NCBI GenBank assembly: GCA_023053545.1
Contig: JAKZAN010000206.1
Location: 1-64,000, forward strand
Length of the DNA: 64,000 nucleotides
From: Lepidurus packardi
Lineage: Eukaryota > Arthropoda > Branchiopoda > Notostraca > Triopsidae
Direction of reading: 5' to 3'
Positions 1-64,000 of this stretch are shown in pieces (position 1 is the stretch's first letter; every line of letters starts with the position of its first letter). Below the pieces are notes generated by a model. The model was given only the letters and a program-made list of their open reading frames with translations, was not told the origin of the DNA and ran no database searches. Both the position numbers and the translations under genes were made by a program.

Positions 1-230
1 CCCAACCCCAACCCCAACCCCAACCCCAACCCCAACCCCAACCCCAACCCCAACCCCAACCCCAACCCCAACCCCAACCCCAACCCCAACCCCAACCCCA
101 ACCCCAACCCCAACCCCAACCCCAACCCCAACCCCAACCCCAACCCCAACCCCAACCCCAACCCCAACCCCAACCCCAACCCCAACCCCCCCAACCCCAA
201 CCCCAACCCCAACCCCAACCCCAACCCCAA
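1..230. repeat. Left chromosome end: C4A2 telomere array
   Basis: About 38 tandem CCCCAA units run from the first base to 230, where unique sequence begins. The C-rich strand reads 5' to 3' at the left end, the correct polarity for a left telomere. One unit is irregular: a run of seven C at 186-192. This repeat is the Tetrahymena/Glaucoma type and differs from the C4A4 of spirotrichs. Confidence 0.97.
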
Positions 231-467
231 TAGCCTTCAGATTTCATGCTGAGTTCATTCTTCTCATGCCAATTCCTTATTTCAATTATCCCGAGATTCC
301 CAATTCTCAACTCCACGATATATACAGTTGAGTCCCAATTACTCCTTTTAAAATTACAAATCATCGACAATAACACTGGCTAAATAAACAATAGACGCAT
401 ACTTATTAACTTTCACAACAAAGATAATCAAATCCAAGCACTTATTCCCAACGCACTACTCGCAAAC
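231..467. other. Subtelomeric spacer
   Basis: There are 237 bases between the telomere and the first start codon. The stretch is moderately A+T-rich. I see no repeat or gene in it. It must hold the promoter of the first gene. Confidence 0.6.
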
Positions 468-743
468 ATGGGAATATTCGATCATAAGAAAGTCTATCTG
501 CGCAGGAAGAGCTTGAGAATGCGCCAGTGGGGCATCTACTCCACTCTCTTCTGTGCCTTTGCCTCTTCCATCTACTGGTATCTCGACGAAACCTATACTG
601 AAGACCACGACAAAAACTAACAACTAGTAGCAGTTAAGGCCCTCTTCGATGTATTCAGGTTCAGGACAGCTTCAGAAACTCTCGAAAGACAGAAGTCAAG
701 TGAAACCGCCACAGCCACATCAAAAACTACCTAGAGGAATTGA
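468..743 (+). CDS. Small single-pass membrane protein, unknown
   Basis: A 91-residue frame starts at ATG 468 and stops at TGA 741, with TAA and TAG codons inside read as glutamine. The N-terminus is basic (HKK, RRK). A hydrophobic stretch at about residues 27-39 (LFCAFASSIYWYL) could span a membrane once. The tail is polar and rich in Ser, Thr and Ala. The layout recalls small organelle inner-membrane subunits, but no family is recognised. It is the gene nearest the telomere, which fits the compact subtelomeres of ciliate macronuclear chromosomes. It could be a chance frame, since TGA is the only stop. Confidence 0.45.
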
Positions 744-1056
744 GTTGGAATAAATGATAGATGGTAATAACTAAACTATGTGAGCACTTGCAGTGAACGA
801 ATGAGGGAACGTTGGCTGGAAGAGGCCAGGGTTTTTGCTTGTTGTGTGATTAGTATACTACACCCACTTCTATTGGGCTTATCAATATTAACTTCCTAGA
901 TAAATGCCTTTTTAATGTGATTGACTTGTCCAATTCTATATTTCTCATAAGTAATACAGGTTCCGAAAGACTCAGTTAAGCCAGTATCAGAAAAGATAGG
1001 AGAAATATCTTTACATCTCTTCACAAAACGAAATTCTGTTCTACAAGAATCACTCA
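744..1056. other. Intergenic, convergent 3' region
   Basis: Between the end of the first gene and the 3' end of the ubiquilin gene. I see no gene, RNA or repeat here. Confidence 0.5.
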
Positions 1057-1282
1057 TCAGTTAAGCATTTGGAACAACCTTTCCACTGCTGCCTCAACGT
1101 TGCCTCCCGTCTGCTTTAGAACTTCAAGGTTAGTAGCTTCATTCGTGAAGCCCATCTCAGAAAGTTGCTTTAGTTGTGTTTTATACACTTCCTTGGGGTC
1201 ACCAGCGGGTTGGGGAGGCTGGAAACCTCCGAATCCGCCCATACCAGGCATGCCGCCAAATCCTCCCATACCTCCCATGCCT

Positions 1283-1314
<32 letters not shown>

Positions 1315-2064
1315 TCCGCCCATTTGACTCATTGCCATCTGGATCATTGCGGGATCTATAGGTAAGTTTATAATATTATGCACACGTGTATGAGATATTA
1401 GTTTTTACTGAGCATTTGCTTGAGCATCTCGGGGTTGGAAAGAATAGCCTTCATTTGGGGGTTGGAATCAGTCATCTGCTTAAGCATAGGATTGGACTCG
1501 ACCATTTGTTGGATCATTTCTGGGGTAAGGTTGCTTAGCGAAGATTGCAGTTGTTCAGGACTCAGGCCACCCATGCCTCCTGCACCTGGCATGCCTCCCA
1601 TACCTCCTAATCCACCAAGTCCACCCATACCACCCATTCCAGGCATACCAAAACCGCCCAAACCGGGCATTCCACCCATTCCGCCGAATCCTTGGTTGGC
1701 ACCATTGTTTCCAGTTGTGCCAGAAGTAGCAGAGGTTCCTGCAGTGGAGGCAGAAGGGGCAGGCTTGGATGAGGGAGGAGCTTCAGGCTTCTTGACGACA
1801 AGGTGGAATGTTTATTGAGCAGCAAGGTTGAGAGAAGCAGTAGTTTGTTCGTCCTTGAGGATTTTGCCTGTGTTGGGATTGAAGAGTGGTTGATGATTTG
1901 TGATGAGTGATATTACCCTTGTGGATGAACTTGATCTTGTCGGAAGTCTCTTTGAGTTTATTGGCGACAACATCTTTCATCTGTGCGATGGTGGTGACAG
2001 TGGAGAGATTGAACTCGATGTCGAAGGTTTCTTCGTTGGTGGGCTTGAAGGTGATTTTGACCAT
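1057..2064 (-). CDS. Ubiquilin / Dsk2-like proteasome shuttle
   Basis: Three exons (2064-1917, 1867-1409, 1355-1057) are separated by GT..AG introns of 49 and 53 nt and give 301 residues. The N-terminal 75 residues are ubiquitin-like and include FIHKGKILKDEQT, the usual ubiquilin signature. The middle is rich in Gly-Met and Gly-Gly-Met repeats with STI1-type segments (NPEMLKQML, NPAMIQMAM). The last 45 residues form a UBA domain with the MGF motif. The family binds ubiquitinated clients through UBA and the proteasome through Ubl, and chaperones membrane-protein precursors. At about 300 residues it is short, close to yeast Dsk2. The second intron splits the STI1 region. The in-frame TAA at the end of the Ubl supports Gln coding. 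Confidence 0.93.
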
Positions 2065-2657
2065 TTTTGGGTGGTTTGGTTCTAGTTTTCGATAATTATT
2101 ATTAAGGAGTATGATTATAGGGGTATGACAAGTATTGAAATGGATAGAGTAGCGATGGGAGTGATAGCTATGGCATGTGTAGTGCTGGATAATGTATATA
2201 GTTTCTAGATGGTTCCCTCAAGGTATTATATGGTGTCGAAATCGGGTATTCGCTGATTTCTGGCTTGGCTATCTGTTGTGTGCTTAAAAATATTTTAAAT
2301 CAATAGACATGCAAATCTGATCATACTCCTCAGAATGAAACGCTACAACCTCCCCTTGTTTAATTATAACATGTGGTACCCCGAGCTAAGGACATACCCT
2401 AATCAATCCAAGGCAGGAGACTTTAGCGCTAAAAAACAATGTTACTTTTTAAACAGATACACTGGACAGAATAGATTCATATCGTTTCGTAATAATGCCA
2501 GCTAGCACATTGCTTTGAAGTCATCCGATACTACTCATACTTCACTTCAAAACTCCTCTAATTCCCACACTATCCTCTTGTTTCTTCTCGTTGAAACGAT
2601 CATCCATTCTTTATAAGATTATATTATCCAAGTACAAAAACAAGCCATCGGATTGCC
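2065..2657. promoter_or_regulatory. Divergent promoter region, ubiquilin and J-protein
   Basis: This 593-base spacer separates two start codons on opposite strands. It must contain both promoters. No clear box or repeat is visible. The shared position suggests, but does not show, co-regulation of two protein-quality-control genes. Confidence 0.5.
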
Positions 2658-3796
2658 ATGACTCGCGAAACACATGACTTTGAGAAAACCACGGACTATT
2701 ACGACCTGCTCCAGATACCCAGGAACTCTGATCAAAACTCAATTAAACAAGCCTACCGCAAACAAGCACTCAGGTTCCACCCTGATAAAAACCCATAAAG
2801 AAGTACTACCTTCCAGCATCATCCATCCCAAAGAACCGAATAGACACTAAAAACATATTCACCAAAATCACGCAGGCCTACGAAGTGCTCCTCGACCCAA
2901 CCTAAAGACAGAGATACGATGAGAAGGCTCATTTTGCTTCGCGATCAACACCCACAGGTCAGAATAGTCAAGCTGGATCCCGAAATCAGAAGAGGTCAAG
3001 TTTCTAAAAAAGAGATCATGCCGCGCCACCATTTTCCTCCTCTTCGAAAGCAAGCGCACCTCCTCCACGCCAGAGAACCTAATAATAATAGTACTAAACC
3101 TTCAAGAGAGCCTACAATGAGTTTTACGACTAGCTGAAGTTCAGAGAGAAAATGGCCAAGCTCAACAAGAAAAACACTAAGAGCAGCAACACCCACACCA
3201 GCAAGAACGGCAATTCCAGCTCAACCAACAACAGCAGCAATAACTGCAACACTAAAGACCCCGAATCCAAGAAAAATATGTATTCTAAAAGATATACTGC
3301 CAATGCCCAGCAGAATCAGAAAAAAAGTGCACTCCAAAGCATATTGATGCTCGTCTTAGTCCTGTTCATTCTGTTCTTTCTACCCAGATTCATGTCTCGC
3401 TCCACAGTCCGAAGGGGCGAGCTTTACTCCTTATACCCATCCGAAAGATACCCGACTATGATGTCCACAGCGATGCTCGGTTCCAAGTTCTATGTGGGTA
3501 AGGGTTACTTCGAGGCTGTGAGACGTGGAGGTAAATCTCGGAAAGACCAAATCGACAAACGAGTAGATAAGGTATTCTTGGACGATCTTGAGAGGGAATG
3601 CCAGAAAAGTCATAAGGAGAAATAGCACTACCTGGAGTTGTCCAAGAGTGCTAAACGAGTGCCGTCGTCCTCGAATGGAGGAGGGATAAGCAAGAAACAG
3701 TATTTATAGATGTCTGAGAGTGTGGATATGAGTGGATGCGCGCGACGAGAATACCTGGGGAAGGTGTACGGGAAATACATATCTACTCTAGTATGA
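2658..3796 (+). CDS. ER membrane J-protein, DNAJB12/DNAJB14-like
   Basis: Exons 2658-2802 and 2844-3796 are joined across a 41-nt intron ending GAATAG and give 365 residues. An N-terminal J domain (about residues 12-78) carries HPD at 41-43 and ends with QRYDE. A Gln/Asn/Ser-rich linker follows, then a hydrophobic span near 213-232 (ILMLVLVLFILFFL). The distal region has the YSLYPSERYP pattern of the DUF1977 domain that marks DNAJB12/B14 and DNAJC18. Known members sit in the ER membrane with the J domain in the cytosol and recruit Hsp70 for membrane-protein quality control. Without the intron the frame breaks right after the HPD helix, so the splice is well supported. The gene lies divergent to ubiquilin, which works in the same process. 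Confidence 0.92.
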
Positions 3797-4000
3797 AGCG
3801 TTGTCCCTTTCGGAAGAAAGCGAAGTTACTACCGATAATTAATTAAGTCCATAAAAATAATTAACCCATAGAATGGTTAGGTGAGAGTGTTGATAATGTA
3901 CCCAGATCTTTAATTTGTACATATTATGAATTGGGGGGAAACGCACACGTTAGAAATCCATTAGAAATAAATTCCTGTATGCACAAGTAAAGCTTGTTCT

Positions 4001-5292
4001 TCAATCCTCGCCAAACTGCTCCAGCTGTTCCGATTCTTACTGTTCTAGCTCTTCTTATTCCTCTAACTCGTCGTTTACCTCGCCCCAGTACCCTTTGTCC
4101 ACCGTGTTCTCCTCGTCCTCGTCCATGTAGCTCTTGAATGTTGCGTACAGGCCTGCATGACCTGTTTTCTTCGCAGCCTACTCTAAGTTAGACTTAGATA
4201 GCAGTGCATAGCTATTCAACTCCGAGAACGAAGTGTTGGAACCAAGCATTCTAAATAAGAATAAAGGAAATTTGATAAATTTAAGATAATAAAATACCTG
4301 AGGGTGGGGTAGGATGGAGGCGCACCGTATCTCTGCATGTTGACGATCCATGGGGGAGCCTGAAAATCTGTGACCCCTAGTGCCATTCTCAGTTCTTCGG
4401 ACAATACTCCCGGTTTGAATTGTTTTGCTTTTCCCTCCTCTTCTTTACCTTCGTAATAGGTATCACCAAATGTTGTCATTTTGCTCTTAGTCTGATACTT
4501 GAAGAAGGCATCATGTAGCACCGAATAATCGATATCGATCTTTCCCAGTCGAGGGTTCATGCGTTCTCTGAGCTTTTACCTTACCATTTTTTGACCATCC
4601 CGTTCGCTAAATGGGTCTCTGAGTTTGCTGATTCCCGTTGCCTAGATGAACTCCGGTAGCTTGAACATCGGCTTGAGAATACCCCTTTTGGTCTGAAGGA
4701 ATTTGGACTTCTGGTTCCAATGTCTGGGTACAGGGACTGTATTCTTCATAGTTTTTAGTTAGCAAAGGAAAAGGGGATCCATAGCTGTGATATCCCAAGC
4801 CTCCACTAGATCAGGTCTCTTGACGATAGCCTTGAGCTGTGCAACCTTGAGCCATCTCATCATCTTCTTCTTCTTTCGAGACAGCTTTAACTCTGCTTTG
4901 TGCTCCTCGCCGTTAGGCTGTTTGCCGTCTGGCTGTTCTTGGACATTTTTCTTACTCACATTGTTTTTCTCTTCTGCTTCCTCCTCTTACTAAGGCTTAT
5001 CAAAATACCTTTGTGCTTTGGCCTGCGCCTTCTCGAATACTTCTTTGAATTGCTCGTAATATCTTCCAGTCAGTATGTTCTGATTCTGTTCGACTATTTC
5101 AGGTTCCTCAGCAGCAGTCTGCTGTTCCTTTTCTTCTTGCTCACGTTTGTCTGCGAGCCTCCTTCGTATATCTTCTCGTTTGAACTAATTGAGCCTTCGC
5201 TCTTCCTTCTGGCGTTCTCTACGCTATTTTTCCTTGTGTTTTTTGTCTTCTTTGCGCTTTTCGATTTAGTCGGGTGTGGGTTGTTTGCCCAT
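4001..5292 (-). CDS. SF3B2: Splicing factor SF3b subunit 2 (SAP145/Cus1)
   Basis: Exons 5292-4298 and 4250-4001 (47-nt intron) give 414 residues. A charged coiled region fills the first 110 residues. The conserved core follows: an LSRKKKKMM-type start, a VKRPDLVEAWD block, VPVPRHW, KIDIDYSVLHDAFFK (DUF382), then PPWIVNMQRYGAPPSYP (PSP domain). SF3B2 is a U2 snRNP SF3b subunit that binds pre-mRNA near the branch point. The length resembles yeast Cus1 (about 436) more than human SF3B2 (about 895). The acidic tail rich in Glu and Gln is normal. The frame stays open upstream to an ATG at 5454, but that extension lacks family similarity, so I chose 5292. Confidence 0.93.
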
Positions 5293-5625
5293 TGGATTAG
5301 TATTGTGGTGCGAGGAGGGAGTAGTATCTGCCTGGTCCTACTATTTAGTTGTGTTAATGAATTATATGATTTGTTATAGTTTTTGTTAGCAGTACGATCT
5401 GGGATGATATAAAAATAGGAGCCTGCATCGTTCAGCATCCAAATGATTACCCATTATTTTATTAAATTTGATTTCCATTTGGTGATTGGATAATCTCGTT
5501 TATTTTGTTCTGATTCAGCTATTTTTCCTAAGTTTGTTTAAAATCATGATTAACCATGTTTTTCCTATCGATTTTAGGAGTTGATCCCAAAATTTAGAAT
5601 CATTCGTAAAAACCTCCAAGACATT
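5293..5625. other. Intergenic, SF3B2 upstream region
   Basis: No gene is seen apart from the possible in-frame N-terminal extension of SF3B2 up to 5454. The region is A+T-rich towards its right half. Confidence 0.4.
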
Positions 5626-5814
5626 ATGCAATATCATGACTATAAAGCCATGTCTTTTAGTCCTATTCCACTATCAAATGTTGACTATCAAATACAAGCA
5701 TCACTGCCAAAGAATCACACTCATCAATCCTAAACTGCTCTACTACTCAACAGTTTTGCAGGCCATCCCTCAAGTCTTATTCCTCACTTTATTGCGAGAG
5801 AATTTCTCAGATGA
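5626..5814 (+). CDS. Possible 62-residue protein
   Basis: A frame from ATG 5626 to TGA 5812 encodes 62 residues with two Gln-type stop codons. It has no recognised domain, no membrane span and no intron. With TGA as the only stop, frames of this size arise often by chance, so the call is weak. It lies in the A+T-rich spacer upstream of the actinoporin-like pair. Confidence 0.2.
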
Positions 5815-6082
5815 TCTGAGTAAATAAAAAACGAAAAACAACGGACACTAAACTGCATCGTACGTCTTATTGTCTCTCCAAATCATTAGGTATCCAAAAA
5901 TATTAAATTTCCTTTCTATAAGTATCTTGCTGTCAGACTTATCGACTGGAACGATTGCGACTCAAATTAACAACCTAGGCAGTAACTTCAGACAAAAGTC
6001 TAGAATCATTCGGTGTGTTTAACGATGGATCGATCCTTATAGCTTCATTTTACTTATATTTCTGTACAAATACACCTCCAAA

Positions 6083-6595
6083 ATGCAGTTAGAAGCAGCC
6101 TTCGAAGAAGCAGCCAAACTGGCAGGATCGGGTCTCGGACAAGTCGCATCCATCGATGTCTCCAGGAAACTAGGAGTCGGAATAGTAGCCATGGAAGGCT
6201 GTGTCCTTGAGTTCGAGGAAGTAGACATGCACTCGGGATTAGAGCATGGAGTGCCTATGCCCCAAAAATACCAAAAGGTGTCAATGGCTTTTACCAAATT
6301 CAGCGATACGGCGACGGGTACCTCGGGAGTCATTCATCTGAAACTCGACGACCAAAAACTGAGTATCATGTGGAGTCTTCCTTTTGACTACAATCTGTAT
6401 AGTAACTGGTACGATGTTGTGGAAGGCTACAAGAACTTTGATGATATCTACTACGAGAAGCCTGTAAAAGGAGGATAGAGCTTCGATGGGCTTGTGGGGA
6501 ACGTGAGAGTAAGAGCCTGGCTGGGTTCTGAAGGTCATACCTCTCTAATGGTGGCGTTAGGTAGGAACGTTCCACAGCTTGGTGGATCAGCTTGA
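6083..6595 (+). CDS. Actinoporin-like protein, copy 1
   Basis: A single exon of 170 residues, close to the 175-180 of sea-anemone actinoporins. The central block WSLPFDYNLYSNWYDV matches the family's most conserved stretch, the Pro and aromatic cluster that binds phosphocholine headgroups. Upstream are a glycine-rich turn and a RKLGVGI-type first strand. Downstream are a Gly-rich loop and C-terminal beta strands. No secretion signal is present, as also in many plant and fungal members. The family (actinoporins, bryoporins, fungal fruit-body lectins) forms membrane pores or binds glycans or lipids. The N-terminal helix is amphipathic in character. A second copy follows 222 bases downstream on the same strand. 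Pore formation in this organism is inference; a lectin or defence role is equally possible. Confidence 0.85.
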
Positions 6596-6817
6596 TTTTT
6601 TACATAAAGAGACTGGTCTTTTAGTTCTTGATGTTTAATTACTGACTTGTCGTTACTCAGACCTTGATCCTATTGAACAGTAGATCATCCATCCAACAAA
6701 GGAATAGTCCTTTATCCGGTATTATTGGGTTCTTTGTCTTCCTCGATATAATAATTTCGCTTTTTTTACATCAGCCTCGGAACACCAGGTTAATCATCAA
6801 TATAAACCATAGACAAC

Positions 6818-7300
6818 ATGCAAGTCGCAGCTGAAACTTCAAATCAACTCGCTATAGAAGCCCTCCATCGAATGTTTCCTCTAAACGTCAGTCGAAAGAT
6901 GGGCATAGCAATAGTTCCAGCAGAAGGGACCTCGATCATCCTGGAAGATATAATACTCTAATCCGGTACTGAGAACGATCGACCTGCTGTGGGTAAGCAC
7001 ACCCAACTGTCCTTTTCGTTCTGCAAACACCTTACAACTCCAACAGGAACAGCGGGCGTCCTCCATTTGATCTATGAGGAGATCCCATTGACTGTATTAT
7101 GGAGTGTACCCGAGAACAACCTATTGTACAGCAACTGGTATGATGTAGTGCTGGGACACAGGACCTTTGATGAGGTGTACAAAGGGAGTCCGATCAAAGG
7201 AGGACATAGTATGCACAAAATTCTAGACAAATTCTAGGTTTCAGGGAGAATGGGAAACGGTGGGTAGACGACTCTAGCGATTGCCATCGGGATATGCTGA
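6818..7300 (+). CDS. Actinoporin-like protein, copy 2
   Basis: A single exon of 160 residues from ATG 6818 to TGA 7298, with TAA at 6959 and further TAG codons read as Gln. It keeps WSVP and LLYSNWYDV but lacks the Asp-Tyr pair of copy 1 in the intervening loop. The first strand NVSRKMGIAIV aligns with that of copy 1, so they are tandem duplicates that have diverged strongly outside the core. The C-terminus is about ten residues shorter and lacks part of the last strands. No signal peptide is seen. The copies may have different lipid or glycan specificity, or one may act as a partner or antagonist of the other. That is inference. Confidence 0.8.
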
Positions 7301-7553
7301 CCAATGTGATGGACCACGAGTTCTCCCATTAGATCACTGGTCCCCAAATTTCTTAATTTTAAACCCTTTATAACACAAAAGAGTGTGTTACAAACTCTAC
7401 TTCAACAGGCCAACTCAATACTCTCTTATAATTTTAACTTACATAGAATTCTTTAAAATTACTCATAACTATATATTTTTCCTCAAGTTCCTTTCATTTA
7501 TTTACATAACATTTAACACTCTTATTATTATATCCAAATACACAATTACCAAC

Positions 7554-10500
7554 ATGATCTAATAAGCACAGGACTTCACCACTGAGACCGAACTACTCTT
7601 TAGACAGTTCACCTTCTCCCCCAACCTCGAGAAGAAGGCTATCGACTCTCTCACCAAAGTCATCAAGGTCGCTCCCAAGGACTTCATCGCCCACCTGCTC
7701 GCACACCCTGAACAGATTCGAGTCATCAACACTTCTACCATCTCCACATATCTCAGAATCGTCTACCGAGCCATCCGAAAACACCAATAGCTCCACACCC
7801 TCTTCGGGCAGTTGGTCGTTCTCCTGGCAGGTAAGTACTTGACAGCCACCTACCAGCACTCCAATAAAAACCAAAACCAGACACTCCAGCACTTCGCTGG
7901 TTTCCTAAAAAATATCCACATGGCTGACCTCCACCCCAATAGTTCCAATGTCGAAATCCTCCTCTATCTTAACAGCCAGACATCCAAACAAAGATAACTT
8001 GCAACTGAGTTGGTCGCAGAAAAAATCAAGAACGAGATCGTAGTCGATAAAAAGAGTAGACAGCCTAAATTCATCAAAGCACAACAACTTTTGGGTGGGT
8101 TCATTGCAGAAAACTTCAAGCTGTTCCTCCCTGCCCTCGAGAGGCTGCTAGTTAGGAGCGAGGCGAACCTTGAAATCTGGAAAGAAGTACTCGATATTGT
8201 GCCAGCTGAACAAACATCTGGTAACTTTAATCAACACGCAGTCAACTCCATCAAACACATCAAAGACTATCTCATCCCCCAGAGTGCATTCACTTTGGAC
8301 ATCGTCAAAAATCTAACTCGTGGGATCAACTCCCGTGATGTTCTCCAGCAATGCGTAGACCTGATCGAGAATCTGATCAGCAGCAACCATGATGACAGAA
8401 AGCGACTCATTGCAATCCAGATGCTCGAGGGACCTATCTAAAGTGCCCTGAAAATTGACGACGAGTAGAAGACTCTTTCTAGGATTCTTGTGATCCTTAT
8501 CAAGTTATTCTTCAGACTGAACGAAGAGAACTTCCCTGTCTTTGCTGGGCTCCTTAACAAGGCACTCTCGCACAAGACTACGTCAAATAAAGATATCCTC
8601 GAAGCCTGTAAAACTGAAGTGAAGGGCGCCAGCAAATACGGGGTATTGTGTATCTGTGAAGTGCTCTCGAAACTCTATACTCCTTAAGATTTATCTAAAG
8701 AGAAAAGTCTTCAAGAGATTGTAAAAGAGTTTGAAAAGATTTACAAGAAAAGTGCAGAGAAAATAGTGCTCAATATGGAATCGTATTTGGGAACTTTGTT
8801 GTTGTTGACGACTCTTCAAACTGGCGTCGACACTTCTTCCATTTATGAAGATGGTGCGTATTTGAACCAGTTCAACTTCTTGCATGTTGCAGGTCCTATT
8901 AGAGATTTACTGACCAGAGTCATCATCAAGAGTCTCGAGCAACCTGATGTTGAATATCCTGAAGATATCAATCCTGTCTCCATGACTATCCTCATCGGTC
9001 TATGTGGTAGCAAGGCGCTCAAAGCCAGTGAGCAACTTGTAAATATGCTTCCTCAGTATCAACTAGCTTTGATTACTGATGGAGTTTACAGGTATTACTA
9101 TTTTGATGTGGCTCAGAGAATACCACTTCAAAGAGAAGCTATCCGTAAGCTCGTCGCCTATGTAGTAGATAATATCGATGCTGAAGTAGCTCTGACTGGA
9201 AGGGACTGGCGTCGACTTCTCACTGTAGCAAAAAATTTCAGCTTGCACTAAAGAGTTTTGAAGAGGTTTGAAAGTCGCCTTGAAGAATTAAAGGAGACTA
9301 TGACTGAAGAGTTCAGGCATGATTTGAAACAGGTTCTCCAGAAAGATTTCTGCCAGAGCAATCCTATAAGGCAGCAATTCCACAAAGACTTCCTTGAGAT
9401 CTGCTTCAAACAAAAGGTTTACGATCTCGAAGACACAGCATCTCTACTACTCAACACTGAGAACTATACTAGTATCAAGTGCCTTGAAGAATTCGAGGAG
9501 CAACTTAAGGAAGCTAGTGAGACTGAGGCGAAGAATCATAAATCCGAACTCGACCTCCTTTACAAAACATAACTCTTCAAAGAAGATAATAAATAAAGGG
9601 TGAAGAAAGCCAAGATAGATGCTTTCAATGCTAAGGACATTAGGATTATGGACGAGCATGAAGTCAAAATCCAGAGACTCCACAACCACCTTCTGAACAT
9701 GGCTGAATACTTCGGAGCATTCGTGCAGGTAGTTGGTTTGGCCGATTAGGCTGCTGAGGCTGAGTTTTGCGACGCTCATTTCTCAGAAATGCTGAAGTGC
9801 ATGAAATATCCCGAACTGCGCCATTACCTTTACGAGTATGTGAGATACCTTTTTATGAGAAAGTCTAGGTTCTACAAATATTCTTCCTTCCTCGCAGAGT
9901 TGTTTGTCGGAGTCGGCAGCGAACAAATCCCTAGAGACAGAATTCTGGACAAGTTCTACACATTCGAAGCTGATCTTCTGGGCTTCACGTTCAGCGAGCT
10001 ACCTCTCCATGTTATCAACATGTTCGAACTGGTTAACTCCTTCCTGTTATCTAACCTTGAGTTTGATGTCAATCTCAAAATCTATGCTGTTAAATTTTAC
10101 CTGAAGCTGACTGAGGACGTGAGATGTCGGGATATCCTCAAAAAGATCTATCCTTATGTCATCAACAATATCAACCTTCTCTCCAACCATCAAGAAACTA
10201 GAGACCTTCTGGATAGATTAATGAATGTTGTCGATCCTACCAGCTTCCATCTCATTCTGGACGATTTGCTTAACTATTTGACTTCTTCCAAGAGAGCTGT
10301 TCTTTCTAGCATCGCTTTGGTTGCCAACCCTGACTTCAAACTCAGTTTTGAAGATTATGTCAAGCTTCGAATTTTATCAGTCGAATCTGATGCTCAGGTT
10401 TCTACCCACGCAAACAAAATACTTGGGCTATATAAACTTGAGATGGATGTAGAGCAGATCAGCAAGTTCGACATGAAGAGATTCGTGGAAAGGCATAGTA

Positions 10501-13500
10501 AGGACACTACTGACAGACTCAGTCAATTTGCCAAGGAAAGCTTCACAACCCATCCTAGCATCACTTCTGCTCTTTTCACCAAATCAATCAAAACTGCAGA
10601 ACAGCTTTACAGCGAAGGGTTCGACCAGGAAGGTCTGGAGTTCTTCCCTATTTTCCTTACTGTCAATATCGAGTTCATTAAGACTGAATTCTTCGACAAT
10701 ATCTTCAAAACCCTGATTACTCAGTACACTGCAGATGAATCCTTGGTAACACTCAACAAGGCCTCTTTGCAGACTGGCATCGATATAATTAAGCGATATG
10801 GAACCCAGCACAGCGAGGTTTTACTTAAGGTTCTAGAAAGCTATTTGAAACAGAACAAAGGTGTTGCCAACGTAGTTTATCTTGGTGTGCTTGCTCCTTA
10901 CCTCAAAGACAACCGTAACCTTGAGATGATTGAGAAAAGAATTACAAGTCTATTCGAGTCTGATAATGAAAACCAACAAAAAGCAATCAGCAAGTGCATG
11001 GTCGAACTCATGTCTTTCTTCAAACAACCTAAACAACTTGTCAAAACTCTGTACGACAAGCTTTCTACTCTAGACGGCCATGTTCAAGTGGGACAAGCTC
11101 ATCTTGTTGCAGGTCTTCTAAGTGGAATCGGAACTCAGGAAATGAGTAAATACTTGAGTACCCTTTTGGAAAACTACGAAAACATAAAGGCTGTGAATGA
11201 GAAGAAGGCCAGACTACTTCTCATTAACGCTCTGTTGAACAATTTCGGAAGAGTCTTGGAACCCAAAATCGTCTCCATTATGAAGATTATTATCTTCTTC
11301 ATGAGTGATAATAATGAGCCTGTTCGCGATCTCTCCCGTAAAGTCGCACAGGGTATCATGAACAAACTCAGTGCCTTCGGAGTTAAACAGCTTTTACCTG
11401 AATTGCTAAATGGGCTGGAGAAGGAAGAAAATTGGAGAGGAAAGGTAACTTACATCTGGGCTCTTGGTAACATGGCACACTGTGCTCCCAAGCAACTTCA
11501 AACTTGTCTGCCTAAGATTGTTCCCAAACTCTCTGCTTGCTTGAGTGACACTCATCCTAAGATCAGAGAAAACGCTACGGAGTCTCTGAAGGTTATCGGA
11601 GAAACTATCAAGAACCCTGAAATCTTCGATAGCATGGATATCCTTATCAGTGCCCTTTCTGACCCTTTCACAAATTCCAAGAGAGCATTGTAAGTCCTAC
11701 TTAAGACTAAGTTTAGTCACTATATTGATCCTCCTGCATTGTCCGTTATCGTCCCCATTATTAACTATGCATTGAGGGGACGAGAGTCTGAACTTAAACT
11801 CTACGCCTCTCAGGTAATGGGAAGCATCTGTATCCTTATCCAGAATCCCGAAGACCTTCTCCCATACATTGATTTCTTGAAACAAGGTCTGAAAGTGACT
11901 GCTTGCGATCCGCTTGCTGAGATCCGTAATGTGGCTACCAAGTCTCTGGGGAGGATCTCAGCCAGAATAGGTATTGCAAATACTGAAAAATATTTGGGAT
12001 TCGTAAAAGAAATTCTGGATTCTGAGTCCTCTAACTCGATTGAGCGCCAAGGAGCAGCCCAGGGATTGTCTGAGATTATTTGCAGCCACGGCTTCGATTA
12101 CTTCGAAGAGTCCCTGACTCAGATTTACCAAAGACTGAAAGCCGCAAAGCAATGTCAGAAGGAAGGATACATCGCCATCTTCATTTTCGTACCTGAAATC
12201 ATGAAGTCTGACTTCGAACCTTTCATCAATGAGCTCACCGAAAATATGACCACGTTCGTCTCCGACCAGGAGGAATCGATTAGAAACAGCAGTTTGCAAG
12301 TTCAGAAGATCCTGATCAACAACTTTGGTCTGAGTCATACTTCTGTCTTGTTGGAACCTCTATGTGATAGTCTTTTCGAGGAGAGCTGGCGAAAGAGAAA
12401 TGGTGCACTCATTCTGATCGGTGAAATGCTTAACGTACTCAAGAACTATCTTTACGAAAATTCGAACGAGGAGAAGGAGGCCTATTACTATCAGGCAGTC
12501 ATGGGTGTTTACATCTTGAAAGACGATGAAGTTGAAATGCCCAGAGTGACTGCTTCCCAAGTATGGAATGCCTATATCGATAATACCCCCAAGACTCTTA
12601 AAATTGGTATGAGTAAACTCGTTACTATGTGGGTCAAGGGAATAAAACAATCTGCTTGCGATGTGGCCCATAGAAATATCACCGCCTTCGCTATCAAGTA
12701 TGGAGAAAGCTATTTCACTGAGATTATCGCCAACTTCTAGTACGTTCTAGGCTCAGAAGATCCTTCTCTCAAGAGTGGTGTGTATGATGTTTTCTGTGAG
12801 TTCCTGAAGAGACTTACTCAGCAGTTCCTAAGCAAACTTACTGACAGTCTGAGAGGAATCTTTGAATACGGTTTTTACTCATCCATCGAAGAAGTCAGAC
12901 ACAGTTTGGTGAAGGCACTCGCTATTTATGTCGAAAAAATGCACGAGACCTCTTATCTATAAGAAAAGCTCTATCCAAGGTTGGAGCAAGTTGAGCAAAT
13001 GAAAGAAGAGTCTGAAGACTTTACCAACTTGCTGCACTTCTTTGGAGATCTCTGCTCAACCTCGTCAAGACACATCATTGAGTCCTTGGTCAAGAAACTG
13101 ATGTAAAAACCTATGACCGAGTTCAAAATTGAAGTCCTGACCAACAATGCTGCTAAATTGGCTAACAGTCTATACAGTTACTTTGAGAAGAGACCGGCCC
13201 TTGAAATCATTAAGGAAGAGATTGTCTTAGAAATTGAAGCACAAAAACAGGACGACACGAGACTGAAATCCCTAGTTTACTGCTTTAATGAGCTTTCAAT
13301 CAATCTGAGCAGCAAGCATCGCGCCAAGCTTGTCGAAAATCTCTCTTCAGAAATAAGTAACTATTCAAGACTCAGCAAAAAAGAACTCGTGGGTGTCAAG
13401 TTTAAGCTCCTTGAAACTGATCTCCAATTGTTAGTGTTTTTCCTGGGCAATACCCCTGCTGAGGAGACCGGAAATTTAGAAGAACTGATTAAAGAAATCA

Positions 13501-14609
13501 CTCCTCTAGCTTTTATGGACAAGGGGACACTCATGGAACACGTTAACCAAATCATGTCCACACTATTCGCCTCGCCTGACAAATCCCTCAGGATTAACTA
13601 CTTTAAGCAATTTGGAGTTTGCCTCTAAAACAACCTTTCCTAGAACACAAACGAGGAGTTTGTGCCTATATGGCGTTCACCCGAAAACGCAAAGCTTTAC
13701 GCTACTATCTTCATCAATACCCTGGTCTACGGTGAATTGGAACTCTTCGACGAAGCATTATCAGTTCTTAACCTATTCATGAAGTACACTCCTCTGTCAA
13801 ATATCCAAGAAAACGTTCAGCCCATTGCCGGAGCTATCCTTCGTATTTCCAACTACAGACTCTCCCAGAAACAGAAGGTTCGCATCCAAGAGTTTATCCA
13901 GGACCTGTTCAACTCCAAACATACTATCCAGAACTTCCAGTTCCAACTGCTCTCTACTATCGTGAGATTTGCTGAGCTCTCCAAAGATCTCGAGCATATT
14001 GACCTCGCTAGTAAGAACTTGGTGCTTCTCATGCAAAGCTCTAACAGAAGAAATGAGCTGTTGCTGGAGTTCGTGAGCAGGACAAAGAAATCCATGGCGA
14101 ACAGCAGCAGCCTGCCTTTGTGTCTGTACCACACCATCAAAAGAGTTGTAACCCTCCCCAACCTGCTGTTAAATGCTACCTATGAAAAGATCCAGTCCGA
14201 ACTCGGTTCGATTCTCAGTGATCCAAAAGAACTCTCCAGTTCATCTTCTGTCAAGAACCTTTACTACTTGTCTAAGACGAGTGCCAGGATCGCTGCTATT
14301 GCTTTGAAGACACCATTCAGTAAGTATCAGGACATTATGCACGGCCCGGCCCCCACCTATTCGCAGATGTTGCAATACCTTCACTACAGCTACTACGGCA
14401 ACCAGACCCCAACGGAGCACGAGAAGATCGCAATATTCCTTAAGGAGTCATCGCAAGAGAAAGTGCTAAGACTGCTGAAATCGCTGAAGCTAATAAACAA
14501 GAAGAACCCAGGTTTCCGCAACTTATATTCTACGGAGAAAGTAGAGAAGATGGTCAGCGAGAACATCATCGGATTCGAGGACATCGATGATATGCTTAAA
14601 AGCTTGTGA
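7554..14609 (+). CDS. GCN1: GCN1, activator of the GCN2 kinase
   Basis: One uninterrupted frame of 2351 residues with dozens of TAA/TAG codons and no TGA before 14607. It is built of HEAT repeats throughout. The region of residues 1200-1520 carries the eEF3-like block that identifies GCN1: phrases such as GVKQLLPELLNGLE, WALGNMAHCAPKQL, LPKIVPKLSACLSDTHPKI and IKNPEIFDSMDILISALSDP. GCN1 binds stalled or collided ribosomes and passes the signal to GCN2, raising eIF2-alpha phosphorylation under amino-acid starvation. The usual length is about 2670, so this one is slightly short, mainly in the N-terminal half. The absence of introns in 7 kb contrasts with most neighbouring genes. Confidence 0.95.
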
Positions 14610-15385
14610 TTAGACGACGATTTGACTTTTTGATATGAAGTTGTATGTAAGGACTAGTTCATCAACAGTAATCTCGATGGAAAGAATAGGTATAAAAATA
14701 TCAAGATAATATCAATCTGAATGAACAGAGGAGGGTTATAGGTGGCTTATTAGAACAGACCATTTAGAACAGTTAATAGTGTGTATAGGAAATATTGCAG
14801 GATTCTCTTAAGAGTCATGGAAGCATAGGTGATAGAAATTGGGATCATACGTATGGGATGGACTTGGTAAAGTAGAAGGGGATGGGTTATGGATCGGGAA
14901 ATTCAGGGAATGGAACACTTAATGAACTATTGATGAAATATGCTGATATGCATTTTTTCAGAGAGGCAGATGTTTCGCTTTGAATACCTCCCAAGAGCGG
15001 ACTGAGTTTCCCAGAGTGCGAGTGCATCTACATATGCCCATCCCCATGTGTACCAGCTAGATTGAAAGCGTAGAATTCCTAGTTGAGGCTCGTCTTCCAA
15101 TCTACATTTTGGAATTTCCAATTTTTGATAAAGCCAATTAAAACAATTTCTATTTTCTAGGATACCCTTTTCCCTTCGGCCTAATTTCTCCCTTCCAATG
15201 ATGGCCCCTTCTTTCTTTTTCCTATTGATCATTCTGCATTACAGAATAAAATAATTCTTATTACTAAATTTCTCAGAAACAATCCCACACTACTTCTCCA
15301 TCACTCCATTCTCATAACATCCATTACTAATAATCAATATCACCTCAATCAATATATAACATTTTTTCCATTTCCACCCAAACAC
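14610..15385. other. Intergenic with one doubtful frame
   Basis: Spacer between GCN1 and the filament-like gene. A minus-strand frame of 109 codons (15232-14903) starts with ATG but shows no domain, intron or compositional support, so it is treated as chance. The 150 bases before 15386 are A+T-rich and probably promoter. Confidence 0.45.
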
Positions 15386-16581
15386 ATGTATCGCTCCATC
15401 AACACCCAGCTCATCTCCCCCTTCGAACAGGCCGAAGCCACTCACAAGGATATGGTTATCGCTACTCTCAAAAAGGAACTCTATGAGCTTCGCGATCTGG
15501 AGAACGATTTCATCAGGCTCAACGAAGAAATCGGTTCTCTCGAGTCCAAGTATGCTCTTCTCCTCGATGAGAAGGAGCGTAACGAAAAGGAACACAGAGT
15601 CAAGATGGACATCAACAAGCGCACCATCCAGGACATGCGCACTGATGTAGATAACCTTAAGATCCAGATCCACAAAGCTACGGTTGATGTTGAGGAGACA
15701 CTCAGAGAAAACACCACCCTCAAGCGTATGTGCGACAACAGGGCTGCCGAAATCACTTCCCTCATGAACAGCAACAGGGATCTTGACAAAGAGAACCAAA
15801 CTCGTGAGGAAGAGAACAAGTCCCTCACCCGCAACATCAAGCAGCTCAAGGACGAAAAGACCAAGCTTGAGAACGAGTGTGAGAGACTTGGTAATCTCCT
15901 TGACTCTAATCTCGCCCTCCTCAAGCAAGCCGAGAAGGAAGCCCGTGCCCTCGAAGCTACCAACACCAAGCTTGACAACGCCCTGCTCCAAGCAGAGAGG
16001 GATAATCAGCAGCTTCTTAGCGAGATGAAAGACCGCGAGATCAGCTCTTCTAAGACTCAGGGTCACCTCGATGATCTTACTATGAAGTGTGAGGACCTGC
16101 GAGCCAAGGCTAAGCAGCTAGAGACCGAATGCAACAAGTTGGAGGCCGAAAACCAACAAGTTGGCCAAACTCTGGATTCAGAGGTCAACAAGAACAAGGA
16201 TCTGACTGCCAAGCTTAAAGCCTTGGACAATACCATTAGGTATCGAAAACCAAATCTTAACCATCATTTTCTTTAATCGAATATAGAAACACTGAGAACG
16301 AATTGGAAAGTGCCATCGGTAAGAAGGAAGGCCTGAAGCAAGAACATTACGATTTGGTGAACGACAACAGGGCCCTGAACTCAGAGATTGATAGATGCCT
16401 CTTGTCGATCATGGAGTACGAGAAGCTGAACTCGGAACTGCAGAGAGAAGTGGAGAACTACATCGAGACAGACGAGCAGGCAAGGACGCTGCTGAACAGA
16501 AGAGAAGCAATGAGGAGCTTACTGGATCAAGTTTCGGTGAAGCTGGGAAAGACCAGCGAGACTATCGCTCATCTCAGATGA
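15386..16581 (+). CDS. Coiled-coil filament-like protein, paralogue A
   Basis: Exons 15386-16239 and 16287-16581 (47-nt intron) give 382 residues. Almost the whole protein after residue 20 has heptad repeats rich in Leu, Glu and Lys, like intermediate filaments. It starts MYRS and ends in a conserved tail: NSEIDRCLLSIMEYEKLN, then TDEQARTLLNRREAMRSLL. A clear paralogue lies at 39470-40689 on the other strand, with the same length and the same tail pattern. Such proteins could belong to the ciliate cortical or basal-body cytoskeleton. I cannot name the family. G+C-rich, even codon use suggests high expression. Confidence 0.88.
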
Positions 16582-16903
16582 TATTTTTGCTGATATACAT
16601 ACTCAAGAAATCGAATACATTCTTACTTTCGATAGCAACTGCATGATTCTTTCGTTATTGTTATTATATTTATTACCCCTGATGTCACGCAAATAATCCT
16701 GTATTCTTGATGTTTATTTTGATGCTTCTTAATGAGACTGAGCCCCCCTATTCTCAGTAAAAAACGTTAATACTTTTGTCCTCTAAATTCCCATACAATT
16801 TTAAAAATAAGCCAACCGTAAAGTTTTAAATTATTTAAATCAATAGTCTCATAATCACTAAACTTCTCCGCATTCAATACTCCTAAACGACAACCCCAAC
16901 AGC
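16582..16903. other. Intergenic
   Basis: A 322-base spacer, A+T-rich, with nothing recognised. Confidence 0.5.
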
Positions 16904-17523
16904 ATGGACCCCAGTATATTGCTCTACCATCTTCTGACTGAGAAGATTGCCAGAGCACTCCAACACATTGCAGCCTTATCCCTAAAGTACTCCCCATGCA
17001 AAACCATATCTCAATCAATTAAAGACAACGTAATAACAAACGAGAGGCCTTCGAAGCCATCCGCACGACTTCCCACTACCGCAACCACATCAAATTGTCA
17101 CTCGCGAAGTGTGTACTCACCAAACTCGACAAAGCTACCACCACCCTAATCAAGGGCACCGAATCCATCCGAAAAGCAATACTATTTGACTCTCTTCGCA
17201 GAATCTCCAATGCATCGACTCTGTCGTCTGCCTCTTCCATTAGCAGTAGAGAAGCAGGGCTGAGAACTGTGTCTGGTTTCGAGGGTCTCAATAGACCCAC
17301 GGGTATTCTAACAGTAGGAGGTCGTGAGAACAGCATGAATAGCTACAACAACCCTAACCTCGGGAAGAGGATAATGGTTCCAACAGGGAAGGACAAGCAA
17401 TTCACGATGCTAAGCAATAATAATAGCAATTATAACAACACGAGTGGTGTTTCTGGAGGGTTAAACAGCGTACTGAACTAGTTCTAGCAACTTCTGGATG
17501 AGATAGAGTGTGAAACCCGCTGA
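16904..17523 (+). CDS. Unknown protein with Asn/Ser-rich tail
   Basis: Exons 16904-16986 and 17025-17523, joined by a 38-nt GT..AG intron, give 193 residues. The N-terminal half is helical (LLYHLLTEKIARALQHIA, then REAFEAIRTTSHYRNHIK). The C-terminal half is low-complexity with Ser, Gly and Asn runs. In-frame TAG codons occur near the end before TGA 17521. The splice moves the reading frame so that both helical halves stay open. No family is recognised. Confidence 0.65.
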
Positions 17524-17856
17524 ACAAACTTGACAGTTCGGATTTCCCCTTATCTTAGATGTCCCCTTTAATAAAGAGAGAAAGAAATGAGCAGTGATAA
17601 TGCGTAGGAAATCAAAGGAAAAAGGGAAAGAGGCATAAGCTATGATTTGGATGATGCAAATTGTTAATAGCGATTTGTGTATCAAATAAGCAGAGTAAAA
17701 ATAGTAAAGACATATCAATAAACTAATCTTGTATATCTGCCCCCATCGCTTTCCATCTATCGTAAGGGACGGGTCCGATCTACTTAGTCAATTTGTACAT
17801 AATTCTTTAACGTTTTTCAGCTGATAAGCAGGCAGGCAGCATATAAATACTATAAA
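17524..17856. other. Intergenic, convergent
   Basis: 333 bases between two gene 3' ends on opposite strands. Nothing is recognised. Confidence 0.5.
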
Positions 17857-18264
17857 TCACATGTTCTCCTGACTGTTGCTATTGTTGTTGCCGCCTTGTT
17901 CGGCTTTGCCATCCTTCTATTTCATGAAGGCAACAATCATCGGCACTGTGATAGGGGCTGTGGCTACCACAAGCCCTGACACGAATCCAGACATCAGCAG
18001 CATGTAGGAGAACTTGCCAGCGTCGATACTATTGTTCACGATGGGTTCCAGGTTCTTGTTGGTGATGCGAGTGATGGGTCTGCGGGACTTCCACCTGAGC
18101 CAGGAGAGGAAGCCTCTGTAGACTCCATATGAGGTGCCAGCAAGGACAACAGAACCATAGAAGAACAGGGCATATTGTACAGGCTTGGAGTTGGTAAAAT
18201 TTCTATTGAGCCAATCAAGTATGATTCTGACTGTGTTTACTGCTGGTTTTGCGACTTGTTGCAT
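17857..18264 (-). CDS. Small two-span membrane protein, unknown
   Basis: A 135-residue frame from ATG 18264 to TGA 17857. Two hydrophobic segments, near residues 31-47 (ALFFYGSVVLAGTSYGV) and 85-112 (LLMSGFVSGLVVATAPITVP), flank a basic loop (RWKSRRPITR). The tail is Gly/Asn/Gln-rich and hydrophilic. The pattern suits an organelle or endomembrane protein, but no family is recognised. The start has a clean A+T-rich leader. Confidence 0.72.
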
Positions 18265-18466
18265 GCTTTCTGGATTTTTGATATTGTTGGATATTGGAAA
18301 TAACTATGCCTTTTTATTTATTTAGACAGTATTGTTTACTCGGTGATGACCAATTTAATTATCTGGTCTGGTTTATTCTGGTTAGAGCTTATTCATCCAG
18401 TTCTGCTGTTTAGGAAATTACCCCGCATAACATAGCTGTTGCGTATTTAATTTTATATCATTACCA

Positions 18467-19546
18467 TCAATTTCTCTCGGGCGTATGGGAGTACTCTGAA
18501 ATATTGGAATTGAACTTCACCACGTATCCCACATTGTTGCTGTCCCTCATGAACAAGATGTTCGGAGGCTCCCAGAACATCTGCGTTACCATTGAATCCT
18601 ACAGCTACCGGGCTACCCACCGTTTCCTTATCGCCCACATTATCTTTCCTGTGAACAGGTCCTGGCATTGAAAACTCTTGTCGACATCGCACAACACGGA
18701 ATTCTTGTCCATCATGCAAACATTCTTCACTTTATTCAAGGCGTTGGCCACATAATATGGTTTGAAGGTGTCCACATTCAGGATCTTGAATTAGTCATTC
18801 AAGTTGCTGAACATGAACAGACTTTTCACTAATAGCGAAGATTGGACGTATCCGATTTATACTGTCACCAGAGCAGACTGGATCCGGAAAGCTGGGAGTC
18901 CGATCGGGTAGACCTTGACGAAAGACCGAGAGCATATCGCAACTCTAGTGTCATCAATGAAATCGCCCTTCTCGATGGGATGCTTTATGTGGTACTAGTC
19001 TTTGAGCATGTGGATGGGTTTGAAGGTAACCTCGTCCAAGATCATGGCAGTGGAGTCAATTGAGCATGTGAGGAGGTACTTCTCGTTCTTACTAATATGG
19101 CTTATTTAATTGGAGTGGACTTTGACTGTATAGGAGTCTCGCATACGCGTGAGAAAACCATAGTTGTTGGCTACTAGAAAACCTGAGGACTCTCCCGAGG
19201 CGAATACATAAGATATGGCGATAGGGGGCGTCAACCTTTGTCTTTCAGTGATGCGCTCAAATATTAGAGGCTTGGCCAGAAGATCAATTTCGTATTCGAA
19301 TTTGTATGAGTAAGGTTTGCCACGAAGGTAAACAATGAATTCATTGGCCTTCCACAGGATCAGACTGGCATGCTGGTAGGACATTTCGATCACATTGTAT
19401 ATTCTTTAGACCTCAACAGGCGCGAAAGGCTCGTTCTAGGATTCGTGTTCGGATATCCTGGGCAGGATGACAGCCGAGCTGAGTTCTGCGGGTCTCTTGG
19501 GTTTGGACTGTGCTTGCTTTTTGCTGACTCTCCTATTGGGTTCCAT
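18467..19546 (-). CDS. WD40-like beta-propeller protein, unknown
   Basis: A single exon of 359 residues starting at ATG 19546. The first 45 residues are basic and Pro/Gln-rich. The rest is beta-strand rich, with repeated units ending in an aromatic or Asp-containing turn, for example KNEKYLLTCSIDSTAMILDE, which resembles a WD40 strand pair. Several Cys occur. Weak propeller repeats without strong WD pairs are common in ciliate cilia and scaffold proteins. Four or five TAA/TAG codons are read as Gln. The exact family is not recognised. Confidence 0.72.
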
Positions 19547-19991
19547 TTGTGTGTGTATGAGTATTGTGAGGATCTAAGGTCTGGGTGATTGAGGATCTGA
19601 GACTCCTTTTGTATGGTATTATATTTAGTGATGATTTCAAGAGATGGGCGCAATTAACAGAATAAGAATGGGGATAAATAGATTTGGAATCTTATATGCA
19701 TTATGTTTATCCGATTCTGCTGGTGTGTCGATTAAAGAGTATTGTTTGGTCGAAGTGACTACTGTCAGATTTGGACCGAAAGAATATAAGAAGTCTAAAC
19801 TCAAGGCCCATTACAATGCAGCCGAGACAATGAAATCCAATAGTTTATTACCGACTTGCTCTTTTTAGTAGGCACAACCTCCGTGTGTACCTCCTGTTTT
19901 ATCCGGAAGCCGACGATAGCCCCATATACTCAATACTTTATTATTTCAGACCTCGTCTCCAAATAACCAAACACTTACTCACTAAAAAAGA
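19547..19991. promoter_or_regulatory. Divergent promoter region
   Basis: A 445-base spacer between start codons of the propeller-like gene (minus) and the RING gene (plus). It is expected to hold both promoters. No motif stands out. Confidence 0.4.
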
Positions 19992-21417
19992 ATGTAGGAC
20001 CCCGGTATCCTCAAAAACAGTGTCAACTGGTTCAGTACCAGGATCAAGAGGATCTTCAGGCGAGAGGAAATCAAGGAAGGAGACCCCTAACCCTCTTTAT
20101 AACAGTCTCCCAAGTCCCACCTCGGCGCCCTCTACGAAAAATACGAACAGGAATCCATGAACATCTACAAAAAATAATACTAAACCAGTCAGCTACCCTT
20201 CAAGAAGAAGAACGAACTCTTGCAGTTGGTACTCCGCAGCAGAAGGACCGAACCTGGGCTCACAGCAAAGTACACGTAGCGACAGCGAAGTAAATACCCT
20301 CTTAGAAATACACACTCTACCTCGATGCATGATTTTTCCCCCCTTATCTTAATCGAATGCCTCCAGGAATCAAATAGTTCACATAATCTAAGAAGATCCT
20401 TGACAAACCGCATGAACTCATGTGCCCCATCTGCATGGAGCTGTTCGTATTCCCCGTCCCTACCATCTGTGGACACACCTTCTGCGGTAGATGTATCGAG
20501 GAGGCACTAATCTTCAAGCCCCACTGTCCCGTCTGCAGGTCGTTCTTGAGGGGAAACGAGCTCATACCCTGCCTGGCAGTCGCTGGCATCGTCAGAATGT
20601 ACTACACTCTACTTAGACCTTTTTAAATCCCCATAGGCATGTCAACACATAAGCCGAGGAAGTCCGAGAGCACTACAATAATAAATTCACGGAAATGGAG
20701 AAATGGTATTCTGACAAAAAGATCAAGCCTTAAGATCTAGTCAGAGGTCAGAAAATCGATGTGCGAGACACCGAACACATCTGGTGCAAAGGTGAAATCC
20801 TTGATCTCTGGTATAAGGGAGAGGAGGTATTCGAGATTATGGTGCATTACCTGGGTTGGAACAAGATATATGATGAAATCATTGAGGTCACCTCGCCCAG
20901 ACTGGCCAGGCTTGGGTTCTATACTTCGAGAACCGAGCTCCCGCATTATGCCCATGCTGAGACGGCAGACAACTACTATTCTTATGTGGTGACAGGAGTG
21001 CTACCTCCGCCTCCTCCTCCCCCGGCTGAAGATTCATAACAGTCTGAAGGCCCAGATGACGAAGAGGAAGGCTCATAACAGAACTCTGAGTCTCAATAGA
21101 ATCACTCGGATGGCAACCTAGACATAGAAGAGGAGTAAAACGAGGATGATTAGGATTAATAAAATTCAGGACTTTCGAACTAAAACAGTCATGCCAGCGG
21201 ATAGTCTGGACCCTTAGATGACGCAGATTATCAGGTGGCATTGCAGTTGGGCTTTTTCGACGACTCGCTAGCAGTCAACGCAGGAGGGAATGTTGGCGAG
21301 GCTATGGAGATCGAGCAAAACCCTGTGGTCGAGCAAAACCCTGTGGTCGAGCAAAACCCTATGGTCGAACAAAACCCTGTGGCCGAGCCAGCCGCCGAGA
21401 ATGAATAGAATAATTGA
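19992..21417 (+). CDS. RING finger plus chromo-barrel protein, probable E3 ligase
   Basis: Exons 19992-20289, 20367-20598 and 20637-21417 (introns of 77 and 38 nt) give 436 residues. Residues 1-100 are basic and helical. A C3HC4 RING lies near 119-157 (CPIC, CGHTFC, CPVC). Near residues 210-265 a Tudor-knot/chromo-barrel-like module follows, with GQKIDVRD, WCKGEILD and HYLGWNKIYDE, the last matching the MRG15/MSL3-type HYxGWNxxWDE motif. The tail has a Pro run, acidic and Gln-rich parts, and four copies of an EQNPV unit. RING domains recruit E2 enzymes and chromo-barrels often read methylated histones, so a chromatin-directed ligase is a reasonable inference. Confidence 0.85.
21309..21385 (+). 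repeat. 18-bp in-gene tandem repeat, four copies
   Basis: Four near-identical 18-bp units of the form gtcgagcaaaaccctgtg encode repeated VEQNPV near the C-terminus of the RING gene. One unit has an altered start and the last is diverged (gccgagcca). Recent slippage is likely because the DNA itself is nearly identical. Confidence 0.85.
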
Positions 21418-21571
21418 TTATTGTTATCGATAAATGCGGCTGCGGCATCATAATTATTGAAATAATATTCTTTCTTTTTTCGCTCTCGTTTGCTTCCTTA
21501 GTCTGCAATGGGATATTATTTTAACTACTATCATGAATATTTCCCAGCGATTTCTGGAATACATCCTGGCA

Positions 21572-22742
21572 TCAGAGGAGTGAATCATTGCTAGAGCTTG
21601 CCGTCTTTAAGGGTTTTCCTCCTTCGAATTTCAGTCTGTTCACCTCGTTCTTCCAATATATCTCCACGTTCCCTTCCAATAGATCGTTTTTCCAAACCCC
21701 CACAATCCTCTCACCACCTCGCGTCCTGTACTATCCTCGACCGTGTTTCTTGTCCTTGTTGAACATCCCTTCGAAATAGTCTCCAGTTGAGTAATCGTAG
21801 ACTCCCATGCCGCTTTTTAGCCCGTACTCCCATGAGCCTTCGTACGTATCTCCGTTGATGAAACTCATCTTTCCGCGACCATGCTTGAGGTCGTTTGAGA
21901 ACATCCCTTCGTAGACATCTCCTGTGCTATATGTATACTTTCCGATACCATTCTTGAGACCAAACCTAAACTATCCAACGTATTGGTCTTTATTCGGGTA
22001 GAGGTACTCTCCCTGCCCATGCTTTTCGTCATTCAGCCATTCCCCATTGTACTCAGACCCGTCTTATCCATAGAATACTCCTGACCCCTGTCTTCCTCCG
22101 AACCACTATCCTTTGTAGTTTGGGCATTCCCATTCCCCCTTCACAAAGTTGCCCTTATTCCAAGTCCCGACTATCATATGTGAGTTCTGGTAGTACCTAA
22201 ACTCTCCTTTGCCGTGATACTCATCGTCCTTCCATTACCCTTCATAGTGATCTCCGTTTATGTAGGTTTCTCGGCCCATGCCTCTTTTCATGTCGTTCTG
22301 CCACATGCCAGTGTAGATCGTGCCTGTATTATAGTGGAAAGTGCCTTTGCCGTCCCTCTTGCCCTCGCATAGTTCGCCTCGGAACCTCTAACCGTCAGGG
22401 TATATATAGTCTCCGACGCCATGATAGAAGTCTGAAGCCCAGCCTCCGTAGTAGACAGTGCCATCAAACATCTCGTAGAGCCCGATGCCGTCGCGTTGTT
22501 GTTTTTTGTTGAGCTGACCGGTGTATATGCCGTCCTCATAGGTCTTTGTCTTGGTGCGTTCGATTGCCTGCAGGTATTCTCCGAATAGTACATTCCCCAC
22601 GATGGTCAGATCGGAGAAATGTTTTTGGTTTTTGTTATTGTGAGTAGTGTGTACTTTATTTGAACTCTGCGACAAGTTCATCTTTTTCCTGCAGGAGCTT
22701 CTGCACGATCTCGGGTCGATTAGCAGATTTACGGTGGCTCAT
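21572..22742 (-). CDS. MORN-repeat protein
   Basis: Exons 22742-22655 and 22578-21572, joined by a 76-nt intron, give 364 residues. After a 45-residue helical lead (PEIVQKLLQEKDELVAEF) come about ten MORN repeats with the usual Y-x-G-x-W/F and HGxG pattern, for example DYFEGMFNKDKKHGRGQY. MORN repeats bind phospholipids or act as extended scaffolds, and many ciliate copies locate to the cortex or cilia, or are fused to kinase domains. None is fused here. Several TAG codons occur at the conserved QW/QF position of the repeat, which supports glutamine coding. Confidence 0.9.
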
Positions 22743-23809
22743 ACTTCTCGCTGGGGCTTCGACGAGTGTAAGAGTTGGCTATAGCTTTATATAATGCGAG
22801 TGGGTGCTGATCTGGTGGGTGGACACTTATCATGCAATACATGTATCACTTAAATTTTAGAAAGGCCAACCCAACTAGCAAGGTCTAATCTGGTTGTAAT
22901 GAAAAGAAGGAAAAGTCTATAAAGTGGGGGATGAGGGACATGGCAGTAAAGTGCAGATATGGGAGTTTTATCCGAAAGTGGGCAATTTTAGCTGTATTTC
23001 TTATTAGCAGCAGGGTATAAAATAATACAGACTATATATTGACAGCGAAGGTAATGAGATATTCTGATTTGCTAGAGAAGGAGTTCTAAAAGGGAGACGT
23101 AGACCAGTCAATCGCAGCTCTCGGACACATACTTACTCTTCTGAGGGCAGTGTGATGGGAATAGCGAGATTTTAGCAACTTGCAGATTTATTTGCAGCCA
23201 CTGCCTGGCTACCCACATCAAATCTATAAACTCTAGGTAGCATCTATTAAAATATCTTTTGTGAATATGTATAAGTTAGCGACCCAGCATTGTCCCTCGC
23301 CACAGGCTCCTATCCAAACTATTATCTTTACTAATATGTTTTTGTTACTTGTCTTTTGTGCTGCGTGCATGCTGCCATCGTCAACTAAACGGCAACAATT
23401 TTGTGCTGTCTCCGATAGGCCGCAAACCTCTATCATGTGTTCTCCCAGGGCTAGATTCGCAGTCTTTTGTTAGCCTGGGTCGTGTGCTTTCCATGATATT
23501 AAATAGATGACGCAATCCTCGGTTATCAACCAAATATCCAGCCGCACTCCTAAAATTATATTCCTGAAGACACATTTCTAGAGAAACACCCTACCGTCTT
23601 CACTTTCCCTCTCCCAAAACCTATCCTCTGAATGGACCTGCTGATAAGTTCGAAGAATTAAAATCCTAAGGCAGACAGTCAATTTTGAATGGTTGGTTTT
23701 TGGATCGATTCAAATAAAGGGTAGGAATCATAAATAAGGAGGGGTGAACAACACACTGGACTACAGTCTATTATTCAGTATAGCCCCAGGCTTGGCGGCT
23801 CTGAGCCAC
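22743..23809. other. Long intergenic stretch, one doubtful frame
   Basis: More than 1 kb with no convincing gene. A plus-strand frame of 113 codons (ATG 23155 to TGA 23494) encodes a hydrophobic, Cys-rich product with several Gln-type stops. It could join through a 26-nt intron to a short helical frame at 23054. Evidence is weak because chance frames of this size are frequent under this code. Confidence 0.35.
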
Positions 23810-24199
23810 TCACTGGCTATTGGCAGATCTCATTCGGTTCAATACATCCTGGTACTGTTCAGGAGTGCACTCAAAGAACAGGTTCAATTAAGGGGAGTAG
23901 AAGCCTAGAATTTCACCTTCTTCGACTGGCTTGCTAGGCTGGGAGCTCGCCGTGCTTGGAGTTTCTGCGTATGAATGTTCTCGCTGTTCAGCCTGCATGG
24001 GAGGCTGAATCTGGTCATCCGAAACCATGTTTTGGTAGGTGGTTTCATGGTTGGGGAAGTCGAGAGTAAAATGGTCGATACCATCAAGAGTAAGAGAGTT
24101 CTGCTGGGGAGCAGACCAGGAGTCGAGGAGATCCTAGAGCCATGACGCAGGAGGGTGCTCGTCCATGTGATTGAAGTCGAATTCACGAAGATAAGACAT
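23810..24199 (-). CDS. Small acidic protein, unknown
   Basis: A 129-residue single-exon frame from ATG 24199 to TGA 23810. It is acidic and rich in Asp, Gln, Pro and Ser, with aromatic residues spaced like a short activation domain (SYLREFDFNHMDE, LDGIDHFTLDF). The C-terminal 40 residues look helical (TPEQYQDVLNRMRSAN). No family is recognised. It could be a transcription cofactor-like protein, but nothing proves this. The region before the start is A+T-rich. Confidence 0.6.
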
Positions 24200-24956
24200 G
24201 GTTGGGTATTATTTGGAGGGTGTTTTGGATATGGAGTTATTGTGTGAATATTAACTTTGAATATGAGTGAGGGAGAGTGAGACTGTTTTAAAGGGCTGGA
24301 ATCAAAAGATTGACAGAAGTGTTAGCACGCGTCATAATCAATGGACAACAAGTAATTAGTGGCTGGCAGTCAGTCAAATTAAACACACAGTCTAGTTTAA
24401 TCTTGTAGAAGCCAGCACCGAGATCTCAAGATGTATGGGTTCCGTAATTAATTAATCAAGATATGATAAATTAAAAGACACAGACAAAGACCAAAACCCA
24501 ATCCTCATCGACATAATTCAGTGATTGATGGGCGCACTAAAATTAATGTTGTCCCTTCATTTTTATTGCACAAGGCTGTGATTAGGAAGGGCAGCCATTA
24601 TTTTTATTAGGCTTGTCTTATTTTTTGAAATCCCATTGCGCCATGGCTTTTGGGATATTTATAAAGGCTGTTTTGGAGGGAAACCTGAGTCGAAAGGGAG
24701 GGTTGGAATTTAAGCAGCAAACCAAACTTCCTAAGATTGTTCGGAATAGACCAGAAGGCATGCTACCATCGACACCACCACGCCTGTGACTCCGTAAACA
24801 TCCCACGCCTATTCTCTGACACCTGTTTCCCTTGACACATCTAGTTAAACAATAGATAATCTTTCATTTCTTATATCGTAAGATTAAAAATAGGCTAAAC
24901 TCTTTTAATTTCTTATTGTTCGTACATATAAAAGGTTTCTATCTCAAGCATGGACC
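24200..24956. other. Intergenic
   Basis: 757 bases between divergent small genes. A+T-rich, with nothing recognised except short chance frames. Confidence 0.45.
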
Positions 24957-25195
24957 ATGAGAAGAGCCTCAAATGATTGGGGTGGCTTGGGTTCCATGGA
25001 TAAACATGCTCTTGCATTCGCTATGCATGTGGTTTCAACCTCTACGAACTGGCTAATTTGGCTATCTCGGCACAGGAGCAAATGCTAGCTAGCCCGAAGC
25101 AGTTGCGAAACCCTATTGCCTGGGAAGAACAATAAAAATACCTCGAATTGGACGATAATACCGAATTAACCCTCCCTCTCTTCCATTCCAATTGA
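24957..25195 (+). CDS. Small protein gene with an apparent -1 frameshift
   Basis: Frame 1 from ATG 24957 gives a Gly/Asp N-terminus and SMDKHALAFAMHV. At about 25028-25033 coherent coding moves to the -1 frame and continues GFNLYELANLAISAQEQML, then a polar segment with one TAA, to TGA 25193. Together this would be about 79 residues. One extra base near 25031 would restore a single frame. No GT..AG pair fits the shift. Explanations are an assembly error, a recent disabling deletion, or programmed frameshifting. An ATG at 24950 is in the second frame but meets TGA at 24974. The helical C-terminal half looks strongly coding. No family is recognised. Confidence 0.5.
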
Positions 25196-25294
25196 TAACA
25201 AGTTGTTAGGAATACAAATCAATAGAAAAAGGGCATATAAACTGATACTATTTGCTTTTTATCTTACTATAATTAACAACACACAATAACTAAA

Positions 25295-26860
25295 ATGAAG
25301 AATTCCAAAACTGATCCTCATCATGAAGCCAGGTTCTCCTTTGGAGGTGGCCTAGAACACGCCAAGCTAAATGACCACCAACAGCAGAAACTACACTTCG
25401 AGCCTGCCAAACTCACCGACTCCCTCCTCTCACACCCCCAGCATCTTGAAGAGATCGATGAGACTACCATGCAACGAGGTATCATGACAGTGAAGGCCCA
25501 GCCCCAACTTGTTGATCCTGATAACTGCGATACTATCCGAGAGCCAGTCAAAAAGATGACTGTCCTCGACAAGAAGAAGGAACTAATCCTCCAGCAGATA
25601 AAAAATGCGTCTCCTCCTTCTGCCAAAAATACAATTGGTTAGCCACATGATGCCTCTGCCCTTGAACAGAAAGCAGAGAAGAAAATAGAGAATGCGCAGG
25701 CCTTGGCTGATTCTGAAGCCAGGAAAAACACTCTCAAAAAGGCAGAAGAGATTATGATGAAGGAGCCCCTAAGGACTCGTTTAGCAGGATTACTCCCGCC
25801 TGCATTGAGCCTAGCCATCAACTATAAACAGCAACGACTCCTGGAGACGTTGTCGCGTATCGACCGCTCCCTAGACTTTATGGCTAGGTTCCGCAACAAG
25901 AAGGTGGTCTCCTTCAAGGAATTGCAGCAAAGCATCTATGAGTCCATGAGATACAAGATCAGCGTCGATGATCTACAGAAAATCATGTACTTGGCCCCAC
26001 AGCTGTACGTCCTTTATTGGGTGAAAGCCTAGACTCCTGCTATGGGACCTCACTACAATGAAGATGACTATGACCTCATGATTCGCAGGAACACTGCAGA
26101 TTCTGAAGATAGCAGGAGAGCATAACTTAGGAAATCTATCGTGGGTTTTATCTGGAACATCCACGAAGAATTCCTCTCGTATAGGTACCTTATCTGGGAT
26201 AATACCAACCCAACTGCTTGGCATCAGGAGTTCAATCTCTCTGAAGTCGAAATCCCTTCTGCTGAACTTCCAAAAAATCCTCGAGCCCGCATCGTGAGAA
26301 TTAAGGACTTGCCTAGTCCTGTGATCAACTCCGTTTAAAATTCCCAAGTCCGAGAGTGCCTGCAAAGGCAGCAGGAGGACTACGTTGATCAAGAAATCAA
26401 ATCCATTGCTTCCAACCCATCGGCATACATCATCGGCAACAAGAAAACATCCGCAGATGAGTTCACAAAAAAGCTTTACGACCTCGTGAGACAGAAGCAG
26501 GAAAGGCTCAAAAAGGAACAACTGGAGGCCAAGCAGAAACTCTAGGAGCAGAGATAGAAAAATCCGCTGCTATCAGGCATTGATGTCGAAAAGCTAGCAA
26601 AAATAGCTGAAGAGATCTGCCTACTGTACACAGTTCGGGGCGTGTCGAACATGTTCAGTGTAACTCTAGTGTAAGCCTTGTACAAGAGACTGGGCGGTTG
26701 CACTTCGCAGGCTGAAATCCAAGAGATGTTGAACCTGTTGCTGAAGCACCCACTCGGGTACATGATGGAGATCAAGAATCCAAAAGGGACAATCTACAAA
26801 GTTGACAAGGAGAAGTGCAAACCGATAGTGAAGTCACTGTTGTAAGGGTATACTCGCTGA
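25295..26860 (+). CDS. CDT1: DNA replication licensing factor Cdt1
   Basis: A single exon of 521 residues, about the usual length of animal Cdt1 (around 550). The N-terminal 140 residues are polar with Gln/His. A helical linker is followed by the Cdt1 fold near residues 170-350 (LLETLSRIDRSLDFMARFRN, then VSFKELQQSIYESM, then DLQKIMYLAPQLYVLYW), the winged-helix region that binds geminin in animals. A C-terminal winged helix near 425-515 matches the MCM-binding part. Cdt1 loads the MCM2-7 helicase at origins in G1. No PIP-box is obvious at the very N-terminus. TAG and TAA codons are frequent. Confidence 0.85.
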
Positions 26861-27504
26861 AATGGATATTGATAATATGGTTCCTCTGATTAATTTGTAT
26901 TTGTTTTAATACCTTCATTGGTTGCGATATTAAGTGATATCGAATATTGGGCGGTAAAATATGGTATTTGCCATTTATTTTGTTCCCATACTCATATATA
27001 TATATATATATATACGTCAGGGAGGGAGAGTAGCAGAGTAGATCCACTAAGGTCTGTCGATATAGGCTACTGCAATCAAATATGTTCGAGACACACAGCC
27101 CGTTATTTCTAAAATAGATACCTCCAGACATGTAGTTTGAAGAATTATCAAGAGTCAACAAACCATTTAGGAGCATCTGATCCATAAATCTAACATTCGC
27201 CTAATCCATTCCCTCTTTTTGATCTACCTACCACCAGGTCCTTTAAGATCATATTTGCAAGAAATCTAGTCATGTACTTATTATACTACAATTACTACCA
27301 CCCACAATATCATGAAACTAATATCGGACTCATTTCTATCTCAGACCATTCCTTTGAAGCATCCAAAAATAGCCGCCTCAATGGAGTGTCTATGTTTTGG
27401 TAATACTATTGTCAAATACTCTAATCTAAGAATAAATCTTTCCATTATAAGTCTATCTGCATAAAAACAATTGTATACTACAATCCAAACTCCCAATCAC
27501 GCAA
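26861..27504. other. Intergenic with a short TA run
   Basis: 644 bases. A perfect dinucleotide TA run of about 18 bases lies near 26996-27014. No gene is visible. Confidence 0.55.
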
Positions 27505-29381
27505 ATGCAGCAAGCAGAACTAACTACTCGGTTATCTGGTCAGCTTAAACTTCACCAAGCATACCAAATGCATTCTACCCGACTACTATCGCCCAATCGA
27601 TGTCCCGACCACACGGCGCATTATACCAACATCGTAGTTCTCAAGCCAGCCTTCGGGACCATGTGCTCTGAGTGCATCAAAGATAAATACTCAAACCAAG
27701 ATGTCTCCTGTCTCTCTGTTGAGTAGTACTTGATGGAGCAGAACGCGCGGAACCAGAGTCTATTGTCTGAGGCTCAGTTACTTGAACAAGTCTATAGAGA
27801 ACTAACTAAAATGGAGAAGACAACTTACTTCAAGCTCTAGATTCGAGTGGATCCGATACGGCAGTACATATCAGAATCGTTAGAACGATACAATAAAGTC
27901 CTGAAATCGTTCAGCACTTATAAAGATATTTTCTCAGAAGCCTATGCAGCTCAAGTAGCTGCTTTCGACCTTCAGGGTCCTATCGGCACCGGCTAGATTA
28001 ATGCCTTTCGCAGAGTGATCGATAAAAGGGATGATATTATGCTGACTATGGAAGAGTACCTCAAAATGGCTACAACTATTCTGAATCTTAAACACTTTTG
28101 GGAAGATCGAACACTCGCAACACAAATCAAGCTCACTTGCAGTAAAGTCAGAGTCACGAGCGAGATTGACTCTGAAAAAGAAACATCAATGTCATTAAGT
28201 AATAGATAATCCTTTATTTTACTTCTCTATAGGTACAAAATCTCCAGAAACTAGAGAAGGGGAAAGACCTAACTCCGTGGTTTCGGATACCCTGAAGGAT
28301 TCAAAACTAGAAATAAACAGAATAAATAGTAGCCATTCAGTTTCAATATGGTCTCACAATTAGCATAGTAGCAGATGAGTCATCTCGCAACCACTAAACA
28401 CCCAGGATTCTCGAACAGTAGCTCTTACGAATCAAAGCATAGTACTAAGATCTGAAAGAGTCCCTAAAGTAAGTCTAAAAGAAGTATTGTAGGGAGAAGG
28501 AAAGGGCATAAAAACTCAGATAAACGGTCAAGCATCTTGAACTAACAACCAATGAGCACTCAGATCCTGCTTTCTCTAAAATACTATACTAGCACAGGAA
28601 AAAATGTTAATAGTTGAATGGTCTGAACTCAGCACAATCACGGGAAATCGATAGACTGGGAGCTGTTGTATTAGAGAGAGACAGCCTCCTAAAAAAAGCC
28701 TAGAAAGTGATCGAGACAAAAGATTAGTGGATCTCTAAGAAAACCCAATAGATCGTCGACCTGCAAACTATTATACGAGAAACTTCTAAATTGCATGTAA
28801 ACTATATGGAGAACGAGAAGAAAAAGCTTCATCTGATGTAATAGCTTAAGGAAACCAAAGAACAGCTTGAAAAGGATAGTATCACCATGAAGTAGTAGAG
28901 ATACGAAATCTAATAAAGGTTAACTAAGGTTGATCGATAAATTAGGGGCGAAATGGGTGAATTGCGTGCACAGAACACTCGATATTAACTAGAGATCAAA
29001 AGACTCAGCGATGAGCGGAAGCAATACGATAAAGCAGCTAAGACACAAGAACAAAATAGATCCGAACAAACTCCTCCATAAGTTTTGAAGAAGATTCAAT
29101 AGTATGATCGGCTTGGGGCCGAGCATAGGGCTTTGAAGACTGAGTATCTACGTCTAAAGTCGAAGCTGGCTACATCGGAAGAAGAGCTTAGGTCCAAAAC
29201 AAGTAAGGAGAAAAGCGTGTACTAATTTTCTGTACCTGGAAAGGTATGGTCGAACACAACAGGCGCAAGAAGACTATGGGAAGAACTTGAAGCAATGAAG
29301 AGTGAAAGTAAATATCTACAGAGAAAGATCGAAACAAAAGAAGGATAGCTGAGACCAATACTAATGAGTCTCTTGAAATGA
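27505..29381 (+). CDS. Zinc-binding N-terminus plus long coiled coil
   Basis: Exons 27505-28198, 28233-28328 and 28369-29381 (introns of 34 and 40 nt) give 600 residues. Near residues 33-57 a Cys/His set (CPDH then CSEC) looks like a single-zinc B-box-like unit. Residues 70-200 are helical. From about 265 to 590 there is a nearly continuous coiled coil rich in Gln, Lys and Glu, with many TAA/TAG codons read as Gln. B-box plus coiled-coil proteins are numerous in ciliates and mostly uncharacterised. The second intron is inferred from a frame change and has a TAG acceptor; its exact borders are the least certain part. Confidence 0.82.
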
Positions 29382-29793
29382 ATCTTGATTACCATTCTAT
29401 TTTTTATGATAAAATATGGTTGTCGCTGATAGAAGCCATGACTTTTGTTTGGAGTGTTAGACTATTTTCTAAACAGTACATTTTTGTGGTTACTGTTTTG
29501 TCTAGCCAAATATCGATACCCCACACACCCTGTAGCCACAAAGACCCACATTACCAACAATCAAATATCTATACCGATTATGCTATCATGCCCGATGTAA
29601 TATAGCCTCCTATTCTCCCACTTATTATTCCTATGGACTGACCTCCCTTTACTCCTTTATAATATCCTTGCATTAAATCTAATCACCGTGCACATTGATA
29701 TTATCGATTATTTGCTAGAACACCTTATCCATTCTGATTCCTCAAAAGACAGCCAAAAGCCCTCCCGCCTCTCTTTTATCTTTTAACCGCCTA
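29382..29793. other. Intergenic
   Basis: 412 A+T-rich bases between the coiled-coil gene and DOP1. Probably the DOP1 promoter. Nothing else is seen. Confidence 0.45.
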
Positions 29794-32700
29794 TGGAAAA
29801 ATCCATCAAAGAACAATGTAAAATCCGTCACCCATACCCATACCCCGAATTCCAACTAAATAAGGAGAGTAGAGCAATTCAAAAAAGCAATGCAATCTGT
29901 ACTCAAGGACTTCGAACGCAATAAGGAGTGGGCAGACATTGGCAACTGGCTCTACAAGCTGGAGGAAATCGTCAAGGCACAGTCCTTCCAAAAACTACCC
30001 GAAAAACTCATCGTCGGCAAGAGACTCGCACAATGCCTCAATCCTAATCTACCTCCTGGAGTCCACGGAACTGCACTCCGCATCTACGAACACTTATTCA
30101 ATAACTGCACATAACGAAATGACCTCTACGCTGCCCTTTCGATGGGCCTCTTCCCATTCTTCTAAAACAGCAGCTTCCAACTTAAGTTTGATGTTCTCAA
30201 GATAATCGAGAAATTCTACATAGATACCATCGAAGTGCTACCCTTAATCGTGGCACTCGTCAACTCGATTATCTGTGGACTTAACTAAAACCACGAGTAG
30301 CTGACCAAAAAGATCTATTCGATCTTTGAGAAGCTGTCTAACTTTATAGGCAAAAAGTGGGTGGATGGGGCCATCTGGGTCAATATCCTCAAAAGTCCTA
30401 AAACCAGGATCGCGGGTTTCAAGTACCTGCAGAAAGTCTTCAAGGATCGTGAGAAGGAGAAAAATAACAAAAAGACCATGGACAACAACAACAAACCAGT
30501 TAAATCAGAAGAAGAGATCCTTGAGAGTCCTCCTCCCTCCGAAAGTAAATAAGGAAAAATGAATGATCCCGCCGAAAACAATACAGTCGTCACGACCATC
30601 ACCACCGAGGAGACCTTGACTCTTAAAGAGCAGATGACAAAGAACATATTCGCATTCAGAAACATTGATGACGCATCGACGAGATTCCCGAATACTTCGT
30701 GCTTAGTTATCAATGCTCTATTGACATGTCTCAGTGAAGGGGAACTTCTTGTCCAGAGATCTGCGTTGGATCTGATGGTATCATATATACGACTAGATGA
30801 AAAGTTCCTGATCGATCAAGACCGATAAATCCTGACCCAAGCCTGTCTGCACCTTCTCATGAAGAAATAGTTCCAGTTGACGCGCAGAATTCTAACTTAC
30901 TTGTTCGGCCAGCCCGATACTGATGGGAAGTATACCATCGACGAGAACTCCAACTCAGCCATCCGTATCATCGAGAAAGCTCTCTTCAGGGTACTTTCTG
31001 AGAGCGGGAAATCTGTCATCGAAGCACCAGTACTAATGCTCGAACATCTTTTCAAGGAGCAATAACTCCTTATGGAACGGATGCTACCGAATGTCTCCTA
31101 TCCCCTCATGCGGTACATTTACAAAAACTCAAAAGAAGACTCCTCGAAAATGGAAAAGCCAGTGATTCATTTCTTGACCCTGATCAAAGACCAGTTATTC
31201 CTGTTTGTAGACTCTGTAGTCAATAAGCTTGACCCAGCCTGCGACGAAAGCGCAGTAGAACTCGTCAAAATCATGGAGTACTTGTTCTTCAACCTGCTTA
31301 AGCAGAAACAAGAACTTCTCACTCACGAAATGTCAACTGATGTACTAGAAAGACTCATCGCCAACATTCATAAAGTCATGCAAGAACTCGAAAGCTACAG
31401 CTTCGTACACCCTGCTCTTTAGCTTGCTAACAAACTGAAACTGGAAATGGGAGGACAGACAAGATAAGCGTGTGTCAAGCATATCGAGTAAATTGCCAAT
31501 TTTGGGCCTGCTGAGTATCTTTATGCGGGTTTAATGCACCTTCATCCTAGTCCGCCCCACACCTTCCTCCTGCCTTATATTGAGGGTGGACCTCTAACCT
31601 TGGTCTCTTTGACTCTTTTGATGGAATCACCCTTCCCAATTGATCCCTCGTAGCTCGATAGGGTCTTCGTTAGTCTTTTCCGTCTCTTAGAATGCCATCT
31701 GTGGGAAGACCAAGCTATCACACTCATAAAGAAATTCTAATCAAAATTTCCCGAAGTCTATTCCAAATAAATCGAAAAAAGCGATGTCTCGCAATGGCTG
31801 ACCTACTGGAAAAGACTCAATGGAGATATCAAAGGCGCAGGAGTTATACGAATGCTTAAATTCCTCGACGACGACAACCCCTTAAAGAGACATGCGAGCC
31901 AGAACTGGTTGTTGCAATCAATGCAAATAGTCAGCAAGATTCTAGAGCCAATTTTCCATATCCTCAGTAACCCTAATAGCTCAGATCAGCACATATAGAT
32001 GTTCGCAATCATGAAGAATATCATGCTCAACTCAGATAGATCATTGGGTATTTTCATCTTCAGTCAGAAGGATAGATTTCTTGAGCCTCTTTTTACGAGG
32101 ATACAGGCCTACCTCGGCACCAATGCGGAGTCTAAGCTCAAGTCACAAAGCATCGAGTTCTGTACTTTCCTGTTAAGTCATGTGCTTCCTGACCAAAAGG
32201 GCGAGTGGATCCAAACAACCTTTAAGCCTATGGTCGAGAGTTTAGACGGTTGTACGAAGACAGGCGATTACCTGCGTGAAATTCAAATTCTTTTCTATTT
32301 GAATGCTGCAATCCGCGAAATGCCTGCACTCACCAAATCCAAAATCATCTTCAGTTAGTTTTTGCAGATGTAAAACCTCTCACGGGTCGTCTTGAATGGT
32401 CTCTCCCAAGCTAAGATTTCTTATGTAAAATCCCAGTATATCAAGTTCTTAACGGAGCTCGGAGATGTATTGCTGACTGTCCTCCCCAATAAGAAAATAG
32501 TGGCTTCTCAGATCAATATCATTATGGAGAAGTACTCTCATCTTCTCAGGGAAATAGATGTCGGAAAACTTGAGCAGATCATACAGGGTAAACGCGTCAT
32601 GGATAGCAGAAGGAAAATGTCAGGAGATAAGCTAAATAACGACAGTGTAGTACGGGGTCGAACACTGAGCCAGGAGAACAACCTCAAGGCTAGTGTACAG

Positions 32701-34970
32701 CCCTCAGAGTCTCTTATGAAATAACTTAACGTTGAGAACAAATACTCAGATACGATTTTGTTGTGGAATGCAATTAAGTACTACATCGATTTCTCCATCA
32801 CCCATGAACTTGAGGAGTTCAAGATAGAGTCCTTGTTGTCACTTATTCTGAACTCGTTCCCGTTCAGCTATCTGACATTCCGGGAGTATGATGCGGAGAA
32901 GATGAAGGAGCTCACCAGAGAGGTGAATGAAGAAATACGAAGTGTGTCAGGGCTCAAAAAGGAAGTCTTGGAAATATTCGACATCCTTTGGAAAAAGCAT
33001 AACAGAGCCATCCTTTCATTGATCATTGAGATGTCAGATCCCAGGATACTGGTCCATGCTTCCCTCGACCCCCAACTCGTAATTTCCTCACTGATAGACT
33101 CCCAGATGATCAGGCATATTCTCAACTACCACAGGAATGTCAAGGTGTCTCTGCCCAAGAACACTCTTCACTACAACAGAGACATCCTGCAATCCTAAAA
33201 CAAACTGATGTATTTCTTGTATCTCTACCTGAGCTATGCCAACATCAAACTCAGTAAGAGCAAGGCAAAGTTCTGGGATAACACTATCTTGCTGTTGAAG
33301 ACACTGAACAAGGAAACCCCACATGTCCAAACCAAACTATGGATTTTTGAGTGTCTCTAACTCTTATTCCAAAGGACCATAGTTTCTAAAGAATTGATCC
33401 TTGAATCCAAGAACAAATTAGAGTGTCAAGAGTTACTGAAGAGTCTTGTGGATGAATTCGGGTCTATCATCGCTCGAACCAAAGATATAACCCACAAGAC
33501 TGAAATCAAGACAGGCCTCAAGGGATTATTTGCTAAGGAGGAAAAAGATAACAGACTTTTTGATATCCTCAAGATATTCCCTCCGACGATGTCCGAAATG
33601 GAAAGGACCTACGCTGAAAACAAGCATGACTTCAACTTCTCCATCGAGGATCGCCTCTTCAACTCTTGTTTCGACCTCGAGTAAGAAGCCTACAAGAGAA
33701 ATATGGCAGTGGTGTGTGCTCGGACTCTCAGCAAGTTGTTGAGTGGGTTATTGCTCCACTGCTACGAGAACGATATAGTGAAGATTGTCCACCTTGTTCG
33801 GGAGTTGTTGGGAGTGATTCTGCCTGTCTGCGAGGATAAAAGCTAGGAAAACCAGACCCATATCGAACTTGTGAGTGAGATTCTGTATAAACTGATAAAC
33901 AGTCATGCAAGAGTGGAGATCTTGAAGGCGTCCAAAAGATCAATCTTCTAAATCTACATGGGCAACGTAAACATAACAAGTTATCTAAACCATTTATTTA
34001 CCCATGTTCTAACTTTGTCTTTTTCTGTAGGATTTCTTCAAATGCACCAAAAAGACTCTAAGCTACTGGAAATAAATCATGAACTCAGCCAGTGAACTCG
34101 AGGATCTCTTGTCTGAACTTCTCTCCAAAGAGACATTCTTAGCCGGTATGTTCACAGGAAAGGCTGAATCCACAAGACTCAAAATCAAGTCTTTCGAGCG
34201 TATTTGCTTCTTGATTTATTCCGGCAGAGTCGACCAGTATGAGACCAAGCTCAAAGTTCTATTAGAATCCCTGAACGAAGTGATGAAATAAGGTTAGACC
34301 TCACATCCAGCTCTCTTGATCCTGATCCTGTTCTGCATTCGTATCCTGATCATCCGATTGTCAGCAGTGGTGCTCAACAAGATGTTCAGGACGATCTGGC
34401 CCAGCTTCATGACTCTGCTCTTGCAGCTGTTTGAGAAAAAGAAGCAGATCCGAAATCCCAACCTGATCCTCGCTGCCCTGAAAGCTCTGGAACTTATAAA
34501 TGCTATGGAGCTGGAAGAGTTCCACCATCAGAAATGGATGTTCTTCTACGACTGTAAGCATCAAGTTTTATCTCTACTAATTATATGTTACACTTTTAGA
34601 CTTTGGTATTCACATCTAGCCGATGAGCGTGGAGAACTCTGAGAAAAACCCTGATACTTTCATGACCCCATTCGATAACGAGCCTCTGCTTATCAGCTTG
34701 TTGCCCCGGGGTGCATACACTTGCGACTTCATCCCAGTCATGTACTAGAAAGAGGAGCTGTCGACAAACTTCGAGGCAGGGATGCGGAAGATGGTGATCA
34801 AGGAGCCAAGCGTAGAAAATGAGAACGAACTGCGGAACCACGCATTCCTGCTGGTGCAACACCTGATAAACACCAACCAAAAGAAGGTGAAGCCTAACAA
34901 GTAAGCAATCGAGGGGATAATCGAGGCAGATTTCATCAGCCTGGATGATTATATTTTCGATATTAAATGA
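29794..34970 (+). CDS. DOP1: DOP1 / Dopey family protein
   Basis: The start at ATG 29794 is followed by a likely in-frame intron 29819-29872. Further introns lie at 33967-34030 (64 nt) and 34554-34599 (46 nt). The product is about 1670 residues, near yeast Dop1 (1698). The N-terminal signature is clear: WADIGNWLYKLEEIV, then KLIVGKRLAQCLNPNLPPGVH, then GLFPFF and WVNILKSPKTRIAGFKYL, then VQRSALDLMVSYI. The rest is leucine-rich HEAT-like helix. DOP1 with MON2 acts at the trans-Golgi and endosome and has been linked to kinesin-1 recruitment and recycling. A neighbour at 35235 encodes a Rho GTPase, but no functional link is shown. Confidence 0.92.
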
Positions 34971-35234
34971 TCCAGTCTTGTCTTTGGTGTTACTTTCGGG
35001 ATTTCGTGCCTTTTATACTTAGCTCCCTCATAAAATAGTATTGTTTAGTGATCTAGGGGTTAGTTACAACGTAAATAGACTTATGTTTTGAGGAAAGAGT
35101 CTAACAAAACCCGTAGGAACGCCTGTTATATCTTTTATCGGGAATAAGTGGGAGTTCTATTGTTGCTTATTGACTCTTCAAGACATTAATTTCATATCAA
35201 AGAAGAATTACAGACACAGTAGAATAAACACTAT

Positions 35235-35896
35235 ATGAAAAATGCAAACGAGCCACTCCAGATTAAACTAGTCGTTGTTGGCGATGGCTGCGTTGGAAAG
35301 ACAAGTCTCCTTCTGAGGTATCCTCCTGCTTCTAAACGTCGTTTATCGTATTTATATCAGCAATATCAAGGATGAGTTCCCCCATGGTTACGTTCCTACG
35401 ATATTCGATAATTACGCACACACCCTCAGGGTTGATGGGAGGCTGATTAGCCTCAACCTCTGGGACACGGGAGGACAGGAGAATTTCGCCCGTCTCAGGC
35501 TTCTCTGTTACCCCAATGCCGATGTATTTCTGATAGTGTTCTCGGTCGATGAGGAATCTAGCTTCATCAACGCCAGAAAAAAGGTATCCCTTACATTTTT
35601 AAATATTGCTGTAGTGGTTTAACTAAGTGAAAGACAACGTGCCAAACGTGCCGAAGATATTCTTGGGAAACAAGATCGACATGCGGAACGAGAAGGGAGG
35701 AATCAAGCCAAAAGAATACTTCTAGAAGATAATAGAGGAGGAGACGATGTGCGTGTACTTGTAGTGCAGTGTGGTGACGCAAGAAGGAATGAAGGAGGCA
35801 TTCGACGAGGCAGTACGAATGGTGGTGAAGAGCAAGTTTAAGCAAATCGAGAAGAATAAGGTAGAAAAGAAGGGGAGTAAGTGTCTAATATTCTGA
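35235..35896 (+). CDS. Rho/Rac-type small GTPase
   Basis: Exons 35235-35317, 35361-35583 and 35615-35896 (introns of 43 and 31 nt) give 195 residues. The G1 loop is GDGCVGKT, switch I is YVPTIFDNYA as in Rho/Rac/Cdc42, and G3 is WDTGGQE, where Gly replaces the family Ala before Gly-Gln. G4 is GNKIDM, and the G5 region reads CSVVTQ instead of CSALTQ. The Rho insert helix is shortened. The protein ends CLIF, a CaaX box suited to geranylgeranylation. The 31-nt intron acceptor is fixed by WFNQVKDN, which matches the family. Rho proteins steer actin and membrane dynamics. Confidence 0.93.
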
Positions 35897-36184
35897 CTGA
35901 ACATGGTTGAGAGTACCCTTATTGATGAACAAGCAAACAAACAAACTAGCAATGTAATGTGAATCTATTTTGTCGGATCCAAGATACTAAGCAATGTTTA
36001 ATTTTATGACCAAATCAAAATATGGGGAGGACATCAAATACTTTATTGTTTGCCCAAAGATTGATGCTATATCTGGATCACAGCCCCTAGTATATTTCCT
36101 CATCAAATTAAATAATACCTCTTAGACAAGTTAATCCCAAATCCGTAACACGCCCCATCCCATTTCTGACTTCAACCACAACGC

Positions 36185-38482
36185 ATGTCAATCATCGACG
36201 CGTAACTACCCCTACCCTCACACCCTCCCTCTATACATTTCCCTTCATAATACCTGCAGATTCGAAAAGGACCTCATCAATAAACTAAATTTCAAAGCAT
36301 CCTCCAAGATATCTAACGATGCACTCCTCCTCAAGACATTCAAGTTCTTCGACCTTAACAATCTTGGTTACGTTCGCAGACCTTAGTTCGAACGCGCAAT
36401 CGCCAAGGCCGGAGTCATCATCAGCTACCCTCAGGAAATGGACGAGATATTCACATACTACAATAAGCAAGGGGACGGCAGGATCTACTACCAGGAATTT
36501 ATTGAGCAAGTTCTGTTCAAAGACTACAAGAACGTAGACCAGAGCGCACCACCCAAACAGCAGACCACCAAAGAGATGATCTAGACTAAACTGTCTCAAA
36601 GCCAGTTTTCAAATAATAATAGTAATAACGCCAGCAATCTGCAGAACCCAAGAGAGTCTCGGCAACAGCCACCACAACCACCCATCCTGAACACTGCGTA
36701 GAACATTGTAGAGTACATTAAAAGCAGGATTAGACAGGAAGGCATCCATGGCTTGCTGAGTATTGCCATCAAATTGAAAGTAACATCTGAATTTAATAAT
36801 CCCGCTGCGAAGCTTTATCACTTTCTTAGAGTCTAGACACCACGCGCAGTCACCACCTCAATCAAGCCAAAATCCACTCGGTTCTGGATTATCTCAACAA
36901 AGATCATGTTGCCAAACTGTTCCAGCTATTCACACTCAGTCCCTCAGGAGAGGTTAACTATGCCGAACTCATCTATCATCTCCGTGGGAAGGTTTCGCCG
37001 CTCAAGACAGACCTGATCCAGTTTGCCTTCGAACGACTCGATGCCAAGCAAGAAGGAGAGATCTCCATCGATCTGGTAGTTTCACGCTATGAATTCGAAA
37101 ACAATAAGCAAGACTTCGTGGAGGCCATCAACTTGTACTGTCGGTTCCAGGGTATCGATGATGGAGTCTTTACTGACGAAGACTTCTGCGACTATTTTGG
37201 TTTCATTGCCTTCTCGTATGACGATGAGGAGTTCCGCAACTATATGGCTAATGCCTACCCTGACTAAGACAGAAAGTCGGTGCGTTCAGTAGCCAGATCC
37301 CGCGATTTCCAGCAATCAAGAAGCCAGCAACAGCAACAGAATGACCAGAGAAGCGTGGCAAGTTCAGTGCACAGCCAGAACCAGTTCAATAACTTTATCG
37401 ATGAGCAACCGCCAAAAAGCACTGTGTCTAGTAAAGCCCAAAACAACCCCAGCAATAACTTCGTGAATAATGTCAGCTCTGTGCCTGACAATAACCACGC
37501 ATTCGGTAAGAAATCTGCGACTAACAACCAAGGAGTGTTCTTCCATGATACCAAACTGTCGGAAAAGGCAGAGTCTGTCATCGCTAGGTCTCAGTTCAAG
37601 AAGCCTGAAGAACCTGCATCCCGAAATGGGGGTTCTTCAAGAGTTAGTCATGTGTCTGCTAACCAAATTTAATTAATCCTGCAGCGAGTCTCAAAAAGAC
37701 TTTCTGAAAAAGGTCCTAAAGGTTTCCTCGCCTTCGAGAAAGCTCTTCGCTCAATTGATATCGATCAGGACTCTCTGGTCAATATTCAGGAATTTAAGAA
37801 AGTCATTAAAGACCAAAAGGTGAACATCACTGAGACTGAATGCCACATGATTTTTTAGACCTATGATACTGAGAATACTGGTCTTCTCAGCTATCCTCCT
37901 TTGATCCAATCCCTAAAAGGAAATATCTCACCTAGTCGGCAGAAGCTCATTAGCAGGGTATGGGAAAAGGTCAAAGAGTCCTAAGAGCATACGACTTTTA
38001 CTAGGATCAAGTACAGTTTCAAGCCCGCAAGCCACCCTGACGTACGAAGCTCCAGAAGAGATGAAGAGGAACTTATCCGGGAGCTCCAGGATACTATGCT
38101 TTTAGTACAGGACCTGAACGGGGTAAGAGAAGAGGAGATCGCAAAATAAGACTTCATCTAGTATTTGTAGAACATGAGTTACAGTATCCCTGACGACCAG
38201 TTGTTCGAGACGACGGTGATGGGCGTGTGGAAGCTGGGCAGCGAGAACAGGATCGAAGATCAGTATGCAGGTAACAATATTTCACATAACAAAACTTTCT
38301 TTTTCTTTTGACTTGTGTGTGATATAGGTTCGAGAAAGGTATACCAGCAAGGATCCAATCATTACATGTACGATTTGCACCGAGCAAAGGCTCTAGGAGT
38401 GGGCGTGAGCGATACTGCGCCGTTTGATACGAGCAAAGAACAAACACAGTACCCTGTGAAGTACAAACGCATCGACCTGTGA
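36185..38482 (+). CDS. Large multi-EF-hand protein, calcyphosin-like repeats
   Basis: Four exons (36185-36201, 36260-36779, 36830-38270, 38328-38482; introns of 58, 50 and 57 nt) give 710 residues. The first exon codes only about six residues. EF-hand pairs occur near residues 25-95 (loop NKQGDGRIYYQE), again after residue 200, and near 475-560 (loop DIDQDSLVNIQE). The intervening Gln/Asn/Ser-rich linker is disordered. Repeated RSHHLNQAKI and GPKGFLAFEKALRSID pieces resemble calcyphosin-like units that pair helix-loop-helix domains. Only some loops keep acidic residues at positions 1, 3, 5 and 12. The basic C-terminal tail is unlike known families. A calcium sensor of cilia or cortex is plausible. 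Confidence 0.85.
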
Positions 38483-38794
38483 GGGACCAATTAATGGATG
38501 AGGGATATTTATAGAATTAATATGAGATTGTAATGTGTTTGTTAAGACTAAGGAAGCCAGGTCAGTCCGATATCGTAGTTTGGGGAACATGAACAAAGTA
38601 TGGAGGTCTCCTGAGAGGATCTCCGATAAGAACCCTTGAAGAGAATTAAAGAAAGGCACTCCCTGTATTTAGCGAATACTCTCAAACATATTAGGACTTA
38701 TTTCAGGAGTGTTGGTACAATAGAGAGAGCCCAACATCCCAATATAATAATTATTTTAACATAATAAAACCCAATCCCCACAATAACAACCACG
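38483..38794. other. Intergenic
   Basis: 312 bases, A+T-rich before the microprotein start. Nothing recognised. Confidence 0.4.
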
Positions 38795-38995
38795 ATGCTG
38801 TACCACACCCAGTCCCCCTACTACAGACAGTTCCTCTCCTCCGGAACCAACAAGTAAACACCCCCTCTCTGACCATTGTTCGCATAACCCTTGCGCGAGT
38901 ATAGGAAGTTCCAGAAGAACATGGAGAAGGCCCAGGGCACTGCCGCTTCGTCTGAGAGCAGAGGCGCCCAACACCCCGGCTCCGTCGGAGTATGA
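38795..38995 (+). CDS. 49-residue microprotein with one intron
   Basis: Exons 38795-38853 and 38905-38995, joined by a 51-nt GT..AG intron ending TATAG, give 49 residues. The start is MLYHTQSPYYRQFLSS and the end is Gly/Ser/His-rich before TGA. Codon use is C-rich and even, as in highly expressed neighbours, and the leader is A+T-rich. The intron contains an in-frame TGA, so splicing is required. No family is recognised. The Tyr-rich start resembles small cytoskeletal or mitochondrial accessory proteins only loosely. Confidence 0.6.
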
Positions 38996-39469
38996 TTCTG
39001 ACGGTCTTTGACTTTATAGAGGATATGTGGATGTTTCTTCTATTCTGTTATTTAAAGCTGACTGTTTTAGCCGTGATTGTTGTTCAGTATTTGCAGAGAT
39101 AGGTATGTAGAGCAGAATGGATGAGCTGAAAGAAGGGAGATAGTTGATGGTGGGTTATTAATTAGAAGGAGTTTAAATAAGGCTTCGGACATCCCATTTA
39201 AAGTATAAGGATGTTGAAGATAATACTATAAATCATAGAGGCGACTCCTTTGACATATCTCTCTATTCCAATACTTTTCTCATAAAATGATGGGATCGCG
39301 CAGGAAGAAATGCTGTATTATTAATAAAACATAGTGGTGCTCTAGACATTATACATATCCATGCTTTTTCCTGCCACACACATTTCTTCTATGCATGTGA
39401 CCCAGAAACTATAATGAAAAATAGTCTTCTGACTACGAGAAGGTAGAGGGGAATAAGTTCTTCTCGCAA
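38996..39469. other. Intergenic, convergent
   Basis: 474 A+T-rich bases between two 3' ends. Nothing recognised. Confidence 0.45.
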
Positions 39470-40689
39470 TCAGTATTTCAGGTGCTTGATGGGCTCGTTA
39501 GTGGCCTACACCTTAGCGATTGTGCGCTGGATGAGTTCCCGCATTCCCTGCTTCCTGTCCAGGATGTTCCTGGCCTGTTCGTCTTGGTCGATGTAGATCT
39601 CGATTTCCTCAAGTAGCTATAATGTAGAACAATAAGGTTGAATAATTTGTTTGAGTTTTGGAATGGTACCTCTTTGTTGACTTGTTCGTACTCGGCAATG
39701 ATCGAGAGGAGTCTGTCGATTTCGGAGTTCAGGATTTTGTTCTGGTCCAGTCTTTGGAAGTGGTCTTTTCGGAGTCTATCTTCCTCTCGGTTGATGTGGT
39801 CCAGCTCATCTTCTCTGTTTCTGATAGTCGACTCCACTACACTGAGTTTGCCAAGGAGTTCTTTGCCTTTCGAAACTTCATTCTGCCAGTGAGCGTGGTT
39901 TGTGGAAGCCTCTGCCTTGTTCTTGTTGGCAGCAGTCTCCAGACTTCCGTACGCGATCTTGAGCTCATCAATATTAATTGATAAGTCTTTCAGCCTGATA
40001 TCACTCCTTCTTGACTCTTCCGTCTTGGCCTTAAGCTCAGCGTTGAGTTTGACATTGTCATTCTAGGCCTGAATAAGGGTTTTGTCGAGTCTGGCATTAT
40101 TTGACTCTGCATTCCTAGCAGCACGTTCTAGAGCCTTAAGTCTGTTGATGTTCTGGTCGAGGAGGGAGGACAGAGCATCGCAGTCATCTTCAAGTTTCTT
40201 GCGTTCCTACTTGAGTGCCTTAATGTTAAAGGCGAGATTCCTATTTTCATCGTGGTGGCGCTCATTCTTGCCCTCGAGATCTCTGTTGCTAGAGATGATC
40301 GACTGGATCTCGTTGGCACGGGCATCGCTCATACGCTTCAAAGCGGTGTTTTCACGGAGAGCCTCTTAGATTTAGACAGATACGCGCTGGATATGTGCCC
40401 TGAGGGCATCGATCTCTTCGCGCATCTCGATGATACTGTTCTTGTCGATTTCGGACTTAACGCGCTGCTACTTCTCGCTTCGGTCCTTCTCCTCGAGTAG
40501 GAGGGTGTACTTGTCCTCGAGGGCTGTGATCATGTCGTTGAGGCGAAGGTAGTCTCCCTCGAGCTGGCGGAGCTCGTAGAGATCAGTCTTGAGAGTGGAG
40601 ATGAGTGCGTCCTTCTGCTCGTTCTCGACGACTGCGAGGTTGTGGGCACGGACTGCAGGCTCAGTGTACTCAAGGTATCTGCTGTACAT
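39470..40689 (-). CDS. Coiled-coil filament-like protein, paralogue B
   Basis: Exons 40689-39670 and 39616-39470 (53-nt intron) give 388 residues. It is a clear paralogue of the gene at 15386: start MYSR against MYRS, LKTDLYELRQLEGDYLRLND against LKKELYELRDLENDFIRLNE, and the tail NSEIDRLLSIIAEYEQVN then DQDEQARNILDRKQGMREL. The body is one long coiled coil. The intron sits further downstream than in paralogue A, so introns were gained or lost after duplication. Several TAG codons are read as Gln. Probably a structural cortical or basal-body component; exact family not recognised. Confidence 0.88.
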
Positions 40690-41041
40690 TTGTCGGGGAG
40701 TGTGTGTATTGGTTATAAGAATATTAATGTTGTGATTATGATTGTTAGCTAGTGAGGAGGCTGTGTATTATGGAGGATGCTTAAAATGTACGGATATATA
40801 TATATTTTTTAACGATAGTTTTTATTTTACGATTAAAACTTCTGCCATATCATTATTCCGTACCATGTCATTATGCCCAAAGCATTAGAACTAGTAATTC
40901 ACTCTTAGAACTCATCTCAATTGGCTATGCTAATAGGTGTTAAGTTAAAAGTATCATGCGTCAGGTTAAACCATAATATGTATCGAGCCATGTAGTTTGT
41001 CACAAACGAATGCAGCCCATCAACAAGATATACATGGATTT
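40690..41041. promoter_or_regulatory. Promoter region of paralogue B
   Basis: 352 bases between the Pol alpha 3' end and the start of paralogue B, both minus strand. A TATATATATA-rich run lies about 110 bases upstream of the start at 40689. No gene is seen. Confidence 0.4.
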
Positions 41042-44000
41042 TCACACATCCAGTTTCTTAAAGAAAGATTTGCTCACGATCTCGAAAAGACTCCCGTTTA
41101 GCGTATCATCGATGATGCTCTGGATCTTACCAAAGTCTTTGCCTTTATTGTTTTTCTTGAAACTCTAATCAATCTTCTCAATTGTCAATTTGGTGGTTGC
41201 TAGGGCCTTTTCAAGGCTGTAGGTCACGTTGTGCATCTACGCCGAGTTTATGGTCTTACTGATTTTCTACGCCCCTTTGCAACAGTGCATAGGCTCATAG
41301 CTTGTCTCCTGCCGGCACTTTCGACATTTGTAGCCTTCGCCCTTGTAGTACTCCCATGTTTTTCTGTTCAAGTAGAGCTGGATCTTATTGGCGACCAGCC
41401 CCAGAAAAGGATATTACGGTTACTTGGCTCTTTTGGAACTCTGAGAGCATCCAATATTTTTGCACTTCCATGTGAAAATGCCATCCTGAATGATCGGCAT
41501 TTAGTTCTTGCATTCAGGACACTTTAAAGTTCCGAGTGCATTGTTCACCTGCTGGTCAAGCACTTTCTTGTCTGTGGTGACTTTGTATTCCTCGATGTCG
41601 TCGTTGACTCCTTTATCTTAATCGTCGTTAGTCTTGATGATGCTGGCTCTGTATTTGGGTTTCACGTCGAGCAGGTTGAAACATTGTTCTCGGTCGATTA
41701 TCTGCTGCTGGTTTAGGTAATTGATTAGACGATCCAGAGGGGGCATAATTTCATTAGGCTTGTAATAGTCTTCGATATCCAGTTCCAGCGGCACAAGTTT
41801 GAACCTGGGATTTCGGGAACGCTCGTATTCTGCTAAGCTTACCGCCTTGTTTGCGATAGACTCTTCAGTCTCGCGCTTCACAATCACATAGGTGATTGCG
41901 TGATGAACCAGGGATTCTTCTTTATGCCCCTCTTTGATCAGGTCCTTAGCAACCTTTACATGTGGAGCATCAGCTGCTGAGCCTTTATACTCCTTCACAC
42001 CCTTGTTGAGGAACTTGTTGAGGAGGAACGACACATGGCTTCGCTGGCTTTCTGCTGCAATGGTGTTCTTGAGGTTCGCAAAGAATTAGTAGACATTCTT
42101 CTCAATATCTTCATTTTTAGATTCCAGGAGAATTTTAATAAGCTGTTTGCTTGCCTCTTTGGCAGCGTTACATCCATCGCGCTTAACTGCTTATATACCC
42201 TTAAGCTCGATTTCAAATTTAGGTTCGATGTTCCTCTCTAGCACTTCGTCGAAGTTCTTCAACTTCAAAGCCACATACTTCTTTTTTCTGAGGAGCAACA
42301 GAGGTTTGAAGATACCATCGATGTCAATCTCCAAGGTCTTTCTGCCTTTGTTAATCTTCTCCTTGAGGGTCTTAGCATAACCATTAAGCTATCTGATCTT
42401 CTGGGCTTCTGGCTTGTCTTATCCGACTTCTTCGACCTTTATCATTAAAGAGTCAGTGTCCCCATAAATAACTCTGAAGCCGTTCACCTCGACGATTTGT
42501 TTAGCACGTCCAAGAGCATCTCTACCCATCTCTGTAATCAAGGCTGCGAGGTCTTTGGCGAAGAACCTAGATCTGTCAAAACCAAGGCATCCGTAGATTG
42601 AGTTGGCTACAAGTTTGTAGGCCTTCTGAATAGTGTCATAGATCAAATATTTGTCGGCCGATGCCTTGATCATCTTCTTTTTGTATTCTTTACGCTTGTT
42701 GACGATGTGATCGATTAGACTGGGTAAGAAACCCCATTTATCCCTTCCTTGCATTGCTTCTTCAGGGACGCAGACTTTATAATCAGGATTCTCCGGATCT
42801 TCCTCAATTTATTTGTTGTCTTAAAGTTCCATGTTTGATCTTGTCGAACTGACATTATCAGAGTTGTCGATTTTTGTCTTCTTTTTAGTTTTGAGGAAGT
42901 GTGAGATCGGCAGACTGGGCCTCTTAATGATACTGAAGCAGATGTTATACTATCTGATCAAACTAGGATACAAACTGTTGAAATCCAGAAGCATGACGTA
43001 AGAGCTATGCAGACCAACTTAGGGGTCAAGCACAAAACCTCCCTCATACTTGTTTCTCGCCACCTTAACATCTTCAAGTTCGGCCTCAGCATCGTCGCTT
43101 TTGTAGTTGTTGAAGTTATCGGGTATAATGACACCGACCTCTTTGCACTTATGCATCAGGAGGTACTCATTACGTTCGGCCCTGCTGAGTTGAAGGGTTT
43201 TACGCCATACATACCCACAGATGTTAGTCATCTGAAGGGACATCTGCACGATTTCAATGTGGTTCATTAAGTCGAAGACAAGTTCAGACTAGGACTGAGT
43301 GTGAATAATGAGCTACTTTTCCCTTTGCTTGGTTTCGGCGCGCTCAACTTGAAGAGGATATGGGAGAACCTCTAGCTTTTTCTTGAGGAGTTCCTCAGCC
43401 AGGACTGGGAGAGAGTAATCTACAAGTCTCATCTGGTCCTTTGTATGAAGATAGGTGTCAACAAGGAGCCTTCCTGCAGTCAAGTAGTCATGTTTTTGTT
43501 TCTGGTTCCAGGAATTTACACTCTGATCAGGCAAGCATATCCTACTAAGCCAGTGGAAGTATTTCTTGTATCTTAAAAGTCTGTCAAAAAGAGCTCCGAG
43601 CACAGTAGGGATGTCATGTAGAGCCAGGACGTCAGGATCGAATCGATTCATATCAACAATAAAAGCACTTAGCAGTTGATCTTCACTTTCGAAAATCCTG
43701 AGGTTAACACTTGGTTTCATGGTTCTGCCGAACTATCTTAAGCAATAGGTCATTGTCTCTTTGATTGGGTTGATGGGTTTGGCCTCGATATTATAGCCCT
43801 CACACAAGGTAACAGAGATACAGTATATATACGCTTGCTTGGGATCATTACAGTCAGGAAGAAGCTTCTTGTTCTGCTTGAGGTCTTCAGGCTTTAAATG
43901 CTTAAGAGAAATCGCAGCTATTCGCAGCTCAGGTATCTTGAGAGGTGCCTAGGGTTTCTGTACAGGTGCTGCAATGTTCATAGGTGCCAACATTTCGATT

Positions 44001-45151
44001 CCCATGAGGTTCGACCTTATTTCGAATTTATCTTGTTTCTCAGGAGCACTGATCATAACTGAACCTCCTTGAGCCACTTTCTGTATTGACAACCAGGAAG
44101 GTCCTTTGATCTTATTGCCAATTAGGAACAACTCGAGTGGAGTATAGGTGGTTCCAATCACATATCGGAAGTATTCACCCTCCAAGTCAGGTTTAGGCAG
44201 GTTTTTTTTCTCCCTGAACTCGTAGGTAACCTTGTAGAAATATCGCTCGCCTCGAGGTATTCCCTGGATTTCGAAGACGTACTTAAGCTTCTCCTCATCG
44301 ACTCTGTACTTTTTGATGCCCAATTCAGCTATCTTCATGGTGACCTCGCGTTTCGCAGCTTCACTGAATTTGTTCTATTTGCATATGAAGTATAAACTGC
44401 GGTCCATGCTTCGGATCCTGAAAACCGTTCTCATCCCATTTTCAAGAATGGCGGTCAGGTAGAGGGTTTATGCGCCTAGTCCGTAGACATCCAGCAGGTA
44501 GAAGTTGACCGAATCTCCCTCTAATTGGGAGAAAAGCATATTGGGTCTATTTTTTGCTTCAATCGCATTCTTGGTGATGGGTTTATCTGCCAAAATCTAA
44601 GGCACAAAAGACACATCGAGTCTTTGTGATTCGGACTGCGTATTGAGATTGGGCTTAGCCTCACCTAGTTCTAGCTGTTAGATTTTCTCGGTGTTCTCTT
44701 TGATCAGCCTTTGGACTTATTATTTGGCTTTCAGCTGGGAACTGCTGACAGAATTGTGTTCCTGAGTTTTAGCGGCAGAGCCAGAAGTAAGTTGTTTTTG
44801 TTTGCTCAGAACCTTCTATACGAATCTGCGATCTTGAGATGAATCACTATCCGAATCCGTGTTCGATTTCTGTTGTAGAGCTTGTTGCTTGGGTTCTTCT
44901 TCGAAGGCATCGAAAAGGCCGAGTACTTGTTCTTGATCTTGGATGACGATGTCAGCCTATACAGCAAAATTAAGATATTGAGGGGGCGATGGGTTTTACG
45001 TCAGCAGTGGCTACCACGTTATTGTTGTTTCTGGATTCTTCTGGTTCTTGTGCTTGATCTGGTTTCTAGATAGCAATAGCAATGTTTGAGGATAAATGAC
45101 TAAGGAGAGTATTACCTTTTTGTTCTTCTGGCCTGTATTTTTGTGGTCCAT
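41042..45151 (-). CDS. POLA1: DNA polymerase alpha catalytic subunit
   Basis: Exons 45151-45116, 45065-45000 and 44956-41042 (introns of 50 and 43 nt) give 1338 residues, slightly under the usual 1450-1470. The N-terminal part is polar. A B-family polymerase core follows with motif [11 protein letters not shown] near residue 691, motif [14 protein letters not shown] near 812 and motif C YGDTDS near 864. The exonuclease-like region lacks an obvious catalytic DIE set, as in other Pol alpha. The C-terminal domain has two zinc sites (CPEC with CKNIGC, then CRKC with a distal HCC). Pol alpha with primase starts every Okazaki fragment. Many TAA/TAG codons are used as Gln. Confidence 0.95.
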
Positions 45152-45764
45152 CGCAATATGTGGGGTGTATCTTTAACGTGTGTGTTGGATATGTGGGGCG
45201 TGAGGGTGTGCGTGTGTTTTAATGTTTGTGCGTCCAATGTATTGTTTGGGCTAGGTCGATGTTTGATTAATTGTTTATATTGTTTTACCGCCAAACCATT
45301 CGACGTGATAGAGTTATAAATAGAGAGAGGTGATGGCAATTGCAGTACAATAAGTTAGAGGGACAGACACAAAGGATATTGTTATTGGGATAGAGATAAT
45401 AATAGAGATATTGATATCTCTATATCGGGGATTAGATAAATATCTTTCTTTTATCCCTGGCTATCCTCCTATAACATTATAACACCACACTCTTTTAGGA
45501 AACTGTTTGGACATCCTGGAATATAAGGAGATTCAATTGCTAAACACTATCACTCATTCTTGTTGCTACCGGAATTCCCTCATCCACTCTCACCCTCTGA
45601 TCCCATTATCATGTCCCCCAGCAGACTCCATTCGTCTTTATTTATAAGCCCATCCCCAACATCCCCTTAGAAAAATAGACTCCACCACGAATATTGTCAT
45701 TATTCCCAATAACAATAATAATTATAATATATTTGATATATACACATAATAAGAAGTCATATCA
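45152..45764. promoter_or_regulatory. Divergent promoter region
   Basis: 613 bases between the starts of Pol alpha (minus) and the CX9C-type gene (plus). It is A+T-rich at both sides. No distinct motif was identified. Confidence 0.4.
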
Positions 45765-46650
45765 ATGGCTGAGGAATTCAAAACCATCCAACCCGCTGCC
45801 CCCAAGGTCAGCCCCCAGTTCGAATACTATAACACCCTCTACCCCGTCCTCAACTACAATCCCGGAGGAATCAATCCCTTCCTCACCGCCTTCCGAAGAG
45901 CTATCAGTGGAATCAACCCCTTCGCACACCAACAAGTCGCCTCTTCTGATGGTATCGCCCTCGAACCCCGCTGGGGCAACCAGTGGATGTCTGTCGATGT
46001 AAGCCAACACCCTCTCTTAACCCTGCCCTCAGTTCTATCCCAACAGCATCGTCTTCGAAAGAGGTTATCCCTCTCACTACGACCCCCTCCAGCATCCCAA
46101 GAGGCCCCAGACTTCTTTCCAGAAGCAGAAGTATGCCACCGGCCAGAGCGTGCCCAAGCTTGTTGCTCTTCCCATGCCCCGTGTCTGCAGACGCCAGATC
46201 GACTTCTACAGAAGATGCATGAACGCCAACAGTGATGCACCCTGCAATGAGGAGAAGAACAACATCCTGAACATCTGCCCTAGCTTCGCCTTGGACGGTC
46301 TGCGCGAACTCAACCTCAAAAGAAAGAGAGATCTCGCTCTCGATAATTTATACTATCGCGATGCCATGACTGTCAGCGATTACAACAAGGGCAGAACCAT
46401 CGCCAACGTCTCCAACAAGAGCTACGTCGACGGCAAGCCCGACAAGCTCAGACCCGACACCCTCTGGGCCGACGACAGATACGTCGACATCAGCCAGAAG
46501 GAGATTAACGAGGCCAAGAAGCGCGTGGAGGAGAGACAGGTCAAGAAAGCCGAAGCTGGTTTCGTGGCCCCTAAGGTTCACGCGACCCACCCCGCCCACT
46601 ACGACTGGGAACACGTGCAGTTGCTCACTCCCAAACCTCTGTACCCTTGA
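45765..46650 (+). CDS. CX9C-type protein, probably mitochondrial
   Basis: Exons 45765-45998 and 46033-46650 (34-nt intron) give 283 residues. Near residues 131-160 lie CRRQIDFYRRC (a CX9C pair) and a second Cys pair spaced ten residues apart, the pattern of twin-CX9C proteins oxidised in the intermembrane space by Mia40. The rest is aromatic- and Pro-rich at the start and charged at the end. Codon use is strongly C-ending, like ribosomal and respiratory genes. A ciliate-specific respiratory-complex subunit is my best guess, without a confirmed family. Confidence 0.85.
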
Positions 46651-46937
46651 GCAGATAGATACGATTAAAACAAAAGATCATTACAGATTAATCAAAAACA
46701 ATCCTGTTAAGGTGTAGAAGAGTAAAAGTAGAACAACACAAAGTATGTTGTGGAGGGAGGGATAGGTAGACGGGTAATGAGGGTAGATGTTGTTCAGGGT
46801 TTTGGCGGATTATTGCAAATAGTTGATGAATAATCGAAAAAAAGGGATTTTACCCAGATCTTTATTGTGAGTAGAACGATATGAAATCAGTGGGGTTTCG
46901 AAGCAAGATGATCAGCAGAGAGCAGACATTAAATCTT

Positions 46938-47400
46938 TCAGCCCATAGATGCTTATTCTCCTTCGGAGTCAATGTTGCCATTGATGATCCTCTTGATATC
47001 CTAATCTTTTTCGTCCTGCATGTACTGCATGTTTTGTGAAGCTTTGTTGCTGGTGCTGGCCTCCAGCTGCATCGTAGTCTTGTTCCCAAAGAACATCTCA
47101 GTCACTAGTTTGTTCAATGCTTTCTTTTGGTCTAAGCGAGACAATAAACAGTATTGACAATATTTAGAGGGAGGTGGATTTCGTACCTTTAATTGCAAAC
47201 TTGATGTCGTTCTCATTGAAAGACTCGGACGTGGAGTCTCGGTAAAGGGATTTCTTATAGGCTTCAGCCATAATTTTCTGGATGTACAGGGTGAGGTACT
47301 ACTCGATCTTATCGACGATGCTTTTGTCGACTTCCTCGTTGAGCATAGTCCTGCAGATGGTTCGGATTTCTTATTTGAGAGGGATTCTTTAGGCTTGCAT
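46938..47400 (-). CDS. Small helical protein, possible TAF13-type histone fold
   Basis: Exons 47400-47187 and 47131-46938 (55-nt intron) give 135 residues. The helix-loop-helix order resembles TAF13: a first helix (EIRTICRTMLNEEV), a long second helix (IVDKIEQYLTLYIQKIMAEAY), a short loop and FNENDIKFAIKDQKKALNKL. TAF13 pairs with TAF11 in TFIID. Similarity is in pattern, not in many identical residues, so another histone-fold protein such as SUPT3 is possible. The tail is Gln/Asn/Asp-rich. The gene lies 241 bases upstream of the phosphatase-like gene on the same strand. Confidence 0.6.
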
Positions 47401-47641
47401 TGGCGTGGGGTGAATGGACGAGTTATTAGTCGAAAGTTGCGGAGACGGAGTTCGGAGAAAGCACCTTTTTGGGTTATTGATATCAAAGAAGTGTTTATTT
47501 GAGCAAGGCTCTCTAAAGCTTACTATTACACTCTAAATCCTCAAACCACTTCAATATCATCGCCAAAAAAGAAGAATTAACCAAAGAGTAATACTGAGTC
47601 TGAAATAGTTTGTGGAGGCATGTTATGTATTTTTGGTCGAT

Positions 47642-48434
47642 TCAGTCATCCCGCTTGATTGTTACGAAGGCCAGCTTCTCTAGATCGTAACTCTACAGCT
47701 GTTTGATGAAGTGTGGCTCGATTTCTACTGTCGTTACGTTCTTGCGTACATACTCCAGACTAGCCTTCAGAGGCATTCTCTTCACGCCAATCAGATAGCT
47801 CAGTCCGAAACACACCGCCATAGGCAGGTCTATTGCCTGGATAACTACCTTGCCACCCTCTTAGATGCTGTTTTCCAGGAATCTGTTTGTGATTCTGAAA
47901 AACTTCTTGATGTCTTCTTCGGTGTTGCTATGGACGTCGATGTTCAAGTATTTGAAAAAATTGGTTCTCTTGGTATATTCCCTCGAGGTCGCATTCAGGA
48001 TATGTGTAATTCCATTCTCTATGAGGTTGCGAGTCTTTGTGCCAGAGACAAAAGAACACAGGTGCAGTTATGGTAAGATTGCGAATGTTTCGAATGCTTA
48101 GAACATACAGTTTGTGGTACACCCACAGAACTTCATATGTGGGAACCTACTGCACACGATGTTGTCTTCGCTTCCATCATATTACTTTGAAGGGATATCC
48201 TTAATTTTTGACTCTATTATCGTTATCATGACCGATTGGAGGCAGGGCTTAGGCAGGGCGTTGATTGATGTGGAGTGTGAGGTTACATTTTTTAGGAAGA
48301 GCCTTGAGAGTCTCGTCGGAATCAGCCAGCCTGAGATCTTCAAGGTTGACGACTTCCCTCTGATCCTGGACGTCCTCGCTGGTGACTTGCTTGGCAGGTT
48401 TGCGGATCTTGAACCCCTTCTTGATGGAAGTCAT
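47642..48434 (-). CDS. Dual-specificity phosphatase fold without catalytic motif
   Basis: The start is ATG 48434 and the stop TGA 47642. One intron lies around 48120-48180; the best model is 55 nt (donor GTAATATG, acceptor ATGAAG). The distal part has the DSP fold order: ILPQLHLCSF, then LIENGITHILNAT, then YLNIDVHSNTEEDI, then SLEYVRKNVTTVEIEP and a final helix. At the catalyt loop, where HCxxGxxRS is expected after GGKV, the sequence is VVIQAIDLPMAVCFG. The nucleophile Cys, preceding His and P-loop Arg are all absent. It is therefore a STYX-like pseudophosphatase, probably a binding protein. The charged N-terminal 75 residues are unlike other DSPs. Confidence 0.72.
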
Positions 48435-48547
48435 TATTTATTTTTTCTATTGTTGTCTTTTTCAATATAATGAGATATTCGACTCAGTCGGATAATAATT
48501 TTCTGTATAGGATTTTGAAGCTTTTACTATCATAAGTATTGATTAAT

Positions 48548-48618
48548 TCAAGGTATATGCCTATCCTCCTGTGCTTCATGGTCGATCACTTCCAATATCT
48601 GTTCCATCTGGGGTCTAC
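48548..48618 (-). pseudogene. Truncated 3' end of the 48969-50174 gene family
   Basis: On the minus strand the last ~20 codons read KQMEQILEVIDHEAQ-like residues, then TGA. A 36-base stretch (48574-48609) differs from 48977-49012 by one base. The rest of the gene is missing: the copy stops about ten bases before the TTGGGG array. So a second gene copy was cut at or beside the telomere-type repeat. The intact relative is 0.4 kb to the right, same strand. Confidence 0.8.
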
Positions 48619-48758
48619 TTGGGGTTGGGGTTGGGGTTGGGGTTGGGGTTCTGGGGTTGGGGTTGGATGGGGTTGGGGTTGGGGTTGGGGTTGGGGTTGG
48701 GGTTGGGGTTGGGGTTGGGGTTGGGGTTGGGGTTGGGGTTGGGGTTGGGGTTGGGGTT
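48619..48758. repeat. Interstitial TTGGGG (G4T2) telomere-type array
   Basis: About 23 TTGGGG units span 140 bases, G-rich on the plus strand, the orientation of a right chromosome end. Two irregular units occur near its left part (TTCTGGGG and TTGGATGGGG). Unique sequence follows on both sides, without a facing C4A2 block. The minus strand encodes a Pro-Asn run that is not a gene. Confidence 0.97.
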
Positions 48759-48968
48759 CCTACTATCAGTGCAGATTCTGATACTAGTATTTAAAACCAA
48801 TGGATATTTTGTCTATGATGGTGGACTAAGTTCCACTTAAACTAAATGTAAACCTTTTTATGTTTAGCAACTGGACAGAGACACGACACATATCTTTCAT
48901 AAACATAAGACTCTATACGAGCTCACCACTCATTTTAGACACTAGATAAAATGGATGACCCGTGCCAA

Positions 48969-50174
48969 TCATTGTTCTTCATGGTCGATCACTTCCAATA
49001 CCTGTTCCATCTATTTAGTCCCCAATTCGAACTGCATAGTCTTCTTCAGCAGGTGCGCCAGATAATGCATCTTCTTATACGCGAATTTTGGCGTAAATGT
49101 AATAACTTTGATACTACTATCGCCCAAATCGCTGATAACCACGATGAGTACCTAGTTCCTCAATTCCTGAGCTGAAATGAGTGGATTGGTAACTGAATGT
49201 GAATGCGACTGATACTCCATGGTGCTCACTGTTTGTGTATCCAAGATGTTTAAAGTAACTCTCGAACTGTAGAGCTGGGTATAATTGATCACATTGACGA
49301 CGTATCTTCCAGTATTCAAGAAATATTGAGATTTTTGTCTAGCTTAGCAATCTCCCCAATCGTATAAGCGAACACTCTCGAGTTTAGATTCCTCTTTTTC
49401 TATTGTTATCAAAAAAGGTAAAGATTATTTTAGACAGGTCACAAGGTATTTTCCCTAATTGATTCTAGCGACGTGTTGAGGAAACTGGGAGTGTGTGTAG
49501 GGTAACTCGTAGCATAGGTTGGATGTCCCATCGACGACGTTGATCTGGATACCACCAAATAAGTAAGAATACCAGCAAATAGCGCCTCGTTGATCCATTT
49601 GATTTATGGATAGATTCTCATGATCTGTTCTGGCGACTTGATTTTGAGGCATATTATAGTACACCTTGAATCTCTTATTCCGAAAGCTGAGTCCATATAT
49701 TTCTGGATTTTTTTTGTCGAAATGCTTCTCTAAGATGGTACCAGTCTCGATGAACGTCTTCACGACATTTTTGTTTTTGAACTCATGAATGTGTCCGTGG
49801 TCATGGTTGGCATTGTCGCAGGTATGGTTGAGATCGTATGCGTAGACTCTGTAGTCCTAAGCTTTCTGCAGGTAGAAGTGCGTGCCACTGATGAACCCAC
49901 CTGATGCATGGCTGGCATACTCATTCTACACTTTATGCGAGAAAACTACTCTGTTAGCAAGTAGTTCTACGACTTATATATTGCTATCTTTCATCCTGAG
50001 CACTAGAATTTGAAGACTGGCTGTCTTGGGGCAGATGAAAGTATCCTTAATTTAGATTTGCCTATCCCATTGGAAGAGCTAGGCAGTGACGTCATATTTC
50101 TTTTGGGAAGCCTCGATACGAGGTAGTTATTCGGCATGGTAGAGCGTAGGAGTTGGGACTCGCGAACGACCCAT
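48969..50174 (-). CDS. Unknown beta-rich protein, duplicated family
   Basis: A single exon of 401 residues from ATG 50174 to TGA 48969, with over ten Gln-type stops. It appears built of three or four beta sandwiches. Two repeats end in a similar edge (RINQGKYLVTCLKQ and LNTGRYVVNVINYTQ), loosely like the C2-like domain III of calpains, but no protease core is present. A His/Asp-rich loop (NHDHGHIHEF) could bind metal. The last helix (KKMHYLAHLLKKTMQ) is kept in two broken copies nearby (48548 and 50430). The family is not recognised. A calpain relation is only a weak suggestion. Confidence 0.78.
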
Positions 50175-50429
50175 AGGCGGCTCAACTTGAGAGGAGTGTA
50201 ATGGATACTAAATAAATATTACACATCTACTCTGTGAAATTGAAGCATTGTCCTTTCTTCTAACAAAATCTAGATTTCATGAGGTTGATTTTTGGTCCAA
50301 CAATCATTATTGGTAGCTGAATACGGATATGCATTTTTATCACTTTATCCTCATGATGTTTAAGAGTATGTGTTGAATTTTAAATAGTCAGCCAACCATT
50401 AGACGAACATCATAAGGGTCAGAGAAGCC

Positions 50430-50590
50430 TCAGTGAACTTGAAGGTCCATCACTTCCAAGATGATCTTCCCTCTCCCGTGGTTGATTCCACCGCATATCT
50501 TTCTTGTTCAGCAGGTGAATCAGCTTAAAAATGTCCCATCTTTTCCCCATGGAGTCATCTGAATTATGTATTCCCCTGATGACAAAATGC
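50430..50590 (-). pseudogene. Second degenerate copy of the same 3' end
   Basis: Minus-strand segment reading, with a frame change, IFKLIHLLNKKDM and then KIILEVMD-like residues before a TGA. These correspond to YLAHLLKKTMQ and QVLEVID of the gene ending at 48969, which lies just downstream. Identity is low and the frame is broken, so this is an old remnant or a diverged relative. Confidence 0.5.
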
Positions 50591-50943
50591 AATGTATCAT
50601 TATGTCTATCCTATGGTTCTTCCTTTTTTAATTGTGATCAATTAGAACCAATCAAAAGATCTATATTGATTTCTACACATATACTCTAAAACAAAACACG
50701 GCACCTCCCTATTAACCTTTCTCCCTTGTAATTCAAATAGTCATTTCAACATCCCCCCAATAAAAAACATAAACAACACCACCCCATCTATACTCAATAA
50801 AGCCCAACATAGTTTCAGTACTCTTAAATAAAAAAATAACCTCAAAACTAAAATAAAGACATTAAACACCCATAACACTCTATAACCTTTAGACCTCAGC
50901 ACTTAGGATCCTCCTTAAACAAAAAATATCAACTGTCTACCGA
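50591..50943. other. Intergenic, upstream of the glycosyltransferase
   Basis: A+T-rich and nearly free of G on the plus strand from 50690 on. Probably the promoter and leader of the gene at 50944. No other feature is seen. Confidence 0.45.
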
Positions 50944-52479
50944 ATGGATATCACCGATTTCGAAGGCAACTTCGCCTACAAGCTCATCATCCCATCTATC
51001 TACATCCTCAACTGGATTGCCATGTTCCTCGGCCCTTCTCTCTTTCCTGTCTACTACCAACGATATGCCATCGTTTGTTGGATCTACGGTCTCTGGAAGA
51101 TGATCCTACTCGATATCAACATGGTCGTAGCCCTCGTCAAAATCTATCGCACTCTCAGCAAAACTGTCACCATCACCCCTGACGACCCTATTCAAATAAA
51201 AAATCAAATAGCTCTACCTGCACCTACCAACAGAATATATGCATTCGTCATCCCCAGTTACAAAGAAGACATCGACTTGCTGTCAGATACATTGCGCTGG
51301 CTGGCTTGCCATTCCCGAGCCACTACCAACTATGTAGTCTGCCTTGCGATGGAGATGCACGAAGACGGTAGCGATGTCAAAGCCATGAAATTGATAGATC
51401 GTTTCAGGTAGAGTTTCCGAATGATGACCTATACCCGACATCTCGTGAAGGAACACGAACAAAAAGGTAAGGCATCCAATGTCTCTTGGTGCGTAGAACA
51501 CTTGGACTCAGTCTTCAGAGAAAACGGAATCCAAGAAGACCAGGTCATGCTCACCATTATCGATGCTGACTCATGGGTACCACCCCCATATATCGATAAA
51601 GTTGAGGAGTACATTGCCGAAAACACACATAACATGTACCGAGTCCTCTTGGCACCTCCACAGATCTACACCAGAAACAGCTTCGAAGTCCCCGTATTCA
51701 CCCGTGTGTATGACCAGGTGCATAGCATGGCTCATTGCTCGCAACTCGCTTCCTGTTTCGATCTGTCCTATCCTCTCTCCAACTACACAGTCAGCTACAA
51801 CCTCATGAAAAGAATTGGTTTCTGGGACACTTGTGCCGACGCCATCGGCGAGGACTTCCACACCACATTCAAAATTATGTGGAAAACAAGAGGAGACTTC
51901 ACAACGATTCCTATCTATACCCCATTCAACCAAGTAAATGTTGAGACTGGAAACGGATATTGGTCAGATGTCGAGGCAAGATTTTGGCAGGCCGAGAGAC
52001 ATTCGCAGGGCGTCTCTGATGTGGCTTATAACGTGAAGATGCTCTTCAAAACCAAGCACTTTAGCCTGAGATCAATCGTCCAAGTTTTGTACGTGCTAGA
52101 GGTGTTCGCCCTCCCCGCAGTTCTGCCCTGGATCGGCCTTTCCTACCTCTACCAGAGTCAGATTTTACACAGACTGACCAAGGCCTCCCCCGAGCTGTAC
52201 TCCTCTTCGTCAATCCAGATGATCTTCCACTGCTGTACTGTGGCGACTCTCTTACTCTGGATAATGTATGAATTCATCAAGCGATACTCTAACAAGAAGC
52301 TGTTCAAAGGCGACTGCGGAAGCTTGATTAGAATATTCGAATACCCATTGATCATCGGACTGAACATCACATTCATGGCGATTCCGACATTCGTAATCGC
52401 CGCCTTTTCGAGTCTGTTCAAGGCTAAGGCTTACCGTGTGGCTGAGAAGAACCTTAAGAAAACAACATCGGCATTCTGA
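50944..52479 (+). CDS. Membrane glycosyltransferase, GT2-like
   Basis: A single exon of 511 residues. Two or three N-terminal membrane spans (residues 12-55) are followed by a GT2-type domain starting YAFVIPSYKED. The acidic metal/sugar motif is DADSW near 207, the base motif GEDFHTT near 302, and the acceptor motif WQAERHSQG near 345 takes the place of QxxRW. Three or four spans close the protein. This order is that of processive and non-processive GT2 enzymes related to chitin, hyaluronan and cellulose synthases. The product is not predictable. It may serve cyst wall or surface glycan synthesis. Confidence 0.85.
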
Positions 52480-52898
52480 GTGTTGGGTATTTGATTATTT
52501 TTATATATCATTATTAGCATGATTATATAGTAATCGATTATTGGTCAAAATATTACCTAGACTTGTCTAAAGGCTATTGGCAACGTGTATCTATTTTACA
52601 TAAGGAAGAGAAAAAAGAAAAGGGGGCCATGATTGGAATAGAGATATAGAAGAAGACCCATAATAAAGGGAAATACTAAAGAAAAGTATGATAGAAACTA
52701 GCATCTGCAAAGAACATTCAAAACAACATACTAGACTTCGAATGAAAAAAGAATAGATATAACCAACCCGATACCTTTTACTGATCCAGCAGACTCTCCC
52801 TTTAATTTAAACAATAAATTCAAAGCATAATCGCCAAGACACCCGAAAAGGCAGCAAACACCCAAATAATAACCTCAGAGCGACACTCCACAGCCAGC
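52480..52898. other. Intergenic
   Basis: 419 A+T-rich bases, nothing recognised. Confidence 0.45.
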
Positions 52899-54397
52899 AT
52901 GAGTCTACACTTCAGACGCATACTCTCCAAAGATTAATACCCCAACCACTAGTACCCCCTCCGCACAAAACCCATAACCATAACATGTATGCTGCAGTTC
53001 TAACATCAAGTTCAGAACCACTTTCAGAAACTGCGTCTATGAAGGCATGTGCAATCGGAACTGGAAAGAGACGACCGAGGATGACTGGGACGTACAGTGG
53101 TGCGAGAAAGATTCCATTTACGAAGTGTTCGAAGGGAAACACCTGAAACCCACGCAGAGAGTCAACCATTTCCGGTTCTACACCTAAGTACTTTAACTCC
53201 TTTCTATCCACAATTCAAACTGGCCCCCATTCCAAATAACAATCCTCTCCCTAAATTCCAACGCTCCTCCCATGAGTATTTTCCCTAGCATAGTTATGTC
53301 GCAAAGATCTCCTCATTAAAAACGTCAAGGCTTACAAAAAACAACTCGAAAAGGATGGGAATCCTGAAAAGGCAGCAGAGGTCAATTTCCTACCACAGAC
53401 CTTCTACCTGCCGAGCTAGTACTCTATTTTTGTCCAAGAGTTCAAGAAATCCATAGCTACAGACAGCAAGGTTGTCTGGATCATGAAGCCTATCGGAAAA
53501 TGCCAGGGCAAAGGCATATTTCTCATGACCAAACTGGCACAGATCGAACAATGGCGCAAAAAGCTCACACCTGCCAATAGCACCCCAGCTAGTACCAACG
53601 CTGCTGAACAAACTCCGCAAACACCTGTAGAACCTTACATTGTCCAAAGGTATATCTTAGACCCGCTACTTCTTGGCAACAAAAAGTTTGACATGCGAAT
53701 CTACGTTCTAGTCACCAACTACAACCCCCTCATAGTTTACTTTTATCGTAGCGGGTTCGCTAGATTCACCCATGAACCGTATGATGGGTAAAATGTCGAG
53801 AACCTCTTCGGCCATCTCACCAACGTAGAGATTCAGAAAGGATCAGAAAACTATGACGAACAGAGGGGCGGGAAATGGTTGATCGATAAACTCAAGCTCT
53901 TCTTGATGAGTCGGTATGGCGAAGAGAGAGTTGAAGCTTGTTTCGGTGGAATTCAGGATATCGTCATCAAGTCACTTTTGGCAGTGCAGAAGCAGATCAT
54001 GAATGATAAACACTGCTTCGAGTTGTATGGCTACGATATACTTCTGGACTCTAAGCTAAAACCATGGCTATTGGAGGTAAATGGTGGGCCCTCGATGACT
54101 GCCAATACGGATTTCGATTTCCGGCTAAAGTGTGGGTTGATAGATGACGTGCTGACTATCGTTGACGTGGAGAAGGTGTTGGAGGGTAACGAACATCAGG
54201 TAGGAGGGTTCGACCTGATTTACAAAGGTATGCCTGCCAATCTACCCAGCTACTGCGGGAATAAGAGTCTGCTGGGGACAAAAAACAATAGAGATACACA
54301 ATTAAAGAAACTAGCGATAGTAGCTAAAAGGAGGTTGGCCATGGCTAGGGCAGCCCAGGCTACTAGGAAAGACCCTCCTGCGTCTAAGAATGGATGA
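52899..54397 (+). CDS. TTLL9: Tubulin polyglutamylase / ligase, TTLL9-like
   Basis: Exons 52899-52951, 52998-53187 and 53294-54397 (introns of 46 and 106 nt) give 448 residues, as in human TTLL9 (439). Family blocks are in order: IKFRTTFRNCVYE, WDVQWCEKD, RVNHFRFYTQ, LCRKDLLIKNV, KPIGKCQGKGIFL (ATP binding, near 145), YIVQRYILDPLLLGNKKFDMR, and GYDILLD then WLLEVNGGPS (ATP-grasp metal site, near 325-350). TTLL9 extends glutamate chains on axonemal tubulin and tunes ciliary beating. A Pro/Thr-rich loop is inserted between two of the blocks. The 106-nt intron is the longest in the window and its acceptor is fixed by the conserved LCRKDLL. Confidence 0.95.
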
Positions 54398-54649
54398 TCA
54401 TTGAATGTTCGGAGTCCACTACCCTATGGTATCAGAATAGGCAACATGAAGTTTTCTTTCTGTCTTTTTCTTATTTAATTAGGAATGTTAATACAGTTTT
54501 GTAGTGAGTTTTGCATTTCAACATCATGGCAACTTAAAAATATAAGGGGAAAACCAAAGGAACCAAAGCAATTGTGGACAGAGGGTTAAATAAAATCTAT
54601 TATGGGCTGGGCAGGTAATGCAGAGGTTGTTGTTTTGCTGTCGCTGCGA

Positions 54650-54853
54650 TCATCTGAGTCTACGGGCTTCTCTTTCGCATTCCATCAGTTCGAGCACATC
54701 ACCAAGTTTGACGGGACCCTTCACGTTTCTGATGAGGGTTCTGTTCTGCTCTTTGCCGGTGATGAGGGTGACTTTGACCTGGGTGATACCTCCTCTGGAG
54801 CCGGTTCTTCCCAACAGTGCGATGACTCTAGCTTTGACGGGTTATCCTTCCAT
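54650..54853 (-). CDS. RPS28: Ribosomal protein eS28
   Basis: A single exon of 67 residues, the usual length. Family blocks are all present: [19 protein letters not shown], then [18 protein letters not shown] and CEREARRLR at the very end. The second sense codon region contains TAA (Gln). A pyrimidine-rich leader (CCTCTCACTCTC) stands directly before the ATG. The protein sits at the mRNA exit of the 40S subunit. Convergent to TTLL9 with a 252-base gap. Confidence 0.97.
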
Positions 54854-55397
54854 GGTTGAGAGTGAGAGGGTATTGTTGTTATCAAGCAATATTTGATTAT
54901 AATGGCAGAGGGCGTGCCATACTTACCAAGATGCAGGCGATATACAGATAAATTGAGTTTATGCAATCAGGTTGGAAATCGTAAAGGATAAAGAGTTTTG
55001 AATTTGTTCACATGAATAAAAGGAGGTGAGAAAGTGGAGAGTGCTCCTATTTGGAAAAAGGGAAGAATAGACATTAAATTAATTATATGTTCAAACAGGT
55101 GAATAGCGATTGTAACTGTCAACACTCGCCGAAGCTTTAGCTACTTTTGATTTGAAGTTACATTTTCCGAAATGCCAATCCCCCATCGACCATAAAAGGA
55201 AGAGAAAGTCAGACTCCCCACAAACTACCAATGTTATTGACTAATCAAAAGCCATATTTTATTGTTTGTTTGTTATAACATGCGTATAGAAAAAGAAAAT
55301 AATTTTTTAACATGTCAAGAAACATAGCAGCACTGCTCCCAACACAACACACAGTTCGGGGGTTGTTAGGGTGCCTGTGCATCTTGGGTAGGGTTCT
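54854..55397. other. Intergenic
   Basis: 544 A+T-rich bases between RPS28 and the LITAF-like gene. It holds the RPS28 promoter. A GTAAGT-like site at about 54927 on the minus strand has no usable acceptor before the start codon, so no leader intron is called. Confidence 0.45.
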
Positions 55398-55820
55398 TCA
55401 ACAGCACTTGGCTGGAATTTTGTTCTTCACCTGGGAACATTTCTCGCATAGGAATTCTACGTCCTTGCATCCGTCAGAACAGAAGGGGATCCAGCAAAGG
55501 AAACCAGTCGTGGCCAACAGGCACATGCACCAGGACCATGTTACGCATCCGTTGGTCAGTCGCTTGTGGTCGTCGGTGACGGTGTGGCAGGCAGGGCACT
55601 TGGTGGCGCCGCCGTTGTTGTTAGACCCCATAGTAATGACGATAGGACCCTGCTGAGGAGGAGGGGGAGGTCTGTAGACGCCAGGCTGGATAAATGCAGG
55701 GGGGGCTTGTTGGAAGACAGGTTGTTGGAAACCAGGTTGCTGGAAGCCAGGCTGGAATCCAGGTGCGTAGCCCATAGGCTGGCCGTAGGCAGGTTGTCCG
55801 AATCCGGGTTGTCCGTACAT
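55398..55820 (-). CDS. LITAF-domain membrane protein
   Basis: A single exon of 140 residues. The first 65 residues are Gly/Gln/Pro/Tyr/Phe repeats (QPGFQQPGFQQP), then PPPPPQQ. The C-terminal 70 residues form a LITAF (SIMPLE) domain: CPAC, a hydrophobic stretch (MCLLATTGFLCWIPF) that dips into the membrane, and a closing CEKC. The two CxxC pairs bind one zinc and hold the hairpin on the cytosolic face of endosomes or lysosomes. Pro-rich arms in animal LITAF bind WW and ESCRT proteins. The extra Cys pair SDGC and the final CC are unusual. Confidence 0.93.
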   Translation of the reverse strand: MYGQPGFGQPAYGQPMGYAPGFQPGFQQPGFQQPVFQQAPPAFIQPGVYRPPPPPQQGPIVITMGSNNNGGATKCPACHTVTDDHKRLTNGCVTWSWCMCLLATTGFLCWIPFCSDGCKDVEFLCEKCSQVKNKIPAKCC

Positions 55821-56298
55821 TGTTGTGTATTGTTCTTTTTGAGTGTAGGTAGAGATAGGTTTGTAACTTTTTGGCTTGGAATTTATTTGATTATAATTTA
55901 TATAGGGTGGGATGCATTAATCTCCTGAAATAATGGGAGTGATTTGGGTGGCCAGGAGAAGTCGTGGAGTGGATAAACAGTAAATGAGATAAAGCAAGTT
56001 GGGTGATCGTATTATTGGCTAAGAAGGATTAGAAAAAGTGCTTAAAGAGAAGGTTGGGTTTGTTTGTTTATCGAGGGTTGCTTGAATTACTATTATTTGG
56101 CTATTGACTTCGCCATGAAAAAGATTAATAGCTGCACTTCTTCTGTCTCCTCCCAAAGGAAAGATCATAGGGATTCTACTATTATCGGCTATCTGAATAC
56201 TAACTTCACTCGGCCAATTAAACAAATATAGCAAACAAGATATCTTTTGTCAGACACGCTATTCTCAATTAGCTAGAAATATATAAGAGAATTTAAAC
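55821..56298. promoter_or_regulatory. Divergent promoter region
   Basis: 478 bases between the starts of the LITAF-like gene (minus) and U5-40K (plus). No gene is seen; short frames on the minus strand are taken as chance. Confidence 0.4.
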
Positions 56299-57382
56299 AT
56301 GGCCACCTCCTACTCCCTCGTCCCCAAACCCTACAGCAACACCTCCCTCGTCCCCGATAATAAAAACACCAAGACTCCCCTCCTCTTCTCCCAGAATATC
56401 CAGCTCACTGGCCATCGAGTAACTCCCACACAATATCTCATACTTATCCACGAGTCAGGCCGAAATATACACCTGCAAGTTCAGCAATGATGGCAAGCTC
56501 CTCCTCTCTGGAGGCATGGATAAAGAAGCCTTGCTCTGGAATGCACAAGGGAATTGCGAAAATATAGGTGTTCTGAAGGGTCACACCAATGCTATCACGT
56601 CCGTCGCCTTCGACCATACCGGCTAGTTTGCCTACACCGCTTCAGCCGACAAGGGAATCATCGTCTGGGACGTCGAGAGCCTCAAGTTCCGCAAGAAATA
56701 TAAAATCCATAGTAATATCGTCCATGCAGTGTCCGCTCCTCGCAGAGTGCTCAATCTCCTCGCCAGTTGTTCTGACGACGGATTTGTCAAAGTCGTAGAC
56801 GTCAGACAACGGAAAGTGAACCATGAGTTCCCTAATAAGTACCCTATGACTTCAGTCTGCATGAGCGAGAACGGCGAGAGGGTTTTCGCAGGCTGTATCG
56901 ACAATACAATCAAAACCTTCGACTTGAAAGCCGGAAAGCTGGAGTACGTGTTGGAAGGTCACTTGGATAGTGTGACTAGTTTGGCACTCAGCCACGATGG
57001 ATCATTCTTGATGTCGAACAGCTTCGATGAAAACATAAGGATCTGGGACATTCGCGGGTATGTGCCTGGCAACAATAGATTGCTGAAAACCTTCAGTGGA
57101 CACAGTCAAGGCACCGAGAAGAGCCTGATAAAAGGAGGCTGGAGTCATGACGGTCTTTACATCGGTTGTGGTTCTACCGACAAGTACAATTCTTACCATT
57201 TATTCCCCTAATTCAGATGCGTATACATATGGGACACGGCGACTCGAAAAATCGTGCAGAAACTGGGAGGGCACATGGGTACAGTCAACGAGGTGGCATT
57301 CAACCCCAAGAATAACATCATGGCATCGTGTAGCAACGATAGAACCATCATCCTAACCGAGCTACCTGATATCTTCCTTTGA
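56299..57382 (+). CDS. SNRNP40: U5 snRNP 40-kDa WD protein
   Basis: Exons 56299-56418, 56459-57183 and 57217-57382 (introns of 40 and 33 nt) give 336 residues and seven WD repeats. Landmarks match SNRNP40: LTGHRAEIYTCKFSNDG, GVLKGHTNAITSVAFD, SCSDDGFVKVVDVR, GCIDNTIKTFDL, SNSFDENIRIWDI, GSTDKCVYIWDT and LGGHMGTVNEVAFNP. It binds PRP8 in the U5 snRNP and spliceosome. The usual length is 357. Both introns are needed to join conserved blades. Its 3' end is only 93 bases from the convergent gene. Confidence 0.95.
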
Positions 57383-57475
57383 GATATTTCATCTACCTCC
57401 CTCTTGTAGTTTTATTTTATCGAATCCTAAAAATACTATCGAATCTGTTGGGATCTTTAGATTTAAGATGCAGAA

Positions 57476-58404
57476 TCAGTATTGCTCTGTCTCCCTACGG
57501 CCTGGACTCGCCAGCAGACTATTGATTTAGGCCACGACCAAAAGCCTGTCTCTGGATTTTACTAGATAGTGCTGTACTTGCTTGCGAGAAGTGGGAAATC
57601 TGTGTGGTTTTATGGCGTTCAGCTTTTTCTTCAGCAAGCTACATTGGATCTACAGATCCAACAGCCCTTTGTAAGACTGTGGGCTCTTCTCGACCTTTCT
57701 CATGACTATGCTTTATGCTGGGCACTATTCCTGAATACTTTTACTTTTTCCTTTTCCATCAACCATTTTTAAGAATTTATCCTTCTGGTAGATATTCATC
57801 TTGTTCTGATCTGCAGGGGTTTGACTGAAATTAAAGTCCAGCCCTTACCGGTGACTCATCTACAGAAACTCAGACCAACCCTGATTCTTGGTCTTTCGGG
57901 TTGTGTAGGCAATCGCAGGTATCGATTCAGTCTTGACTCTCCGGGAGAGATCTTTACGCACGATCTGACTAGAGTTAGATAGGGTTAACATTTGGGAAGG
58001 GGTAGTGATCTGGGTCACTTTGGACCTGCTCGTTATTCCATTCCTCTTTTAGTGGTAGATCACATCTTTACTAAGCTCAGTTTTGAGCCGAGGTAGTCTT
58101 TCACGCTCAAGTTTACGATCGGGCTGGTCCGCATCGAACACTTTACCGGAGTAATCAAAGGCAGGTTTTTAGTAAGACGCAAATATCTGTTTCTTGAGCT
58201 GGAGACTAGTGATGTGGCTGCGTGATTTGACTTTGAGTGTTTGCTGATGCCTGTCGATTTCGTGTTTGCGTTTGCGCAGGTACTCTGTGTCCAGTTTGTT
58301 ATTTGTATTGTTATTGAGTTTGTGTATTTTTTACAGATATAGCGAGACTCCACTTCGGCTTCGGGGTTCAGGGCTTCTTCTTCTTCGATTGGTAGTGTGT
58401 ACAT
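57476..58404 (-). CDS. Basic protein, unknown
   Basis: Exons 58404-58335 and 58284-57476 (50-nt intron) give 292 residues. It is basic and rich in Lys, Arg, Gln and Ser, with an acidic start (PIEEEEALNPEAEVE) and short helices such as YLRKRKHEIDRHQQTLKVK. The absence of Cys-rich or hydrophobic segments points to a soluble, partly disordered protein, maybe ciliary. No family is recognised. Several TAG/TAA codons are read as Gln. The intron donor GTAAAAA and acceptor CACAG are clear. Confidence 0.78.
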
Positions 58405-58984
58405 GGTTTATTGTTATGTTGGTTGTGGTGGGCGGTATTATATTTTTATTGGAGTTGGATTAGATATTATTGAGTATTGATTCTGGGGTAGAACAACCCA
58501 ACCTTGATTGAGGGAGGGTTTATTTATTGGTGGGTATGTGGAAAGACTGTATCGGCAACTTGGTAAAAGGTCGAATCCCATAGTCTGAGCAAGATGGATG
58601 AAGAGAACCCAATTATCGATCAATATGGCAACCATCTTCAATAAATTGCGATCCCCAATAAAAGGCCAGGAGTCATAAAGCTACCAAAAATGAATCCCGA
58701 CTCTCACATATTATGGGCCTTTGTTTATTTTTAAATAGTATTTACTTGCATTGGGAATGAATGCCATCACTTGTTTAAATAAATAAAATGAAACCTGATT
58801 TCCACGCAACTACCAAAAATTCCTCTCCCCCTCGCCTTAAGAAATATTCTGGAATAATCCCATTTATCTTGAGCCCATTAGCTTTATACACCTCTAACTT
58901 CCTCCCATTTATTCACACGTCCTTACTATCCAAACCATATAAACTAATTCATATCTATAACAATTAACATCATAAAGCACCCAC
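58405..58984. promoter_or_regulatory. Divergent promoter region
   Basis: 580 bases between the unknown basic gene (minus) and the PDI gene (plus). A+T-rich, with no distinct motif. Confidence 0.4.
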
Positions 58985-59926
58985 ATGCTTAAAAACATAC
59001 TCTTACTAGCACTCGTCCTCGCCGCTGTCCACTGCGCAGACGACGATGTCTACAATGGACCCAGCGAGGAGGATGTCATCGTCTTGGATGCTGACACTCT
59101 TGAACCCACCATCTATGAGTCCGAAGATCCTTGGATGCTTGAACTATACGCACCCTGGTGCGGACATTGCAAGACTCTCAGACATGAATGGGCAAAGCTC
59201 GCCACCAGTTTGAAGGGATCTGTCAAGGTCGCCAAAATTGATGCCTCCATCTACAGGAAGTTCGATCAGGTATATGGTCTCAAGGGCTATCCTCATGTCG
59301 TGTTCATTCCCGGAGGACGCAAGGACAAGAAGATCTACTACCCCTACGAAGGAGCTCGATCAGCCACAGCTCTTGAAGAATGGGCTCTGGAAAAAACCAG
59401 AGATTCTAAGGGATTCCTGTTGGAGAGAATCGTTAGCGAAGATACTTGGAAAGAGTATTGCGTCGGCCTGCAGAAACCAATTTGCGTGATCGTATTCCTG
59501 CCCAACCTCCAGGACTCTACTTCCAGCGAAAGAGATATGTACCTGAACATGGCCAAAGAGGTATTGAATCTTGATTTAACATTATTTTCTGTGCAGACCA
59601 TCAATAACTTTAGAGACAAGCCGATCAGCTTCCTGTGGGCCCAGGCCGGCGACCACCCTGAACTTCAGTAACAATTCGCTATGGGCTCAGGATTCCCCTC
59701 AGTTCTCTTGGTCAGCCCTACCAGAAAGGCATATACTTTCATGAAGTCATCCTTCACTGAAGAGAACTTCGAAGTGTTCCTTAAGGACGTATTCGGCAGA
59801 AAGGCATCCAGAATAAAATATGGATCCTATAGTGGAGATCTTGCATTCAGCACCGTCGATGTGGAGAAGGAAGCCTCTAACACCGATGTGGACATCGAGG
59901 TGGGAGAGAAAGACGAAGAACTGTGA
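58985..59926 (+). CDS. Protein disulfide isomerase, one active thioredoxin domain
   Basis: The frame is 313 residues, or 301 if the in-frame 36-nt GT..AG segment 59561-59596 is an intron, which its A+T-rich content and position suggest. A signal peptide (LLLALVLAAVHCA) precedes a thioredoxin domain with WCGHC at 57-61 and YPHVVFIPGG, then a b-type domain (FLWAQAGDHPELQ, then FPSVLLVSPTRKAY) as in PDIA6/P5. The usual P5 has two active domains; here there is one. The C-terminus KDEEL resembles an ER-retention signal. It forms and reshuffles disulfides of secretory proteins. Confidence 0.92.
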
Positions 59927-60138
59927 TTATAGGGAATATATAGACATAGTACCCTTTTTAACAAGAACGTACCATTCTAACTAAGGATAAATGGAGCCAC
60001 AGGTGCCCCTTTATTTGTGCAAGTCAAACCCAACAGCGGATGCTTGACTAGAAAAGATAGCCAACTCGAAATATAACAATATACACATTACTCATCAAAC
60101 CTATTAGACTTTTTCTTTCGCAAAATAGGAGTGGGTCT

Positions 60139-60582
60139 TCAGAAGTTCTTGAATACAGCTTCTGGGTTGATCGCACTGATGTCCCCGGTTAGCTTGAACC
60201 TTCTGAATTCTTCTCCCCGCATCGTGAACCGTTATCTCAGGAACTGTTCAGTGTTCATTTGTTGAAAACCACCCACTACGCTCAGACCTACAAACATGAA
60301 ACCTGCACTCCACAGGAACCTTGCTTTTTTGGAAGTGAATCTGCGGATATAGGGGAGGCGTTTGTAGAAGGTGATGGGGAGAAGGGTGACTAATCCTGCG
60401 ATGCCGAGTATGAATAGGTTTTTCTGGGTCATAGTAGTCATTTTGTCTACTTCGTCAGCCCTGAATATGGCGGAGTACTTGGGTTTCTGGGCAACACTGA
60501 AGTACTTGATGTACTCGAGTAGATCATATCTGGGGTGGTATCTGAGGGTATAGTCCCCGACGTAGACATCTCGTTCCTGCAT
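60139..60582 (-). CDS. Small two-span membrane protein, unknown
   Basis: A single exon of 147 residues from ATG 60582 to TGA 60139. The first 50 residues are polar and Tyr-rich (YVGDYTLRYHPRYDLLEYI). Two spans follow at about 56-72 (FILGIAGLVTLLPITFY) and 88-104 (LWSAGFMFVGLSVVGGF) around a basic loop. The C-terminal 35 residues are basic. The order suits a mitochondrial inner-membrane or ER protein, but no family is recognised. The TAA after FLR is read as Gln. Confidence 0.75.
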
Positions 60583-60890
60583 TTTTCGTGTCTATTCCTT
60601 TGGCAATGTTAGATTGTAACAATAGTTTTTGTTCTGTTAAAAAATAAGACTATATTTTTATGTATAACTAAACAAGCCAAGAAGAAGTACGTATAACCCA
60701 GACAATAAAAAATAATCAACTAAACTTCAACCTGATTGAGCTTATCATTTTATCACGATAACCTATGTTATTTTCTTAGTATTTTTGGCAGTCAATTGTC
60801 AGAATTAAAAAAAAATCCAATTTTTTGAATTCCCAGTCATCAATTACAAATACTTATAAACACAGTAATAAGCCACTCACATTGGGAAAT
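60583..60890. promoter_or_regulatory. Divergent promoter region
   Basis: 308 very A+T-rich bases between a minus-strand start at 60582 and the HEAT-protein start at 60891. Confidence 0.45.
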
Positions 60891-63629
60891 ATGTTTGTCA
60901 ATGCCAAGCTAGTCGATGGACTCAACAAGGCTTTCCTCCTCATCACCAAGAACAGCAACCAGGAGATCAAGGAGGGAGAGGAAATGCTCAGGAGAATGCG
61001 TGTCTCGCCTGAATACCCCTACACCCTCCTCCACTACATTTCAGGCTCCCAGTTCTCGCTTTTCAGCAAAAAGCAAGCCTGCATCGAACTCAAACTATTG
61101 CTGGACTCTGTCTTTTTAGATTTTGGCTATTGCTAAAAGCAGATGCAGGTCTTTGGCGATCTAATCACTGAAATCATTAATGTCTATCTCAGAACATAAT
61201 AGTCATTAGCAGATTACATCAGGTCTGCAATCCTGTTTAGGATGGAGTTAGCTTAAAACCATCTTGAGATGCTGATTAGCTATGTCCGCCAAAACACAAA
61301 TGTCGTAGGTCCCTCCGAACTCCACAGAACCCTACGACTTCTCAACACCGTCTACAAAAACTAAGACGTGTAGTCTGAAGGCATCGAAATCCTAACCACC
61401 TAGATCCTTCAAGAAGTAATATCAAGAATGTTGGCTGAGGGGAACAGCATGATCAAAATCATAAGATACCAGTGCATAAAACTGATCAACAGGATCCTTT
61501 ATTACTACTCCGATTTAGTCGGCAGTTCGGCTATTAACCTGCAGACTTTTAAAATCATATCGCAAATCCTCCAGGTCGAATAAGACAGTAATTGTTCACC
61601 AGAATAATAGCAGTATAACTTCAAGATGAAAGGGAAGGCCTTGGAAGTCCTTTCATTCTTGTCCTTAGAGAGCTATGAAGAGTTGAACCAGTAATTACAG
61701 AGGTTTATCAATGAAGTGTGGACCAAGTATCGCACGAGCCCCAAATACGCCAAATACTGTCTCCAGTACTTCTGCAACTTGCTCAACTCGCGTATCTGGA
61801 AGAAGCTCGAAAAGCAAGGAGCCGGTACTGACGGAATGGTCAGAGACCTTCTCCAAGTTGTGGTTGTGCATGTGTACGATGCTCCGGGAATGTTCAGGAA
61901 GTTCTAAAAGGATATCAACTAATTTTATGAGTACTACTATATGAATACCAATGTGTAGCAGGACAGAAGGGAAATATGCCATAGGATCTTAAGCAAGATA
62001 ATCAAGGGCTTCCAGAAAACTTGGGAAGAGGTTGTTAAGATAGGTGTGTAACACGCAGACCCCAGTACTCGTAGTGTTATGCTGCAGTTTATTTGCTAGA
62101 GCAACTCCAAGTACTATCACTTCGACGAATGCGAGTACGGCATTAATGAAGTGAAAAATATCCAGAAAGCTAGGCGTGGATGCGAAGTGCCCGTCTAGAT
62201 CGTGAAGAGTGTCTACCAAGCCATAGTCCGTCCTCACTTCTTCGAACTCTACGCTAAAGTCACTGGACAGTAGAAGTTCAGCCTGTCTACTTCAGAAATG
62301 TGCGATTTATTGAGTTAAATGAGATATGTCTACTATTTCTGCCATGAGCTAGGAAGATCTGAGGCAAGCATCTGTGGCAGACTCTTCTCGCGACTCACAA
62401 TCAAGATCCCAAGTTTAACTAAACTGACTTACTCCTACTTGAAGAGGATGGTACTTCTCCACTACAACAACCCTTAATAAACCATCATTATGAGTGATAA
62501 CTCGGATACAGTTATGCTCTTCAAGAGTCTTTTCGAAGATACTTTAGAAAACATCTTCCATCTTAACTTAGAAGATCTGATTTTCGTAGCAATTGTAGTC
62601 GAAGGGATCATGTCAAACTCAGTCCACATCATCCAACCTTTAATGAAGTAACTATCCATCAACATCCTGGAGCTGGCTAAAGAAGGCAGCGAACACGATA
62701 TGCTGATGACTGTGCTTAAGGTACCACAAGCCTATGTCTAGAGATTTGGAATGGAATCATAGTTTTGTTCGAATACAGTTAGCCTCATCAGCAGAAATAT
62801 CATCAATAAGAGCACACTCGTTCTTTACCAGCATTATCTGAGTTCACCGTTCTGCAAGGGACAGAACAGTGCAAACAATATGTTCGTGCAGATGTCGGAA
62901 CCAGGTTTTTGGACCTCCAATTTAGAGAGTATCGATGTCTTGATACCTCTTTATGTGGTCCTACTACATTCTCTCGGTCGAAGTCAGTACGACTTGAGAC
63001 CTGTGTTCGAGTCTATCTTCGAACACTTTCTACAGATCTGTAGTAAACTGTCTCAAAATAAATAGCAAGTACCTTGTTTCCGTCTCGATGCCAAGAGTGA
63101 CGAGCAAATCCTTATGCAGACTCTTAAACTCATGGTCGACGAGATTCCCGATTTGCTGATGCAGGCCCAATACGAATAGACATTTTATCGAGTTTTGCTT
63201 TCCTTGAAATTGAATGGTAAGTAATCAGCGCAGCTCCTCACCAAAGCAGCCGTTACTCTGGTCCCGCAGAATCCAGAGACTCGGAAAAGGGTCCTAAATA
63301 GTTTGTCAATCGGAAAAAAGAATCTAGACGGAAAGCCGGACACCCAGAATAGCTTGGTCAGTCTGCTGTTCGACTACTTCAGTGTCTACTTCAGCATCGA
63401 GGGCAGTGCGCCAAACAGCAATCTGTACGACTGGTAGAAATGGAGCATAATTCTGTAAAAGGTCGTGCAGAATAGCTCGAATTTCCGAAAGCTAAACACA
63501 TCCTGCAATATGACTCTAAGGGACAAGTTCCTTGAATTTTCGAATCGGATGCATCCTGACATGAGCAAAATGCTGAACACCAAAATGCAGGTCAAACTCT
63601 CATCAGTACTTTCTGCAAACTATGACTGA
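60891..63629 (+). CDS. HEAT-repeat protein, karyopherin/exportin-like
   Basis: A single exon of 912 residues with more than 25 Gln-type stops. The first 120 residues resemble the importin-beta N-terminus: an acidic helix pair (NQEIKEGEEMLRRM), then SPEYPYTLLHYI and FSLFSKKQACIELKLLLD, where karyopherins bind Ran. The rest is helical repeat. Length suits exportins and importins (850-1100). I could not match one subfamily; an exportin such as XPO7 or XPO4 type is possible but not shown. The absence of introns is typical of the long genes here. Confidence 0.75.
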
Positions 63630-63772
63630 AGGCACCTTGGATGTTTAAGGATAATTGTGTTATTTTATTTGTCAAGGAAAACTAAAAAGTATAGATATTC
63701 GTTAATGATCTTTCATTGTCATCCGCATCAATATCATCAAAAATAATACAGTCAGTTTTTTAAATATCTATT

Positions 63773-64000
63773 ATGGAGTCTTAGTCGAGTGGTTTGGTCC
63801 ACGATAATGTACTCAAACAATAGGTGGAACAAGTACCCGTCCGATTCCTCTCTTAACAATACTTTATCGCATCACGACCCCAGTACCAGCGTAGTTGTGG
63901 CATGTCCTCCCTCGTCTCTATCTTTAACTACCAATTCTCTACACTCGGCCAGGGCAAACTCAATCCCATCACTGTATAGGAAGCCTACCTCCGTCTCAAC
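63773..64000 (+). CDS. BIVM: BIVM-like protein, 5' part only
   Basis: A frame from ATG 63773 runs off the window after 76 codons. The block CGMSSLVSIFNYQFSTLGQG with PITVQEAY matches the BIVM family (basic, immunoglobulin-like variable motif-containing), a conserved eukaryotic protein of unknown function that is fused to or beside XPG/ERCC5 in vertebrates. A papain-like Cys fold has been suggested for the family, with Cys in this CGMSS block; I cannot confirm that here. The N-terminus is Gln/Ser/Val-rich. Confidence 0.75.

Follow-up and report, generated by a model that had tools for sequence, protein, structure and literature searches.

A tandem pair of actinoporin-family genes on a ciliate chromosome in the Lepidurus packardi assembly

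We analysed a window of 64,000 nucleotides, the whole stretch of DNA under study, in which two neighbouring genes, A and B, lie between the genes of SF3B2 and GCN1 (Table 1). Gene A is a single open frame with one in-frame TAG (codon 132), and gene B contains an in-frame TAA at codon 48 and TAG at codons 140 and 150. The two products are 38% identical in a gapless alignment of 158 residues. They share a YSNWYDV core, preceded by WSLP in A and WSVP in B, and differ in the loop before the core (PFDYNLYS in A, PENNLLYS in B) and at the C-terminus. Both are acidic (pI 5.0 for A and 6.4 for B, computed with TAA and TAG read as glutamine). The preliminary description of this DNA was borne out as to the coordinates, lengths and spacing of the two genes, the core with its WSxP motif, and the places where the copies differ.

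Table 1. Positions of genes A and B and of their surroundings in the window.
Feature	Positions	Strand	Remarks
CCCCAA telomere array, left chromosome end	1..230		TRF score 439 and sequence
Upstream neighbour, conserved part of splicing factor SF3B2	4351..5478	-	PDB 5z56 SF3B2, E 4e-61
Gene A, actinoporin-like protein	6083..6595	+	170 aa; codons 6083-6592, TGA stop 6593-6595
Spacer between A and B	6596..6817		222 bases
Gene B, actinoporin-like paralogue of A	6818..7300	+	160 aa; codons 6818-7297, TGA stop 7298-7300
Downstream neighbour GCN1	7554..14609	+	Start codon picked by context

The part of GCN1 at 9801-14606 matched GCN1 in the PDB (7nrc, 2.3e-45) and a 2898-residue chain, 8i9x_LR (1.5e-86), whose record is labelled L19. 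The same chromosome also encodes CDT1, Dopey and tubulin-tyrosine ligase. The frames of A, B, GCN1, tubulin-tyrosine ligase and CDT1 all end at TGA, and the third-position GC content of A (0.50) and B (0.49) is close to that of four other genes (0.51-0.56). Neither tRNA genes (ARAGORN) nor Rfam matches at the gathering score were found in window positions 1-64000.

The assembly (108.6 Mb, 344 contigs) is of mixed origin. Contigs C1-C6, of 10.7-14 Mb each, are animal chromosomes. HSP70 genes lie in several pieces on C2, C4 and C5, and of the places listed for the 101 homeodomain matches, all but one (on C97) fall on C1-C6, with eight homeodomain places clustered within 0.28 Mb of C1 (1.56-1.84 Mb). 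Contig C344 has a GC content of 0.61, and its first 6 kb contain a stretch of 1,837 codons that is open under the standard code; the genes of C333 and C43 look bacterial. CCCCAA arrays were found on C73, C74, C150 and the contig of the window (C195). Conserved genes with in-frame TAR codons (TAA or TAG) were found on C74, C172 and C337, and it is by these codons that C172 and C337 were assigned to the ciliate. Because of the telomere array, the genes with in-frame TAR codons and the mixed assembly, we regard the window as ciliate DNA sequenced along with the animal, to which the ciliate was linked as an epibiont, as food or as another associate. The assembly probably contains only part of the ciliate genome, and two actinoporin genes are a lower bound. 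The preliminary description had called the genes native and not contamination, a view upheld by the in-frame TAR codons, the TGA stops, the matching third-position GC content and the SF3B2 and GCN1 neighbours.

The amino acid read at TAR codons was estimated from conserved genes, with RPC2 aligned to two PDB chains and CCT8, BiP and SF3B2 to one each. At the 10 TAR sites covered, the 15 partner residues were Glu (6), Asp (2), Gln (2), Lys (2), Thr, His and Ser. As controls in the same alignments, the glutamine codons CAR stood opposite Gln at 31 of 47 positions and the glutamate codons GAR opposite Glu at 66 of 116. Summed over the 10 sites in four genes, the ln likelihood ratio (Glu over Gln) came to +9.9; this sum includes RPC2 codon 33, where both partners have Gln and the site favours Gln (-2.1), and SF3B2 codon 301 slightly favours Gln as well (-0.3). 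Outside the score are ten SF3B2 sites beyond the aligned block, three sites of L042 (a Pol I-like gene), those in L014, and the TAR codons in L007 and L039, which were placed in introns by eye. Six TAR sites were located in the GCN1 fragment, one of which (631) faces Asp, as judged by eye. These alignments indicate that TAA and TAG behave as glutamate in this ciliate, which uses TGA as its stop. Thus, the Gln-type reading in the preliminary description does not agree with the conserved genes. Glutamate for both codons is the peritrich nuclear code (NCBI table 30), and the ciliate is probably a peritrich. PMC4967479 has a 2003 paper on UAA as glutamate in its reference list. Table 6 is thus probably the wrong choice for translating this ciliate, and the correction is relevant to anyone working with its genes. 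A mitochondrial-type HSP70 gene on C163 (L007) has an intron of about 35 bases that ends in TAG and mimics an in-frame TAG codon.

We found that both proteins matched the Pfam-A family PF06369 (Anemone_cytotox, sea anemone cytotoxic protein), A with 43.8 bits (E 2.8e-11) and B with 26.7 bits (E 5.2e-6), against a curated cut-off of 25 bits. With TAR read as Glu the scores were 43.8 and 25.9 bits, so that B is narrowly over the cut-off. Actinoporins in the PDB were matched by sequence at E 9e-11 (A) and 1e-5 (B). A single-sequence search of the PDB at E up to 10 gave 17 distinct sequences for each protein, all of them bryoporin, sea-anemone actinoporins, HALT-1 or chains named Actinoporin or Fav. 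A profile of six relatives matched the same kinds of chain (E 3e-16 to 1e-10), together with a weak insecticidal crystal protein (E 0.74). These Pfam and PDB E-values exclude a chance likeness. For the aegerolysin family PF06355, A scored 14.5 bits (14.2 with the other TAR reading), below the cut-off of 22, and none was listed for B; NCBIfam gave no match for either protein.

The fold predicted for A and B is a beta-sandwich flanked by two helices, and the N-terminal helix of the models aligns with that of FraC and EqtII. The predictions were made from an alignment of only six sequences, and one of the five models of A is poor (mean pLDDT 72.2). In the models, confidence is lowest in the loops that matter: the mean pLDDT is 74 (A) and 84 (B) for residues 101-110, which hold the core, and 74 (A) and 71 (B) for residues 71-80. 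A and B are genuine actinoporin-family proteins, encoded as a tandem pair in a ciliate. The preliminary description had proposed this family from a short core, and the structure check it suggested gave the predicted actinoporin beta-sandwich. Its interpretation of A and B as a whole was partly supported.

A single-sequence search of 5.8 billion proteins detected one relative, P0001. A profile search of the same proteins added P0002, P0003 and P0004, on JGI contigs of 1.8-2.2 kb, and reached a mussel protein at E 0.055; a third search, with the mussel protein in the profile, returned 18 rows with E no higher than 1, most of them mollusc proteins. Among viral contigs 54 stretches matched a pattern and none was confirmed, among prokaryote genome contigs 22 matched and none was confirmed, and phage records gave no match. 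We built a tree of 17 rows, with 15 of the 20 protein hits added to A and B, both translated with Gln at TAR; P0006, which has an internal duplication, and P0011, P0012, P0015 and P0020 were left out, as were plant, fungal and cnidarian members. A, B and P0001-P0004 grouped together (100/100) apart from the other 11 rows, and within this group P0002 and P0003 formed a pair (100/99). Besides the root split as printed, just 2 of the 14 inner branches had both supports high.

For both P0002 and P0003 the listing gives one contig, 2186 bases long, so they are probably a second tandem pair. In each of the two pairs, one member has YY and the other YKGSP. The site patterns speak for A/B and P0002/P0003 having duplicated independently, with 11 sites at which A equals B against P0002 equal to P0003, and 3 sites for each of the other groupings; the two pairs as an ancient orthologous set are unsupported by these counts.

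Site residues were mapped through the actinoporin alignments from the six-relative profile search against the PDB. We take R31, S105, P107, W112, Y113, N115, W116, W117, Y133, Y137 and Y138 to be the functional-site positions of actinoporins. R31, Ser105 and Pro107 of WSxP, Y113, N115, W116 and Y137 are kept in both A and B; in both, W112 is replaced by Leu, W117 by Tyr and Y133 by Phe, and at the Y138 position A has Tyr but B has Lys. At the aromatic and phosphocholine positions (S105, P107, Y113, W116, Y133, Y137, Y138), A thus has S, P, Y, W, F, Y, Y and B has S, P, Y, W, F, Y, K, which makes the predicted lipid-binding site of both proteins incomplete. The RGD motif is absent from A, B, P0002 and P0003, which have KGG instead, and, by count on the alignment, FraC has 7 more residues than A and B in the loop after the core. 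Because most of the mapped residues are kept, head-group binding is likely, and judging from these residues we are fairly confident that A and B would bind lipid.

The N-terminal helix is predicted at residues 2-19 of A and 2-17 of B. Its helical moment in A (0.35) was reached by 2.5% of 5000 shuffles, a modest amphipathicity, and that in B (0.21) was reached by 36.7% of 5000 shuffles, which is at chance level. Pore formation is therefore unproved, above all for B: A may form pores with about even odds, and B with lower ones.

Because TGA is the sole stop, the frames are open far upstream of the ATG (166 codons for A, 47 for B and 154 for GCN1). B, P0001 and P0004 start in the same alignment column and A two residues earlier, and all four start straight at the N-terminal helix; the start codons of A and B thus appear better set by homology than by the open frame. 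Read from these ATG codons, neither frame has an obvious secretion signal or propeptide. Since no leader is seen, A and B are probably stored in the cytosol, and they seem more likely to bind lipid or serve in defence within the cell than to act as venom.

The known systems differ from A and B to various degrees. Bryoporin of the moss Physcomitrium patens (PDB 7PUD) is 25-26% identical to A and B in fold alignments and likewise has no RGD; in A and B the loop from the core to the tyrosine helix is shorter and W117 is Tyr. The sea-anemone actinoporins (EqtII, FraC, FraE, sticholysins) are 24-26% identical; unlike them, A and B are acidic, show no leader or propeptide, have changes at W112, W117 and Y133, and carry KGG for RGD. 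The mollusc conoporins, coluporins and mytiporins (P0005-P0012, P0014-P0017, P0020) resemble A and B in having TATGT with WSxP or WAxP..SNW, in those seen, and PF06369 in most rows. However, they are mostly longer (207-268 aa, leaving aside partial or very short ones), P0005, P0016 and P0017 begin with a hydrophobic stretch, and they form a clade of their own, separate from A, B and the other ciliate-type sequences (100/100). The structural cousins, aegerolysins and fungal fruit-body lectins, have much lower Z, and their alignments with A and B start past the N-terminal helix.

Our best explanation, with a probability of about 0.55, is that A and B are leaderless actinoporins that recognise lipid, form a pore and serve as a defensive cytosolic store. 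A soluble monomer would recognise a phospho-headgroup lipid through the conserved Ser/Pro/Tyr/Trp site, the target most likely being a sphingolipid, for example sphingomyelin or ceramide phosphoethanolamine. Oligomerisation would follow headgroup binding, and the N-terminal helix would then detach and insert to give a small oligomeric pore. By analogy with bryoporin, which binds sphingomyelin and ceramide phosphoethanolamine and forms octameric pores (PMC9526159), the steps of headgroup binding, oligomerisation and helix insertion are likely. Kept in the cytosol, the proteins would be away from lipid on the outer and lumenal leaflets and would act upon a membrane breach or when cells are eaten. 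Because a cytosolic protein would meet outer-leaflet lipid only on breach or release, the role fits defence or damage sensing; for defensive use itself the odds may be slightly short of even. Ceramide phosphoethanolamine is reported in protozoa (PMC9174665). The incomplete site, the low model confidence in the loops, the limited amphipathicity of the helix and the acidity of both proteins weigh against this explanation. All four matches to the sphingomyelin-synthase domain PF14360 lie on the animal chromosomes C4 and C5 and none on the ciliate contigs of the assembly; since the ciliate genome is partial, this absence weighs little.

Other explanations have to be weighed against this one. A predatory or extruded toxin (the preliminary description suggested predation) would be loaded into extrusomes, or secreted, and would kill the prey or the competitors of the ciliate. 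The predicted fold is that of a pore former, and sea-anemone actinoporins are venom components (PMC5198562). However, no leader is seen, P0001 and P0004 begin at the same place, and the probable cytosolic store disfavours extrusion. Peritrichs filter-feed on bacteria, which would also speak against it if the host is a peritrich, and the one paper on ciliate predation searched (PMC13096750) does not contain the word actinoporin; we consider this reading unlikely. A lipid sensor without pores, which would bind head groups exposed by food-vacuole damage or parasites and recruit repair or autophagy, with the helix as a soluble cap, is a possible but doubtful alternative, because all 6 of the 6 relatives have Arg at the R31 position and the N-terminal helix can be aligned to the helices of FraC and EqtII.

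The two pairs, each of one YY and one YKGSP member, might also point to a two-component system in which A, with the full tyrosine pair, and B, with the changed YK, join in mixed oligomers. But the duplications look independent, which leaves few residues behind the split that the pairs share, and the location of P0002 and P0003 on one contig follows only from their listing; such a system is improbable. In a related and similarly unlikely proposal, leaderless A, with its nearly full lipid site, and its changed partner B would be an intracellular guard in peritrichs, together making pores wherever sphingolipid membranes that are foreign or damaged become open to the cytosol, as in ingested prey, parasites or ruptured vacuoles. 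If this were true, a venom fold would serve as cell-autonomous immunity in a single-celled organism. An origin of A and B in the animal or in its food, with contamination or misassembly having linked them to ciliate DNA, is very improbable even in a mixed assembly: both genes have in-frame TAG or TAA codons and TGA stops, their third-position GC matches the other genes, conserved genes with TAR codons lie on the same contig, and A, B and P0002 have no match elsewhere in the assembly.

Proteins with the actinoporin fold have been described in animals, in moss, in a lycophyte and in glomeromycete fungi (PMC8778704, PMC9526159 and PMC11291939); the first of these papers covers sponge, cnidarian, mollusc, fish and glomeromycete members, and the last proposes a transfer from lycophyte to Rhizophagus. 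No ciliate actinoporin was found in the literature searched on ciliates, sphingolipids and the family, which covered few subscription papers. A, B and their ciliate-type relatives add a new branch to this known family. A native ciliate branch with metagenome relatives carries the family into a distant eukaryotic group and suggests either a greater age of the family than has been assumed or more frequent transfer between kingdoms. A form with no visible leader in a single-celled organism also opens the question of roles for pore formers beyond venom.

Interstitial telomere-like TTGGGG arrays were observed in the window (48619-48758) and on contig C74 (95068-95271). The window's array is preceded by a stretch of 36 bases (48574-48609), a second copy of which, with one change, lies at 48977-49012.
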